64,000 nt of DNA from an uncultured Pelagibacteraceae bacterium. Its GTDB lineage: Bacteria > Pseudomonadota > Alphaproteobacteria > Pelagibacterales > Pelagibacteraceae. Under the pieces are notes generated by a model. That model worked only from the letters and a program-made list of their open reading frames with translations. It made no database searches and was not told the DNA's origin. The position numbers were made by a program, and so were the translations under genes. Positions within the stretch are counted from its first letter, which is position 1; every line of letters starts with the position of its first letter. The DNA is taken from positions 97,426-161,425 of the forward strand of contig CACHVT010000001.1 in the NCBI GenBank assembly GCA_902583345.1, given 5' to 3'. Shown in pieces: positions 1-64,000 of this stretch.

Positions 1-873
1 AAAAGACCAAGTAAAGAGGAAACCGAAAATAGCAACTGGACAACTTGTTGTAAAGGACCTGTTTTAAAAAAAGAATTAGAGGAAAATTTGTGGGTTTGCG
101 ATGCGTGTAATAAACATCATAGAATTAATTGTAAACAAAGATTTGATATTGTATTTGGAAAAAATAACTATAAAATTTTAAAAACTCCAATACCTATTGA
201 TGATCCTTTAAATTGGGTAGATTCAAAATCTTATAAAGATCGATTAAAAACTGCGAGAAAAAAAACTGGTCAGGAAACTGCAGTAATGATAGTTCAAACC
301 AAGATTAAAAATATAAATATAACTGCAGGGGCATTTGATTTTAGTTTTATTGGAGGATCGGTAGGAGCAGCTGAAGGAGAAGCAATAATTTATGGTATTC
401 AAAATGCAATAGATAATAAACAACCATTTGTTTTATTTACCGCGTCGGGCGGAATGAGGATGTTCGAGTCTATAATAGCTTTATCGCAAATGACTAGAGT
501 AACTCTAGCAATAAATGAACTTAAAAAAAATAATTTGCCGTACATTGTAGTTTTATGTGATGCAAGCGCAGGTGGAACGGTAGCAAGTTTCGGAATGCTT
601 GCCGATATAACTTTTGCAGAACCAGGGGCAACTGTTGCTTTTGCTGGTAAAAGAGTTATTCAAGCTACTGTTAAGGAAGAACTTCCTCCAGATTTTCAAA
701 CTAGTGAATATGTAGAAAAACATGGATTTATTGACTGTGTTATAGAAAGAAAAGATTTATCAGAAAAGATAGCTTCTATTTTGTCAATATTGTTAAAGAA
801 AAATTCTGATATAAATTCTGAATTAAATGAAACTTCAGAAAACGCTGGAACGCTTACAAAAGCTGCATCCTAA
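1..873 (+). CDS. accD: acetyl-CoA carboxylase carboxyltransferase subunit beta (5' truncated by window edge)
   Basis: Frame open from base 1 (KRPSKEETENSNWTTCCKGPVLKKELEENLWVCDACNKHHRI...), carboxyltransferase motifs GGSVGAAEGEAI, FTASGGMRMFES, SAGGTVASFGMLADI; followed by folC. Confidence 0.95.
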   Translation, partial: KRPSKEETENSNWTTCCKGPVLKKELEENLWVCDACNKHHRINCKQRFDIVFGKNNYKILKTPIPIDDPLNWVDSKSYKDRLKTARKKTGQETAVMIVQTKIKNINITAGAFDFSFIGGSVGAAEGEAIIYGIQNAIDNKQPFVLFTASGGMRMFESIIALSQMTRVTLAINELKKNNLPYIVVLCDASAGGTVASFGMLADITFAEPGATVAFAGKRVIQATVKEELPPDFQTSEYVEKHGFIDCVIERKDLSEKIASILSILLKKNSDINSELNETSENAGTLTKAAS

Positions 874-2095
874 AGAAATTGATCTTAGTTTAGTTAGAAT
901 AAAAAATCTTTGTAAAAAGCTAGGTAATCCTCAAGATAATCTAAAATGTATTCAGGTTGGTGGAACAAATGGAAAATATTCAACAATTCAAACTTTAAGA
1001 GCTATTTTGATGGATGCAGATATAAAATGTAATATTTATACAAGTCCACATATTCAAAAAATAAACGAAAGATTTATTTATGATAATAAAGAAATAGAGG
1101 ATAACGATTTAACAGATTTATTAAATGTGGTTGAGGAAATTAATTCAGGTGAAGAGATTACTTATTTTGAAATATTAACAGCAGCATTCTTTTATGGGTG
1201 CAAAAAATATCAAAAAAACTTAACTATTTGTGAATTTGGACTTTTTGCAAGATTTGATGCTGTAAATATATTAAAAAAAAATTTAGCTACCATTATAACT
1301 ACTATCGGTTTAGATCATTTAGATTGGTTACCTGAAAATAAGAGAACTATAGATAGAATTATATTCGAAAAGACTTCATCTTTATTAAATTCAAACATAA
1401 TTATATCAAAACAAGTAGACGATATAATACAAAATAAAATAAAAAAGGCTCTTAAATATAACAAATCAAAGAAAGTTTTTTTTAATGATTCTTACTCCTT
1501 TAAATTAGGTGAAGATAACTTCTTTTATTATGAAGATCAAAGTGGTCAACTAAAACTCCCTTTTCCAAATCTAAATGGAGAGTTTCAACTACCAAACGTT
1601 GCATCAGCTATTGCAACTATTAGAAATCTAGAAAATTTAAAGGTATCTAACGAAAATATTAAAAATGGTATTACAAAGATACAAAGCATTGCAAGACTTC
1701 AAGAAATAAAAAATGGTAAATTAAAAAACTTATGTATGAACAATAAATTATTTATCGATGGCTCTCATAATCCTTTAGGAGCAAATGTTTTAAACAATTT
1801 CATTGATAAAATTAATGGCGATGTTCATATAATATTAGGTATGATGAATAATAAAAATCATAAGGAATATGTAAGCTATTTTAAAAATATCTCTTCTTTA
1901 ACAACAGTTGATATTCCAAATCAACCAAATGCTATTAAAGGAGCTATACTTAAAGAAAAGCTTAAACATATTCCAAATGTAAATTATAAAAAGTCTATTG
2001 AGGATGCAATTAAGTCCATTGTTCTTAATGAAAATGATATTGTATTAATTACAGGTTCTCTATATCTCGCTGGGGAAGTATTAAATTCAAATTAA
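827..2095 (+). CDS. folC: bifunctional folylpolyglutamate/dihydrofolate synthase
   Basis: VGGTNGKYST P-loop-like motif, TSPHIQKINERF, TTIGLDHLDWL, DGSHNPLGA; overlaps the accD 3' end. Confidence 0.93.
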   Translation: MKLQKTLERLQKLHPKEIDLSLVRIKNLCKKLGNPQDNLKCIQVGGTNGKYSTIQTLRAILMDADIKCNIYTSPHIQKINERFIYDNKEIEDNDLTDLLNVVEEINSGEEITYFEILTAAFFYGCKKYQKNLTICEFGLFARFDAVNILKKNLATIITTIGLDHLDWLPENKRTIDRIIFEKTSSLLNSNIIISKQVDDIIQNKIKKALKYNKSKKVFFNDSYSFKLGEDNFFYYEDQSGQLKLPFPNLNGEFQLPNVASAIATIRNLENLKVSNENIKNGITKIQSIARLQEIKNGKLKNLCMNNKLFIDGSHNPLGANVLNNFIDKINGDVHIILGMMNNKNHKEYVSYFKNISSLTTVDIPNQPNAIKGAILKEKLKHIPNVNYKKSIEDAIKSIVLNENDIVLITGSLYLAGEVLNSN

Positions 2096-2412
2096 ATATT
2101 TTCTTTAATCCAAGAAACAATATTTGATTTTGTTGTTGCTCCAACCTTTGTAGCTTTTAATTCTCCATCTTTAAATAACAACATTGTTGGAATACCTCTT
2201 ATACCGTACTTAGTTGGGGTATTAGGTTCATTATCGATATTATGTTTGGCTATTTTAACTTCGTTTGCCATTTCATCAGAAATTTCTTCAAGAGTTGGAC
2301 CGATTTGTTTGCATGGTCCACACCACTCTGCCCAAAAATCAACAACTATTGGTTTTTGAGATTTTAGTACCTCTGTGTCAAAATTTTCGTCAGTTACATT
2401 TAAAGTTGCCAT
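2092..2412 (-). CDS. trxA: thioredoxin
   Basis: FWAEWCGPCKQIGP active site, GIRGIPTMLLFKDGE. Confidence 0.96.
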   Translation of the reverse strand: MATLNVTDENFDTEVLKSQKPIVVDFWAEWCGPCKQIGPTLEEISDEMANEVKIAKHNIDNEPNTPTKYGIRGIPTMLLFKDGELKATKVGATTKSNIVSWIKENI

Positions 2413-2462
2413 ACCTCCTATATATAATTTAATCTAATTAATTCAATGAATAATTATTTAAT

Positions 2463-3893
2463 TTAAACATTTTCATATCTTTTCTGAATTGACATCACAA
2501 AATTATTTAATTGATCAAGAAATTTTAATTTCTCTTCATCATGATCATTTGAATATTTTTCCCTCAAATTGTCGCACTCATAATAAAATTCTTTACATGT
2601 CCACCATTTTTCTTTTTTTTCACTTAATATTCGATTTGCAATTTCTCGTTTAATACTTTTTAACATTGCCTCAGGTAATACTTCCGGTGACTCTTGAAAT
2701 ATAATTTTTTTTCCAAAACCAACTAATCTTTCATCTTCGAACTTATCTAATAAACTTAATTTTTCTTTCCATGATGCTGCATGCCATTTTGGAAAAAGTG
2801 CTGTATCTTTATTTGAAGTAAATCGGTTATATATACTTTCCTCAGCTAAAATGTCTTCTTGTGATTTTGATTGTTCTTTTTCTTCAGCAATATCTCTTAA
2901 CGCAATCATAATATTTTGAGAAAATTTTTCATTACCTTTCACCATCTCTGCTCTTTTTTTAATTATACTAATGTCTATAGCATTATAAGGTTCTTCTTTT
3001 ATTCCATAGTTTGAATGTAAAATAATTGGGGCCTTATTTGATCTTATAGTTCGTAGGAATTTCGGAGATTTTTTCATCTCTAATTTAAGATCGTTAATTG
3101 ATAAATTTAATAATGGCTCAACGTCTACTCTTAGATCAACCGCCTGTCCCCATTGGTAAATTGGATGAATACAATGTTTAGGATGAAGTGGAGCACATAG
3201 ATATAATCTTGATTTTCCATAAAAATATTCATTTAATGTAAAGATCTTTTCTTTTTTAAATATCGTCTCAGTATCAAGTCTGTTTGAAGTTTTAAGAAAT
3301 GAGCCCCATGTTTCGGGTTGTTTTTTCTTGATTAATGACAATATCTTCATTGTTAATTCAGCATCAAATAAAGCCGAATGAGCTCCCGAAGCCTCAAATC
3401 CATTCATTCTAGATAGAGACTCTAACTTCATAACTGCGTTGCCTTTTTCATTAATCTCTGTTTTTAGAATATTTTTATCTACTGCATATGCTGCTCTTGC
3501 AATATTAAGGCCATCATGTCTTTTATTTGGTGAGGCATTAGTAATATAAGGATATCTAATTCCTTTAAAAAACTCTTTTCTTATCATTTCATCATCAAAA
3601 CCAATATTTGACCAACCCAAAAAGATTGCAGGGCTCCACTTTTTAAAAATCTTTTCAACTTCACCCAACATTTGATAGTGGCTTAAATTAGCTTTTGTTA
3701 ATAAATCCACCCCTGTCTTATTAACAATCAAGGCCATCGCTTGAGGAATTTCCCCTTCTGGCAACCTACACCTAAGATTAAATCGATCTTTTTCTACAAA
3801 ATTTTCATTAACTAGAATTCCACCTATTTCAATTATACTTCCAAAGGAAGTTGATGATGACGAGCTTTCCACGTCCCAAATAGCTAAGTTCAA
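2463..3893 (-). CDS. sbcB: exodeoxyribonuclease I (DnaQ-fold, SbcB-like)
   Basis: AIWDVESSS...EIGGI DEDD exonuclease motif I, SGAHSALFDAELT motif, ExoI-like length; TTG start preceded by AAGGAG. Confidence 0.8.
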   Translation of the reverse strand: MNLAIWDVESSSSSTSFGSIIEIGGILVNENFVEKDRFNLRCRLPEGEIPQAMALIVNKTGVDLLTKANLSHYQMLGEVEKIFKKWSPAIFLGWSNIGFDDEMIRKEFFKGIRYPYITNASPNKRHDGLNIARAAYAVDKNILKTEINEKGNAVMKLESLSRMNGFEASGAHSALFDAELTMKILSLIKKKQPETWGSFLKTSNRLDTETIFKKEKIFTLNEYFYGKSRLYLCAPLHPKHCIHPIYQWGQAVDLRVDVEPLLNLSINDLKLEMKKSPKFLRTIRSNKAPIILHSNYGIKEEPYNAIDISIIKKRAEMVKGNEKFSQNIMIALRDIAEEKEQSKSQEDILAEESIYNRFTSNKDTALFPKWHAASWKEKLSLLDKFEDERLVGFGKKIIFQESPEVLPEAMLKSIKREIANRILSEKKEKWWTCKEFYYECDNLREKYSNDHDEEKLKFLDQLNNFVMSIQKRYENV

Positions 3894-4006
3894 AATTACT
3901 CCTTATATTTTATGCTATCTGTTTGGGGAATTTTTTTAAGAAACTCGCATCTAAACAAGTAGCAAAGTTGTTTTGTTAATACATTAATTTTTCTTAAAGT
4001 CAAATT

Positions 4007-4759
4007 CTATCTTCCAATTATTTGATAAAATTGTTCAACTTTTTCAAGAAATTTATTTTGATAATTTTTAAGTTCATTTTCTTTAATTTTAAAATCTTGG
4101 AACAGTCTATCAACAGTGCAGATCAATATTACCCCTTGTGTTATTTTAGAATTATACACGGTGTTATGTGCTAAAGAATAAGCTCCGATTTGCAAAAAAT
4201 AATCTTCAATATATTCTTCTTTTTTAGGCTTGTTACTTTGTTTAAAATCTAAAATAGTCTCTTTTCCTTCATAAACTCCAATACAGTCTGCGGTACCTGC
4301 ATATTTTCCTGGGTAATATACGGTCGCTTCAGCTCCCCAAATTTCTGTAAGTTTATTTTTTAATCCATTATCAATAATTTCTACTGCCATTTTTTTTGAT
4401 TTATTTTCTTCGTCTAATAAGTCTAAATTAAATTTGCCTAATAAAAATTGCTCTATATAAGAATGCATGGAACTTCCTCTACTTGATGCTTCATTCTTGA
4501 TCTTCTCAGCCTCTTTGTGACCTACTCTTTCTTTCCACGCTTCTATTGCAGCTTTATCTTCTTCACTTTGGGTTGCTTTAAGAATACTTGTAACACTGGG
4601 TAAATTTGAACCACCCAAGTTATAATGTCTTGATCCATTAACAATAGAACGAGTTGACTTTGGGTACGTAAATTTATTATTCCATTCCATACACTTGTTT
4701 ATAAAAGTATTTGGATTAAATTTAAAATTAATTTTTAAGCTGTTTTGAACGTTCTGCAA
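4007..4759 (-). CDS. PD-(D/E)XK-superfamily exonuclease, MGME1/phage-exonuclease-like
   Basis: GTADCIGVYEGKETILDFKQSNK (GxxD..DxK nuclease core), RGSSMHSYIEQFL, LQIGAYSLAHN; start may lie further downstream (overlaps rmuC by 32 nt). Confidence 0.65.
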   Translation of the reverse strand: MQNVQNSLKINFKFNPNTFINKCMEWNNKFTYPKSTRSIVNGSRHYNLGGSNLPSVTSILKATQSEEDKAAIEAWKERVGHKEAEKIKNEASSRGSSMHSYIEQFLLGKFNLDLLDEENKSKKMAVEIIDNGLKNKLTEIWGAEATVYYPGKYAGTADCIGVYEGKETILDFKQSNKPKKEEYIEDYFLQIGAYSLAHNTVYNSKITQGVILICTVDRLFQDFKIKENELKNYQNKFLEKVEQFYQIIGR

Positions 4760-5792
4760 ATTTCTCTACATTTTCTGTCTTAGCAGCTATTTCAACTTGC
4801 TCGGGATCTTTTATACTTTCTAAAGTTCTAGTAATCGATCTAGCGTCTGTGCCAAATGTATCTACAACTTTCATCGCCTCTTCTAATTTTTTTCGAAGTA
4901 CAATTACATTGTCAAAATGTTTTGCAAATCTTGTACTGATTGTTTTTAGGTGATTATAAATTTCTGTTGCTCCCTTTTGAACTTTTAATGACTGAAATCC
5001 CATATGCAAAGATTGTAAATAAGCTGAAAGAGTGTTTGGTCCCATAATTACAATTTTGTATTTTTTCATCAATTCTTGAGTTAATAATTCTTTACTACTT
5101 GGATCTTGATAGTCAGTTAATTCTTTGTATAAACTCTCAGTTGGAGCATATACAATTCCAAAATCTGTAGTTTTTGGTGGAACGATATATTTTTCATTCA
5201 CGCTTTTAGCTTTTTCTTTAAAGGCTTTCGCTAATTTTGTTCTAGCATCTGCCATTGCTTTTTTATCATCTGCCTGATGAGCGTCATCTATTGCTTTAAA
5301 TCTTTCGACTGGAAAATGACTATCTACCGGAACCAATACGTCTCCCTGAAGCTTGATGGCAAACTCTACATTTTCTGAAGTATCCTCTTTCATCTTAGCA
5401 TTTGAAATGAATTGAGAAGCAGGTAACAAATCTTTTAATAAAGATGCCAAACTAAACTCGGCCAAGGTTCCATATTTTTTAACGCCGGCTAAAATCTTAG
5501 TAATCCCCTCCTGGCTTTTATTTAAATTTTCAACTTGTGTATTAAAAGCAGAAACTTTTTCATTAACTGATGTTAAAGTTTGAGTCATGTCTCTTGTCAC
5601 GTCTTTGGATAAACTATTAAAAGAAGTAGACATACTATTAAATGAATTGTTGATACTTTCTTTTAAATTATTAAGTTCTTGAGTGTTATCTTTTGGCTCT
5701 TCTTTGTTTTTACGCTGAACAAGCAATAAATAAATAACAACACCTATTAGTATTAAAATTATGTATGATAACGAATCTTGCATAAGTGACAA
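4728..5792 (-). CDS. rmuC: DNA recombination protein RmuC
   Basis: N-terminal TM plus coiled coil, LPVDSHFPVERF-like (VPVDSHFPVERFKAI), FGIVYAPTESLY, IMGPNTLSAYLQSL. Confidence 0.88.
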   Translation of the reverse strand: MSLMQDSLSYIILILIGVVIYLLLVQRKNKEEPKDNTQELNNLKESINNSFNSMSTSFNSLSKDVTRDMTQTLTSVNEKVSAFNTQVENLNKSQEGITKILAGVKKYGTLAEFSLASLLKDLLPASQFISNAKMKEDTSENVEFAIKLQGDVLVPVDSHFPVERFKAIDDAHQADDKKAMADARTKLAKAFKEKAKSVNEKYIVPPKTTDFGIVYAPTESLYKELTDYQDPSSKELLTQELMKKYKIVIMGPNTLSAYLQSLHMGFQSLKVQKGATEIYNHLKTISTRFAKHFDNVIVLRKKLEEAMKVVDTFGTDARSITRTLESIKDPEQVEIAAKTENVEKFAERSKQLKN

Positions 5793-5806
5793 GATAGTAA
5801 AATAAA

Positions 5807-6496
5807 TTACTTGCTTAGCAAGTTTATAATTTTTTTTATTCCTGTTTTTTTTAAACTAAGCTTTGATAACATTAAACAGGCTTGCGATTTCAGAATTTCA
5901 CCATCTTTTAGCACTCTTAAATTATTTGCTTTTAATGTTGCTCCTGTGCTAGTTATATCTGAGATTGCTTCTGCTGTGCCTGTAAATGGAGCAACTTCTG
6001 TACTTCCTAAACTTTTAACTAGTTGAAATTGTGTTACTCCTTTTGAATATAAAAATTGCCTAGTTAAATTTGGATATTTTGTTGCAATTCTTAAAAGTTT
6101 TTTCTTTTTCTTTTTAAACTCATCAGCCACTTCATCTAAATCCAATAAAGTTTGAACATCTATCCATAAATCTGGAATAGCTAAAACTAAATTTGCATTA
6201 CCAAAATTATATCTTTTATTTATCAAAATTTTATTTTGTGTATTAATTTCGCTTTCTTTAAATAAATCGTATCCTGAAAAACCAATATCAATGTTACCAA
6301 ATGACAATTGTTCAATACATTCTCTCGCATGTAAATAAATGATTTTAACATTGGAGAGTTTTTTAATGTATCCAAACAAATCTCTCTCCCCTCTTTCAGA
6401 GTAAATTTTTAATTTATTTTTTTTAAATATATTAATTGTGTCATGCTTTAATCTTCCCTTTGATGGAAGTCCTATATTAATAATATTTTTAGTCAT
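5807..6496 (-). CDS. hisG: ATP phosphoribosyltransferase, short form
   Basis: GLPSKGRL start, DIGFSGYDL, IATKYPNLTRQF, EVAPFTGTAEAISDITSTGATL; adjacent to hisZ. Confidence 0.92.
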   Translation of the reverse strand: MTKNIINIGLPSKGRLKHDTINIFKKNKLKIYSERGERDLFGYIKKLSNVKIIYLHARECIEQLSFGNIDIGFSGYDLFKESEINTQNKILINKRYNFGNANLVLAIPDLWIDVQTLLDLDEVADEFKKKKKKLLRIATKYPNLTRQFLYSKGVTQFQLVKSLGSTEVAPFTGTAEAISDITSTGATLKANNLRVLKDGEILKSQACLMLSKLSLKKTGIKKIINLLSK

Positions 6497-7544
6497 ATAA
6501 ATTCATGTTTACTGCAGCGCCTACTGCAGAAACTTTTCTAAATCCTAAATTAGTAGTTAATTGATCATATCTTCCACCTGATATAAAAGTTTTAAATTTT
6601 GATTTAATTTTTATATCTATAGAAAAAATCATCGAACTATAAAACTCAACTTCTCTACCATTAGAGGCTGAAAATTCTATTTTTAAATTCTTTTTATTAT
6701 TTTTACTTAAAGGAAAAAAATCTTTTCCAACAATTATATTAATTCTATTTTTTTTAAAAAATGCATTTAAAATTTTTGGAGCTTTTTCTAATGGGCATTT
6801 TATTTTTAAAAATTGTCTTATAATATTTGTAATCTTTTTTCCTGTTGAAGACTTTCTTGGATCATTAACCTTCATATTAAACCGGTCCAAAACTTCTTTG
6901 TAGGTTCTTCCAGAAATAACTTTACTTTGATTTTCTTTTCTCATTTTCTGATATCTTGATTTATCTTCTTCAACAAATATTGGATCTATATCTAAATTTG
7001 TTTCTAATCTTTTTAATAATTCGTTAAAATAATTTTCATTCCAATAATATCTTTTAAGTCTATTTTTCCATCTTCTTGGAATATCTAATTTATCAATTAT
7101 TAAATTAAATAATTCAACATTTCCAATTTTCAAAATTGACTTTTTTGTATCAATATTTTTTAAAATTTTTAAAGAAGTATCTATAATTTCCTTATCGTCT
7201 TTTTGTTTATTTTTTGATCCTAAAATTTCATAACCAATTTGGTTTTTTATTATACTGTCTTTCTTTTTATAAGTTTTTCTGAAAGCTTCACCACTATAAA
7301 AAACTTTTTCTCTATAATTTTTTTTATTTTGTATAAACCTTATTACTGAAGAAATTGTTAGATCGGGTCTCAAGCAAAGCTCCTTGCCATTTAAATCATA
7401 AAATGAAAATAGAAATTTTTTAAAACTCTCACCTGATCTTTGAAGGATATATTTTGTTTCAAGAACCGGATCTAATATAATATTATTAAAACCCTTAGAT
7501 TTAATTGATCTAAGAATTTTTTCAGATAATTTTTTTGATTTCAT
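6489..7544 (-). CDS. hisZ: ATP phosphoribosyltransferase regulatory subunit (HisS paralogue)
   Basis: Class-II aaRS-like (CLRPDLTISSVIRF), SGGRYDQL; between hisS and hisG. Confidence 0.85.
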   Translation of the reverse strand: MKSKKLSEKILRSIKSKGFNNIILDPVLETKYILQRSGESFKKFLFSFYDLNGKELCLRPDLTISSVIRFIQNKKNYREKVFYSGEAFRKTYKKKDSIIKNQIGYEILGSKNKQKDDKEIIDTSLKILKNIDTKKSILKIGNVELFNLIIDKLDIPRRWKNRLKRYYWNENYFNELLKRLETNLDIDPIFVEEDKSRYQKMRKENQSKVISGRTYKEVLDRFNMKVNDPRKSSTGKKITNIIRQFLKIKCPLEKAPKILNAFFKKNRINIIVGKDFFPLSKNNKKNLKIEFSASNGREVEFYSSMIFSIDIKIKSKFKTFISGGRYDQLTTNLGFRKVSAVGAAVNMNLYD

Positions 7545-8856
7545 CAGCTAAATTTTCAATTTTTATAGACGACTCATTCCCAGTTTTAAGATTTCTTAAT
7601 TTTACTTCACTTTTTTTTATTTCATCTTCGCCGTAGAAAATTACAAATGGAGATTCTATTTTATTTGCATATTCCATTTGTTTTTTTAAATTACCTTCAC
7701 CTGGATAAATCTCTGAACTAATATTGGCCTCTCGAAGCTTGTTTAAAATTTCGATATATCCTTTGTTTTTACTTTTATCAAAAACACATATAACCCCGGG
7801 TCTAATAGGTTTTATATTGAAATCTTTTTTTTGCATTAAAGCAAAAACAAGCCTATCAAGACCAATTGATATTCCAGTTGCTGGACATTCAATGTTCCCA
7901 AAGTTGCTTACAAGATTATCATACCTTCCTCCTCCACCTATTGATCCAAATTGGATTATTTGACCTTTCAAATTTTTTACTTCAAAATTTAAATTAACTT
8001 CAAAAATAGGTCCTGTATAATATTCTAGGCCTCTTATAACTGATGGATCAAATTTGTAATTTTTAAATTTATAAGCCTCAAATATTTTTATGATCTCTAA
8101 AATATCATCACTATCTGATGTTTTAATGTTTAAAGCTTTTTCAATTATTTTGATTTGATCACTGTTAAGATTTGCGCCCTTTGTATAATCTCCTGATTTA
8201 TCTTTTCTACCTTCTCCAAGAAGTTTTTTTGCTTCATTCCAGCCAAGTCTATCAATTTTATCAAGAGCACGAAGTATAGTTGATATTTGGTCTTTAGATT
8301 CAATTTTTAATTTTTCAAACAATTTATCTGTAAATCTTCTAGAAGAAATTTTTACAGTATAGTCAGTCTTACTAAGCCCACACCTTTCTAATATTTCAGA
8401 AATTAATACACAAAGTTCAGCATCAGCTTGTAAATTTTTTGTTCCTACATAATCTGCATCGAATTGAAGAAACTCTCTATATCTTCCAGGTCCTGGCTTT
8501 TCATTTCTCCAAACAGTTCCTAATTGATAACGTTTGAAAGGTTTTGGAATTATATTAAAATTTTTTGCAACATATCTTGCTAAAGGTGCTGTTAGATCGT
8601 ATCGAAGAGATAACCATTTATTTTCATCTTTAAATGAAAAAACTCCTTCACCTGGCCTATCTTTATCAGGCAAAAATTTTCCAATACTATCTGTGTACTC
8701 AAAACTTGGAGTTTCGAGATACTGAAAACCATACTTGATCATAACTTCTTTAATATTTGAAATTATAAAATCTCGTATTAATAATTCTTTTTCTTGTCTA
8801 TCCTCAAAACCTGAAGGCAGTTCCTTTGAAGGTTTTAATTTTTTTTCTTTTGTCAT
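7522..8856 (-). CDS. hisS: histidyl-tRNA synthetase
   Basis: RYDLTAPLARYVA, YQLGTVWRNEKPGPGRYREFLQFDADYVG motif 2, GGGGRYDNL. Start placed at MTKEKKLKPSKELPSGFEDR (8856); the longer ORF-track start reads through tRNA-His. Confidence 0.95.
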   Translation of the reverse strand: MTKEKKLKPSKELPSGFEDRQEKELLIRDFIISNIKEVMIKYGFQYLETPSFEYTDSIGKFLPDKDRPGEGVFSFKDENKWLSLRYDLTAPLARYVAKNFNIIPKPFKRYQLGTVWRNEKPGPGRYREFLQFDADYVGTKNLQADAELCVLISEILERCGLSKTDYTVKISSRRFTDKLFEKLKIESKDQISTILRALDKIDRLGWNEAKKLLGEGRKDKSGDYTKGANLNSDQIKIIEKALNIKTSDSDDILEIIKIFEAYKFKNYKFDPSVIRGLEYYTGPIFEVNLNFEVKNLKGQIIQFGSIGGGGRYDNLVSNFGNIECPATGISIGLDRLVFALMQKKDFNIKPIRPGVICVFDKSKNKGYIEILNKLREANISSEIYPGEGNLKKQMEYANKIESPFVIFYGEDEIKKSEVKLRNLKTGNESSIKIENLADEIKKII

Positions 8857-8860
8857 TTTT

Positions 8861-8937
8861 TGGTACACGGGGACAGATTCGAACTGTCGACCTTCGGTTC
8901 CACAAACCGCTGCTCTAACCAACTGAGCTACCCGTGC
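8861..8937 (-). tRNA. tRNA-His (GTG)
   Basis: GCACGGGTAGCTCAGTTGGTTAGAGCAGCGGTTTGTGGAACCGAAGGTCGACAGTTCGAATCTGTCCCCGTGTACCA; 7-bp acceptor stem, loop TTGTGGA, encoded CCA. Confidence 0.95.
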
Positions 8938-9105
8938 TCCTTTTATAGTTTTATACTAATTGTGGTTATTTTTAAATTTATAATATGATTAAATAGCTAG
9001 CATGCAGCCAGCATGAAAATGATGTCTGTGATTGATTGCAAGAAATTTGTTATTCTTAATCATTGCTAAGCTTTTAACGAATTAAAAAACTTATGCAACA
9101 TATAA

Positions 9106-9155
9106 TTGTATAGGGAAGCAACTAAAAATATATTTAGTTAGAATACCCTATACAA
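9106..9155. promoter_or_regulatory. Perfect two-segment inverted repeat (structured RNA or bidirectional terminator candidate) downstream of cspA
   Basis: TTGTATAGGG(9106-9115)...CCCTATACAA(9146-9155) enclosing AACTAAA(9120-9126)...TTTAGTT(9133-9139). Confidence 0.5.
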
Positions 9156-9172
9156 GTTTATATGAATTAGAA

Positions 9173-9382
9173 TTAAGAGGTTTTTTGCAGTTTAACTGCT
9201 GATGGACCTTTTTCTCCGTCTTCAACTTCAAAAGTTAATTCGTCGCCTTCGTTAAGAAATCTTAACCCAGCATCTCTAACTGCTGAAGCATGCACGAACA
9301 CATCTTTTTCTTTATCTTCTCGTTCAATAAAGCCATAACCTTTTTTGCCATTGAACCATTTTACTTTACCTTTTAGACTCAT
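9173..9382 (-). CDS. cspA: cold-shock domain protein
   Basis: [19 protein letters not shown]1 and [12 protein letters not shown]2. Confidence 0.95.
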
Positions 9383-9491
9383 TTTACTCTTTCGTTTGTT
9401 ATTTAACTTAAGCTAAAATTTAGCTTGCAAGTAAATATTAGATTTTACAGTTGATTGCAAGATTTATTAAAATTAATTGATATTAAATTAG

Positions 9492-9566
9492 TGGTGCCTC
9501 GGGAAGGATTCGCACCTCCGACACAAGCCTTTTCAGGGCTCTGCTCTACTCCTGAGCTACCGAGGC
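9492..9566 (-). tRNA. tRNA-Phe (GAA)
   Basis: GCCTCGGTAGCTCAGGAGTAGAGCAGAGCCCTGAAAAGGCTTGTGTCGGAGGTGCGAATCCTTCCCGAGGCACCA; loop CTGAAAA. Confidence 0.95.
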
Positions 9567-9572
9567 ATATAT

Positions 9573-9788
9573 TTAAAATCTAAATATAATTCTGCCTTTT
9601 GTAAGGTCGTATGGTGTTACTTCGACTGTTACATTGTCACCCTGTAATACTCGAATTCTGTTTTTTCTTAACTTGCCAGCTGTATGTGCTGTTACAATAT
9701 GGTTATTTTCCAATTGTACTCTAAACATAGCATTAGGAAGTAAATCGATAACCTTACCTTTAAACTCTAATAAGTCTTGTTTTGACAA
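9573..9788 (-). CDS. infA: translation initiation factor IF-1
   Basis: [53 protein letters not shown]. Confidence 0.97.
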
Positions 9789-9790
9789 AA

Positions 9791-11065
9791 CTATTTTCTC
9801 CTCATTCTAGATTTTATACTTTGAGTGTGACCATATAATTGTTCAAACTCCGAAAGAGTTATAGCTGGATTTCCAATTTTTTCTACCCCTAATTTACTAA
9901 GAGTAACAATAGATATTTTTTTAACAAATTCATTAGTATTTAATCCAGAACTAAATTTTGCAGATCCAGAAGTAGGTAAAACATGATTTGTACCTACCGT
10001 GTAATCCGATACACTCATTGGTGTATATCTTCCATTACATATGCTTCCTGCATTATATATTTTCTTATAATATTTTTTATAATTTTTCACATTTATTTCT
10101 AGATGCTCAGGTGCAATTTCGTTAATTACTTTGAATATTTGTTTGTCACTTTTTACAATTATTATTAAACCATTTTTGTTTAAGGAAGCAGTTGCAATTT
10201 TTTTTCTTGGTAAACTATTTAATAATTTTTTAATTCCTTTTTTAACATTGGGAATTATTTTTTTATCTTTTGTAATCAATATACATTGACTATCTGGATC
10301 GTGTTCTGCCTGAGAAACAAGGGATGTTACTATTTGATTTATGTCTGTTTTTTTATCTGCTAGAACACATATCTCAGATGGTCCTGCATACATTGACTCC
10401 GTTCCTACAATTCTTCCAGATAACTGTCTTTTAGCCCCTGCAACAAATTGATTTCCAGGTCCAACAATCTTATTAACTTTTTGAATGTAAGCTAGACTTG
10501 CAATTGCCTGAGCGCCACCCATGCAGTAAATTTCTTTAATTCCAACTTTCCTGGAAGCATACAGAACTGCTGGATTTATTTTTCCAGAAATTTTTGGAGT
10601 TGCTAAAATAATTTTTTTAACCTTTGCTAATTTTGCTGGAATCGAGTTCATAAGAAGTGTTGAAGGTAGATTTCCAGGCACATAAATACCAACAGACTCA
10701 ATTGGTACATTAATATGCTCTAGTTTATTTTTAAATTTGTCAAAATATACTATATTTTTGGTAAGCCCTTTTATTTGTTTTGAATGAAATTTATGAATTC
10801 TTAAGTAAGCGTAATCAATTGCTTTTTTTACTTTGTTATCTAAACTTTTAATTAATTTATCTACTTTATTTTTTGATAGTTTTATTTCTTTATTTTTACT
10901 AAACCTTCTCTCATATTTTAGTAAAGCTTTTGACTTATTTTTCTTAATATCTTTTATAATTTTATCAATAAGTTTCAAATTATTATTTTTCTCTTCTCTT
11001 CTTGATTCCAAAAAGCTTATCAATTTATTTAAATAATTTTTATTAGTACAATTAATTATTTTCAT
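9791..11065 (-). CDS. hisD: histidinol dehydrogenase
   Basis: [59 protein letters not shown]. Confidence 0.95.
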
Positions 11066-11459
11066 TGTTTGATTTTATTTGATCTGTCAATTCAATATCT
11101 ATTATTTCTGCGTTGAGAGTTATAAATCTATTATTAGAAAATAAAAGCACTATCTCATAATTATGATCTTTTTTTAATAAGTCTATTGCCAAAAGTTCAA
11201 ATAATTCATTTTTATTAGAAAACTGGAAGTTTTTTAATTTTACAGAAATTATATATGCAAATTTAACAATTGATTTAATTTTTTTTTTATCTTTTGGTTT
11301 CTCTTTGTCAGATCTTTCAATCAAAAATAAAAATATCTTATTTTTTGGTAAATATTTTAATTCACTAGATTTTATTTTTCCTTCAGAAACTATTGCGGAT
11401 ATATATGGCAAGTCCTCAGGAGATTGACATGTGATTTTTTTTAAAAACTGCTTATCCAT
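11052..11459 (-). CDS. DUF2948-family protein
   Basis: Position between murA and hisD and recognisable LxxISAIVSEGKIKSSELKYLPKNKIFLFLIER pattern; family name from memory of alphaproteobacterial synteny. Confidence 0.65.
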   Translation of the reverse strand: MDKQFLKKITCQSPEDLPYISAIVSEGKIKSSELKYLPKNKIFLFLIERSDKEKPKDKKKIKSIVKFAYIISVKLKNFQFSNKNELFELLAIDLLKKDHNYEIVLLFSNNRFITLNAEIIDIELTDQIKSNNENN

Positions 11460-12727
11460 TAAGAAGTCTTCTTAATTTTTACTCCAATTTTTTTTAAATT
11501 ATAGTACAAATTACTGTAGCCTCTTAAGCCATGGTATATGCGACTAATACAACTATTTCCGTTAGCAGACATGGCTCCCAGTATTATAGCAAAAGTGCTT
11601 CTTAAGTCAGATGAAATACAATCAGCTCCATTTAGAAAATCACTCCCAATTATTACAGCTTTTGATCCTTTTATATTTATTTTTGCACCCATCCTTACCA
11701 GTTCTGGAGCAGACATATATCGATTAGTAAATATAGTTTCTTCGATTCTACTAATTCCATTTGATCTAGTTAAAACAGCCATAAGCATGGGCATACAATC
11801 TGTTGCAAAACCTGGAAATGGAGAAGTTTTTATACGTGTAGGTTTCAATTTTTTTTTTCTGCTTAATTCTATAGAAGATTTGTTAACAATAATGTCACAT
11901 CCTATATTCTTTAAAACTTTTAATTCTGTTCTTAAATATTTTGGATTTATTTTATCGACCTTTATTTTTCCTTTGGTTATCGCTGCAGTACACAAATAAG
12001 AAAACGCTTCTATCCTATCGCCAATAACTTCATGAGAATGACCGTTCAATTCTCTAACACCATAAATTTTTATGGCTCTCTTTCCTGTTAAGTAAATTTT
12101 AGCTCCACCATTTTTAAGAAATTTAATGAGATCTAATACCTCAGGCTCAATCGAAATATTTTTTAAAATAGTTATTCCTTTTGCCAAGACAGATGCAAGT
12201 ATTAAATTAGAAGTTCCTGTAACACTAACTGTTGGAAAATAATATTCAGCACCTTTAATCCCATTCTTTGCCTCAATATTTATATAACCATTCTTAAGGC
12301 TATATTTGCAATTTAATTTTTTAAACCCCGCTAAATGATAGCCGATAGGTCTCGGTCCCAAACTACAGCCTCCTGATAAAGCTGTTGAACATTTATTATA
12401 TTTTCCAAGTAAAGCTCCCATAGCTAGAACTCCCGCTCTCATAGTTGATATATACTTATATTTCACTAGTAGTTGATGTTTTTTTTTATTAGTTATTTTC
12501 AAAATTTTTTTTTTTTTTAAAATTTCAACTTTAGATCCTAATGATTTCAACAATACAATCATAGTTTTTATGTCGTTTGCTTCTAATGGAACATTTCTTA
12601 ATGTAATTGTATTTTTAAACAAAATTGAAGAAGCCATTAAAGGCAAAACTGCATTTTTTGCACCACTACACCTAATAGTGCCCTTAACTCCTTTAGAGTA
12701 AGAGCCATTAATCAAAAATTTTTCCAT
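11459..12727 (-). CDS. murA: UDP-N-acetylglucosamine 1-carboxyvinyltransferase
   Basis: SGAKNAVLPLMAS, GGCSLGPRPIGYHLAGF, PFPGFATDCMPMLMA, RYMSAPELVRMGA. Confidence 0.95.
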   Translation of the reverse strand: MEKFLINGSYSKGVKGTIRCSGAKNAVLPLMASSILFKNTITLRNVPLEANDIKTMIVLLKSLGSKVEILKKKKILKITNKKKHQLLVKYKYISTMRAGVLAMGALLGKYNKCSTALSGGCSLGPRPIGYHLAGFKKLNCKYSLKNGYINIEAKNGIKGAEYYFPTVSVTGTSNLILASVLAKGITILKNISIEPEVLDLIKFLKNGGAKIYLTGKRAIKIYGVRELNGHSHEVIGDRIEAFSYLCTAAITKGKIKVDKINPKYLRTELKVLKNIGCDIIVNKSSIELSRKKKLKPTRIKTSPFPGFATDCMPMLMAVLTRSNGISRIEETIFTNRYMSAPELVRMGAKINIKGSKAVIIGSDFLNGADCISSDLRSTFAIILGAMSANGNSCISRIYHGLRGYSNLYYNLKKIGVKIKKTS

Positions 12728-12730
12728 AGA

Positions 12731-13282
12731 CTACTTTGATTTAGCTAGTGTTATGCCACGCTGATCTTGATATTTTCGCGAACCCTCTGCATAAGAAACT
12801 TCGGGTTCTTCGCCTTCAAAAAATAAAATCTGAGCAGCTCCTGAATTTGCATATAATCTAATTGGTAAATTTGTATGATTTGCAAATTCCATAACTAAAT
12901 TACCTCTCCAGCCTCCTTCTAAAACACTAGAAGGTGTTCCAAGTCCTGTTCTAGCATAAGTACTTTTTGCTGTAACCAAACCAGTTATACGTCTTGGCAT
13001 TTTAAAATACTCCATACTAGCAGCTAGGGCAAAGGAGTTCGGAGGTATTAAAACTGAGTCCTCCCCTTTTACAGTTATAAAGCTATCCTCAGTAAAATTT
13101 TTTGGATCACAAATTGCACCTTTTGCATTACTAAATATTTTAAATTCGTCTCCACATCGAATATCGTAACCAAAAGTTCCTAGACCATGGCTAATACCCT
13201 TATGTACCAACTTGTCTACAAAAGGATTAATCATTTCTTCTTCTTTAACTAATTTTTTTATCTGACTATCATTTAAAATCAT
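12731..13282 (-). CDS. dcd: dCTP deaminase
   Basis: GTFGYDIRCGDEF, AKSTYARTGL, EGGWRGNLVMEF, GAAQILFFEGE. Confidence 0.94.
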   Translation of the reverse strand: MILNDSQIKKLVKEEEMINPFVDKLVHKGISHGLGTFGYDIRCGDEFKIFSNAKGAICDPKNFTEDSFITVKGEDSVLIPPNSFALAASMEYFKMPRRITGLVTAKSTYARTGLGTPSSVLEGGWRGNLVMEFANHTNLPIRLYANSGAAQILFFEGEEPEVSYAEGSRKYQDQRGITLAKSK

Positions 13283-13283
13283 A

Positions 13284-13397
13284 TTATTTATTTTTTTTAT
13301 TTCTGAGTTTTTTTTGAAAATTTTTTCTTTTCTTTAGATTTTTTCTTAAAGCAAGTTCAAGCTTAGAAAGCTTATCCTTTTTATTATTTAAACTCAT
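13284..13397 (-). CDS. small basic protein, 37 aa (below ORF-track cutoff)
   Basis: MSLNNKKDKLSKLELALRKNLKKRKNFQKKLRNKKNK*; start overlaps the upstream stop as ATGA and the stop is 1 nt before dcd. Confidence 0.45.
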   Translation of the reverse strand: MSLNNKKDKLSKLELALRKNLKKRKNFQKKLRNKKNK

Positions 13398-13684
13398 TTT
13401 ACTTTGTTTGGATTAGTTATAAAATCTAAGGAAAGAGGCTCGTCAACTTTAATCTTATTTGAGTTTTCATCTTCTTTTTTATTGCCAACTTTTGCTTGTC
13501 TCTTTGCTCTTCTTTCAGCTAACTTTTTTTCTCGCTTAGCCTTTTTTTCCATAGCTTTTGCGCCACGAGTACTTTTAAAATCATAGTGTATTCCACAGTA
13601 TGACCAGCTTCCTTGATAATTATAAAAATCTTGGTAAATGACCTCGTCATTTTCGTTTAATATAATTTTTTTGTATACTTTCAT
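13394..13684 (-). CDS. hypothetical protein with Lys/Arg-rich helix
   Basis: 96-aa ORF MKVYKKIILNENDEVIYQDFYNYQGSWSYCGIHYDFKSTRGAKAMEKKAKREKKLAERRAK...; no antisense competitor of note. Confidence 0.6.
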   Translation of the reverse strand: MKVYKKIILNENDEVIYQDFYNYQGSWSYCGIHYDFKSTRGAKAMEKKAKREKKLAERRAKRQAKVGNKKEDENSNKIKVDEPLSLDFITNPNKVK

Positions 13685-13786
13685 GGTGAATTTAAAATTT
13701 AATTAATATATTATAATTTAATATAAAATTAAGGCAATTATTTGAAAAATAACATTTTATACATTACTATTTTATACTTGTAATTT

Positions 13787-13860
13787 GCTCTCATAGTTAA
13801 ATGGCATAACGGATCCATGGTAAGGATCAATTTCAAGTTCGATTCTTGGTGAGAGCACCA
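13787..13860 (+). tRNA. tRNA-Thr (GGT)
   Basis: GCTCTCA...TGAGAGC acceptor, GATCC ATGGTAA GGATC anticodon arm, TCAAG TTCGATT CTTGG T arm, ACCA end. Confidence 0.9.
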
Positions 13861-14583
13861 CTATTCACTTTTAAAAAATATTTTCCTCGAAATAAAAGCA
13901 ATAATAAAGATTAAAATTAAACCAATTATAGGAAAGTAAATATCTGGGTTTGAAGTCATTTGTAAAATAGTAGGCATCTTTTCATTATCATCAATTAATT
14001 TATTAATGCCTGCGCCTAACGAAACTACAATAAACAATTGAGGCGCTAGCCCAACTAATGAACCATAAAAATAATTTTTAATTTTTATATTAAATAATGT
14101 AGGTAATAAATTTTGAATAAAAAATGGTATACCACCAATTGCTCTGTATATTACAAAATAAATAAATTCATTTTTTTTAAATTTTTTAATTAAGAATATA
14201 AATTTGGATGAAAATTTTTCGTATATAAAATCTTTTAGTAAATAATTTGCTAAAACATACAGCAATGTGGCACCTGTTGTTAATCCAAATAAAACAATTA
14301 ACGTTCCTAGCCATTTTCCAAAAATAAATCCACCAATTAGACATATTGGAGTTCCAAAACCTAATAATAATACCCAAATTATAGTACCTAAGAAAAAAAT
14401 TATACCGGATAGAAGTATATGTTTGTTTTTTATTTCATTAAGTGAGTCTCTATTAGATTTAATCAATTCAAAGCTAGTAAAATCTTGTATAGAAAAATAT
14501 TTGAAAAAAAACCATAGAAAAATGCAGATTATCAAAATATAAATAACAGCAAGAGTTATTTTAATATTTTTTCTCTTATCCAT
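13861..14583 (-). CDS. TVP38/TMEM64 (VTT-domain) membrane protein
   Basis: Multiple TM segments, GTPICLIGGFIFGKWLGTLIVLFGLTTGATLLYVLANYLL, RAIGGIPFFIQNLLPTLFNI. Confidence 0.8.
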   Translation of the reverse strand: MDKRKNIKITLAVIYILIICIFLWFFFKYFSIQDFTSFELIKSNRDSLNEIKNKHILLSGIIFFLGTIIWVLLLGFGTPICLIGGFIFGKWLGTLIVLFGLTTGATLLYVLANYLLKDFIYEKFSSKFIFLIKKFKKNEFIYFVIYRAIGGIPFFIQNLLPTLFNIKIKNYFYGSLVGLAPQLFIVVSLGAGINKLIDDNEKMPTILQMTSNPDIYFPIIGLILIFIIAFISRKIFFKSE

Positions 14584-14660
14584 ATTGGTAATTTATTAAA
14601 AATAACTGTACTTATATAGTTTTATTTTCTATAAAAGCAAAATTTTAATATAAGTCACTT

Positions 14661-14795
14661 ATGAAAAGAACATGGCAACCTTCAAAAATTAAGAGAGCTC
14701 GTAAGCATGGGTTTCGATCTAGAATGGCAAATAAAAAGAGACAAAAGGTTCTGAGGAATAGAAGAAAAAAAGGAAGAAGATCTTTGAGCGTGTAG
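14661..14795 (+). CDS. rpmH: 50S ribosomal protein L34
   Basis: [44 protein letters not shown]; absent from ORF track because of length. Confidence 0.96.
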
Positions 14796-14799
14796 CTAG

Positions 14800-15141
14800 A
14801 TGTTAAACAAAATAGTAAGTTTATCGAAAAATGATGATTTTAAGAGTTTGCTAGCAGGAAAGAAGATTTCTAATAAATATTTCACTGTTTTTTTCAGAAA
14901 ATTAATAAATAAAGGTAAAAATAATTTAAATATAAGTTTCGTTGTAAAAAGAAAATTAGGAAATGCAGTTAAAAGAAATAGAATAAAAAGAATTTTAAAA
15001 AATATTATGAAAGATGCTACTAAAAAAATATCTCTTAATTTCAATTATTCATATCTTGTTATTGCCAAAGAATCTGTTTTAAAAGATGAATATAAAAACA
15101 TTAAAAAAACTTTATTCACAGACTTTAAAAAAATTAAATAA
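14800..15141 (+). CDS. rnpA: ribonuclease P protein component
   Basis: VVKRKLGNAVKRNRIKRILKN RNR motif, between rpmH and yidD. Confidence 0.93.
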   Translation: MLNKIVSLSKNDDFKSLLAGKKISNKYFTVFFRKLINKGKNNLNISFVVKRKLGNAVKRNRIKRILKNIMKDATKKISLNFNYSYLVIAKESVLKDEYKNIKKTLFTDFKKIK

Positions 15142-15380
15142 TGAAAATAATAACTTATTTATTAATAGTAATAGTAAAAACTTATCAGTTATTTATTAGT
15201 CCTCTATTTCCAAATTCCTGCAAGTTTAATCCTACATGTAGCACTTACTTTATTGAAAGTTTAAAAAGATATGGAACAATTGAAGGATCTTATAAATCTA
15301 TTTTAAGAATCATGAAATGCAATCCATGGTTTGGAAGTGGCGGAAATGATCCAGTTAAAAAACATGGGGAGATTAAATAA
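15141..15380 (+). CDS. yidD: membrane protein insertion efficiency factor YidD
   Basis: YQLFISPLFPNSCKFNPTCSTYFIESLKRYG...CNPWFGSGGNDPV. Confidence 0.95.
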   Translation: MKIITYLLIVIVKTYQLFISPLFPNSCKFNPTCSTYFIESLKRYGTIEGSYKSILRIMKCNPWFGSGGNDPVKKHGEIK

Positions 15381-15382
15381 AT

Positions 15383-17065
15383 ATGGAATTAAAAAATATA
15401 ATTGCAGCAGTGACTCTATCAATAGCAATAATTGTTTTTTACACCTTATTTTTTCAACCTTCTCCAGAAGAAATGAAAAAATTAAGAGTAGAAAAAGAAA
15501 AAAATGAATTAGCTCAAAACTCTGATACTCCTAGTTTGGATGGAACCGGAACTTTTTCAAAGCTGTCAAGAAAAGATGCATTAAATGAGAATGAAAGAAT
15601 ATTTTTCGAAAATGAAAATATAATTGGATCCATTTCTCTTAAAGGGGCAAATATTGACGATTTAATTTTTAAAAACTATAAAATTGAGTTAGATCAAAAA
15701 GAAAAGGTTATCCTTTTAAATCCAAGAAAAATACAAAATGGTTACTATGTGGAAACCGGTTTTGTTACTAATTCGCAAAATATCATAGTACCTAACTCCT
15801 CAACACTTTGGAAAATTGAAGGAAATAACAAATTAACTAAAAATAATCCTATAAAATTAGTATGGGACAATGAACAAGGAATAAAATTTGAAAAAAATAT
15901 CAGTCTAGATGAACAATTTTTATTTACTATTAAAGAAAAAGTTACCAACGTCTCTGACAAAACATATAATTTCTACTCTTATGGACAAATAGTTAGAAAT
16001 AAGAAACCGATAATTTCAGGTTTTTATATTCTACACGAAGGTCCAATTGCAACCTTAGATGATCAATTAATTGAGGAAGATTATGACGATATTGAAGATG
16101 AAAAATTTACTAAAAATGCATCAAAGGGTTGGCTAGGAATTGGAGATAAATATTGGATCACAAGTATTGTGCCACCTAGAAATAAAGATTTTAAAACAAC
16201 TTTTGATTATAAAAATAAATTTAGAGTTAATTACATATCTTCAGAAGGAATTCAAGTTGGCCCTAATGATACTATAGAAGAAGAAATTCAAATTATAGTT
16301 GCTGCAAAAAAAGTTGCTACTATTGATGGATACGCAGAGAGCCTCGGAATAGATAAATTTGACTTAGCAATTGATTGGGGAATGATGTATTTTTTAACAA
16401 AGCCATTATTCTTTGCAATAGACTATTTTTTTAAATTGGTTGGGAACTACGGGGTGGCTATTATTTTGGTAACAGTGTGCATTAGATTGCTATTTTTTCC
16501 TCTTGCATCATTTTCTTTTCGAAGCATGGGAAAAATGAAACTTCTTCAACCTGAAATGACCAGATTAAAAGAACTACATAAAGAAGATAAAATGAAACTA
16601 CAACAAGAAATGATGGCTTTATATAAAAGAGAAGGAGTGAACCCTATGAGTGGTTGTTTGCCTATACTCGTTCAAATCCCAGTGTTCTTTGCGTTATATA
16701 AAGTACTATTTGTGACTATTGAAATGCGACATATGCCCTTTTATGGTTGGATTAAAGATTTGTCAGCAAAAGATCCTACATCACTGTTCAATTTATTTGG
16801 TTTAATTCCATGGGACCCGCCATCATTTTTAATTATTGGCGCATGGCCAGTTGCAATGGGTGTAAGTATGTATATTCAGCAAAAACTTAATCCTGCTCCT
16901 CCAGATCCAATGCAAGCAAAAATATTTATGTTTTTTCCTATTTTTCTAACTGTCATTCTTGCTCCTTTTCCAGCTGGACTAGTAATTTACTGGACTTTCA
17001 ATAACATCTTAACTTTAATTCAACAATTCTATATTCAAAGAAAAATGAGCGTTAAAACCAAGTAG
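15383..17065 (+). CDS. yidC: membrane protein insertase YidC
   Basis: N-terminal TM, periplasmic domain, NYGVAIILVTVCIRLLFFPLA, GVNPMSGCLPILVQIPVFFALYKVL. Confidence 0.96.
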   Translation: MELKNIIAAVTLSIAIIVFYTLFFQPSPEEMKKLRVEKEKNELAQNSDTPSLDGTGTFSKLSRKDALNENERIFFENENIIGSISLKGANIDDLIFKNYKIELDQKEKVILLNPRKIQNGYYVETGFVTNSQNIIVPNSSTLWKIEGNNKLTKNNPIKLVWDNEQGIKFEKNISLDEQFLFTIKEKVTNVSDKTYNFYSYGQIVRNKKPIISGFYILHEGPIATLDDQLIEEDYDDIEDEKFTKNASKGWLGIGDKYWITSIVPPRNKDFKTTFDYKNKFRVNYISSEGIQVGPNDTIEEEIQIIVAAKKVATIDGYAESLGIDKFDLAIDWGMMYFLTKPLFFAIDYFFKLVGNYGVAIILVTVCIRLLFFPLASFSFRSMGKMKLLQPEMTRLKELHKEDKMKLQQEMMALYKREGVNPMSGCLPILVQIPVFFALYKVLFVTIEMRHMPFYGWIKDLSAKDPTSLFNLFGLIPWDPPSFLIIGAWPVAMGVSMYIQQKLNPAPPDPMQAKIFMFFPIFLTVILAPFPAGLVIYWTFNNILTLIQQFYIQRKMSVKTK

Positions 17066-17932
17066 ATGTCTTTACTAAAAGAAGAAGATTTAAAAAAAAT
17101 ATTACCTGAAGATGGCCCTCGAAAAGAGGAGGTATCTAAGTATATCAAAAAATATAAGAATGATTTAATAGTCATTAAATATGGGGGAAATGTTTTTATT
17201 GATAGAAATATATTTAATAGTTTTATATCAGATATAAGTACATTAAACAAATTAGGAATTGCAATTATAGTTGTTCATGGGGGTGGACCTAGAATAAAAA
17301 GAGAATTAGATAAGTCAAATATTCAAACAAAATTTATTAGAGGTTTAAGAGTAACTGATGAAAAAATTATAAATATAGTTGAGGATGTATTAATTGATTT
17401 TAATAATGACATAGTTGATTCTCTTAAACAAACTGGTGTCGATGCAATTTCAATAAATACTAAAAAAAATAATGTAATAGAAGTTGTTCCTGAGTCAGAA
17501 GAACTTGGCTTTGTAGGCAAACCAAAAAAGATTAATAATGAAATCATAAAAAAAGCCTTGGAAAAAAATATGATACCAATTATATCTCCTTTAGGCATAG
17601 GAAAAAATAATCAAACTTATAATATAAATGGCGATACAGCTGCAGGAGCTATAGCAAAATCTCTAAGATCAAGAAGATTACTTTTAATGACAAATATAGA
17701 GGGTGTTTTAGACAAAAATAAAAAACTTATTACAGAAATTAACTCTGCTGATGCAAATGAAATGATAAATGTTGGGACTATTTTGGGTGGAATGATACCT
17801 AAAATTAAAACAAGTCTTGATGCAGTGAATAATGGAGTTACAGGTGTTGCAATAGTCGATGCTCGAGTTCGACATGCATGCTTATTTGAAATATTTACCG
17901 ATAAAGGTGCTGGGACCTTAATTAGAAAATGA
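17066..17932 (+). CDS. argB: acetylglutamate kinase
   Basis: VIKYGGNVF, VVHGGGPRI, NINGDTAAGAIA, GGMIPKIKTSLDAV. Confidence 0.95.
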   Translation: MSLLKEEDLKKILPEDGPRKEEVSKYIKKYKNDLIVIKYGGNVFIDRNIFNSFISDISTLNKLGIAIIVVHGGGPRIKRELDKSNIQTKFIRGLRVTDEKIINIVEDVLIDFNNDIVDSLKQTGVDAISINTKKNNVIEVVPESEELGFVGKPKKINNEIIKKALEKNMIPIISPLGIGKNNQTYNINGDTAAGAIAKSLRSRRLLLMTNIEGVLDKNKKLITEINSADANEMINVGTILGGMIPKIKTSLDAVNNGVTGVAIVDARVRHACLFEIFTDKGAGTLIRK

Positions 17933-18621
17933 AAAGTCTAAAAGAAATGAAATATCTTCTTTTAGACCTTGATGGTGTATGTTATGGCAAACATAATAAT
18001 TATTCTTTAGAAAAAGTATTTGGACAAGTATCAAACCGTATGACTAGCTTTATATCTGAAAGATTGAAAATAGACTTGAAAGAAGCAAAAAAATTACAGA
18101 CTGATTATTTTTATAAATATAATACAAGTTTAAATGGTCTAATGATACACCACGATATTCCACCACAAGAATTCCTAAAGTATGTACACACAATAGATCT
18201 TTCTTTTATGAAAGAAGACAAAATAATGAGAAGTGAACTTGAAAATTTAGACATGGAAAAATTTATTTTTACTAACGGCAGTGCAGAGCATGCTGAAAAT
18301 ATATTAACACATTTAGGTATATATGACCTATTTGGAAGAGATAAGGTTTTTGATATTGAGGATAGTGGTTATGTACCAAAACCAGAAGCAAAAACTTTTG
18401 ATTTAATGCTTAAAAAATTTAATATTAACCCTAAAGAAACTATTTACATAGAAGATATCGCCAAAAATTTAAGTATTGGTTATGATAGAGGTTGCACGAC
18501 AGTTTGGTTAATTAATGATGAGCATTTTGGAAAATTTGACTCTAATAAAGAATATATTTTGCACAAAATTGAAAATCTATCTTTATTTCTTAAAGAAATA
18601 AGGCTATTAAAAAGTAAATAA
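17929..18621 (+). CDS. HAD-superfamily hydrolase (pyrimidine 5'-nucleotidase-like)
   Basis: LLDLDGVCYG motif I, FTNGSAEHA motif II, PKPEAKTF, YIEDIAKNL. Confidence 0.85.
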   Translation: MKSLKEMKYLLLDLDGVCYGKHNNYSLEKVFGQVSNRMTSFISERLKIDLKEAKKLQTDYFYKYNTSLNGLMIHHDIPPQEFLKYVHTIDLSFMKEDKIMRSELENLDMEKFIFTNGSAEHAENILTHLGIYDLFGRDKVFDIEDSGYVPKPEAKTFDLMLKKFNINPKETIYIEDIAKNLSIGYDRGCTTVWLINDEHFGKFDSNKEYILHKIENLSLFLKEIRLLKSK

Positions 18622-18624
18622 ACT

Positions 18625-19428
18625 ATGTCTATAGAAAAAATTATAAATGATGCTTGGGAAAATAAAGATCAAGTAAATCAAAATTCAGATAAACCGTTAA
18701 AAGACGCAATAAATCAAATAATCAGTGATTTGGATAGTGGTAAATCTCGTGTTGCAGAAAAAATTAATGGTGAGTGGAAAACTCATCAGCATCTTAAAAA
18801 AGCTATAATGTTAAGTTTTAGAATTTATCCAATGGATAATTTAAGCGGTCCTTATAGTAGTTGGTATGACAAAGCACATCTATTAAAAGGTAAAACTGCA
18901 AACTGGACAAGAGAGCAACATGAGGCTGCCGGGTTTCGTATGACTCCTAATAGTCCTGTGCGCCCAGGCTCTTTCATTGGGAAGAACGCAGTTCTTATGC
19001 CATGTTATGTAAATATTGGTGCTTACATAGGGGCTGGTACAATGATGGACACTTTTAGTAGGGCAGGAAGCTGCTGTCAAATTGGTGAGAATTGCCATAT
19101 ATCAGCTGGGTCAGGGATTGGAGGTGTCTTAGAACCTGCTCAAGCGTTACCAACAATAATTGAAGATAATGTTTTTGTTGGAGCAATGTCTGAGGTCGTT
19201 GAAGGTGTTATTGTAGAAGAAGGAAGTGTTCTTTCAATGGGATGCTACATTGGACAAAGTACTAAAATTGTAAATAGATCCAATGGAAAGGTTTCGAAAG
19301 GTCGAATACCATCTTATTCAGTTGTGGTACCAGGCACTTACAAAGATCTTTATGCTGTTCATATAATTAAAACGGTCGACTCAAAAACACGTTCTAAAAC
19401 TTCAATTAACGATCTTTTAAGAGATTGA
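18625..19428 (+). CDS. dapD: 2,3,4,5-tetrahydropyridine-2,6-dicarboxylate N-succinyltransferase
   Basis: Hexapeptide repeats, RVAEKINGEWKTHQHLKKA, GIGGVLEPAQALPTIIEDN. Confidence 0.96.
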   Translation: MSIEKIINDAWENKDQVNQNSDKPLKDAINQIISDLDSGKSRVAEKINGEWKTHQHLKKAIMLSFRIYPMDNLSGPYSSWYDKAHLLKGKTANWTREQHEAAGFRMTPNSPVRPGSFIGKNAVLMPCYVNIGAYIGAGTMMDTFSRAGSCCQIGENCHISAGSGIGGVLEPAQALPTIIEDNVFVGAMSEVVEGVIVEEGSVLSMGCYIGQSTKIVNRSNGKVSKGRIPSYSVVVPGTYKDLYAVHIIKTVDSKTRSKTSINDLLRD

Positions 19429-20588
19429 TTATGCATAAAATTAATGAATTACAATTAGCAAAGCAGCTAATCGAGTTTCCATCAATCACTCCAATAGATG
19501 CAGGGGTGATGAAATTTTTAGAAAAAAAATTAAAAAAATTGGGTTTCAAAACAAAAATATTAGAGTTTAAAGAAAAAAATTCCAAATCTGTAAAAAATTT
19601 ATATGCAAGACTAGGAAATAAAAGTCCAAATTTTTGCTACGCTGGTCACTTAGACGTGGTTCCACCTGGTAACATAAGAGATTGGACTGTTAATCCATTT
19701 AAACCATCTATAAAAAAAGGTCATTTAATAGGTAGAGGCGCTAATGATATGAAAAGTTCTATTGCAGCTTTTGTATCTGCTTTAAGTATTTTTTTAGATA
19801 AAAATAAAAAATTTAATGGATCGATCAGTTTATTAATTACGGGAGATGAAGAAGGTGATGCAGTTAATGGTACAAGAAAGGTTGTTGAATATCTAAAAAA
19901 GAAGAAAGAAAAAATAAATTTCTGTCTAGTTGGAGAACCAACTAATCCTACTACTTTAGGTGAGATGATAAAAATTGGTCGAAGAGGCAGTATAACTGGA
20001 AAGCTTATTATAAATGGTATTCAGGGTCATGTAGCATATCCTGATCGAGCAAATAATCCATCAACTACAATTGTTAAAATTTTAAACGAAATTAAAAATA
20101 TTAAATTTGATAATGGAACAAAGGATTTTCAGCCCACAAATTTAGAAGTAACTAAAATAAATATCGATAATACTGCTGATAATATTATTCCAAGATCAGC
20201 AGAAGCCATATTTAATATTAGGTTTAATAACAAACATTCTTCAAATTCTATCAAAAAAAAACTAAATAAAATTATAAAAAAATTAAGTAAAAAAAATAAA
20301 TCAAAATATAAAATTGAATATAGAGTATCTGGAGAGGCTTTTTTAACAAAGCCGAATTCTACAACTTTTATGATACAAAAAATAATAAAAAAGGTTACTA
20401 AAATTAAACCAAAATTATCAACAACGGGAGGAACTTCGGATTTAAGATTTATAAAAAAAATATCGCCTGGATTAGAGTTTGGGCTAGTGGGAAAAACTAT
20501 GCATAAGGTAGATGAGGCAGTATCTGTAAAAGATTTAAAAAAACTTACAAAAATTTACCAAAATATTTTACAAAATTTTTTTAAATGA
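19425..20588 (+). CDS. dapE: succinyl-diaminopimelate desuccinylase
   Basis: YAGHLDVVPPG, GRGANDMKSSIAAF, TGDEEGDAVNGTRKV, TTGGTSDLRF. Confidence 0.94.
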   Translation: MIMHKINELQLAKQLIEFPSITPIDAGVMKFLEKKLKKLGFKTKILEFKEKNSKSVKNLYARLGNKSPNFCYAGHLDVVPPGNIRDWTVNPFKPSIKKGHLIGRGANDMKSSIAAFVSALSIFLDKNKKFNGSISLLITGDEEGDAVNGTRKVVEYLKKKKEKINFCLVGEPTNPTTLGEMIKIGRRGSITGKLIINGIQGHVAYPDRANNPSTTIVKILNEIKNIKFDNGTKDFQPTNLEVTKINIDNTADNIIPRSAEAIFNIRFNNKHSSNSIKKKLNKIIKKLSKKNKSKYKIEYRVSGEAFLTKPNSTTFMIQKIIKKVTKIKPKLSTTGGTSDLRFIKKISPGLEFGLVGKTMHKVDEAVSVKDLKKLTKIYQNILQNFFK

Positions 20589-21514
20589 AAACTGCTTTAA
20601 TTACTTCTGATAGCTATCAAGGTCATGATACTGGCCCTGGGCATCCTGAACAAATAGCGCGGGTATCAGTAGTTATTGATAACTTTAAAAAATTAAATAA
20701 CAAAAATATTTTGTGGAAAAAACCAACAGTTATCACAGATGAAATTTTAAAAGATACCCATGATGAAAGTTATATTGAACAAGTAAAAAATTCATTTCCA
20801 ATAAGAGGTTTTTCATCATTAGATGGTGATACTATTATTTCGCCTGGTAGTAAAAAAGCAACATTTGATGCAGCAGGTTCAATTATTGCAGCAATCGATG
20901 GTGTTGAAAATAAAGAATTTAAAAATGCTTTTTGCTGTGTTCGCCCTCCAGGACACCATTCATCACAAAATAAAGGGGCTGGATTCTGTATTTTCAATAA
21001 TATTTCAATCGGTTCTAGATATTTACTAAATAAATATAAATATAAAAAAGTTGCTATTGTTGATTTTGATGTTCACCATGGCAACGGTACGCAAGATATT
21101 TTTTACGATGAAGAAAATGTTTTATTTATTTCAACCCATCAATATCCTTTTTATCCTGGAACAGGTTCTGAAAAAGAGAAAGGAAAATATAATAATATTT
21201 GCAATATACCTTTGCCAGCCGGTACAAATTCAGAAGAATATTTAAATGCTTTTGAATTTGCTTTGAAAAGATTAAAAGAATTCAAACCAGAATTTGTGTT
21301 AATTAGTGCAGGCTTTGACTCTGATTATAGAGATCCGTTAGCTTCATTCAAGCTTGAAACTGAAGATTTTTATATTATAACAAAAAGAATATTAGAAACC
21401 TCAAAAGAATTTTGTAGTGGAAAAGTTGTATCAATTCTTGAAGGAGGATATGACTTACAAGCACTTCAAGATGATACTAAGAGACATGTTGATGCATTAA
21501 TAGAATTCAATTGA
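20585..21514 (+). CDS. histone deacetylase family protein
   Basis: CVRPPGHHSS, IVDFDVHHGNGTQDIFY, LISAGFDSDYRDPLASF, LEGGYDL. Confidence 0.93.
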   Translation: MKTALITSDSYQGHDTGPGHPEQIARVSVVIDNFKKLNNKNILWKKPTVITDEILKDTHDESYIEQVKNSFPIRGFSSLDGDTIISPGSKKATFDAAGSIIAAIDGVENKEFKNAFCCVRPPGHHSSQNKGAGFCIFNNISIGSRYLLNKYKYKKVAIVDFDVHHGNGTQDIFYDEENVLFISTHQYPFYPGTGSEKEKGKYNNICNIPLPAGTNSEEYLNAFEFALKRLKEFKPEFVLISAGFDSDYRDPLASFKLETEDFYIITKRILETSKEFCSGKVVSILEGGYDLQALQDDTKRHVDALIEFN

Positions 21515-21545
21515 TATTTTTTAAAAAGTTAATATAGAAAATTTA

Positions 21546-22022
21546 ATGAAACTTTATCATATAAAAAAATCCAATATTGATAAAAATGGTAAAGGTTTAT
21601 ATGCAACAAGAGATATAAAAGAAGGAACAAAAATTATTAATTATGTTGGCAATATAATTACAAGAAAAGAAAGTGATGAAAACCCAAAATTTGATAATTC
21701 GAAACCTATTTATCTTTTTAATTTAAATAATAGATACGACATGGACGGTAATGTTTCTTGGAATACAGCTAGATTAATTAATCATTCTTGTTCAAATAAC
21801 TGCGATTATGAAGGGACAGGATTAAAAATTTGGGTGACTGCTATAAAAAATATAAAAAAAGGAGAAGAATTAACATGTGACTACGGCTTCAGTTATGATT
21901 CTGACTACAGGCAATTTCCTTGTAAATGTAAATCAAAAAATTGTGTAGGATATATCGTTCGAGAAGGGTCTAGGTGGAGAATAAATAAAAAATTTAAAAA
22001 AGACTATAGACCTAATAAATAA
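21546..22022 (+). CDS. SET-domain protein (putative protein-lysine methyltransferase) with post-SET-like Cys motif
   Basis: GKGLYATRDIKEGTKI, ARLINHSCSNNC, GEELTCDYGFSYD, FPCKCKSKNCVGYIV. Confidence 0.92.
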   Translation: MKLYHIKKSNIDKNGKGLYATRDIKEGTKIINYVGNIITRKESDENPKFDNSKPIYLFNLNNRYDMDGNVSWNTARLINHSCSNNCDYEGTGLKIWVTAIKNIKKGEELTCDYGFSYDSDYRQFPCKCKSKNCVGYIVREGSRWRINKKFKKDYRPNK

Positions 22023-22752
22023 TTTTTTCTAAAAATAATCCATTTGAAGGAGCCGGTGGTGCACATAAAATTCTTTTTTTAGATTTAAAGACTTTTTGAA
22101 ATTTTTTCAAACTCCATTTTTTTTCAGCTAAATATTTTAAACAGCCTACCATAGATCTTACTTGTTGCTGTAAAAAAGATTGAGATATAAATTGTATTTC
22201 TATTTTATGTTTAATTTTTTTTATTTTTATAAAATTTATTGTTCTTACAGGAGATTTTGAGTTGCAACCAGAGGCTCTAAATGTCGAAAAGTCATGTTTT
22301 CCTAAAAGTTTTTTTGATCCCTTTTTCATCAACTCTAGATTTAATTTCTTACTGATGTGCCAACACCTATTTTTTTCAAGAATAGGAAAAATATTCCTGT
22401 TCAATATAATATATTTATAAACTCTTCTTTTTGCTGAAAATCTTGAATGAAAAGATAAATTTTTCTTTTTTATTTTAATTATTGAAATTAATGAGGGATT
22501 TAAGAAAAAATTTATTGATTTTAAAAATTTATTTAAATTTTCAATTTTTTTTTTTGTATCGAAATGTGCTGATTGCTCTAATGCATGAACGCCTGCATCA
22601 GTTCTTCCAGATCCAACCAATTTGATTTTTTCTTTTAATAACTTTGATACTTTTAATTGTATTAGTTTTTGAATAGATTTTCCTTTGGGTTGTATTTGCC
22701 AACCAATAAAATTAGAGCCATCATATTCAATCAAAATTTGATATCTATTCAT
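22012..22752 (-). CDS. truA: tRNA pseudouridine(38-40) synthase
   Basis: YDGSNFIGWQIQPKGKSIQ, GSGRTDAGVHALEQSAHFD, FLQQQVRSMVGCL. Start placed at MNRYQILIEYDG. Confidence 0.94.
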   Translation of the reverse strand: MNRYQILIEYDGSNFIGWQIQPKGKSIQKLIQLKVSKLLKEKIKLVGSGRTDAGVHALEQSAHFDTKKKIENLNKFLKSINFFLNPSLISIIKIKKKNLSFHSRFSAKRRVYKYIILNRNIFPILEKNRCWHISKKLNLELMKKGSKKLLGKHDFSTFRASGCNSKSPVRTINFIKIKKIKHKIEIQFISQSFLQQQVRSMVGCLKYLAEKKWSLKKFQKVFKSKKRILCAPPAPSNGLFLEKIIY

Positions 22753-23674
22753 TTTGTAAAAAGGAACCTTTAATAATTTTTGATCCAAGCAAAAAATCAA
22801 CTGTCTTTTTTGGCTGCTTACCTTCTCTTTGGATTTCTAAAATTTCAATTGATTTATCGCTACATCCAATTAGTAAATCATGATTCAAAACTTCTCCAGG
22901 TCGCCCTTTGACCTCTGATATTTTTGCCCTTAAAATTTTGTATCTTTCTCCATTAAAGTAAAACCATGCACCTGGGCTAGGATAAAGGCCATTAATAATA
23001 CCAACAATATTTTTAGCTGAATTATTCCAATTTATTTTTCCCTCTTTCTTTTCAATTTTTTTTGCATAAGTAGCATCCTTGTGAACCTGTTCATTGAATT
23101 GAATTTTATCGTCTATAATATCGTCAATTACATCTAAAATTTTATCTGCCGCTAGATTTGATAATTTATCAGCTAAAACTGATGCATTTTCATTATCTTT
23201 AATATCTATTTTATATTTACAGCATACTGGACCACTATCCAGTTTTTCATTTATTTTCATAATACTTATACCTGTTTCTTTATCCAAATTCATGATTGAT
23301 CTTTGTATTGGTGCTGCACCTCTCCATTTTGGCAATAATGAAGCATGTATATTTATAAAACCTTTTTTTGGAAGCTCTAAAATTTTTTTAGGAATCATTT
23401 GTCCGTAAGCAACTACAATTGCTATATCAGGATTTAATTTTTTTAAATATTCATATTCTTCGTTATTATTTTTTAAAAGTGAGGGTGTTCTAAATTTTAT
23501 ATTTAAAGTTTCTGAAAAACTTTGTACTGGAGATTTGTTTATTTTTTGACCTCTATTAGATTTTTGCGGTGGTTGCGTATAAACTACACAAACGTCATAG
23601 CCATTTTGGTATAAAGACTTCAAAATTGGTACAGCAAAATATGGGGTACCCATAAAAACAATTTTTTTTAGCAT
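22745..23674 (-). CDS. fmt: methionyl-tRNA formyltransferase
   Basis: FMGTPYFAVPIL, NIHASLLPKWRGAAPIQRSI. Confidence 0.95.
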   Translation of the reverse strand: MLKKIVFMGTPYFAVPILKSLYQNGYDVCVVYTQPPQKSNRGQKINKSPVQSFSETLNIKFRTPSLLKNNNEEYEYLKKLNPDIAIVVAYGQMIPKKILELPKKGFINIHASLLPKWRGAAPIQRSIMNLDKETGISIMKINEKLDSGPVCCKYKIDIKDNENASVLADKLSNLAADKILDVIDDIIDDKIQFNEQVHKDATYAKKIEKKEGKINWNNSAKNIVGIINGLYPSPGAWFYFNGERYKILRAKISEVKGRPGEVLNHDLLIGCSDKSIEILEIQREGKQPKKTVDFLLGSKIIKGSFLQNE

Positions 23675-23677
23675 TTA

Positions 23678-24196
23678 TTAAACTACTATTCTATCAGGCT
23701 TACTTTTAATAAGTTTTTTAATTATCATGCTTTTTTTTAATTTTGATAAATAGTCTATAAACAATATACCTTCCAGATGATCCATTTCATGTTGTATACA
23801 TGTTGCTAACAAGCCCTCAGCTTTTAATAATTTTTTTTCTCCATAATAATTTAAATATTCTACTTCACAATTTTTTGGGCGTTCTATTTCGGCAAATTGA
23901 TTTGGAACCGATAAGCAACCCTCTTCGTATATTGATTTATCTTTATCCCTTAATTTAATTACTGGATTTACAAAATATAGCGGATCTTTTTTTCCTTTAT
24001 TCCAATCTATATCCATTACAATAATTCTCTTTGGAACACCAATTTGTATTGCTGCTAAACCTATGCCATTTGCAGCATACATAGTTTCTAACATATCATC
24101 CATTAAAATTTTTTCTTCTTTGCCAACTTTTTCAACTGGTTGGGATATCTGTCTCAATATTTTATTAGGCTCTGTTATAATTGTCTTTATTGACAT
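23678..24196 (-). CDS. def: peptide deformylase
   Basis: GIGLAAIQIGVPKRI, EEGCLSVP, QHEMDHLEG. Confidence 0.96.
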   Translation of the reverse strand: MSIKTIITEPNKILRQISQPVEKVGKEEKILMDDMLETMYAANGIGLAAIQIGVPKRIIVMDIDWNKGKKDPLYFVNPVIKLRDKDKSIYEEGCLSVPNQFAEIERPKNCEVEYLNYYGEKKLLKAEGLLATCIQHEMDHLEGILFIDYLSKLKKSMIIKKLIKSKPDRIVV

Positions 24197-24221
24197 AATT
24201 ACTTTTATTTTATTACAATTT

Positions 24222-25985
24222 TTAAACTTTTAAAGGTAGAACTTTAAGTAGGATTTTATTTCTAAGCTTATCTATATTTAGTTGATTTAACGCACTAACT
24301 ACAAAAAAAAGAGTTTCTGGGCCAAGATCTTTAAAATTATCCTGACCGAGTATCTGGACCAATCTTAGCAAAACTAGGCCCGATTCCTCATTTTCAATTA
24401 AAATTTGTATATCTGTTGGCATATTAGAAGTATCAACCTTATAAAGAGAATCATATTTTTTATCAAATTCTATTCCATCAGATTTAAGTGTCTCAAGTAA
24501 AATTATATCTTTTGTTGACACAAAATATTTTTTATCCTTTTTTATTTTTTTTAAAATATCATTTAGGTTTTTTCTGGCTTCTTGTTCATCAAGCTCACCT
24601 TTTAAATAATTAATTAATTTTGACTGATGAATTACTTTATTATTAATTTTAATTTTTTTAAGAATTGATTTATCATTTTTGATATACCTATTATAAAAAT
24701 TTGAATGATTTGAGGGTACATCTGTTTCATCAATTTTTTTTAATATTGCAACTAATTCGTTACTAAAAGCATTGGTATTTCCTTCTTTGATAAATAATTC
24801 TTTCAAAATTTTTACTAATTCCAACTTTTTATTTATATCTGAATTAATTAGAATTCCTTGATACAATAGAGCTCTACTTTTGACATCAGAAATAAGTTTA
24901 TATGACTGTTTAACTGTTAAAAGTTGATTAATATTAAATTGAAATCTTTTATAAAGTTCAAATAGCTCTTCTTCGGTATAGTTTCCTTCATGTGTAGCTT
25001 TTTCAATAGATAAAATTTTTTGTTCGTCCTCTAAATCAACGCTATCAATACTTGTAAGTAAATTAGATGTAGATAAATATCGCCAAATTTTTTGGCTTGT
25101 ATCGTTATTAGGTTCGAAATTAAAATTAGGAATTGTTCTATGAGATAGATGAAAATCTAGAATATCTCTTTCTGAAATAGTTTCATCAACTGATAAATCA
25201 TACTGCATTAAATAATTAAATTTTTTTTCAAAAAATTTGTCTTTAAATCCCAATTCTTTTTTCAAATCATATTGCAATTGCGCTTCATCTCTTTTGTTAT
25301 CATTTATAAGACAATAAATATTAAATTTTGATAAATATTTATCATCTGTAGGATATTTTATATCTGTAAGGATTTTACAAGACTTCTCAAGTTGTGATCT
25401 TGATAAATATTCGTTTATTAAGAATTTGATTAATTTTTCATTATTTTTAATTTTTTGATTTTTAGTTAAAAATTCCTCTATTAGATCAAAATCAGAATTT
25501 TTTAACAGCCAATCTTGTTTTAGATTTAAAAATTGTTCGTTAGAGATATTTTTAGTTGGTACATAAGAATTAGTTAAAAGGGATATTTTTAAAATTTCTT
25601 TTGAATCATTAGAGAGATTAATCTTTTGAATCTTGTTATATAAATCTAAAATTTTTTTTCCATCAGAATTTTTCCACATATCAATTGTAATATCATTTTC
25701 TGAAGGATCATAAATTCCAGCAATTTCTATTTCATCAGACTTTAGTTTTTCTTCTAATTCTACAATAGAATTAATATTTTTTTTTCCTAGTAGTTCATAT
25801 AGTGATTTCTCTGATTTATTTTCATCTTGTTTTTTCTGATCTAAGGATTTTTCCCCAAGATTACTTTTACCTTCTAAATTCCAAATATCGATAGGTTCAT
25901 TTGCAAATAACTCGTTATTTTGCAGAAATAAAAAGCAAAATAAAATTGATAAACAACTTTTATTTAACGATTTTGAGATTCTCAT
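24222..25985 (-). CDS. hypothetical exported protein, helix-rich, ~587 aa
   Basis: Probable signal peptide MRISKSLNKSCLSILFCFLFLQNNELFA; start set downstream of the ORF-track start; no family recognised. Confidence 0.65.
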   Translation of the reverse strand: MRISKSLNKSCLSILFCFLFLQNNELFANEPIDIWNLEGKSNLGEKSLDQKKQDENKSEKSLYELLGKKNINSIVELEEKLKSDEIEIAGIYDPSENDITIDMWKNSDGKKILDLYNKIQKINLSNDSKEILKISLLTNSYVPTKNISNEQFLNLKQDWLLKNSDFDLIEEFLTKNQKIKNNEKLIKFLINEYLSRSQLEKSCKILTDIKYPTDDKYLSKFNIYCLINDNKRDEAQLQYDLKKELGFKDKFFEKKFNYLMQYDLSVDETISERDILDFHLSHRTIPNFNFEPNNDTSQKIWRYLSTSNLLTSIDSVDLEDEQKILSIEKATHEGNYTEEELFELYKRFQFNINQLLTVKQSYKLISDVKSRALLYQGILINSDINKKLELVKILKELFIKEGNTNAFSNELVAILKKIDETDVPSNHSNFYNRYIKNDKSILKKIKINNKVIHQSKLINYLKGELDEQEARKNLNDILKKIKKDKKYFVSTKDIILLETLKSDGIEFDKKYDSLYKVDTSNMPTDIQILIENEESGLVLLRLVQILGQDNFKDLGPETLFFVVSALNQLNIDKLRNKILLKVLPLKV

Positions 25986-26145
25986 TTGGAATAATTTTCT
26001 CAATTTTTTTATTTGGTGCGGGAAAATCTATTTTATCCACCATCATAATTGCTATAAAAACTATTAAAAATAAAATAGCGGCCTTAATTATTAATTTTGT
26101 TAAAAGGCTATATTTTCCAGTACTTGTTTTTTTATAGAATTGCAT
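25960..26145 (-). CDS. small single-TM protein, 61 aa
   Basis: LLTKLIIKAAILFLIVFIAIMMV hydrophobic segment; overlaps the start of the downstream exported protein (probable coupling). Confidence 0.55.
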   Translation of the reverse strand: MQFYKKTSTGKYSLLTKLIIKAAILFLIVFIAIMMVDKIDFPAPNKKIEKIIPNENLKIVK

Positions 26146-26202
26146 ATATCTTTAAATAATTTCAAATTAAGACATATTTGTGTTTTTTCAATAAAGAAAC
26201 TT

Positions 26203-26715
26203 ATGAATTTAAAAAAAAACCTAGTTTTGCTAGGCATGATGGCTTCGGGAAAATCTACAATTGGCGTACTAGTATCAAAAAAATTGGGACTAAAATTTTA
26301 TGATATTGATAGGATTATAGAAGTAGAAACGAATATGAATATTTCTGAAATATTTGCTAAAAAAAGTGAGAGTTTTTTTCGATCTCTTGAAGAAAAAATA
26401 GTTTTAAAAACTCTTAAAAATAAAAATAGTGTAATATCACTTGGTGGTGGAGCTTTTTCTAATGATAAAATAAGAAAAGAAATAATTACAAATCATATAT
26501 CTTTTTGGTTGGATTGCAGCAATAGCACTATATTAAAGAGAATAAGAAAAAATAAAAGGAGACCAATTGCCAATAAATTGACAAATAAAGATCTTATAGA
26601 GTTAATCATAAAAAGGAAAAAAAATTATATAAAAGCAAAATATAGAATAGATTGTAACAAATTTAACAAAGAAAAAATCGTTCATACAATAAAAAGACTA
26701 TATGAAAAAATTTAA
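26203..26715 (+). CDS. aroK: shikimate kinase
   Basis: LLGMMASGKSTIG Walker A, FYDIDRIIE, LGGGAF; start at MNLKKNLVLLG. Confidence 0.93.
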   Translation: MNLKKNLVLLGMMASGKSTIGVLVSKKLGLKFYDIDRIIEVETNMNISEIFAKKSESFFRSLEEKIVLKTLKNKNSVISLGGGAFSNDKIRKEIITNHISFWLDCSNSTILKRIRKNKRRPIANKLTNKDLIELIIKRKKNYIKAKYRIDCNKFNKEKIVHTIKRLYEKI

Positions 26716-27808
26716 ATTAACTATTAATACGAAAAGTCAAAAATATCCGATAATCATTGGAAGAGGTTTATTAAATAATATACCAAAATTATTGAAAAAA
26801 AATTCTATAAATTTTAGTAAGTGTTTAATTGTAATTGATAATAAATTAAATAAAAAAATATTATTTAAAATTTTAAATAAATTTAATAAAAAAAGTATTT
26901 TTATTTACCTATTTAACGCAAATGAAAAAAATAAAAACCAAAAAAATGTTAATAAAATGCTTAATGTTTTATTAAAAAATAATTTTCAAAGAAATGATTG
27001 CCTAATATCAATTGGAGGGGGTATTACTGGCGATGTATCTGGTTTCGCTTCTAGCATTTATAAAAGAGGAATTAATTTTATCAATGTTCCCTCAACACTT
27101 CTTGCCCAGGTAGATTCATCAATTGGTGGTAAAACAGGTGTAAATACACTTTATGGAAAAAACTTAGTAGGATCTTTTTACCAACCTAAATTAGTTATAT
27201 CAGATATAGATTTTTTAAAAACTCTACCTAAAAGAGAGATTATTTGTGGATATGCGGAGATACTTAAACACTCATTAATATTTGAAGAAAAATTTTTTTC
27301 CTTCTTAAATCAAAATGCACAGAAAATATTTGATCTAAAAAGTCCTTTTATAGAAAAATCTATTATTGAGAGCTGTAAAATAAAAAAAAAAATTGTAGAG
27401 CTTGACGAAAAAGAGAAAAATTTGAGAAAGATGTTAAATTTTGGACATACCTTTGCTCATGCTTATGAGTCAACACTTAATTATTCAAAAAGATTAAATC
27501 ACGGTGAAGCAGTATTGCTCGGAATGTACTCAGCAATAAACTTTAGCTTAAGAAATCGACTATTGTCAAAAATAACTTATCTAAATATTAAAAATCATTT
27601 TATAAAATATAAATTGCCAAACAAAATTAGAACTTATTTTAGTAAAAAGGATTTGAAAAAATTAATTTTTTTTATGAAGATAGATAAAAAAAATACAAGT
27701 AATTTTATAAATTTAATCCTAATTAAAAAAATTGGAAAAATAAAATTAAATTCAAATTATAACGAAAAAACGGTTAATAATTTTCTTAAAGAGGAGCTAA
27801 ATAATTAA
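26702..27808 (+). CDS. aroB: 3-dehydroquinate synthase
   Basis: GGGITGDVSGFASSIYKRGINFINVPSTLLAQVDSSIGGKTGVN. Confidence 0.96.
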   Translation: MKKFKLTINTKSQKYPIIIGRGLLNNIPKLLKKNSINFSKCLIVIDNKLNKKILFKILNKFNKKSIFIYLFNANEKNKNQKNVNKMLNVLLKNNFQRNDCLISIGGGITGDVSGFASSIYKRGINFINVPSTLLAQVDSSIGGKTGVNTLYGKNLVGSFYQPKLVISDIDFLKTLPKREIICGYAEILKHSLIFEEKFFSFLNQNAQKIFDLKSPFIEKSIIESCKIKKKIVELDEKEKNLRKMLNFGHTFAHAYESTLNYSKRLNHGEAVLLGMYSAINFSLRNRLLSKITYLNIKNHFIKYKLPNKIRTYFSKKDLKKLIFFMKIDKKNTSNFINLILIKKIGKIKLNSNYNEKTVNNFLKEELNN

Positions 27809-28057
27809 AATTTGAATTGAATGAATATATTTTTCGAGTTCTTCTTCAAGAACTGAGTAAATTTTTCTTGTAGATTGAATTTTTTTCAATTTTTTTAATT
27901 CAGTAGATTTAATAATTAATTTAATATGGAATTTATTTTCATTATTACTAGCATGATTTTTATGTAGAAAACTCTTATCTTCAATACGAATACTTTCAAT
28001 TAATATATTTTTACTAATTTTTTTTTTTATAATTAAAATTAGATCGTTTATTTTCAT
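27797..28057 (-). CDS. BolA-family protein
   Basis: IEDKSFLHKNHASNNENKFHIKLIIKS... BolA pattern; upstream of J-domain and cobS as in other alphaproteobacteria. Confidence 0.75.
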   Translation of the reverse strand: MKINDLILIIKKKISKNILIESIRIEDKSFLHKNHASNNENKFHIKLIIKSTELKKLKKIQSTRKIYSVLEEELEKYIHSIQILII

Positions 28058-28080
28058 AAATATTAATATTATAATATACC

Positions 28081-28608
28081 ATGAAAAATATTTGTGACTG
28101 GAATAATTGTATGGAAATAGGAGAATTTAAGGCTCCTTTAGAAAAAGATAATAGTAAAAATTTTAGATTACTTTGTCTCAAGCATGTAAAAGAATTTAAT
28201 AAAAATTGGAATTATTTTGCTGGAATGAACGATAAACAAATTTACGAGTTTTTAAAATCTGATATGACATGGCATAAACCTACACAAAGTTTTAGTTCTT
28301 CTGATAATTTTTTCAAGGTTTTATGGAACAATGCATTAAGGGATGAACTTGATAAATCTAAATTTAAAAGTCATCTAAATCATATGCGGCAATTTAAATT
28401 TGATCAAAACGATATAAAAGCATTTGGAATCCTTGGTATTTCTGTCGGACTTAAATGGGAAAAGATACAAAATAAGTTTAAAAGCCTTGTCAAAAAATTT
28501 CACCCTGATATTAATTTAGGGAATAAAAAATACGAAGAAAAATTAAAGCTGATAACACTGGCTTATACGCAACTTAAAAATACTTATAGAGATAAAATTG
28601 ACACTTAA
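28081..28608 (+). CDS. J-domain (DnaJ-like) protein with N-terminal Cys-rich segment
   Basis: C-terminal J domain with KKFHPDINLG (HPD); CDWNNC...LLCLKHVKEFNKNWNYFAGM. Confidence 0.85.
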   Translation: MKNICDWNNCMEIGEFKAPLEKDNSKNFRLLCLKHVKEFNKNWNYFAGMNDKQIYEFLKSDMTWHKPTQSFSSSDNFFKVLWNNALRDELDKSKFKSHLNHMRQFKFDQNDIKAFGILGISVGLKWEKIQNKFKSLVKKFHPDINLGNKKYEEKLKLITLAYTQLKNTYRDKIDT

Positions 28609-29572
28609 CTTAAATATTAAACCAGATATAAAGCTCTCTGTAAAACAGACATTTGGCATTGAAAGTGAAATGGAAGTAGACGCTTTTTCCAAAAAAAATG
28701 AATTTGTTCCGGAGTTAGATAAAGACTACAAATTTGACAGAGACACCACTTTAGCGATCTTAAGTGGATTTAATTTTAATAAAAGAGTAATTGTTCACGG
28801 GTACCACGGTACTGGAAAAAGTACACATATAACTCAAGTAGCAGCAAGGTTAAACTGGCCTTGTATTAGAGTAAACCTAGATTCCCATATTAGTAGAATT
28901 GATTTAATTGGAAAAGATGCAATTGTTGTCAAGGATGGAAAACAAGTTACAGAATTTAAGGAAGGGGTACTTCCATGGTCTATTCAAAATCCTGTTGCAC
29001 TAGTGTTTGATGAATACGATGCTGGAAGACCTGATGTAATGTTTGTAATTCAACGAGTTCTCGAGTCAGAAGGAAGCTTTACACTTCTTGATAAAAATAA
29101 AGTTATAAAGCAAAATAATTATTTTAGGCTATTTGCAACAGCTAATACAATTGGACTTGGAGATACAACAGGATTGTACACTGGAACTCAACAAATTAAT
29201 CAAGCGCAAATGGATAGATGGAATATAGTTTCAAGCTTAAATTATCTAAGTCTAGAAAAAGAAATGGAGATTATCCTAGCAAAAAATAAAAATTTTAATA
29301 ATTCAAAAGGTAAAGAAAAAGTTTCTAATATGATTAAAGTTGCTTCTTTGACTAGAAAAGGTTTTATAGCAGGAGATATTTCTACTGTGATGAGTCCCAG
29401 AACAGTATTACATTGGGCTGAAAATACAGAAATATTTAAGGATATAGGTTACGCATTTAGAGTCACTTTTTTAAATAAATGCGATGAAGTTGAAAAAAGT
29501 ATTATTGCTGAATATTATCAAAGATGTTTCGGGGAAGATCTTCCAGAATCAATGATAAATATTAAAGTTTAG
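28598..29572 (+). CDS. cobS: CobS-like AAA+ ATPase
   Basis: VHGYHGTGKSTHITQVAARLNWPCIRVNLDSHISRIDLIGKDAIV, LVFDEYDAGRPDVMFVIQRVLE; TTG start. Confidence 0.88.
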   Translation: MTLNLNIKPDIKLSVKQTFGIESEMEVDAFSKKNEFVPELDKDYKFDRDTTLAILSGFNFNKRVIVHGYHGTGKSTHITQVAARLNWPCIRVNLDSHISRIDLIGKDAIVVKDGKQVTEFKEGVLPWSIQNPVALVFDEYDAGRPDVMFVIQRVLESEGSFTLLDKNKVIKQNNYFRLFATANTIGLGDTTGLYTGTQQINQAQMDRWNIVSSLNYLSLEKEMEIILAKNKNFNNSKGKEKVSNMIKVASLTRKGFIAGDISTVMSPRTVLHWAENTEIFKDIGYAFRVTFLNKCDEVEKSIIAEYYQRCFGEDLPESMINIKV

Positions 29573-31378
29573 ATGAATAAAAAAGATGAAAATTTTAAAG
29601 AAAAATTTAAACAAGCACTTATCTCTACAGCAAAAGTAATATCAGATGATTACTTGTTAGATATAAAAAATAAAAAAAATTTGAGTTCCAATAACTTAGA
29701 TTTTTTTGAATTAGATAATTTGTCCAGTAAAAATGATTTTGTAAGACTCAGGGCTGAAACAGACTCGGAAGCATTAAAGAAAAAATTTTCAAATAAAGAA
29801 ATATATCAGAAAAATATCCCAATAAAAAAATCTTGTAGAATGTTATATGATATTTCAGAAAAAATAAGATATGAGATTTTAGGGTCAAAGATCTTGAAAG
29901 GTACTTCAAAAAATTTTAAGGAAAATTACTCACAAAAACTAAGACTTAAAGGAAAAGACCAGCTTAAAAGCAAAGAGGATGTCACGATAGCTGAGGCTTT
30001 CGAACTTTATATGCTCAAAAACTTTCTAAATATAGAGCTGAATGACACATCGAAAAAAATGCTTAAGTTTTGGGAGGATGATTTTATTTCTTCGATTGGA
30101 AAGCATTTAAATTTTTTGAATAAAAATTTCGAAAATCAAGATATTTATAACTCTAAATTTTCAAAAATACTTACAGATATGAATATTTTTGACTCAGATG
30201 AAAATAATGAAAATAATGAAGATGCAGAAAAGAATAATGACCAAAATGATTTGAAGAACCAGGAAGACTCAAATGAATCATCAAACGAGCAAGAAAAAAC
30301 AAAAGAAGAAGAAAACCAAAATGGAATTGATGGCGATTATGATTTTGATCAATTACAAATGGATGAAAGATTATTTGATGCAGATTTAAATAAACAAAGC
30401 TCAGAAAAAATTTCACAAAAAGTAAATACAAATATTAATGATAAGGATTACAAAGTTTTTACTAAAAAATTTGATGAAATCGAAAAAGCTGAATTTTTAG
30501 AAACAAACGAAGAAATATTAAAACTAAGAAAAAACTTAGATCAACAACTAATCTCATTTCGAGATTTAATTACAAAACTTGCAAATAAACTGCAAAGACA
30601 ACTGCTCGCAAAACAAAATAGAGCTTGGGAGTTTGATTTAGAGGAAGGACTTTTAGATAGTTCAAAACTACCAAGAATAATTATGGATCCTTTTAATTCA
30701 CTTTCCTTTAAAAAAGAAAAGGATTTAGATTTTAAGGATACTATTGTTACACTTTTAATTGATAATTCTGGATCTATGAGAGGTAGACCAATAACTATAG
30801 CCACATTATGTGCAGATATATTATCTAGAACATTAGAAAGATGTGATGTTAAAGTTGAAATTTTAGGATTTACTACAAAAAATTGGAAAGGAGGAAAAAG
30901 TAGAGAGGAATGGAATAAAAATAATAAACCAAAAAACCCTGGGCGTCTAAATGATTTAAGACATATTATTTACAAAAGTGCAGACAGTCATTGGAGACAA
31001 TCTAAAAAAAATATCGGATTGATGCTTAAAGAGGGTTTGCTAAAAGAGAATATAGATGGTGAAGCAATATCTTGGGCATACAATAGATTAAAAAAAAGAA
31101 AAGAAGAAAGAAAAATTTTAATGGTTATTTCTGATGGAGCCCCCGTTGATGACTCCACCTTATCAGTAAATTCAGGTGATTTTTTGGAAAAACATCTTAA
31201 AAAAACAGTAAAATTTATTGAAAATAAAACAGATGTAGAAATTCTTGCTATAGGTATTGGACACGACGTTTCTAGATACTATAATAAAGCAATAAAGATT
31301 ACAGATGTTCAGGAATTAGGTGATGTCATGATAGGTCAATTAAGCGGTTTATTTGAAAATAAAAAAAAACTTAACTAA
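29573..31378 (+). CDS. cobT: CobT-like protein with acidic linker and C-terminal VWA domain
   Basis: [21 protein letters not shown], acidic/Asn-rich linker, directly follows cobS. Confidence 0.88.
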
Positions 31379-32657
31379 TTTTTTTTAAATCAGTATTATT
31401 CCACTTTATTTTAACCACAGCACCTTTAATACTTGAGTTTTCAAAAGTTATTCTTGCAAGATTTCTTTCCAAGAGAGTTTTTCCAATAAATGTTCCTAAA
31501 CCCAAACCATATTTTGAAATATATTTATTTTCTTTTGATCTTATGTATGGCTCTCCTAATCTTGCTTTATCAATTAAGTCAGTTGGAAAGCCAGGACCAT
31601 CGTCTTTAATAATAATTTCCGATTCGTTGTTATTACTTTTCAAAATTACCTCTATTATTTCATCACTAAATTTATTAGCATTACCAATAAAATTTCTTAA
31701 TCCATATACAATCTCAGGAGATTTATAAGATTTAATTTTATTTTTGAAATTAGCCGTATTAATTAAAAATTTTTTTGTGCTAATTTCCTCAAAGGATCTA
31801 ACTATTTCTTTTACATAATTATCTAGAGATACTTCATTATCAAAAAATTCATCCTCTATATTTGGATTTAATGTAAGTTTTTTCAGTATTTCACTACATC
31901 TATTACTTTGACTAACTAATAGATCAAGGTCATTTTTAATTTTTTCATTATCACCATACTCTTTTTGTAATTCTTTTGTTGTTAATAAAATAGTTGAAAG
32001 TGGAGTGCCTAAGGAATGTGCTGCTGCTGCCGCTTGTCCTCCTAAAGAAATTAATTCATTCTCTTTGGCCATTATCTCTTGTATTTTATCGTAAGCCTCG
32101 TCCCTAATTCTATTCTTTTCTCCAAACTTAGCTCCAAAATATACTAAAAAACTTAAACCTATAAAAATAGCAATTGGGATACTATATAAATAATAATTTG
32201 GGGTATGAAAATGAAGCACTTCTGGATGAGGCAATTCCAAATGAAAAATTGATAAAAATATTAATAAAATAGATGTAAGAATCAAAAGAAAAATTGATGA
32301 TCTAATGATTAGATATTGAGATGAAAATACGGCAGGAATTATTATTAAAAAAATAAACGGGTTAGTGATACCACCTGTAAAATAAAACAAAAATGAAAGT
32401 TGAACAATATCAAAACTTAAAAATATTGTTGAATAATTATTATTAAGTTGATTTTCTTTTATTTTGAAATTTAAATATAAATTACTTAAAACGCTAATTA
32501 ATATAATTATAATACATGGAATATATTCAAATTTAAAATTAATTATAAATTCTACTACACATACAGTTATAAATTGACCCATGTAAGCTATCCATCTTAA
32601 ATTTACATATGTTGATTTATTAAGGGAATACTTTTTTGAAGTCTCTCTAAACTTCAT
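31371..32657 (-). CDS. regB: sensor histidine kinase, RegB/PrrB-like
   Basis: Six-TM N-terminus with [10 protein letters not shown]-box [28 protein letters not shown] boxes [18 protein letters not shown]. Confidence 0.8.
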
Positions 32658-32660
32658 TAC

Positions 32661-34712
<2,052 letters not shown>

Positions 34713-34815
34713 TTATTTGGAAAAATTTATCATACCACATTTTAAACTAATTAAATATATAAGTTTAATTTAGATCTTGGTAGAGAGATCAATTTAGAGT
34801 AATTTAAAAAATATT

Positions 34816-35676
34816 ATGGTAAAAAAAGGCATAATTTTAGCGGGTGGTTCAGGTACTAGACTAAGTCCTTTAACTAAAGCAGTAAATAAACAATTACTGC
34901 CCATTAATGATAAACCTTTAATATTTTATCCCTTGTCCATTTTAATGTTAGCAAATATTAGAGATATTTTAATAATTGTTAATCCAAAGCAAATAGAAAA
35001 CTTTAAAAATCTTCTTGGAGATGGAAGAAGATATGGAATTAAATTACAATATAAAATTCAAAATAAGCCAAAAGGGCTTCCAGAGGCCTTTTTACTGGGA
35101 AAAAATTTTATTAAAAAAGAAAATGTGGCACTCATACTTGGTGATAATTTTTTTTATGGTCAAAGCCTAACAGCAAAACTTGAAAAATCACTGACACATA
35201 AAAATGGAGCTAGAATATTTTTAAAAAAAGTAAAAAAGCCAGATAATTATGGTGTCGCTGTAATTAGTAAGAATAAAATAGAAAAATTAATCGAAAAACC
35301 AAAAAAATTTATTTCAAACTATGCAATTACAGGTTTATATTTTTTTGATAATAACGTAACAGATTATGCAGAAAAACTTAAACCATCTAAAAGGGGTGAA
35401 TTGGAAATTATAGACCTACTAAAAATTTATAAAAAAAATTATAAATTAAATTTTGAGCATATTGGCAGAGGAGCTGTATGGTCCGATGCAGGGAAAATAG
35501 ATGACATGACCAATATATCTTCTTTTGTTCAATCTGTGGAAAAGGTTCAAGATATTAAAATTGCATGCTTGGAAGAAATAGCTTTATATAAAAAATGGAT
35601 CAATAAAAAGAAAATTTTAAAAAATGCTAACTTTTATGGCAACTGTGAATACAGTAATTACCTTAAAAAATTATAA
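34816..35676 (+). CDS. rfbA: glucose-1-phosphate thymidylyltransferase
   Basis: GIILAGGSGTRLSPLTKAVNKQLLPINDKPLIFYPLS, LGDNFFYG. Confidence 0.93.
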   Translation: MVKKGIILAGGSGTRLSPLTKAVNKQLLPINDKPLIFYPLSILMLANIRDILIIVNPKQIENFKNLLGDGRRYGIKLQYKIQNKPKGLPEAFLLGKNFIKKENVALILGDNFFYGQSLTAKLEKSLTHKNGARIFLKKVKKPDNYGVAVISKNKIEKLIEKPKKFISNYAITGLYFFDNNVTDYAEKLKPSKRGELEIIDLLKIYKKNYKLNFEHIGRGAVWSDAGKIDDMTNISSFVQSVEKVQDIKIACLEEIALYKKWINKKKILKNANFYGNCEYSNYLKKL

Positions 35677-35694
35677 AATCTAAATTATTTAAAA

Positions 35695-36210
35695 ATGAAA
35701 ATTATAAAAACACCAATAAAAGGTCTTCTAATTTTTAAAAGTAAAAAATTTGATGATAAAAGAGGATATTTTAGGGAAATATTACTTGAAAAAGTTTTAA
35801 AAAGAAAATTTAAATTTAATGTTGTATCTATGTCTAAAAAAAATGTAATTAGAGGACTTCACTTTCAAAAAGATAAACCACAAGCAAAATTTATTTCTGT
35901 TATAAAAGGTAAAATTATTGATGTAGTTGTAGATATTAGAAAAAATTCTAAAACTTACGGACAACACTTTAAAATTATTCTTTCAGATAAAAATTGTACA
36001 TCTTTACTTATCCCAGAAGGATTTGCCCACGGTTTCGGAGGCTTAGAAAAAGAAAACATAGTAGTTTACAGTTGTACTAACTATAGACATAAAAAAGGTG
36101 AAAGAGGAATACGTTGGAATGATAAAGATCTAAAAATAAATTGGGTCATAAAAAAACCAGTTATATCCTCAAAAGATAAAAAAAATATGTTCTTCAAAGA
36201 ATACAAATAA
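35695..36210 (+). CDS. rfbC: dTDP-4-dehydrorhamnose 3,5-epimerase family protein
   Basis: VIRGLHFQKDKPQAKFISVIKGKIIDVVVDIRKNSKTYGQ, IPEGFAHGF. Confidence 0.9.
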   Translation: MKIIKTPIKGLLIFKSKKFDDKRGYFREILLEKVLKRKFKFNVVSMSKKNVIRGLHFQKDKPQAKFISVIKGKIIDVVVDIRKNSKTYGQHFKIILSDKNCTSLLIPEGFAHGFGGLEKENIVVYSCTNYRHKKGERGIRWNDKDLKINWVIKKPVISSKDKKNMFFKEYK

Positions 36211-36211
36211 A

Positions 36212-36919
36212 ATGAAAATTATATTTATAGGTGGAAATGGAAGATTTGGAAAAATTTTCAAAAAATTTTCAAAAATGAAAAATATTCTTTATCCAAATAA
36301 AAAAAAATTTAATATTTTAAATATAAACTCAATAAAAAGTTTTATAATTAAGAACAAGCCTAAAATATTGATTCACGCTGCTGGATTATCGAGACCGATG
36401 AATGTTCATGAAAAAAATATTATTCAAAGTATTGATAAAAATATAATTGGAACTTGCAACCTAGTGAAAATATGTTCCATTTATAGGGTTAAAATAATCT
36501 ATTTATCAACAAATTACGTCTACCCAGGTAAAAGAGGCAACTACAAAGAAAATGACAGCTTGTTACCCTTCAACAATTATGCATGGTCTAAACTTGGTGG
36601 AGAGTGTGCAGTTCAGATGTATAAAAATTCTCTTATAATAAGACTTTGCATGACTGAAAAACCCTTTGTTCACAAATATGCATTTAACGATTTAATTACT
36701 AATTTTATTTTTCATGAAGATGTTGTTAAGCTTTTTCCCAAATTATTAAAGCTCAAAGGAATTATTAATGTTGGTGGCAAATCTCAATCTGTTTTTGCTT
36801 TTGCGAAGAGATATAATAAGGATATAAAAGGAATTAAGCACTCACAGTTATTAAAAGTAAAAATTCCACTCAATCATTCAATGAATTTAAAAAAGTTAAA
36901 TAAAATTTTATATGGTTAA
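36212..36919 (+). CDS. NAD(P)-dependent sugar reductase/epimerase, RfbD-like
   Basis: IIFIGGNGRFG, IHAAGLSRP, YLSTNYVYPG, YAWSKLGGE. Confidence 0.75.
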   Translation: MKIIFIGGNGRFGKIFKKFSKMKNILYPNKKKFNILNINSIKSFIIKNKPKILIHAAGLSRPMNVHEKNIIQSIDKNIIGTCNLVKICSIYRVKIIYLSTNYVYPGKRGNYKENDSLLPFNNYAWSKLGGECAVQMYKNSLIIRLCMTEKPFVHKYAFNDLITNFIFHEDVVKLFPKLLKLKGIINVGGKSQSVFAFAKRYNKDIKGIKHSQLLKVKIPLNHSMNLKKLNKILYG

Positions 36920-38090
36920 ATTTTTAGATTTAGGCTTACAGCCACTTGCTAATTCATATTTAAAAAAGAAAAATTTAAATCGAAAAGAAAAAAAATTTAA
37001 GCTAGAGGTTGCTTTTAACTCTAAAAATTATCTTGTTTCAATAGTAAATACTGTCCCAAAAGAAAAAATGTTTAACAATATGTATCCTTATAAATCGTCA
37101 GAATCCAAAACTATGCAAAAATCTTTTAAAAATTTAACAAAAAAGATAAAACAAAATTTTAAAACTGATTTTATAATAGAAATTGGAAGTAATGACGGTA
37201 TTTTTTTAAAAAATTTTAATAAACAATCAGTAGTCGGAGTTGAACCTTGTAAAAACTTAGCAAAACTTACAAAGAATATAAACTATACTACCTACTCTGA
37301 ATATTGGAATATAAAATTAGCGAGAAAAATTACTAAAAATAAGAAGGCTGATTTAATATATTCTGCAAACACTTTAAGTCATATAAAAAATTTGAATGAA
37401 ATTTTCAAAGCTATTAATTATTCATTGTCAGATAAAGGAATTTTAATATTAGAAGATCCGTCGCTACTCAAATGTATAAAAAACGTTGCATATGATCAAT
37501 TTTATTGTGAACATATATATGTTTTCTCAACTATTTCCCTAAAAAATATTCTAAATAATTTTGATTTAGAAATATTTGATATTCAAAATTTATCAACACA
37601 TGGCGGATCTAATAGATATTTTATTAAGAAAAAAATAAATAAAAATTTTCAGATTAAAAATAGTGTAAAAAATGAAGTTAAAAAAGAAATAAAATTTGGT
37701 CTACAAAAAATTTCGACTTTTAAAAAATTTGCAAAAAAAGTTAAAAAATCTAAAATTAAATTATTAAATATTTTTAAAAAATTAAAAAAAAAAAAATTAA
37801 ATATTATTGGATATGGTGCGACAGCCAAATCTTGTACAATTTTGAATTATTGCAAAATAGGAGATAAATTTATAGATTATTTTTATGACACAACCTCATA
37901 TAAGATAAATAGATATTTACCTGGAAGTAAAATATTAATTAAAAAGTATAAAAAATTAAATAAAAAAAATGTTGATATTGTCTTTTTAGGAGCCTGGAAT
38001 TTTAAAGAAGAAATTTTTAAAAAGGAAAAAGATTTTATAAAAAAAGGTGGAAAATTTATCATTCACATACCAACACCAAAAATAATTTAG
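36912..38090 (+). CDS. class I SAM-dependent sugar C-methyltransferase family protein, zinc-ribbon-less variant
   Basis: FLDLGLQPLANSYLKK, IEIGSNDGIFLKNF, EDPSLL..YDQFYCEHIYVFS, STHGGSNRYF, GYGATAKSCTILNY. Confidence 0.82.
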   Translation: MVKFLDLGLQPLANSYLKKKNLNRKEKKFKLEVAFNSKNYLVSIVNTVPKEKMFNNMYPYKSSESKTMQKSFKNLTKKIKQNFKTDFIIEIGSNDGIFLKNFNKQSVVGVEPCKNLAKLTKNINYTTYSEYWNIKLARKITKNKKADLIYSANTLSHIKNLNEIFKAINYSLSDKGILILEDPSLLKCIKNVAYDQFYCEHIYVFSTISLKNILNNFDLEIFDIQNLSTHGGSNRYFIKKKINKNFQIKNSVKNEVKKEIKFGLQKISTFKKFAKKVKKSKIKLLNIFKKLKKKKLNIIGYGATAKSCTILNYCKIGDKFIDYFYDTTSYKINRYLPGSKILIKKYKKLNKKNVDIVFLGAWNFKEEIFKKEKDFIKKGGKFIIHIPTPKII

Positions 38091-38106
38091 AAAAAGTTTA
38101 AAAAAA

Positions 38107-38196
38107 TGGCGGAGAGAGTGGGATTCGAACCCACGAAAGAGTTTCCCCTTAACACGCTTTCCAAGCGTGCGCCTTAAACCACTCGGCCATCTCTCC
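38107..38196 (-). tRNA. tRNA-Ser (GGA)
   Basis: GGAGAGATGGCCGAGTGGTTTAAGGCGCACGCTTGGAAAGCGTG...long variable arm...GTGGGTTCGAATCCCACTCTCTCCGCCA. Confidence 0.96.
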
Positions 38197-38254
38197 AAAG
38201 GTTTTATTACAATTTTTATTTTTTAGGTTGAATTTGTGAAACAAAATATAAGTA

Positions 38255-39064
38255 TCAAACATTTGAAATATCAAATTGTATTATTGGCCATAAAATATAA
38301 TTAGAATTTTTTTTAAACCAATAACCTAAGTATCTTTCAGCTAAAAAAGCATATATTCTTAACAATCCGTAACTTTTTTTTTTATCAAAACCAAAAATTT
38401 CCTCACATCTTTTTAACCATAAAAAAAGTGAACTATAATAACTGTTTAAAATTTCCGGTGAACTACATATAAACATATTAAATGGATTGAATGAACATTC
38501 GGAATTTACAAAATTCCTAAAATCTTCTCTATTTTCCTTATCTAACAAATCTATTGCCTTATCAAGATTTCCAAACCCGTGGTACATATCAAAATGAACC
38601 TTAATAGTCATTTTTTTTTTTGATAAGAATACAAAAGGATTTTTAATTAATTGTTTTTTACCATGTTTGAATATTTTACTTAATTTTGTATTGTTTACAT
38701 AATATTCATTACCCAAAACAACCTCATGCTCATTCCATTCCTTGGCCGCATCATCAATAATTGACTGATTTAGTCCTTTAAATTCTTTGTCAACATTATT
38801 TTTATGCCAAAATCTTCTATATTGACAAAATCCTATCCATTTAGCGTTGAAATTTTCTTTAAAATCGTTTTTCCAAAGCCAATAATGAAAAGTATTTTCT
38901 CCATAAGATATATTTTTTTCACTTATATGATCTTTGGTATTGTCCCTAAGCCAACCTTTGTCAAAATTTCCTTCCCCTGTTGATACGGGTATATAATTTA
39001 GTTTTTTTATTTTTTCTAAATGTGAATTTGTTTGTGATATGCAATACATTTTTAAAGATTTCAT
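38255..39064 (-). CDS. DUF4422-type putative glycosyltransferase
   Basis: YIPVSTGEGNFDKGWLRDNTKDHISEKNISYGENTFHYWLWKN, WIGFCQYRRFW. Confidence 0.75.
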   Translation of the reverse strand: MKSLKMYCISQTNSHLEKIKKLNYIPVSTGEGNFDKGWLRDNTKDHISEKNISYGENTFHYWLWKNDFKENFNAKWIGFCQYRRFWHKNNVDKEFKGLNQSIIDDAAKEWNEHEVVLGNEYYVNNTKLSKIFKHGKKQLIKNPFVFLSKKKMTIKVHFDMYHGFGNLDKAIDLLDKENREDFRNFVNSECSFNPFNMFICSSPEILNSYYSSLFLWLKRCEEIFGFDKKKSYGLLRIYAFLAERYLGYWFKKNSNYILWPIIQFDISNV

Positions 39065-39066
39065 AA

Positions 39067-39876
39067 TTAATTAATTATATATTTTTTATATTTTTCTAAG
39101 TTATTTTTTAAATATTCTGGAAAAGTATTATCAATTTCAATTTTTTTATAATCATGACCTCTTCCAAATAAATCCATTCTTTCATGAATTTTTTGCTTTA
39201 TTATTCCTGGTGAAGAATAATTTTCAGTGGCGAATTCAGAATGAGCAAATGTTTTTAATTTAATTGAGATTTCATCTGGAGTTAATATGTTATTAAAATG
39301 CCACCCAGCATTATCAAAAATCTGAATATTTTTTTCTTTATCTAATCTATAAAACTTATATTTTAAATTCTTAGATCTTACTTTTTGTCTCATAAAATCA
39401 ATAGATTTAAGATTTTTTTTTTTACTTACCCTAGTGCCTTCCCATGGACTTTCATATTTATTATAAAGGTTGAACTTAAAATTAAAACAAGTTTGCATAA
39501 ATATCCCGTACTTTTTATCAAGTTTAAAATTTTTTAATAATTCTGGTCTCGGGATCTCATCTGGATCAGAAAAAAAAATAAAATCTTCTTTATCTGCAAA
39601 ATCTATATTTTTTAATAAAAATTCTCTCTGGATTGCTTGGTTTTCCCAAATTGACGTATTTTCAGGAAAAGGTTCTTCTAATAAAAAATATTTAACTTTT
39701 TTATCGTCATAATGATCTTTTTTAATAAATTTTTTTTTTTTTGGTTTTCCTCTATGGTCAAAAATTGACTCGCATATAATAAAATAATCTACAAAATCTT
39801 TAAGTACATTATATCTAAAATCAAACATAAAATTATTATCAAAAAAAGTAATACAATCAAATATTTTGCTTTTCAT
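39067..39876 (-). CDS. glycosyltransferase family 17 (MGAT3-like)
   Basis: FDCITFFDNNFMFDFRYNVLKDFVDYFIICESIFDHRGKPK, IFFSDPDEIPRPE. Confidence 0.8.
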   Translation of the reverse strand: MKSKIFDCITFFDNNFMFDFRYNVLKDFVDYFIICESIFDHRGKPKKKKFIKKDHYDDKKVKYFLLEEPFPENTSIWENQAIQREFLLKNIDFADKEDFIFFSDPDEIPRPELLKNFKLDKKYGIFMQTCFNFKFNLYNKYESPWEGTRVSKKKNLKSIDFMRQKVRSKNLKYKFYRLDKEKNIQIFDNAGWHFNNILTPDEISIKLKTFAHSEFATENYSSPGIIKQKIHERMDLFGRGHDYKKIEIDNTFPEYLKNNLEKYKKYIIN

Positions 39877-39885
39877 AAAATTTAT

Positions 39886-41691
39886 TTAATCTTTATTTAT
39901 TCTTAAAACACCAATAAAAGCCTCTTGAGGTATTTCCACTTTACCAAATTGTTTAGATCTAGACTTACCTCTCTTTTGTTTATCTAATAATTTTCTCTTT
40001 CTATCTCTTGCTCCACCTCCATGAATTTTTGTTAATACATCTTTCTTAAAACCTTTAATCGTCTCTCTAGCTATTATTTTTCCACCTATTGCAGCTTGAA
40101 CTGGTATCATAAAGTTGTGTCTAGGTATTAAATCTTTTAATTTTTCACACACTTCTCGACCTACAGATTGAGCAAATTCTTTATGAACCATCATTGCTAA
40201 TGCATCTACAGGTTCCGAATTAACCAAGATTCCCATTTTGACCAAATCTCCTTCTTTATGACCAATAATTTCATAATCAAAACTTGCATATCCACTAGTC
40301 ATAGATTTTAATCTGTCATTAAAATCAAAAACAACTTCATTTAATGGAATTTCATAATTTACTACCGCTCTATTTCCTGAGTAACTTAAATTCGTTTGAA
40401 CTCCTCGTTTATTTTGACAAAGCTTCATTATTGCCCCTAAATATTGGTCGGGAGTAATAATTGTTGCTTTAATCCACGGTTCCTCAATAAATTTAATGAA
40501 GTTGGGTTCAGGTAAATTAGAGGGGTTTTGTAAATTTTTTACCTCCCCATTATTCATATGAACTTTATAAACAACGCCTGGTGTAGTAGTTAATAAATTG
40601 ATATCAAACTCTCTTTCGAGTCTTTCAGTTACTATTTCTAAGTGTAATAATCCCAAAAAACCACATCTAAAACCTAAGCCTAGTGCTGAAGATGTTTCGG
40701 CTTCAAAAGTAAAACTAGCATCATTTAATTTTAATTTTGCAAGGCCGTCTTTTAGTTTTTGGTATTCGGAACTATCGACAGGAAAAAGACCACAAAAAAC
40801 AACGGGTTTACTTGGTTTAAATCCTGGGAGAGCAACATTTAATGGATCATTTGTATCACAAATTGTATCTCCAACTTTTGTTTCGGATAATTCTTTTATT
40901 CCTGTTGTGATAAAACCAATCTCTCCAGCATTAAGCTCTTTTACATCTTCTGCTTTTGGAGTAAATACCCCAACCTTTTCAATATTGTAATCTTTATTGC
41001 TGGACATCATCTTTATCCTCATATTTTTTTTAATTTTTCCATCAATAATTCTAACTAAAATAACAACTCCCAAATAAGCATCATACCAACTATCTACTAA
41101 CAAACATTTTAGTTTTTCATTTAGATCTCCTTTTGGGCTTGGTAGTAACTCAATAATTTTTTCTAGTATTTCATCAATCCCTTCGCCGGTTTTGCCGGAG
41201 CATGGTACAGAATTTTTTGTATCAATTCCTATAACATCTTCGATTTGTTTGTTTGATTTTTCTAAATCTGAGGCAGGCAAGTCAATCTTATTTAATATTG
41301 GAATAATTTCATGATTTGAGTCTAGAGCTTGATAAACATTTGCTAGTGTTTGTGCTTCTACTCCTTGTGTGCTATCCACAATTAAAATTGATCCCTCACA
41401 AGCATATAATGATCTACTAACCTCATAACTAAAATCAACATGACCAGGAGTATCTATGATATTTAAAATATATTCCTTACCAGATTTTGATTTATAATTT
41501 AATTTTACAGTTTGAGCCTTGATCGTAATTCCTCTCTCCCTTTCTATATCCATTGAATCTAAAACTTGAGCTTTCATTTCTCTGTCCGAAAGACCTCCAC
41601 ATTTATGAATAATACGATCCGCAATAGTAGATTTACCATGATCAATATGAGCTATAATTGCAAAATTTCTTATATTTTGAATTGATGACAT
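39886..41691 (-). CDS. lepA: elongation factor 4 (LepA)
   Basis: [65 protein letters not shown]. Confidence 0.97.
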
Positions 41692-41692
41692 C

Positions 41693-44071
41693 TTAAGATC
41701 TTAGTTGTGCACCAGTCTTTTCTTCGACTGATTTAACAATTTTTTTTGAAATACTTGTCAAATCATCTTCATTTAAAGTTTTATTATCTGATTGGATTGT
41801 TACTTTAAGTGCAATTGATTTTTTATTTGATGGAATATTTTTTCCTTCGTAAACATCAAATATTTTAATATTTTTAATTAATGACTTGTCTATGTTTTCA
41901 ATTGCCTCCACAAGTAATTGAGCTTTTGTTTCTTTATTGATCAAAAAAGCAAAATCTCTATCTGATTTTTGATAATGAGATAATATTAAACTTTCTTTAT
42001 TTTTTTTGTTTTTTATTTTGAAATTAACTAAATTTTCTAAGAAAATTTCAAAACCATAAGTATGGTTTGTGAGTTTTGGATGTAGTTGGCCGAAATATCC
42101 AAATAAAAATTTACTATCTTTAGAATGGAATGAACCTGAAATGCCAGGATGGTAATACGAAGGTGATTTATCTAAAATTGACATTTCAGCTTTATTTACG
42201 CCAAGTTCTAAAAGTGTTTGTATTAAATCTCTTTTTATATCAAATACATCTAAATGATTTTTTCTAGAGCCGTCTTCATCATACTGTTGTTTTTTTATTC
42301 CACATATGACAGTGATCTGATCACCAGGTTTTTTGCTTTTAAAGACTGGTCCAATTTCAAATAAGGATTGATCACCAAAACCTCTATTTAAATTTTTTTC
42401 CATATAATAAATTAAATTTGGGTATAAAGAATTTCTTAAAACTCCGAGCTCAGAGCTAATTGGGTTTATAATTTTTATTGTATTATAATTTTCTCTGAAC
42501 TTATCATTAATACTTTCATCACTAAAAGACCATGTTATTGTTTCATAATAACCTTTAGAGGCAACTGAACGTTGAGCTAAATGAAAATGTCTTTGATAAA
42601 AATTTAATGTTGGTTTTGCTCTATTTTTTTCTGGTTCAATAGATTTAATATTATCAAAACCTAAAATTCTTATAACCTCTTCTACCAAATCAATCTCTCC
42701 AAAAATATCTGGTCTCCATGATGGAACCTTTATCTCAATATTTTTTCCCTTTTTTTTTGTCTCAAAACCTAGTTTATTTAAGATTTTAATAATATCTTTA
42801 TCTTTGACATTAATTCCAATTGTTCTTGATACTAATTTTGTATCAAAATTTATTTTATTATTTTTTTGTTTTATCGTTTCTTGAATATCAAAATTTGAAA
42901 CTTCGCCCCCACAGGTTTCAATAATTAGTTTAGCGGCCATTTCTAATCCATCTTTTACAGATTGAGGATCTATACCTCTTTCGAATCTAAATTTTGCATC
43001 ACTATTTATTTCAAGTTCTTTTGCAGTTTTTCTAGTAATAGTCGGATCAAAATATGCAGATTCAATTAAAATATTTTTTGTATTTAATTCAGTTCCTGAT
43101 CTAACTCCACCAATTATACCACCTAAACCAAGGGCACCTTGATCGTCTGATATTACGCACATATTTTCTTTTAATGTATACGTTTTATTGTCAAGAGCTT
43201 TAAGAGTTTCACCTTTTATTGAGTTTCTTACTTTAATTGAATTTTTGATTTTATCTAAATCATAGGCATGTAGTGGTCTATTTAAATCAAACATAACGTA
43301 ATTTGTTATGTCAACTACAGCAGAAATTGGTCTTAAGCCCAAAGCTAAAATTCTCTCTTTTAACCAACTCGGACTTTCTTTATTTGTAATATTTTTAATT
43401 AAACAACTTCCAAATATAGAACATGCTTGATTACTATTTTTTTCTATTTTAACCTTTAAATTATGTTTTATTTTTTTTGTAAATTTGATTTTTTTAATTT
43501 CTTTTAGATCTCCATAACCACTTGCATATAAATCTCTTGCAATTCCTCTAACTCCCAAACAATCAGGTCGATTTGGAGTAATTGATAACTCTATAACGTT
43601 ATTATTGTTCTTTCCTTGGAAATATGGTTTTCCAATTTTATTATTATATTTATTACTTAATTCGATAATTCCATCAGTTTCATTAGATAAATTTAGTTCA
43701 GACTCTGAGCAAAGCATTCCATATGAGGTTTCTCCTCTTATTTTTGAAATTTCTAATTTCAAACCATTTTTCGGTATAGTTGAACCTGGAGGAGCATAAA
43801 TAGTTAATAAACCATCTTTTGCATTAGGCGCACCGCATACAACTTTTATATTATTCTTTCCTCCTATATTAACATCACATAATTTTAGTCTATCAGCATT
43901 TGGGTGTTTGCCTGCTTTAATTATTTTTGCAACTATAAAATCGCTTAATTCATTTTTAAAAGGCTCAACTTTCTCAACCTCAAGACCAATTCCATTCAGT
44001 TTATCGATAATTTCTTCTTCATTTTTTTTTGTTTTTAAATGAACATCTAGCCAGTCTTTTGTGAATCTCAT
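41693..44071 (-). CDS. pheT: phenylalanyl-tRNA synthetase beta subunit
   Basis: [53 protein letters not shown]. Confidence 0.96.
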
Positions 44072-45135
44072 CTGCTTAGTCCTCTATAATTGGTTGGAAC
44101 ATCTAAAGGGTCGAAGCCATAATGATTTAACCATCTAAAATCACAATCAAAAAAAGATCTTAAATCTTTAATTCCATATTTAAGCATAGCTAACCTATCT
44201 ATGCCAATGCCAAAAGCGAAGCCTTGATATTTTTTTGGATCAACTTTGCAATTCTTAAGAACATTTGGATGAACCATTCCACATCCAAGTATCTCTAACC
44301 ATTCATCTCCCTCGCCAATTATGATTTTATTATTTTCTAGTCTATATCCAATATCAACCTCAGCTGAAGGTTCCGTAAATGGAAAATGACTAGGCCGAAA
44401 TCTCATTTTAATTTTGTCTACTTCAAAAAACTCTTTTATAAAATAATTCAGACAGCCTTTTAGATGACCCATGTTAATATTTCTATCAATGTGTAGACCC
44501 TCTAGTTGATGAAACATTGGGGTATGAGTTTGATCACTATCACTTCTATATGTTCTTCCTGGTGCGATTATTTTAAATGGAGGTTTGCCTTTTATCATTG
44601 TTCTTACTTGAACAGGAGAGGTATGCGTTCTCAATAAAGTTTTCATATCTTTATCAAGATAAAATGTATCATGCATGTCTTTTGCAGGGTGATTTTCTGG
44701 AGTATTTAAGGCGGTGAAATTATTATAATCATCTTCAACATCTGGGCCTTCCTCTACAGAAAAACCTATTTCTGAAAAAATACACGATATCTCATCTATG
44801 ACTTGTGATACGGGATGAATTTTTCCAATTTTAAAGTCTTTTTCAGGTAAGGTAATATCAATTTTTTCCTTACTAACTTTTTCTATCATACCTTCATCTT
44901 GTATTTGAATTGATTTTGCTTTGAAGATATCTGTCAACTCTTGCTTGGCTTTATTTATATTTGCAGCAAATTTTTTTTTTTCTTCAGATGGTAAAGAGCC
45001 TAATTTTTTGAATTCATAATTAATTATTCCATTTTTTCCAAAAATTTCAGAATTTATTGAGAGTATTTCTTCTGAGTTTTTAGAATTGTTAATCTTTTCT
45101 TTATACTCAATAACTTTTTTTTCAAATTCCGACAT
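44068..45135 (-). CDS. pheS: phenylalanyl-tRNA synthetase alpha subunit
   Basis: [55 protein letters not shown]. Confidence 0.97.
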
Positions 45136-45178
45136 TTATACAGATTATTTCTTAACTTAAGAAAAACAATAGAGAAGA

Positions 45179-45535
45179 TTAGTTAAGTGCTGCTTGTGCT
45201 TTTTTAACAATGGTTTTAAAGGCCTCTGGATTATCATATGCAATCTCAGCAAGTATTTTCCGATCTAATTTTATACCAGACTTACTAAGACCATTAATAA
45301 ATCTAGAATAAGTTAAACCTTCAGATCTAACTCCAGCATTTATTCTTTGGATCCACAATGATTTGAAATCTCTTTTTTTATTTCTACGATCTCTATATGC
45401 ATATTGCATAGCTTTTTCCATTGCTTGCCTTGCAACTCTAATAGTATTTTTTCTTCTTCCCCACTGTCCCTTTACAGCTTTTAATACTTTTTTATGCTTA
45501 GCATGACTTGTAACACCTCTTTTAACCCTAGCCAT
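45179..45535 (-). CDS. rplT: 50S ribosomal protein L20
   Basis: [44 protein letters not shown]. Confidence 0.98.
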
Positions 45536-45536
45536 T

Positions 45537-45743
45537 TTATCCTCTTAAACTATAAGGCATATATGATTTGACAATTTTTCCATCTTGTTTTGTCAAAGTT
45601 GTTGTACCTCTTTGTTTTCTAATTTGTGAATTTGATCTTTTAATCATACCATGTCTTTTTCCAGCTTGAGCAGAGATAACTTTGCCTCTAGCTGAAATTT
45701 TAAATCTTTTTTTTGCTGAACTTTTTGTTTTTAACTTTGGCAT
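45537..45743 (-). CDS. rpmI: 50S ribosomal protein L35
   Basis: [28 protein letters not shown]. Confidence 0.97.
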
Positions 45744-45796
45744 AATTGAGAGGTTTTATACAAATATTGTTTGAAATTTACAACTAATATTATTAG

Positions 45797-46342
45797 CTAT
45801 AAAGGCTGAATAACCATAATCATTTGTTTGCCATCAAACTTTGGATCTAATTCTACTTTACCAATTTCTTTCATATCTTCTTTAATTTTATTCATCAATT
45901 CATTTCCTAAATGAGAATGTTGTAGCTCTCTTCCTTTAAATCTTATAGTAAACTTTACTTTGTCTCCTTTAATAATAAATTTTTTTGCATTTTTTACTTT
46001 AAAATCGTAATCGTGTGTTCCTGTTACAGGTCTCAATTTTATTTCTTTTAAAGAAACTATTTTTTGCTTCTTTTTTGCTTTGTTTGCTTTTTTTTGCGCA
46101 TCATATTTAAATTTTCCCATATCAATAATTTTGCAAACTGGAGGGTTGGCTTTAGGTGCAATTTCAATTAGGTCTAAACCTTCTTCTTTAGCCATCGATA
46201 TAGCTTGATTGGTATTTAAAATTCCTAAATTTTCTCCATTGCTCGCAATTACTTGTACTTCCGGTGAATTTATTCTATTATTTGCTCTCGGACCTTTATC
46301 CCTAGTTCTTCTTTGAAAATAATTTTGTTTGAATTCTGCCAC
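45797..46342 (-). CDS. infC: translation initiation factor IF-3 (GTG start)
   Basis: NNRINSPEVQVIASNGENLGIL, GLDLIEIAPKANPPVCKIIDMGKFKYD; start codon reads GTG. Confidence 0.97.
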   Translation of the reverse strand: MAEFKQNYFQRRTRDKGPRANNRINSPEVQVIASNGENLGILNTNQAISMAKEEGLDLIEIAPKANPPVCKIIDMGKFKYDAQKKANKAKKKQKIVSLKEIKLRPVTGTHDYDFKVKNAKKFIIKGDKVKFTIRFKGRELQHSHLGNELMNKIKEDMKEIGKVELDPKFDGKQMIMVIQPL

Positions 46343-48262
46343 TTAATTTAAAGGTGCTTTACTTAAAGCAGAAAATGATTTTAAAAAATTTTTTAGTTCC
46401 ATATTTTCTTGTTTTTTAGAACCCAATTGTCTTATAGTTACACTGTTACTGTCAACTTCTTTTTTTCCACAAATTAGCAAAATTGGTACTTTAGATAGAG
46501 AATGTTCTCTAATCTTGTAATTAAGATTATGATTTTTTAGATCTACGTCACAATTTATTCCTGCAGACTTAATTTTTTTATTTATTTTTTTTGCATAGTC
46601 ATCAAATTCATCTGAGACAGGTATAATCATAACCTGAATAGGAGATATCCAAAATGGTAATTTACCTGCATAATGTTCAATTAAAATTCCAATAAACCTT
46701 TCAAGTGAACCAAAAAGAGCTCTATGCAACATTACGGGTACTTTTTTGCTACCATCCTTATCAATATATGATGCACCTAATCTACCTGGTAGATTTAAAT
46801 CAACCTGCAATGTTCCACATTGCCAATCTCGACCAATAGCATCTCTCAAAACAAATTCTATTTTAGGTCCGTAGAAAGCACCCTCACCTTTATTAATTGT
46901 ATATTTAAGTTTTGAAGCTGTCACAGCCTTTAGTAAAGCTGCTTCTGACTTATCCCAAACATTATCATCCCCGACTCTTACGTCCGGTCTATCTGAATAT
47001 TTTAAAATAATATTCTCAAAACCTAAATCTTTATAAATATTTAATATAAGATTTGTTACTGAAAGACATTCCTCAATTATTTGGTCTTCAGTACAAAAAA
47101 TATGTGCATCATCTTGGGTAAATGCTCTAACCCTCAACAAGCCATGTAAAGCACCTGAGGGTTCATATCTATGAACCTTGCCAAATTCAGACATTTTTAA
47201 TGGCAAGTCTCTATAACTTTTAAGTCCTTGATTGAAGACTTGAACACACCCAGGACAATTCATAGGTTTAATTGCAAATATCTTTTCATCTGGAGTAATG
47301 GATGTATACATATTTGCTCCAAACTTTTCCCAATGTCCTGACTTTTCCCAGAGAGATCTATCCAGAATTTCAGGAGTATTTATCTCTTTATATCCTGCCT
47401 CATCTTGCTTTGATCTCATATAGTCTACAAGTTTTTGAAAAAGCGCCCATCCTTTCTCATGCCAAAAAACTGAACCTGGACTTTCCTCTCTAAAATGAAA
47501 TAAATCCATTTCTCTTCCAAGTTTTCTATGATCTCTTTTTTCTGCCTCTTCTATTCTCTTTAAATAATCGTCTAACTCTCTTTGCGAAGACCAAGATGTT
47601 CCATAAATTCTTTGAAGCATCTCATTATTAGAATCTCCACGCCAGTAAGCTCCTGCGACTTTTGTCAATTTAAAGGCTTTACCAACTTTGCCAGAAGATA
47701 ACAAATGTGGGCCTCTACATAAATCATGCCAAGTATCGCCATGATAATAAACAGATAGTTCCTCATTTAAAGGAATGTTTTCAATTATTTCAGCTTTATA
47801 TTTTTCACCAATTTTTTTAAAATGACTAATTGCCTTTTTTCTTTCCCAAACTTCTCTTCTCACTTTAACATCCTTGTCAATTATTTCTGACATTCTTTTT
47901 TCGATTTTTTTGAGATCATCTTCTGTAAACGGTTGCTTTCGAGCAAAGTCATAATAAAAACCATTTTCAATTACTGGCCCAATAGTCACTTGAGTTCCAG
48001 GATACAATTCTTGAACCGCCATCGCCATAATATGTGCCGTATCATGTCTAATTACTTCCAATCCCTCCTTATCTTTAGCGGTATAAATCTTCACTGAACA
48101 GTCATTATCTATTTCATAGCTTAAATCTTTCAAATTCCCATCAACACTAATTACTAAGGCTTGTTTTAAAAGAGATTTACTTATTTTTTCTGCTACTTGT
48201 AAGCCTGTAACTTTTTTTTCAAAGTTTAAAGACTTTCCATCTGGTAATTTTATATTTGGCAT
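46343..48262 (-). CDS. thrS: threonyl-tRNA synthetase
   Basis: TGS domain, RHDTAHIMAMAVQELYPG, KPMNCPGCVQVF, RVRAFTQDDAHIFC. Confidence 0.97.
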   Translation of the reverse strand: MPNIKLPDGKSLNFEKKVTGLQVAEKISKSLLKQALVISVDGNLKDLSYEIDNDCSVKIYTAKDKEGLEVIRHDTAHIMAMAVQELYPGTQVTIGPVIENGFYYDFARKQPFTEDDLKKIEKRMSEIIDKDVKVRREVWERKKAISHFKKIGEKYKAEIIENIPLNEELSVYYHGDTWHDLCRGPHLLSSGKVGKAFKLTKVAGAYWRGDSNNEMLQRIYGTSWSSQRELDDYLKRIEEAEKRDHRKLGREMDLFHFREESPGSVFWHEKGWALFQKLVDYMRSKQDEAGYKEINTPEILDRSLWEKSGHWEKFGANMYTSITPDEKIFAIKPMNCPGCVQVFNQGLKSYRDLPLKMSEFGKVHRYEPSGALHGLLRVRAFTQDDAHIFCTEDQIIEECLSVTNLILNIYKDLGFENIILKYSDRPDVRVGDDNVWDKSEAALLKAVTASKLKYTINKGEGAFYGPKIEFVLRDAIGRDWQCGTLQVDLNLPGRLGASYIDKDGSKKVPVMLHRALFGSLERFIGILIEHYAGKLPFWISPIQVMIIPVSDEFDDYAKKINKKIKSAGINCDVDLKNHNLNYKIREHSLSKVPILLICGKKEVDSNSVTIRQLGSKKQENMELKNFLKSFSALSKAPLN

Positions 48263-49416
48263 TAATTAATTAATTTTTTATATTCTGAATAAGTAGAAAA
48301 ACACATTTTTTCAATATTAAATTTTTTTATTACATTTTTTCTACCTTCATTACCCATAGATTTCAATGTTGTTTCGTCTAATTGCAAGACCTCAATTATC
48401 TTTTTGCTTAAGGACTCTGCTTTGCCCGATTCAAATAAAATTCCAGTTTTATTGTCTATAATTGTTTCATTTGAACCACCAATATTACTTGCTATAATGG
48501 GTTTGCCCATTGATTGAGCTTCAACTGCCACTCTTCCAAAAGCTTCTGGTTCAATTGAGGCTGAGACTACTATATTAGCAATTTTATAAGCTATTGGCAT
48601 TTTTTTACATTCATCAACGAACTTTACTTGATTATTTAATCTATATTGTTCTACAAGACGAATTAGTTTTTTTTTATAAATCGTTCTACCTTGATCATTA
48701 CCTAGTATCACAGCATAAAATGCCTCATGCCCTAGTTCTCTATTAACTAAATTAATTGCTTCAATAAATATTTCATGCCCTTTCCATTCAGTTAACCTTC
48801 CGGGCATTAATATTATTTTTTTTCCTCTTTTTATATCCCATTTTTTTAAAAGTTTATCCTCATCTGAATCTAATATAGTTGAAGAGTCGAAATAATCAGT
48901 ATTTATTCCTCTGAAAATTACCAAAAATTTTTTTTTTGCATTTAAATATTTAAAATAATTTTCATTTATATGTGAAAAGATAAAGTTTGATCCAGCAATA
49001 ATTAAGTCAGATTTTAACATTACTGAATTATAAAATTTTTTTATTGAATTTTTAAAATTATAGGTACCATGAAAAGTTGTAACAAATTTTCTTCCAGTTA
49101 TTTTACTGGCAAAAAAACAAGACCATGCAGGAGCTCTACTTCTTGCATGAACAATAGAAATATTAAAAAATAAAACCACTAAGGTTATTATTAATGTATT
49201 AAATAATATTAAAATTGGGTTTTTACTTTGGACGGGCAATCTTATAATTTTCACTTTCTTTTTGTCGACATATTTGAGTAATTCCCCTCCGCTTGTTATG
49301 ATGAATGAAAAACTATCCTGTTCATGTAAATAGTGAGCTAAATCATAACACCCAGTTTCAGCTCCCCCGTAACCTAGTCTTGGAATTACTTGTAAAACTT
49401 TTAATTTTGAAGACAT
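48262..49416 (-). CDS. glycosyltransferase family 4 protein
   Basis: VIPRLGYGGAETGCYDLA, PGRLTEWKGHEIFIEA, SIEPEAFGRVAVEAQSMGKPIIASNIGGSNE. Confidence 0.88.
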   Translation of the reverse strand: MSSKLKVLQVIPRLGYGGAETGCYDLAHYLHEQDSFSFIITSGGELLKYVDKKKVKIIRLPVQSKNPILILFNTLIITLVVLFFNISIVHARSRAPAWSCFFASKITGRKFVTTFHGTYNFKNSIKKFYNSVMLKSDLIIAGSNFIFSHINENYFKYLNAKKKFLVIFRGINTDYFDSSTILDSDEDKLLKKWDIKRGKKIILMPGRLTEWKGHEIFIEAINLVNRELGHEAFYAVILGNDQGRTIYKKKLIRLVEQYRLNNQVKFVDECKKMPIAYKIANIVVSASIEPEAFGRVAVEAQSMGKPIIASNIGGSNETIIDNKTGILFESGKAESLSKKIIEVLQLDETTLKSMGNEGRKNVIKKFNIEKMCFSTYSEYKKLIN

Positions 49417-49457
49417 TGTTAGAATTATATATTAAGAAATTATTCTAATAAACTTAT

Positions 49458-50213
49458 ATGAGAAGATTTAAATACATTAAAATATCAAACAACAAAAAAA
49501 TTAGATATTTAAGTAATTATTATAAGAAAAATCTATATATTGTATTTTTACATGGCTTTATGTCTGACTTAGAAGGTGAAAAACCTTTAAATTTTCTTAA
49601 TTTTTGTAGAAGAAAAAAATTGGGTTTTCTCGCAATCGAATACTCTGGGCATGGAAAATCAACAGGCAAGTTTACAGATGGAAATATCAGTCTTTGGACA
49701 GATCAAGTTAAATCAGTTATTAAAAAAATTATAAAAAAAAATAACTTTATCTTAGTTGGCTCCAGTATGGGAGCTTGGCTGTCTATTAATCAATTTAAGT
49801 TTTTTAAAGATCAAATTAAAGGTTTTGTAGGTATTGGATCTGCCCCAGAGTTCTTAGAAAGACTTATGTGGAAAAAATTTACTAAAAAAATAAAAAATGA
49901 AATGAAGAAATATGGAATATACAATCTCAAACATGGAAATTATGAATACCCAATATCATATCAATTAGTGAAAGATGGTAAGAAAAATAAAGTTTTTAAT
50001 AAAAAAATTAAATCAGATATTCCTGTTACAATGTTTCACGGAAGTAATGATGATATGGTACCATTATTTTTTTCAAGAAAAGTTGCTAAATTGTTTATTA
50101 AAGCGAAAAAAAAAGTTGTAGTAATAAAAAATGGCGATCATAGCCTTTCTTCTAAAAAAAATCTTAAAAAAATAAATTTAGAGTTAGAAAAAATTGTTTC
50201 CAATATTATTTAA
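49458..50213 (+). CDS. alpha/beta hydrolase
   Basis: LHGFMSD, YSGHGKSTG, LVGSSMGAWLSI (GxSxG), FHGSNDDMVPL, NGDHSLS. Confidence 0.88.
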   Translation: MRRFKYIKISNNKKIRYLSNYYKKNLYIVFLHGFMSDLEGEKPLNFLNFCRRKKLGFLAIEYSGHGKSTGKFTDGNISLWTDQVKSVIKKIIKKNNFILVGSSMGAWLSINQFKFFKDQIKGFVGIGSAPEFLERLMWKKFTKKIKNEMKKYGIYNLKHGNYEYPISYQLVKDGKKNKVFNKKIKSDIPVTMFHGSNDDMVPLFFSRKVAKLFIKAKKKVVVIKNGDHSLSSKKNLKKINLELEKIVSNII

Positions 50214-53200
50214 ATTACTTTTTTAACTTTCGATTCTAAACTTAAAGGATTTTTCAATTTATTAACCATCTCTTTAGGGCAAATTTGTAAAAAATTATAA
50301 ACCTCATCTTTAAAATTTTCAATTATTTTTTTTGATACTTCTGAGTTAGTTTCTTTATAATGCTCCTCAATTATTTTTTTCAGATAATCTTTCCAATAAT
50401 CTGTTTCAACATTTTGCCAAATAACAGTCTCCGGATTGAATCTTTTTTCAAATTGTTTCTTAGAGTCATATACAAAAGCCATTCCACCTGTCATACCTGC
50501 AGCAAAATTATCCCCTACATCTCCTAAAATCACAACAGCCCCTCCAGTCATGTATTCACATCCATTAGAATCACATCCTTCAATAACTGCTATTGCTCCT
50601 GAGTTTCTAACCGCAAACCTTTCGCCAGCTTGTCCGGCAGCAAATAGTTTGCCAGAAGTTGCTCCATATAAAACAGTATTACCTATAATCGTATTCTCAT
50701 TTGAAATTAAATTACTCTCAATTGGTAATCTTATTGAAATTGTTGCTCCAGATAATCCTTTGCCTACATAATCGTTCGCATCTCCCTCTACAATCAACTT
50801 TAATCCTTTAATGCCAAATGCTCCAAAAGATTGTCCTGCTGAACCTTTAAATTTTAATGTTAAAAAGTCGTAATCTAATTTGTTATTTCCATATTTTTCG
50901 AATAGATAATGTGAAATTCTTGTTCCAACTGCCCTATGTGTATTCTGAATTAAAAATTCATTTTTAATTGATATTTTTTTATCTAGTGATTTCTCTACTT
51001 CGGGCCATATTTTTTGATCGAGAGTGTCAGGAACATTATTAATTTCTTGCGTTTCACAATATCTTTTATTTTCACCAGGATCTGCTTGAACAAAAAGTGG
51101 ATTTAGATCTAAATCATCTAAATTTGGGGATGCCTTACTAACCTGTCTCAATAAATCAGTTCTTCCAATTATTTCATTTAAAGATTTATAACCAATTGAG
51201 GCTAGAATTTCTCTTACTTCCTCAGCAATAAATTTAAATAAGTTTACAATTTTATCTGGAGTACCAGTAAATTTTTTTCTTAACTTTTCATCCTGTGTAC
51301 AAACTCCTACTGGACAAGTATTCGAGTGACATTGTCTTACCATTATACATCCCATTGCGACTAGAGCGGTGGTAGCTACACCAAATTCTTCGGCTCCCAT
51401 CATTGCCGCAATAACCACATCTCTTCCTGTCTTAATTCCACCGTCTGTTCTTAAAGTAACTTTATGTCTTAAATTATTTAAGGTTAAAACTTGGTTGGCT
51501 TCCGTTAATCCCATCTCCCAAGGAATTCCAACATATTTAACACTTGTTTGCGGTGTAGCACCTGTTCCACCATTGTGACCAGAAATTAAAATTATATCTG
51601 CTTTTGCTTTTGCTACTCCGGCAGCAATTGTACCAATTCCAGAAGAAGCTACTAATTTTACCCCAACTCTTGCTTTTGGATTAATTTGTTTTAAATCGTA
51701 AATCAGTTGTGCCAAATCCTCAATTGAATAAATATCATGATGAGGAGGAGGAGAGATTAACGTCACTCCTGGAGTAGAGTGTCTTAATTTTGCAATTTCA
51801 TCTGTTACCTTAAAACCAGGTAATTGACCTCCTTCTCCTGGTTTAGCGCCTTGTGCAATTTTAATCTCTATTTCGTTACAATTGTTTAAGTAATTAATTG
51901 TTACTCCAAATCGAGCTGAAGCGATTTGTTTTACTCTTGAATTAGCGTTATCACCATTTTCTAGCTTTTTAAATCTTTTCTCATCTTCTCCACCCTCTCC
52001 ACTACAAGATGCTCCTTTAATCCTATTCATTCCAATTGCTAAAGTTTCATGAGCTTCTTTTGATAATGCTCCATGTGACATACTTCCACTTCCAAATCTT
52101 TTCAAAATATTCTCTACAGGCTCTACTTTTGAAATATCGACTGGAGGATTTAAATATCTTTTTCTAAAATCTATAAGATCTCTTAAATTTATTGGCGGCA
52201 AGTTATAAATTCCACTAGCATATTTTTTATATGCACTATATGAATTTGAGGCTACAGCACTTTGAAGAAGATGTATTAATCGTCCTTGATATTGATGAGT
52301 CTCTCCACTTTTTCTGTATCTATAAATTCCGCCAATAGGTAAAATAGTTTCACTGCTATTAAAAGCATCTTTGTGTATGTCTCTAACTTTTTTTTCTATT
52401 CCATACAGCCCAATCCCAGAGATTTTAGATGTTACTCCCGGAAAATAATCTGAAACAATAGTTCTGCTTAAACCAACAGTTTCAAAATTACATCCACCTC
52501 TATAAGAACTCAATACTGAAATTCCCATTTTAGACATTATTTTAAGGAGACCCGCGTTAACTGATTTAATATATCTAATTACACATTCTTCATAATCAAA
52601 TTGACCAAAAAGTTTTTTCTCAAATCTTTGATAAAGGCTATCTAAAGCTAAATAAGGGTTTATAGTTGTTGCACCTACACCTAATAATGTTGCAAATGAA
52701 TGGGTATCTAAAGCTTCTCCAGTTTGAACGTGAATTGAAACATAGCCTCTTAATTTATTTTTAATTAAGTGATTATTAATTGCGCCTACGCACAAAAGCA
52801 TTGGTATAGGTAGTTTTTCTTTTGAAATATTCTTATCAGTTAATATTATTTGATTAGAGCCTTGTCTTACGGCTATTTCAGATTCTCTTTGAATATTTTT
52901 TATAGAATTTTCAATATTTTCATCATGAGTAAATGTACAGTCAATTATTTTAGAATTTTTTCCAAAAAAGTTTATTAATTTATCAAATTGAGAATTGGAT
53001 AGTACAGGACTATTTAAAACATAAATATTTTCTTTAGTAAGTTTATCAAAATCTAGAATATTGCCTAAATTTCCAAATCTAGTTTTTAAACTCATTACTT
53101 TATTTTCTCTTAAAGAATCTATTGGGGGGTTTGTAACTTGGCTAAAATTTTGTCTAAAGAAATGATAAAGTGGTCTATAACGATCAGACAAAACAGCAAG

Positions 53201-54718
53201 TGGCGTGTCATCGCCCATCGAGCCTGTTGCTTCTTTAGCATCTTCTGCCATAGGATGTAAAATCAGTTCTAAATCCTCAATACTTAATCCAAAAGCATGT
53301 TGTCTTCTCTTAAGTTCTAAGCCAGAAAAAATATTTTTTTCATTTAAAACCGAAATTTTTTTATCTAGATCGATAATTTGAGAATTAAAATGTTTATACT
53401 CTTTTGCAAGGTAATTTTTAATTTCACTATTTTTATAAACTTTTCCTTTTTCTATTCTAACTCCAATTATCTCTCCGGGTCCAAGTCTGCCTTTATGAGA
53501 TATTTGTTTTTCATTAAGTTGAATCATGCCAGTTTCAGATCCAGCAAACAAAAACTTATCTTTTGTGACAGTAAATCTTAAGGGTCTTAATCCATTTCTA
53601 TCAGTCGCAGCAATCACCCATTCATTATCTGTTGCCGCTATCGCAGCAGGTCCATCCCATGGTTCCATAGTACTATTCAGAAAGTTAAAAAGTTGTTGAT
53701 GATCTTTGGGAAGGACTTTACTTTTTTTTGACCAAGCGTCAGGTATAAGCATTAATTTTGCTAACGGTGCAGGTTGTCCAGAAATATTCAATAATTCAAA
53801 AACATTGTCTAGAGATGCAGAGTCAGAATTGCCTGATGGTATAACTGGAATAAGATTTTCCATATTTTTAAAAATTGGACTATACATTTCTTGTTCATGT
53901 ACTTTCATCCAATTTATGTTGCCTCTTAATGTATTAATCTCTCCATTATGTGCTATAGCTCTAAAAGGTTGAGCCAAATCCCAACTTGGAGCAGTATTTG
54001 TTGAAAACCTTTGATGAAATATTGCATATCTTGAAATGAACCTTTCATCTTTAAGATCAGTATAAAATTCTGATAATGACTCAGCTAGAAACATCCCTTT
54101 GTAGATAATTGACTTAGAACTAAATGAGCAGATATATAATTCATTAAGATTAATTTCTTTTGCTTCTTTTTCTATTTTTCTTCTAGTTTCGTAAATTTTA
54201 ATTTCTAAATTTTTATTTAAAATTTTTTTATCATTATGCTTAAACAAAACTTGTGTAATTTCAGGTCTTGTACTTTCGGCTTTTTCTCCTAAAACCTTTG
54301 GATTAACTGGAACTTGTCTCCATCCATAAATACTAAAATTACTTTTTGTAAGTTCTTTCTCTATAATTGTTCTTGAATTTTCTTGTGCTAAATAGTTATT
54401 TCTTGGTAAAAAAATCATACCAACACAAATTTCAGAATTATCATAGTCATGACCAGTGAGTTCAATCTTTTCTGCAAAAAAATCTCTAGGAATTTCCAAG
54501 TGAATTCCAGCACCATCTCCTGTTTTTCCATCAGCATCTACTGCGCCTCTATGCCAAACTGCTTTAAGAGCTTCAATTCCATACTCAACTACTTTTCTTG
54601 ATTTTTTTCCCTCTGTAGAAGCCACCAAGCCAACTCCACAAGCATCATGCTCCATTTCTTTAATATAAACTTTGCCTTTTTTTAGAGTGGTTAGATTTTT
54701 TTTATATCTTTTGATCAT
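50210..54718 (-). CDS. gltB: glutamate synthase large subunit
   Basis: EHDACGVGLVAS (cleaved before catalytic Cys), GGEDEKRF, GHNGGTGATPQTSVKYVGIPWE, C-terminal GXGXG repeats; 1502 aa. Confidence 0.96.
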   Translation of the reverse strand: MIKRYKKNLTTLKKGKVYIKEMEHDACGVGLVASTEGKKSRKVVEYGIEALKAVWHRGAVDADGKTGDGAGIHLEIPRDFFAEKIELTGHDYDNSEICVGMIFLPRNNYLAQENSRTIIEKELTKSNFSIYGWRQVPVNPKVLGEKAESTRPEITQVLFKHNDKKILNKNLEIKIYETRRKIEKEAKEINLNELYICSFSSKSIIYKGMFLAESLSEFYTDLKDERFISRYAIFHQRFSTNTAPSWDLAQPFRAIAHNGEINTLRGNINWMKVHEQEMYSPIFKNMENLIPVIPSGNSDSASLDNVFELLNISGQPAPLAKLMLIPDAWSKKSKVLPKDHQQLFNFLNSTMEPWDGPAAIAATDNEWVIAATDRNGLRPLRFTVTKDKFLFAGSETGMIQLNEKQISHKGRLGPGEIIGVRIEKGKVYKNSEIKNYLAKEYKHFNSQIIDLDKKISVLNEKNIFSGLELKRRQHAFGLSIEDLELILHPMAEDAKEATGSMGDDTPLAVLSDRYRPLYHFFRQNFSQVTNPPIDSLRENKVMSLKTRFGNLGNILDFDKLTKENIYVLNSPVLSNSQFDKLINFFGKNSKIIDCTFTHDENIENSIKNIQRESEIAVRQGSNQIILTDKNISKEKLPIPMLLCVGAINNHLIKNKLRGYVSIHVQTGEALDTHSFATLLGVGATTINPYLALDSLYQRFEKKLFGQFDYEECVIRYIKSVNAGLLKIMSKMGISVLSSYRGGCNFETVGLSRTIVSDYFPGVTSKISGIGLYGIEKKVRDIHKDAFNSSETILPIGGIYRYRKSGETHQYQGRLIHLLQSAVASNSYSAYKKYASGIYNLPPINLRDLIDFRKRYLNPPVDISKVEPVENILKRFGSGSMSHGALSKEAHETLAIGMNRIKGASCSGEGGEDEKRFKKLENGDNANSRVKQIASARFGVTINYLNNCNEIEIKIAQGAKPGEGGQLPGFKVTDEIAKLRHSTPGVTLISPPPHHDIYSIEDLAQLIYDLKQINPKARVGVKLVASSGIGTIAAGVAKAKADIILISGHNGGTGATPQTSVKYVGIPWEMGLTEANQVLTLNNLRHKVTLRTDGGIKTGRDVVIAAMMGAEEFGVATTALVAMGCIMVRQCHSNTCPVGVCTQDEKLRKKFTGTPDKIVNLFKFIAEEVREILASIGYKSLNEIIGRTDLLRQVSKASPNLDDLDLNPLFVQADPGENKRYCETQEINNVPDTLDQKIWPEVEKSLDKKISIKNEFLIQNTHRAVGTRISHYLFEKYGNNKLDYDFLTLKFKGSAGQSFGAFGIKGLKLIVEGDANDYVGKGLSGATISIRLPIESNLISNENTIIGNTVLYGATSGKLFAAGQAGERFAVRNSGAIAVIEGCDSNGCEYMTGGAVVILGDVGDNFAAGMTGGMAFVYDSKKQFEKRFNPETVIWQNVETDYWKDYLKKIIEEHYKETNSEVSKKIIENFKDEVYNFLQICPKEMVNKLKNPLSLESKVKKVI

Positions 54719-56154
54719 GCAACCTTTTCTTTCATGGTTTCTCTTTTTTCTAAATATTTTTTTATAGAGATTGCAGCATCTCTTCCATCTTTAATGGCCC
54801 AGACTACCAATGAAGCGCCTCTAATAATATCACCTGCCGCAAAGACTCCTGGAAGATTTGTTTCCATTGTATCAAAATCAGTTTTCAAAGTCCCCCATTT
54901 TGTCACTTTTAGATCTTTAGCCCCGAATAAATTTGGAAGATCTTCTGGATCGAAACCTAGTGCTTTTATTACAATATCAGCTTTTACCTGAAACTGATTG
55001 TTTTTTTGAACCTCTGGTTTTCTTCTACCGGTCTCATCGGGTTCCCCTAATTTAATTTTATTTACAATTAAGCCCTCAACTTTATTTTTACCAATAAATT
55101 CTTTTGGGCTCGATAACCAAACAAACTCTACTCCTTCCTCTTCAGCGTTTGACACTTCCCTTGCTGAACCTGGCATATTTTCTTTGTCTCTTCTATAAAG
55201 ACATTTTACTGAGTTTGCATTTTGTCTTACTGATGTTCGAACACAATCCATAGCAGTATCTCCACCTCCGATAACAACCACATCTTTGCCTTCAGCATTT
55301 AATGTACCATTTTCAAACAATTTTACTTCATCCCCTAGACCTTTTCTATTTGATGCTGTTAGAAATTCCATTGCAGGAAATATATTTTCTAAATCACTAC
55401 CTGGTAATTCTATTTCTCTCGCTTTATAGACTCCAGTTGCAATCAAAATTGCATCATGTTTTTCTCTCAACTCCTCTAGTGTAGCGTCTTTTCCTACTTC
55501 AAAATTATTTTTAAAATTAATACCGCTTTGTTTAAGTAAATCTATTCTTCTATTAACTACAAATTTTTCCAATTTAAAATTTGGAATACCATATATTAAC
55601 AAACCACCTGATCTATCATATCTATCGTAAATTGTAATCTTATAGCCAGATTTTCGAAGTTGTTCAGCAGCTGCTAGACCAGCAGGACCAGCTCCTATAA
55701 CCCCAACACTTAAATTTTTTTCGTTTAAAACCTTTAAAGGTTTAACCCATCCATTTTCCCATGCGCTATCTGTAATATACTTTTCAACAGATCCAATTGT
55801 AACGGTTCCATGACCAGACTGTTCAATTACACAATTTCCTTCACACAATCTATCTTGGGGGCAAATTCTTCCACAGACCTCTGGCATATTGTTTGTACTT
55901 TGAGATAGTTCATAAGCCTCTTTTAGTCTACCTTCGGCTGTTAATTTTAGCCAATCTGGAATATTATTACTTAAAGGGCAATGAACTTGGCAAAAAGGAA
56001 CTCCACATTGGGAACATCTGCTAGATTGTTCCTTTGCTTTTTCACTAATAAAATCCTTATAGATTTCGTTAAAGTCGTCTTTTCTGGTCTTAACTTCTCT
56101 TTTAGGTGGGTTTTGTTGACCTATTTTAACAAACTTAAGCATTTTTTCTGACAT
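54715..56154 (-). CDS. gltD: glutamate synthase small subunit
   Basis: CSQCGVPFCQVHCPL Fe-S cysteines, GAGPAGLAAAEQLRKSGY, VFAAGDIIRGASLVVWAI. Confidence 0.95.
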   Translation of the reverse strand: MSEKMLKFVKIGQQNPPKREVKTRKDDFNEIYKDFISEKAKEQSSRCSQCGVPFCQVHCPLSNNIPDWLKLTAEGRLKEAYELSQSTNNMPEVCGRICPQDRLCEGNCVIEQSGHGTVTIGSVEKYITDSAWENGWVKPLKVLNEKNLSVGVIGAGPAGLAAAEQLRKSGYKITIYDRYDRSGGLLIYGIPNFKLEKFVVNRRIDLLKQSGINFKNNFEVGKDATLEELREKHDAILIATGVYKAREIELPGSDLENIFPAMEFLTASNRKGLGDEVKLFENGTLNAEGKDVVVIGGGDTAMDCVRTSVRQNANSVKCLYRRDKENMPGSAREVSNAEEEGVEFVWLSSPKEFIGKNKVEGLIVNKIKLGEPDETGRRKPEVQKNNQFQVKADIVIKALGFDPEDLPNLFGAKDLKVTKWGTLKTDFDTMETNLPGVFAAGDIIRGASLVVWAIKDGRDAAISIKKYLEKRETMKEKVA

Positions 56155-56210
56155 ATTTTTCCTTTAAAAATGTAAGGTATAACAGTAATAATTGAATATT
56201 AAAGTAAAAC

Positions 56211-56237
56211 AAGGTCAGTATATATGACCTTTTTTTT
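56211..56237 (+). promoter_or_regulatory. 7-bp inverted repeat with T-tract (attenuator/terminator-like or operator)
   Basis: AAGGTCA GTATATA TGACCTTTTTTTT in the divergent gltD/uppP intergenic region. Confidence 0.45.
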
Positions 56238-56286
56238 ATGAAAAATCCCATAAATTTGCTGTTTTTTACTAAATCGCATAGCTAAT

Positions 56287-56301
56287 ATTCCGCCACGGAA
56301 T
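56287..56301. promoter_or_regulatory. short perfect palindrome, operator candidate
   Basis: ATTCCG CCA CGGAAT, 36 bp before the uppP start. Confidence 0.35.
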
Positions 56302-56337
56302 TGTTTAATTTACATACTATTTAAGTTAACAAATAAA

Positions 56338-57105
56338 ATGTTCGAAACCTTTTTTGAGATTTTAACTTTATCAGTTGTACAAGGTATATCTGAATTTATG
56401 CCAGTTAGTTCATCTGCACATTTATTTTTAATTTCTGAGGTTTACCAATTTAAATCAAAATTCTTGTTAGTTGATATAGGCTTACATTTGGGATCTCTTT
56501 TAGCAATTGTTTTTTATTTTCGGAGCGATCTATTAAATATTCTAAATAATAAAAATTTATTTACTCTTATGTTTATTGGTTCTTTGCCAATAATAATTAT
56601 TGGTTATATTATTTATGAAACAGGTTTCATAAGTAATTTAAGAAATATCGAGGTAATTTCATGGGCAACTCTAGTTTTTGCTATCGTTTTGTATTTAGTA
56701 GATAAGTTTAAAGTAAAAAAAAAGTTTGAAACTGATTTAAATTTAAAATCAATTTTAGTTATTGGTTCATTACAAATACTTGCTTTAATTCCAGGAGTAA
56801 GTAGATCAGGAATTGTAATTACGGCAGGTAGACTATTAAATTTCGATAGATATGACTCTACAAAAATATCTTTTTATTTATCCTTGCCCACAATAGCTGG
56901 GGCAACTTTCTTAGGTTTAAAAGATATAAGAGTTGAAAATATCGAATTTAATATTATTATTTTGATATCTATTGTCTTTTCATTCATATTTTCATATTTT
57001 ACAATTAAATATTTTTTAGTATTCGTTAAAAAATTTACTCTTAATTTTTTTGTGTTTTATAGAATTTTTTTGTCAATTTTTTTATTTTACTTAATTTATT
57101 TTTAA
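56338..57105 (+). CDS. uppP: undecaprenyl-diphosphatase
   Basis: SVVQGISEFMPVSSSAHL, LALIPGVSRSGIVITAGR. Confidence 0.94.
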   Translation: MFETFFEILTLSVVQGISEFMPVSSSAHLFLISEVYQFKSKFLLVDIGLHLGSLLAIVFYFRSDLLNILNNKNLFTLMFIGSLPIIIIGYIIYETGFISNLRNIEVISWATLVFAIVLYLVDKFKVKKKFETDLNLKSILVIGSLQILALIPGVSRSGIVITAGRLLNFDRYDSTKISFYLSLPTIAGATFLGLKDIRVENIEFNIIILISIVFSFIFSYFTIKYFLVFVKKFTLNFFVFYRIFLSIFLFYLIYF

Positions 57106-57996
57106 TTTTTTTTCAATTTCTGGAACTAGTTGAGAAATTAAAACACCAGCTAAAATCAATAAACAACCAATTATATTGCTAAGTCCCAATATTTGATTCA
57201 ATATTAACCAGGCAGCAATAGCAGCAAAAACTCCTTCTAAAGAATAAATAATAGCAGCTGGTGCCTCTTCTATATTTTTTTGCGCAAACATTTGTAATGT
57301 AAATGCAATTCCTCCAGAAAAAACACCCGCATATAATATTGATGTTTTTTCAAGTAAAATATTAGAAATGTTTATATCCTCAAATATAAAAGCAAAAAAT
57401 AATGACATTATTCCAACAAAAGCTGATTGTAACGCTGCATAAAACATTGGGATATCGAATGCTTCCATAAATTTACCGGCATAAATTATATGAAGAGCCC
57501 AAAAAACAGAGCAAAGTATTACCAATGCATCTCCAAGCATTATTACAGAATTAGAAAAGTCACTTAGGAGATAGACACCAAATACACAAAAAATTATCGA
57601 TAACCATATGCTCCAATGAACTTTTTTAGAATAAATTACCATCAAAAGTATCGGGACTATGGGGACATAAAATACTGTAAAAAATGCTGCATTTGCAATA
57701 TTAGTATATAAAAGAGATGCCTGTTGTAAGAAAGTACCAAAGAAAAGAGAAATTCCCATAAAACAAAGATATTTAGTAAATAAGTTTGGATTACTTTTTA
57801 TTTCCATTTGAATTTTTCCCCTTTCAAAAAAAAGAGCTACTGGTAAAATAGACACAAAACCTACAAAAAAACGTGCGAAATTAAATGTGAGAGGACCTAT
57901 ATTATCCATTCCAGTATCCTGTGCTATGAAAGCAGTGCCCCAAATAAAAGTTGTTACCAAAGCACAGATCATTGAAAAGGATTTTCTATATTTCAT
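57091..57996 (-). CDS. DMT-superfamily (EamA) transporter
   Basis: Ten hydrophobic segments, TFIWGTAFIAQD, EEAPAAIIYSLEGVFAAIAAWLILNQ. Confidence 0.88.
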   Translation of the reverse strand: MKYRKSFSMICALVTTFIWGTAFIAQDTGMDNIGPLTFNFARFFVGFVSILPVALFFERGKIQMEIKSNPNLFTKYLCFMGISLFFGTFLQQASLLYTNIANAAFFTVFYVPIVPILLMVIYSKKVHWSIWLSIIFCVFGVYLLSDFSNSVIMLGDALVILCSVFWALHIIYAGKFMEAFDIPMFYAALQSAFVGIMSLFFAFIFEDINISNILLEKTSILYAGVFSGGIAFTLQMFAQKNIEEAPAAIIYSLEGVFAAIAAWLILNQILGLSNIIGCLLILAGVLISQLVPEIEKKLKIN

Positions 57997-58018
57997 ATAA
58001 TTCTTATCTATTAAGTTA

Positions 58019-59125
58019 TTAATAAGAGCTGAGGCTATTTAGTTTACACATGCTATCAAAATCCTCTTTATTTATATAGCAACCAGACATTTTTCTTAAA
58101 CCTTTAAATTTACTTCGACCATGTAAAACTCTCCAGTTATTAATAATCAATAATTCTCCTGGTTTCAAAACTTTTCTCCATTGTGATTTTTTATCATTAG
58201 CTATTAAATCGAACTCTCTTAAAGCGTTGTAAAATTCTAATGTTTTTTTTTCATCTAGCCTAAATGGAGCTCTATCATAATTATTAAAACTGACTTGAAT
58301 AATTCTATCTTTTTTATCAATCCTAAAAATGGGTCTTTGTGCTTGTAAAAAGACACCATCGCCTACATAGTTTGCTGGAACTTCGATTGATGATAAAATT
58401 TTAAAAAATTTTTTATTTTTTTTTTTAATCGTTTCTGCAATTTTAAATCCGTCAACGAGAATGGACTCTCCACCTTTGGCATTATATTTGCAACATAATA
58501 AAAGCTGAAGACCAGGAGCGTCATTGCTATAAGTTGAATCCGTATGTGGTCTTAATTCGCTTTTTGAGTAAGCAGAATCTGACATTTTATTATTTGCTTC
58601 AAATGACCATAACCCACCAAAAATAGACTGTCTTATATAACCAATTTTATTAGCTATTTTTTTAACAGAATTCTTATTTGGTTTACAATTTGTAATTAAG
58701 CAAAAACCATAAGTACAGATATTTTTGAGCAATATTTTAAAACCTTCTTTGGTAATAGCTCTATCAAATTTTAAAGATATATCTTTTGTTATGTCTTTTT
58801 TTTCCCAAGTTTTATGAAAATTTTTTTTCAAACTATTATTTTTAGAAACATCATATAAAAATTGGCTTGAGTACTTAGCCGATTTTTTCTGATCAGACCA
58901 TTCTAATATAAGATATTTGCCATTATCCTCAGTTTTGACTTTTTTGATAAATGTTTTAGGATCTAAAACTGCAGTAAATGTTTTTCTTTGATTAGTAACA
59001 AAGTCCCAATTTTCCTCGTTAAAAATATGATCTCTAAGCCAAATATTTGTAAAGTTTTCACTTTTTTTATTTTTAAATAAAACTTTTATTTTTTTTGGAT
59101 AGATTTTAATATTTTTTATTTGCAT
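58019..59125 (-). CDS. TauD/TfdA dioxygenase, gamma-butyrobetaine/trimethyllysine hydroxylase-like
   Basis: NIWLRDH..TNQRKTF N-terminal domain, LRPHTDSTYSNDAPGLQLLLC (HxD), NNWRVLHGRSKF (distal His). Confidence 0.82.
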   Translation of the reverse strand: MQIKNIKIYPKKIKVLFKNKKSENFTNIWLRDHIFNEENWDFVTNQRKTFTAVLDPKTFIKKVKTEDNGKYLILEWSDQKKSAKYSSQFLYDVSKNNSLKKNFHKTWEKKDITKDISLKFDRAITKEGFKILLKNICTYGFCLITNCKPNKNSVKKIANKIGYIRQSIFGGLWSFEANNKMSDSAYSKSELRPHTDSTYSNDAPGLQLLLCCKYNAKGGESILVDGFKIAETIKKKNKKFFKILSSIEVPANYVGDGVFLQAQRPIFRIDKKDRIIQVSFNNYDRAPFRLDEKKTLEFYNALREFDLIANDKKSQWRKVLKPGELLIINNWRVLHGRSKFKGLRKMSGCYINKEDFDSMCKLNSLSSY

Positions 59126-59171
59126 TACTTTTTAAATTTTAAATATATATCATTAATATTAATTTGGTCAT

Positions 59172-60086
59172 TTAATTGCTTAAATTATAAGCAAAATTTT
59201 TTCCAAGATTTTCTTTAAGCTCGTTATTAAATCTTGCTGCCTCAGCACCATCAATAATTCTATGGTCGTAAGATAAAGATAGAGGTAAAATAGTTCTAGT
59301 TTTAAACCCATCGTCAAAGTAAATTTTTTTTTTAGTAAGCCTACCAATTCCTAAAATTGCTACTTCTGGATAATTAATTATTGGTGTAAAATAAGTGCCT
59401 CCTATACCGCCTAAACTTGTAATTGTCATTGAACCACCAAAAAATTCTTTTTTATCAATTTTTAATTTTCTACATTTATCACTAATTAATCTTAAATCTT
59501 CACTGATTTGATTCATATCTTTTTTATCAACATTTCGAATTTTAGGAACCATCAAACCATGTTCAGTATCTACAGCAATTCCAATATGAAAATATTTTTT
59601 TAAAGTCATTTTTCCTTTATCAATATTGTCTATTGAGGAATTAAATAATGGAAATTTTTTGAGGGTAACTACTAGTGCTTTTACAATAAATGCAAGTGGA
59701 GTAATTTTCTTTTTTTCACCAGTATAAATGTCTTTTAAAGATACTCTAAAATTTTCCATTTCTGTCACATCAGCTTCATCATGGTTTGTTACATGAGGAA
59801 TTGTTGCCCATGAATAAGATAGAGATTGAGCGGCAATTTTTTTTATTCTAGGAATATCTTTTATCTCAATTTCACCAAAATCAGAATGCGGAAATTCATT
59901 TTTATAAATTTTTTCCTGCGAAGTTATTTTTTTTGAAGATTGTTCTTTAACAAATCTTTTAATATCAGTTTCTATAATTCGGCCTTGCCGTTGACTTCCT
60001 GTTATTAAATTTATATCTAGTCCTAATTCTCTTGCAAACTTTCTTACTTTCGGACTAGCTGGTGTTCTAATTTTTTTTTCCGTCAT
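59172..60086 (-). CDS. dihydrolipoamide acyltransferase (PDH E2) without a lipoyl domain
   Basis: Peripheral-subunit-binding domain TPASPKVRKFARELGLDINLITGSQRQGRI followed by catalytic domain with LSLSYDHRIIDGAEAARF; first residue already in PSBD linker. Confidence 0.88.
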   Translation of the reverse strand: MTEKKIRTPASPKVRKFARELGLDINLITGSQRQGRIIETDIKRFVKEQSSKKITSQEKIYKNEFPHSDFGEIEIKDIPRIKKIAAQSLSYSWATIPHVTNHDEADVTEMENFRVSLKDIYTGEKKKITPLAFIVKALVVTLKKFPLFNSSIDNIDKGKMTLKKYFHIGIAVDTEHGLMVPKIRNVDKKDMNQISEDLRLISDKCRKLKIDKKEFFGGSMTITSLGGIGGTYFTPIINYPEVAILGIGRLTKKKIYFDDGFKTRTILPLSLSYDHRIIDGAEAARFNNELKENLGKNFAYNLSN

Positions 60087-63000
60087 TTATATTTTGCTTG
60101 GAAAAGGTTTTTCTGGATCAATTTTATATTTTTGAATTGCATCTTTTGCATATTTTGTTGGAATTAGTTGTTCCTTTGAAAGAATGCTTAGAGCGTATGA
60201 AATAATATGTTCTTTATCAACTTCAAAAAATTTTCTAAGTTTTTTTCTGGTATCGCTTCTACCAAAACCATCAGTGCCCAAAGTATAAAAACTTTTTTTT
60301 ATATAAGGTCTTATTTGGTCTGAGTGACTTCTCATATAATCTGAAGCGGCCAAAATTGGGCCTTCTTTTTTTCCTAAGCATTCTTCTACATAAGATATTT
60401 TTTGACTTTTATCTGGATTTAAAAGATTATATCTTTCAGTTTCCATTCCCTCTCTAGCTAACTCATTGAAACTAGTTACACTCCATACTTCACTATCAAT
60501 TTGATAATCTCTTTGTAATATTTCTGCGCCAGCTAACACTTCTCTCAAAATCGTACCTGAGCCCATTAATTGAATTTTCGTTTTTTTATACTTGGTGAAT
60601 TCTTTAATTTTATACATTCCTTTTAAGATTCCCTCTTCACAGTTTTTATCTACTGGCATCGCTGGATGAGGATAGTTTTCATTCATCGTTGTTATATAAT
60701 AAAATATATTTTCTTTTTTTTCGTGCATTCTTTTTAATCCTTCTCTAAAAATTACAGCAAGTTCATATGCAAAAGTAGGATCATAAGATTTACAATTTGG
60801 TATTGTTGATGCCAGCATATGACTATGACCATCTTGATGTTGCAAACCTTCTCCAGCAAGAGTTGTTCTTCCTGCTGTTGCTCCTATCAAAAATCCTCTT
60901 GCTTGGCTATCTCCCGCAGCCCAATTAAAATCACCTGTTCTTTGAAATCCAAACATAGAATAAAATAGATAAATTGGTATCATTTCAATATCATGATTAG
61001 AATATGCTGTCCCTGCTGCAATCCAAGATGACATTGAACCAGCTTCGTTAATACCTTCTTCTAAAACTTGTCCTTTTTTGTCCTCTCTATAAGAGAATAA
61101 ATTTTCAGAGTCTTCTGGTTCGTATTTTTGTCCTTCATGAGCATAAATACCAATTTTTTTAAAAAAACCCTCCATTCCAAAGGTTCTTGCTTCATCAGGT
61201 ATTATTGGAACAAGTCTTGGAGAAACATTTTTGTCTCGTAATAAATTTGTTAATAGTCTTACTAATGCCATAGTGGTAGACATTTTTTTCTCTCCAGTTG
61301 ACTCTTTTAAAAAATTAAAAATATCCTTAGAAGGTGCTTTAACTGGTTTAGCGTAACTTGTTCTCTCTGGAATAAAACCACCAAGTTTAATTCTTCTATC
61401 TTTAAGATATTTAATTTCCTCTGAATTTTCATCTGGTCTAAAATATTGTATTTCTTGAACTTGCTTATTTGTTAATGGAACATCAAATCTATCCCTATAA
61501 TACATCAAATCATCGACACCTAATTTTTTTTGCTGATGGCTTGTATTAACACTTTCACCGGTTTTTCCCATTCCATATCCCTTAATAGTTTTTGCAATTA
61601 TTACTGTTGGGCTCCCTATATTTTTTGATGCATCGTTGTAAGCTGAGTAAACTTTATGGGGGTCATGACCACCTCTATTTAACCTCCATATATCTTTATC
61701 AGACAATGTGGAAACCAATTTTTCAGTTTCTGGATGTTTGCCAAAAAAATTATTCCTAACATATAAACCATTCCTTGCTTTATAAGCTTGATATTCACCA
61801 TCAACAGTTTCATTCATTATTTTAACTAATTGACCAGTTTTGTCTTTGGCTAATAATGGATCCCAGTATGATCCCCAAATAACTTTTATAACATTCCATC
61901 CTGCGCCTCTAAAAATTCCCTCTAATTCTTGAATGATTTTTCCATTTCCTCTAACCGGACCATCCAATCTTTGAAGATTGCAATTTACTACAAAAATTAA
62001 ATTATCGAGCTGTTCTCTAGCAGCCAAGCCAATAGCACCTAACGATTCTGGTTCATCCATTTCACCATCTCCAAGAAACGCCCACACTTTCCTTTTTTGA
62101 TCTTTAACCAAACCTCTATTGATTAAATATTTCATAAATCTTGCTTGATAGATTGCTAGCATAGGACCTAATCCCATTGATACAGTTGGGAACTGCCAAA
62201 ATTTTGGCATTAACCATGGATGTGGGTATGAAGATAAACCTCCTTTTTCAACCTCTTGTCTAAAACCATCTAATTGTTTTTCATTTAATCTTCCTTCAAG
62301 AAAAGCCCGCGCATACATGCCTGGAGCACTATGACCCTGAAAATAAATTAAATCTCCACCAAATTTATTATTTTTAGCTCTCCAAAAATGATTCATACCA
62401 ACATCATAAAGAGTTGCAGCAGATGCAAAGGTTCCAATATGGCCCCCAAGTTCTGGAAATTTTTTATTAGCTCGAACAACCATTGCAGCGGCATTCCATC
62501 TTATTAATGATCTTATTTTTCTCTCAATATTTTGATCACCAGGAGACTTAACTTCCTTATCTGGAGTTATAGTGTTTATATATGGTGTATTTCTGGATAA
62601 GACCAAATCTGATCCTTGTTTATAAGAATGCTCTATCAATTGTTTTATTAAAAACTGAGCTCTTTTACTCCCATCTGTTTCCAGAATTGATGAAAGAGAA
62701 TCTATCCATTCTTTAGTTTCAATTGGATCAATATCCTCTGCAGGTCCTGCAAAATTATTTTTATCTTCTGCAATTTTTATTGGAGTATCTGTTTTATATT
62801 CTTTTTTAATTAAATTTTTCTCTGCCTCCTCTATAATACTTTCTGTATCCTTAGGTATTTTTTCTTTTTGTTGAACTTCGTTATTTTTATTAATATTTTT
62901 AGTTTCAACATTTACTGTCAAAACTAAATCATCTTTCGAAACTTTGTCACCAATTTTTACATTTATTGAATCTATTGTTCCTTCTAAAGTAGATGGAATC

Positions 63001-63137
63001 TCTACACTTGATTTATCACTCTCAATTGTAATTACTGGATCGTTAATAGAAACCTTGTCTCCTTTTTTAACCAAAATCTCTATAACTTCAACTTTTTCAA
63101 AATCTCCTATATCAGGAACAAGTAATATTTTATTCAT
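60087..63137 (-). CDS. aceE: N-terminal lipoyl domain fused to homodimeric pyruvate dehydrogenase E1 (AceE-type)
   Basis: [66 protein letters not shown] then AceE: [59 protein letters not shown]. Start set at MNKILLV. Confidence 0.92.
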   Translation of the reverse strand: [1016 protein letters not shown]

Positions 63138-63204
63138 TTTTATAGTTATAATTTTAACACATTTGAAGCCTTTTTTGGACAAGCTTTAATGTTATATTTT
63201 AAAT

Positions 63205-63321
63205 ATGTTAATAAATTTATTTAAAAAAATTATTAAAGGTGAATACAACCAAGATTTAGATGCTAAATTTTGGATACAGAAAATCTTGTTAAAGAAAAAT
63301 TTGAATTCTTTTAAGTATTAA
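63205..63321 (+). CDS. possible 38-aa small protein
   Basis: ATG...[38 protein letters not shown] fills an otherwise empty ~180-bp gap; stop overlaps thiolase stop. Confidence 0.25.
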
Positions 63322-64000
63322 TCTTTTTCAATACACATAGATATTCCCATACCACCACCAATACATAAGGTTGTAAGTCCTTTTTTTGAGTCACTTTTAA
63401 TCATTTCATGAAGCAAGGTTACCAATATTCTAGCACCCGATGCTCCAATAGGATGACCTAATGCAATAGCTCCACCGTTTACATTAACTTTTTCTTTTGG
63501 AATTTTAAGCTCTTTAATTACTGCTAAGCTCTGGGCTGCAAATGCCTCATTAGACTCGACTAAATCTAAATCACTTATTGACCATCCTGCTTTTTTTAAA
63601 GCTTTGCTTGTTGCTGGTATAGGTCCAGTTCCCATTAAAGCTGGCTCAACTCCACAAGTGGCCCAAGAAATAATTTTAGCTAAAGGTTTTAAATTATACT
63701 TTTCTGCGTTTTTTCTATCCATTAATAGAACTGCTGCTGCTCCATCATTTACACCAGAAGAATTACCAGCAGTTACTGTTCCATTTTGTTTGAACACAGT
63801 TTTTAGTTTTGAAAGACTCTCCTCTGTAACATTAGATCGAGGATGCTCATCAGATACACTGGCACCATCAATTATTTCCTCTTTAAACTTTCCATTTTTT
63901 ATTGCATCTTGAACTTTTTGTTGAGATGAAACAGCAAATTCATCTTGTTCTTGTCTTGAAATTTTAAATTTTTCAGCAACATTCTCAGCTGTAATTCCCA
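63318..64000 (-). CDS. acetyl-CoA acetyltransferase/thiolase, N-terminus beyond window
   Basis: [66 protein letters not shown]; frame continues past the ORF-track GTG to the window edge. Confidence 0.93.

Follow-up and report, generated by a model that had tools for sequence, protein, structure and literature searches.

A conserved histidine-codon leader and hairpin upstream of the tRNA-His/hisS junction in Pelagibacteraceae

In Bacillus, hisS (the gene for histidyl-tRNA synthetase, HisRS) is usually controlled by a T-box riboswitch, while for E. coli thrS it is the synthetase itself, ThrRS, that blocks initiation at a tRNA-like operator. Arrangements in which a tRNA and an mRNA share a transcript are also known, e.g., the E. 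coli co-transcript thrU-tyrU-glyT-thrT-tufB, and in mitochondrial tRNA punctuation the start of an mRNA abuts a tRNA. SAR11 genomes are thought to hold few regulators. To our knowledge, and our search was not exhaustive, attenuation of a tRNA gene through the codons that its tRNA reads has not been described.

The gammaproteobacterial his operon, including that of E. coli, carries an attenuator (hisL) whose leader mechanism senses charged tRNA-His (PMC9413887), and in bacilli His-leader peptides have been predicted before hisS*/hisZ (hisS-family genes) (PMC2965389). In SAR11, tRNA-His and HisRS have been found to codiverge, with a tRNA-His that lacks G-1:C73 (PMC3937112); the text of that paper makes no mention of tRNA-His/hisS gene adjacency, and hisS, histidine and leader peptides are likewise not mentioned in the text of the structured-RNA survey of ‘Cand. 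P. ubique’ (PMC2704228). Here we analyse a stretch of 64,000 nucleotides (henceforth the window) which belongs to the Pelagibacteraceae (SAR11), its relatives carrying Pelagibacteraceae names, and in which tRNA-His, hisS and two histidine genes lie behind a His-codon leader.

The histidine-codon leader and its hairpin

The features of this unit in the window lie on the minus strand. A tRNA-His (GTG) was identified by ARAGORN at 8861–8937 (67.1 bits with the Rfam tRNA model on 8937–8864), with an encoded CCA, A73, a G1:U72 pair, no G-1, and a 3′ end reading ...CCGTGTACCA. It is the sole tRNA-His found among the 22 tRNAs of genome G000 and the 32 tRNAs of the complete relative G015. A 4-nt spacer, AAAA (8857–8860), separates its CCA from the ATG (8856–8854) of hisS (7522–8856; 444 aa; TIGR00442 at 367 bits, above cut-off; PF13393). 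Two genes follow hisS in order, each overlapping the one before it: a hisZ-like gene for the regulatory subunit of ATP phosphoribosyltransferase (6489–7544; best match PRK12295.1-6 at 285.8 bits, below the cut-off of 384; synteny hisS-hisZ-hisG) and hisG for ATP phosphoribosyltransferase (5807–6496; TIGR00070 above cut-off). The tRNA is thus directly upstream of hisS on one strand, with no terminator in the 4-nt gap between them. A first-pass annotation had already described the tRNA-His, the AAAA and the hisS ATG at 8856, the absence of a Shine-Dalgarno (SD) sequence in the gap, and hisZ and hisG downstream on the same strand; ARAGORN, the open reading frame and TIGR00442 confirmed every coordinate of this geometry, we also saw no SD there, and the profile matches agree with the two downstream genes (hisZ-like below cut-off).

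What that annotation overlooked is a His-codon leader upstream of the tRNA. Within the 235-nt gap from the cold-shock gene to tRNA-His, an ORF at 8989–9063 encodes a peptide of 24 aa with 4 His (MIKNNKFLAINHRHHFHAGCMLAI*). A small ORF that ends 42–89 nt before tRNA-His and has 2–6 His codons among its last 20 codons was found in all 94 of 94 family loci; counting 8 further loci with a divergent tRNA type, the leader is present in 102/102 family loci. His codons are enriched in one frame only: per 20 codons, their mean number was 3.59 in frame vs. 0.76 and 0.84 in the other frames, and 3 or more His codons occurred in frame in 89/94 loci vs. 0 and 1 loci out of frame. For comparison, the His share of six ordinary proteins of the window was 0.85%. 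Within a single sequence the number of His is unusual to a modest degree only (3.4% of shuffles reach the 4 His of the window, and 21% reach the count of locus L013), and the case for the leader therefore rests on its conservation.

The His codons are under selection, whereas the remainder of the peptide is free to change. Specifically, they are kept despite changes of the third base (20 CAT and 17 CAC at one site, CAC/CAT exchange being common), their order differs by subgroup (HRHHFHAG, HSHRVHAR, KHHFAHAR, HTHHHTHA), and the peptide shows no conservation in its N-terminal part. Judged by these patterns, the conserved property of the leader is the reading of His codons. In the leaders of a divergent subgroup (L124, L127, L135, L139 and L140), Arg-Gly-Thr-rich stretches (e.g., RGTNRGVHSHFHAG) stand ahead of the His codons.

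A comparable His leader was detected in the sister family about 86–100 nt before hisS in 11/11 loci, with no tRNA in between (e.g., MIVFTHHHIHI*, MIKLLHHHYHI*), while none was evident upstream of hisS in 26 other Alphaproteobacteria. The sampled loci thus indicate that the His leader of hisS is common to the whole order sampled, and that only in Pelagibacteraceae does tRNA-His stand between this leader and the gene. The hisS leader of the sister family (L107–L117) is built more elaborately: an HHHxHI*-like peptide is followed right after its stop codon by a strong hairpin and then by a conserved ACCCC(U), for which an AAGGC ahead of the leader start is a possible pairing partner.

Immediately after the last His codon of the window's leader lies a hairpin (8996–9012; GCTGGC-TGCAT-GCTAGC). 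A full stem of 6–7 bp whose first base directly follows the last His codon was found in 89/93 loci, compared with 0–2 loci at the other tested offsets, except for offset −18 (25 loci), where one subgroup has a further hairpin around its His codons. The arms covary: pair 6 is CG in 42 loci and GC in 47, pair 5 is GC, GU or AU, pair 4 is GU or AU, and rarer lineages have stems of other sequence (ATAGCC/GGCTAT or GCAAGC/GCTTGC). Consensus folding of subgroups recovered the same stem and gave no conserved terminator/antiterminator alternative. We considered and rejected the 5′ half of the tRNA as the antiterminator partner of the hairpin, as no conserved pairing was seen by eye, and also long-range pairing of AUGAUU at the leader start with AAUCAU after the hairpin, which is strong in some loci but beats 95% of shuffles in only 43/94. 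The 3′ flank of the hairpin is AU-rich and holds only 2–5 U in 8 nt in nearly all loci, so the hairpin would be weak as an intrinsic terminator, and intrinsic termination is possible.

Probable leader-peptide control of tRNA-His, hisS, hisZ and hisG

We think it rather probable, going by the anatomy and conservation of the locus, that an attenuator-type leader-peptide control senses the charging of tRNA-His and governs tRNA-His, hisS, hisZ and hisG together. The unit in Pelagibacteraceae would consist of a promoter (P1), the His-codon leader peptide, the hairpin, tRNA-His, hisS, hisZ and hisG, presumably co-transcribed from P1. When charged tRNA-His is scarce, be it through too little histidine, too little HisRS or too little tRNA-His, a ribosome would stall at the His codons of the leader. 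Known ribosome footprints suggest that a ribosome halted at the final His codon would sit over the 5′ arm of the hairpin; when His-tRNA is lacking, the hairpin would thus stay open and RNA polymerase would run on into tRNA-His, hisS, hisZ and hisG. With ample His-tRNA the leader would be finished, the hairpin would form, and downstream expression would drop, whether the hairpin is read out by termination or at another step. The hisS mRNA would then probably be freed from, or translated beside, the tRNA that lies 3–7 nt upstream. Through a single sensor such a unit would set the tRNA, the synthetase and the first step of histidine synthesis, and correct all three shortages; the gene content (i.e., tRNA-His, HisRS, HisZ and HisG) fits a sensor of charging.

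If this is true, a His-codon leader before tRNA-His and hisS would form a regulatory loop that works without a protein and suits a minimal genome. The link that the first-pass annotation had drawn between charging and the synthesis of HisRS and the histidine enzymes is likely to hold for hisS, hisZ and hisG, most probably by way of the His-codon leader upstream of the tRNA; the route it had proposed, namely stripping of the hisS leader by tRNA maturation, is not supported as stated, as tight gaps without an SD are general in these genomes (see below).

The promoter-like elements bear on how much of this expression would pass through the leader. Just before the leader start codon, a promoter-like element recognised by consensus only (P1; 9072–9098) combines TTGCAT with a TTAAAA/GTTAAA-like box after about 14–15 nt, and in most of 29 non-redundant loci CTTGCA/TTGAAA ... 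TGTTA boxes stand at a fixed distance before the leader ATG. A TATAAA box lies between hairpin and tRNA, 12 nt before tRNA-His (8950–8955), and may be a second promoter (P2). It is conserved across lineages at 12–20 nt before tRNA-His, which is the position of the −10 boxes of the other tRNA genes of these genomes; no clear −35 was seen upstream of the box. Should P2 act as a promoter, the leader would have no hold on tRNA-His and on part of hisS expression, and this is the largest uncertainty of the model. A second weak point comes from the leader stop codon, which lies just beyond the hairpin. A ribosome finishing the leader therefore passes through the hairpin, which would need to form after ribosome release or before ribosome arrival.

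Conservation of the junction and alternative readings

The tight spacing of tRNA-His and hisS is itself conserved. A tRNA-His lies 3–5 nt ahead of an ATG in all 81 closest loci (80 hisS loci and the window), and the gap is 3–7 nt in about 100 out of 104 Pelagibacteraceae loci (a count in which a few genomes were possibly entered twice); the spacer is A-rich without a fixed sequence. This includes other genera of the family and those members of the window’s genus whose HisRS is divergent (about 37–49% identity), with the exception of L126, L131, L132 (about 30 nt) and L133. Loss of the gap in relatives was the outcome that the first-pass annotation had named as counting against its proposal, and the gap is kept. 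The pair of tRNA-His and hisS is also retained in loci whose tRNA body belongs to a different sequence type, one that ARAGORN misses. In one genus (L124, L125, L127–L130 and L132–L140) we observed several unlike tRNA-His bodies together with divergent HisRS types, both the pair and the leader being kept, and in L132 a tRNA-His of the window’s type is paired with a divergent HisRS.

Outside the family the junction was not found. In the sister family, tRNA-Phe and tRNA-His either stand about 1.4 kb ahead of hisS, separated from it by a convergent gene, or lie at other places; pattern matches in that family (tRNA-His, 4–5 nt, ATG) were rejected as hisS junctions, since the next gene is convergent and transporter-like, and hisS is reached only after about 1.4 kb. 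Among the loci of other Alphaproteobacteria, 0/26 have a tRNA-His directly before hisS (L163 has one about 1.5 kb upstream).

We also examined where hisS starts. Its frame stays open through tRNA-His up to a TTG at 8922, and the ATG at 8856 is the sole start codon in the first 25 codons past the tRNA; relatives use the same start. The TTG inside the tRNA was rejected as the start because some relatives (e.g., L125 and L128) have no in-frame start codon before the hisS ATG. Automatic gene callers could nonetheless annotate 7522–8922 in the window, i.e., a hisS with a false extension of 22 residues.

One way to read the junction is that 3′ maturation of tRNA-His leaves a nearly leaderless hisS mRNA, so that the extent of processing or charging sets HisRS synthesis. 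We regard this as possible and on the whole doubtful. In its favour, the CCA-AAAA-ATG geometry is kept at 3–7 nt, leaving no space for a separate hisS promoter outside the tRNA. In the predicted fold of the precursor, the acceptor and T arms of the tRNA are kept and the hisS start region is free; the predicted cut product begins with 22 unpaired nt, i.e., an A-rich, unstructured start region. RNase E/G was found in 7/7 genomes tested. Caulobacter has many leaderless mRNAs and translates them well (PMC4117421), and a 4-nt hisS leader would therefore be usable. Profile searches of the tested genomes returned only sub-cut-off matches for RNase Z and RNase D-like matches that were all below cut-off, and no RNase PH (TIGR01966) above cut-off in G000, G005, G013 and G015 (the window’s genus; G000 incomplete); RNase PH is present in other genera of the order that were tested. 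Given the absence of RNase PH above cut-off and the sub-threshold RNase Z, tRNA 3′ maturation may be unusual here.

The difficulty for this reading is that nothing in the geometry is peculiar to hisS. In the window, the median same-strand gap between coding sequences is 1.5 nt at a coding density of 94%, and SD-like 4-mers stand at 7/57 gene starts (2 in the control interval), so tiny gaps and SD-less starts are the genome norm, and we rejected the missing SD as a special sign of hisS. A survey of tRNA-gene junctions in G000 and two complete family genomes revealed several unrelated tRNA/CDS junctions of 1–7 nt. For example, exactly 3 nt separate tRNA-Gln(TTG) from the downstream ATG of the gene for the CCA-adding enzyme/poly(A) polymerase (cca) in 29/30 genomes of the genus, and 3–7 nt do so in most other members of the family; the tRNA-Gln/cca spacer (L096:1500–2847, G000 C17; L167–L196) varies in sequence, usually ending in T, at a constant length of 3. 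Similarly, tRNA-Pro(TGG) precedes an NDUFS4-like complex I gene (PF04800) by 3–9 nt in most Pelagibacteraceae loci (L092:1212–1575, G000 C9; L276–L301), tRNA-Leu(CAA) precedes an acyl-CoA synthetase-like gene (named by sequence reading) by 7 or 1 nt, and tRNA-Gly(GCC) precedes a pterin-dehydratase-like gene by 5–12 nt (tRNA-Leu and tRNA-Gly sites L208:1560, L235:1357 and L221:1409). The survey also showed that SAR11 keeps tRNA-Tyr/tRNA-Gly ahead of a tuf-like gene. A special tie between tight junctions and tRNA-acting enzymes (hisS and cca) was rejected, given that NDUFS4, acyl-CoA synthetase and other genes have them too. Start codons abutted by a tRNA are a general feature of these streamlined genomes, and the 4-nt spacing of tRNA-His and hisS is unremarkable in this one. 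Because tRNA-Gln/cca and tRNA-Pro/NDUFS4 are packed alike, leader stripping would not be special to hisS; the argument holds for all tRNA-abutted genes or for none, which speaks against a feedback device specific to hisS. Processing at the 3′ end of tRNA-His to give a hisS mRNA with a 4-nt leader is plausible, and it may well be the way in which the end of that mRNA is made without being the regulatory step.

The same density would also suit an explanation by packing only, in which streamlining pushed tRNA-His against hisS, the tRNA has its own promoter P2, and the junction has no regulatory meaning. The several unrelated junctions of 1–7 nt and the conserved TATAAA ahead of the tRNA agree with this, but it leaves unexplained the conserved His-codon leader with its covarying hairpin, as well as the persistence of the tRNA-His/hisS pair when the tRNA body and HisRS differ, and we consider it unlikely. 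Autoregulation by HisRS, by analogy to thrS, is more improbable still: excess enzyme would bind the tRNA-His part of the precursor and block initiation at the ATG 4 nt away. The conserved geometry does put a true cognate tRNA in the operator position; against this, free tRNA-His would compete in trans, and the leader peptide already supplies a sensor. Finally, we give very little credence to two further readings of the His-rich ORF, namely that it encodes some ordinary small protein or that it arose by chance where a transcription factor uses a palindrome in the DNA. The palindrome-like stem arms and a shuffle frequency of 3.4% for the window alone have to be set against the 89/94 loci in which His is in excess in frame (compared with none or one locus in the other frames), the lack of conservation at the N-terminus and a hairpin register fixed to the last His codon.

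Comparison with known systems

Leader-peptide control of the kind we favour has its closest counterpart in the hisL attenuator, which shares with the SAR11 locus a short leader ORF in which His codons are clustered and, behind it, an RNA hairpin, both placed ahead of histidine genes. The SAR11 locus differs in having a single hairpin locked to the last His codon, a weak U-tract and no conserved antiterminator, and in that the controlled unit includes the tRNA-His gene itself and hisS. Rfam searches of the region 8850–9200 at E up to 10 gave no matching family for the leader region, no match to RF00514 (His_leader) and no T-box riboswitch among the matches. By analogy, we take the SAR11 element to be one that works like a His attenuator and is not a member of RF00514. 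The bacilli leaders are similar in placing His codons upstream of hisS-family genes; they belong to another phylum, with no similarity claimed with Proteobacteria and no tRNA gene reported in the unit (PMC2965389). The tRNA-His of the window resembles the described SAR11 tRNA-His in lacking G-1:C73 (PMC3937112).

With regard to the junction, thrU-tyrU-glyT-thrT-tufB likewise has a translation gene that is directly preceded by a tRNA gene of the same strand; in SAR11 the two are 3–7 nt apart, compared with tens of nt, and the adjacent gene encodes the enzyme cognate to this tRNA. What appears to be new, as far as we could see, is the placement of the sole tRNA-His gene in the unit, between the leader and the synthetase. 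We tentatively suggest, with less confidence than we have in leader-peptide control as such, that the sole tRNA-His gene may itself be subject to attenuation through the codons its tRNA reads, that it may form one unit with the genes for its synthetase and for the first enzyme of histidine biosynthesis, and that excision of the tRNA may release the synthetase mRNA. If this holds, a single charging sensor would set all three determinants of charged tRNA-His in bacteria that are among the most abundant in the ocean. As in mitochondrial punctuation, the mRNA start abuts the tRNA and excision would give a nearly leaderless mRNA; the SAR11 case differs in being bacterial, in concerning some genes only, and in that processing is putative. 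With tRNA genes abutting start codons, SAR11 thus offers a testable bacterial parallel to mitochondrial tRNA punctuation.
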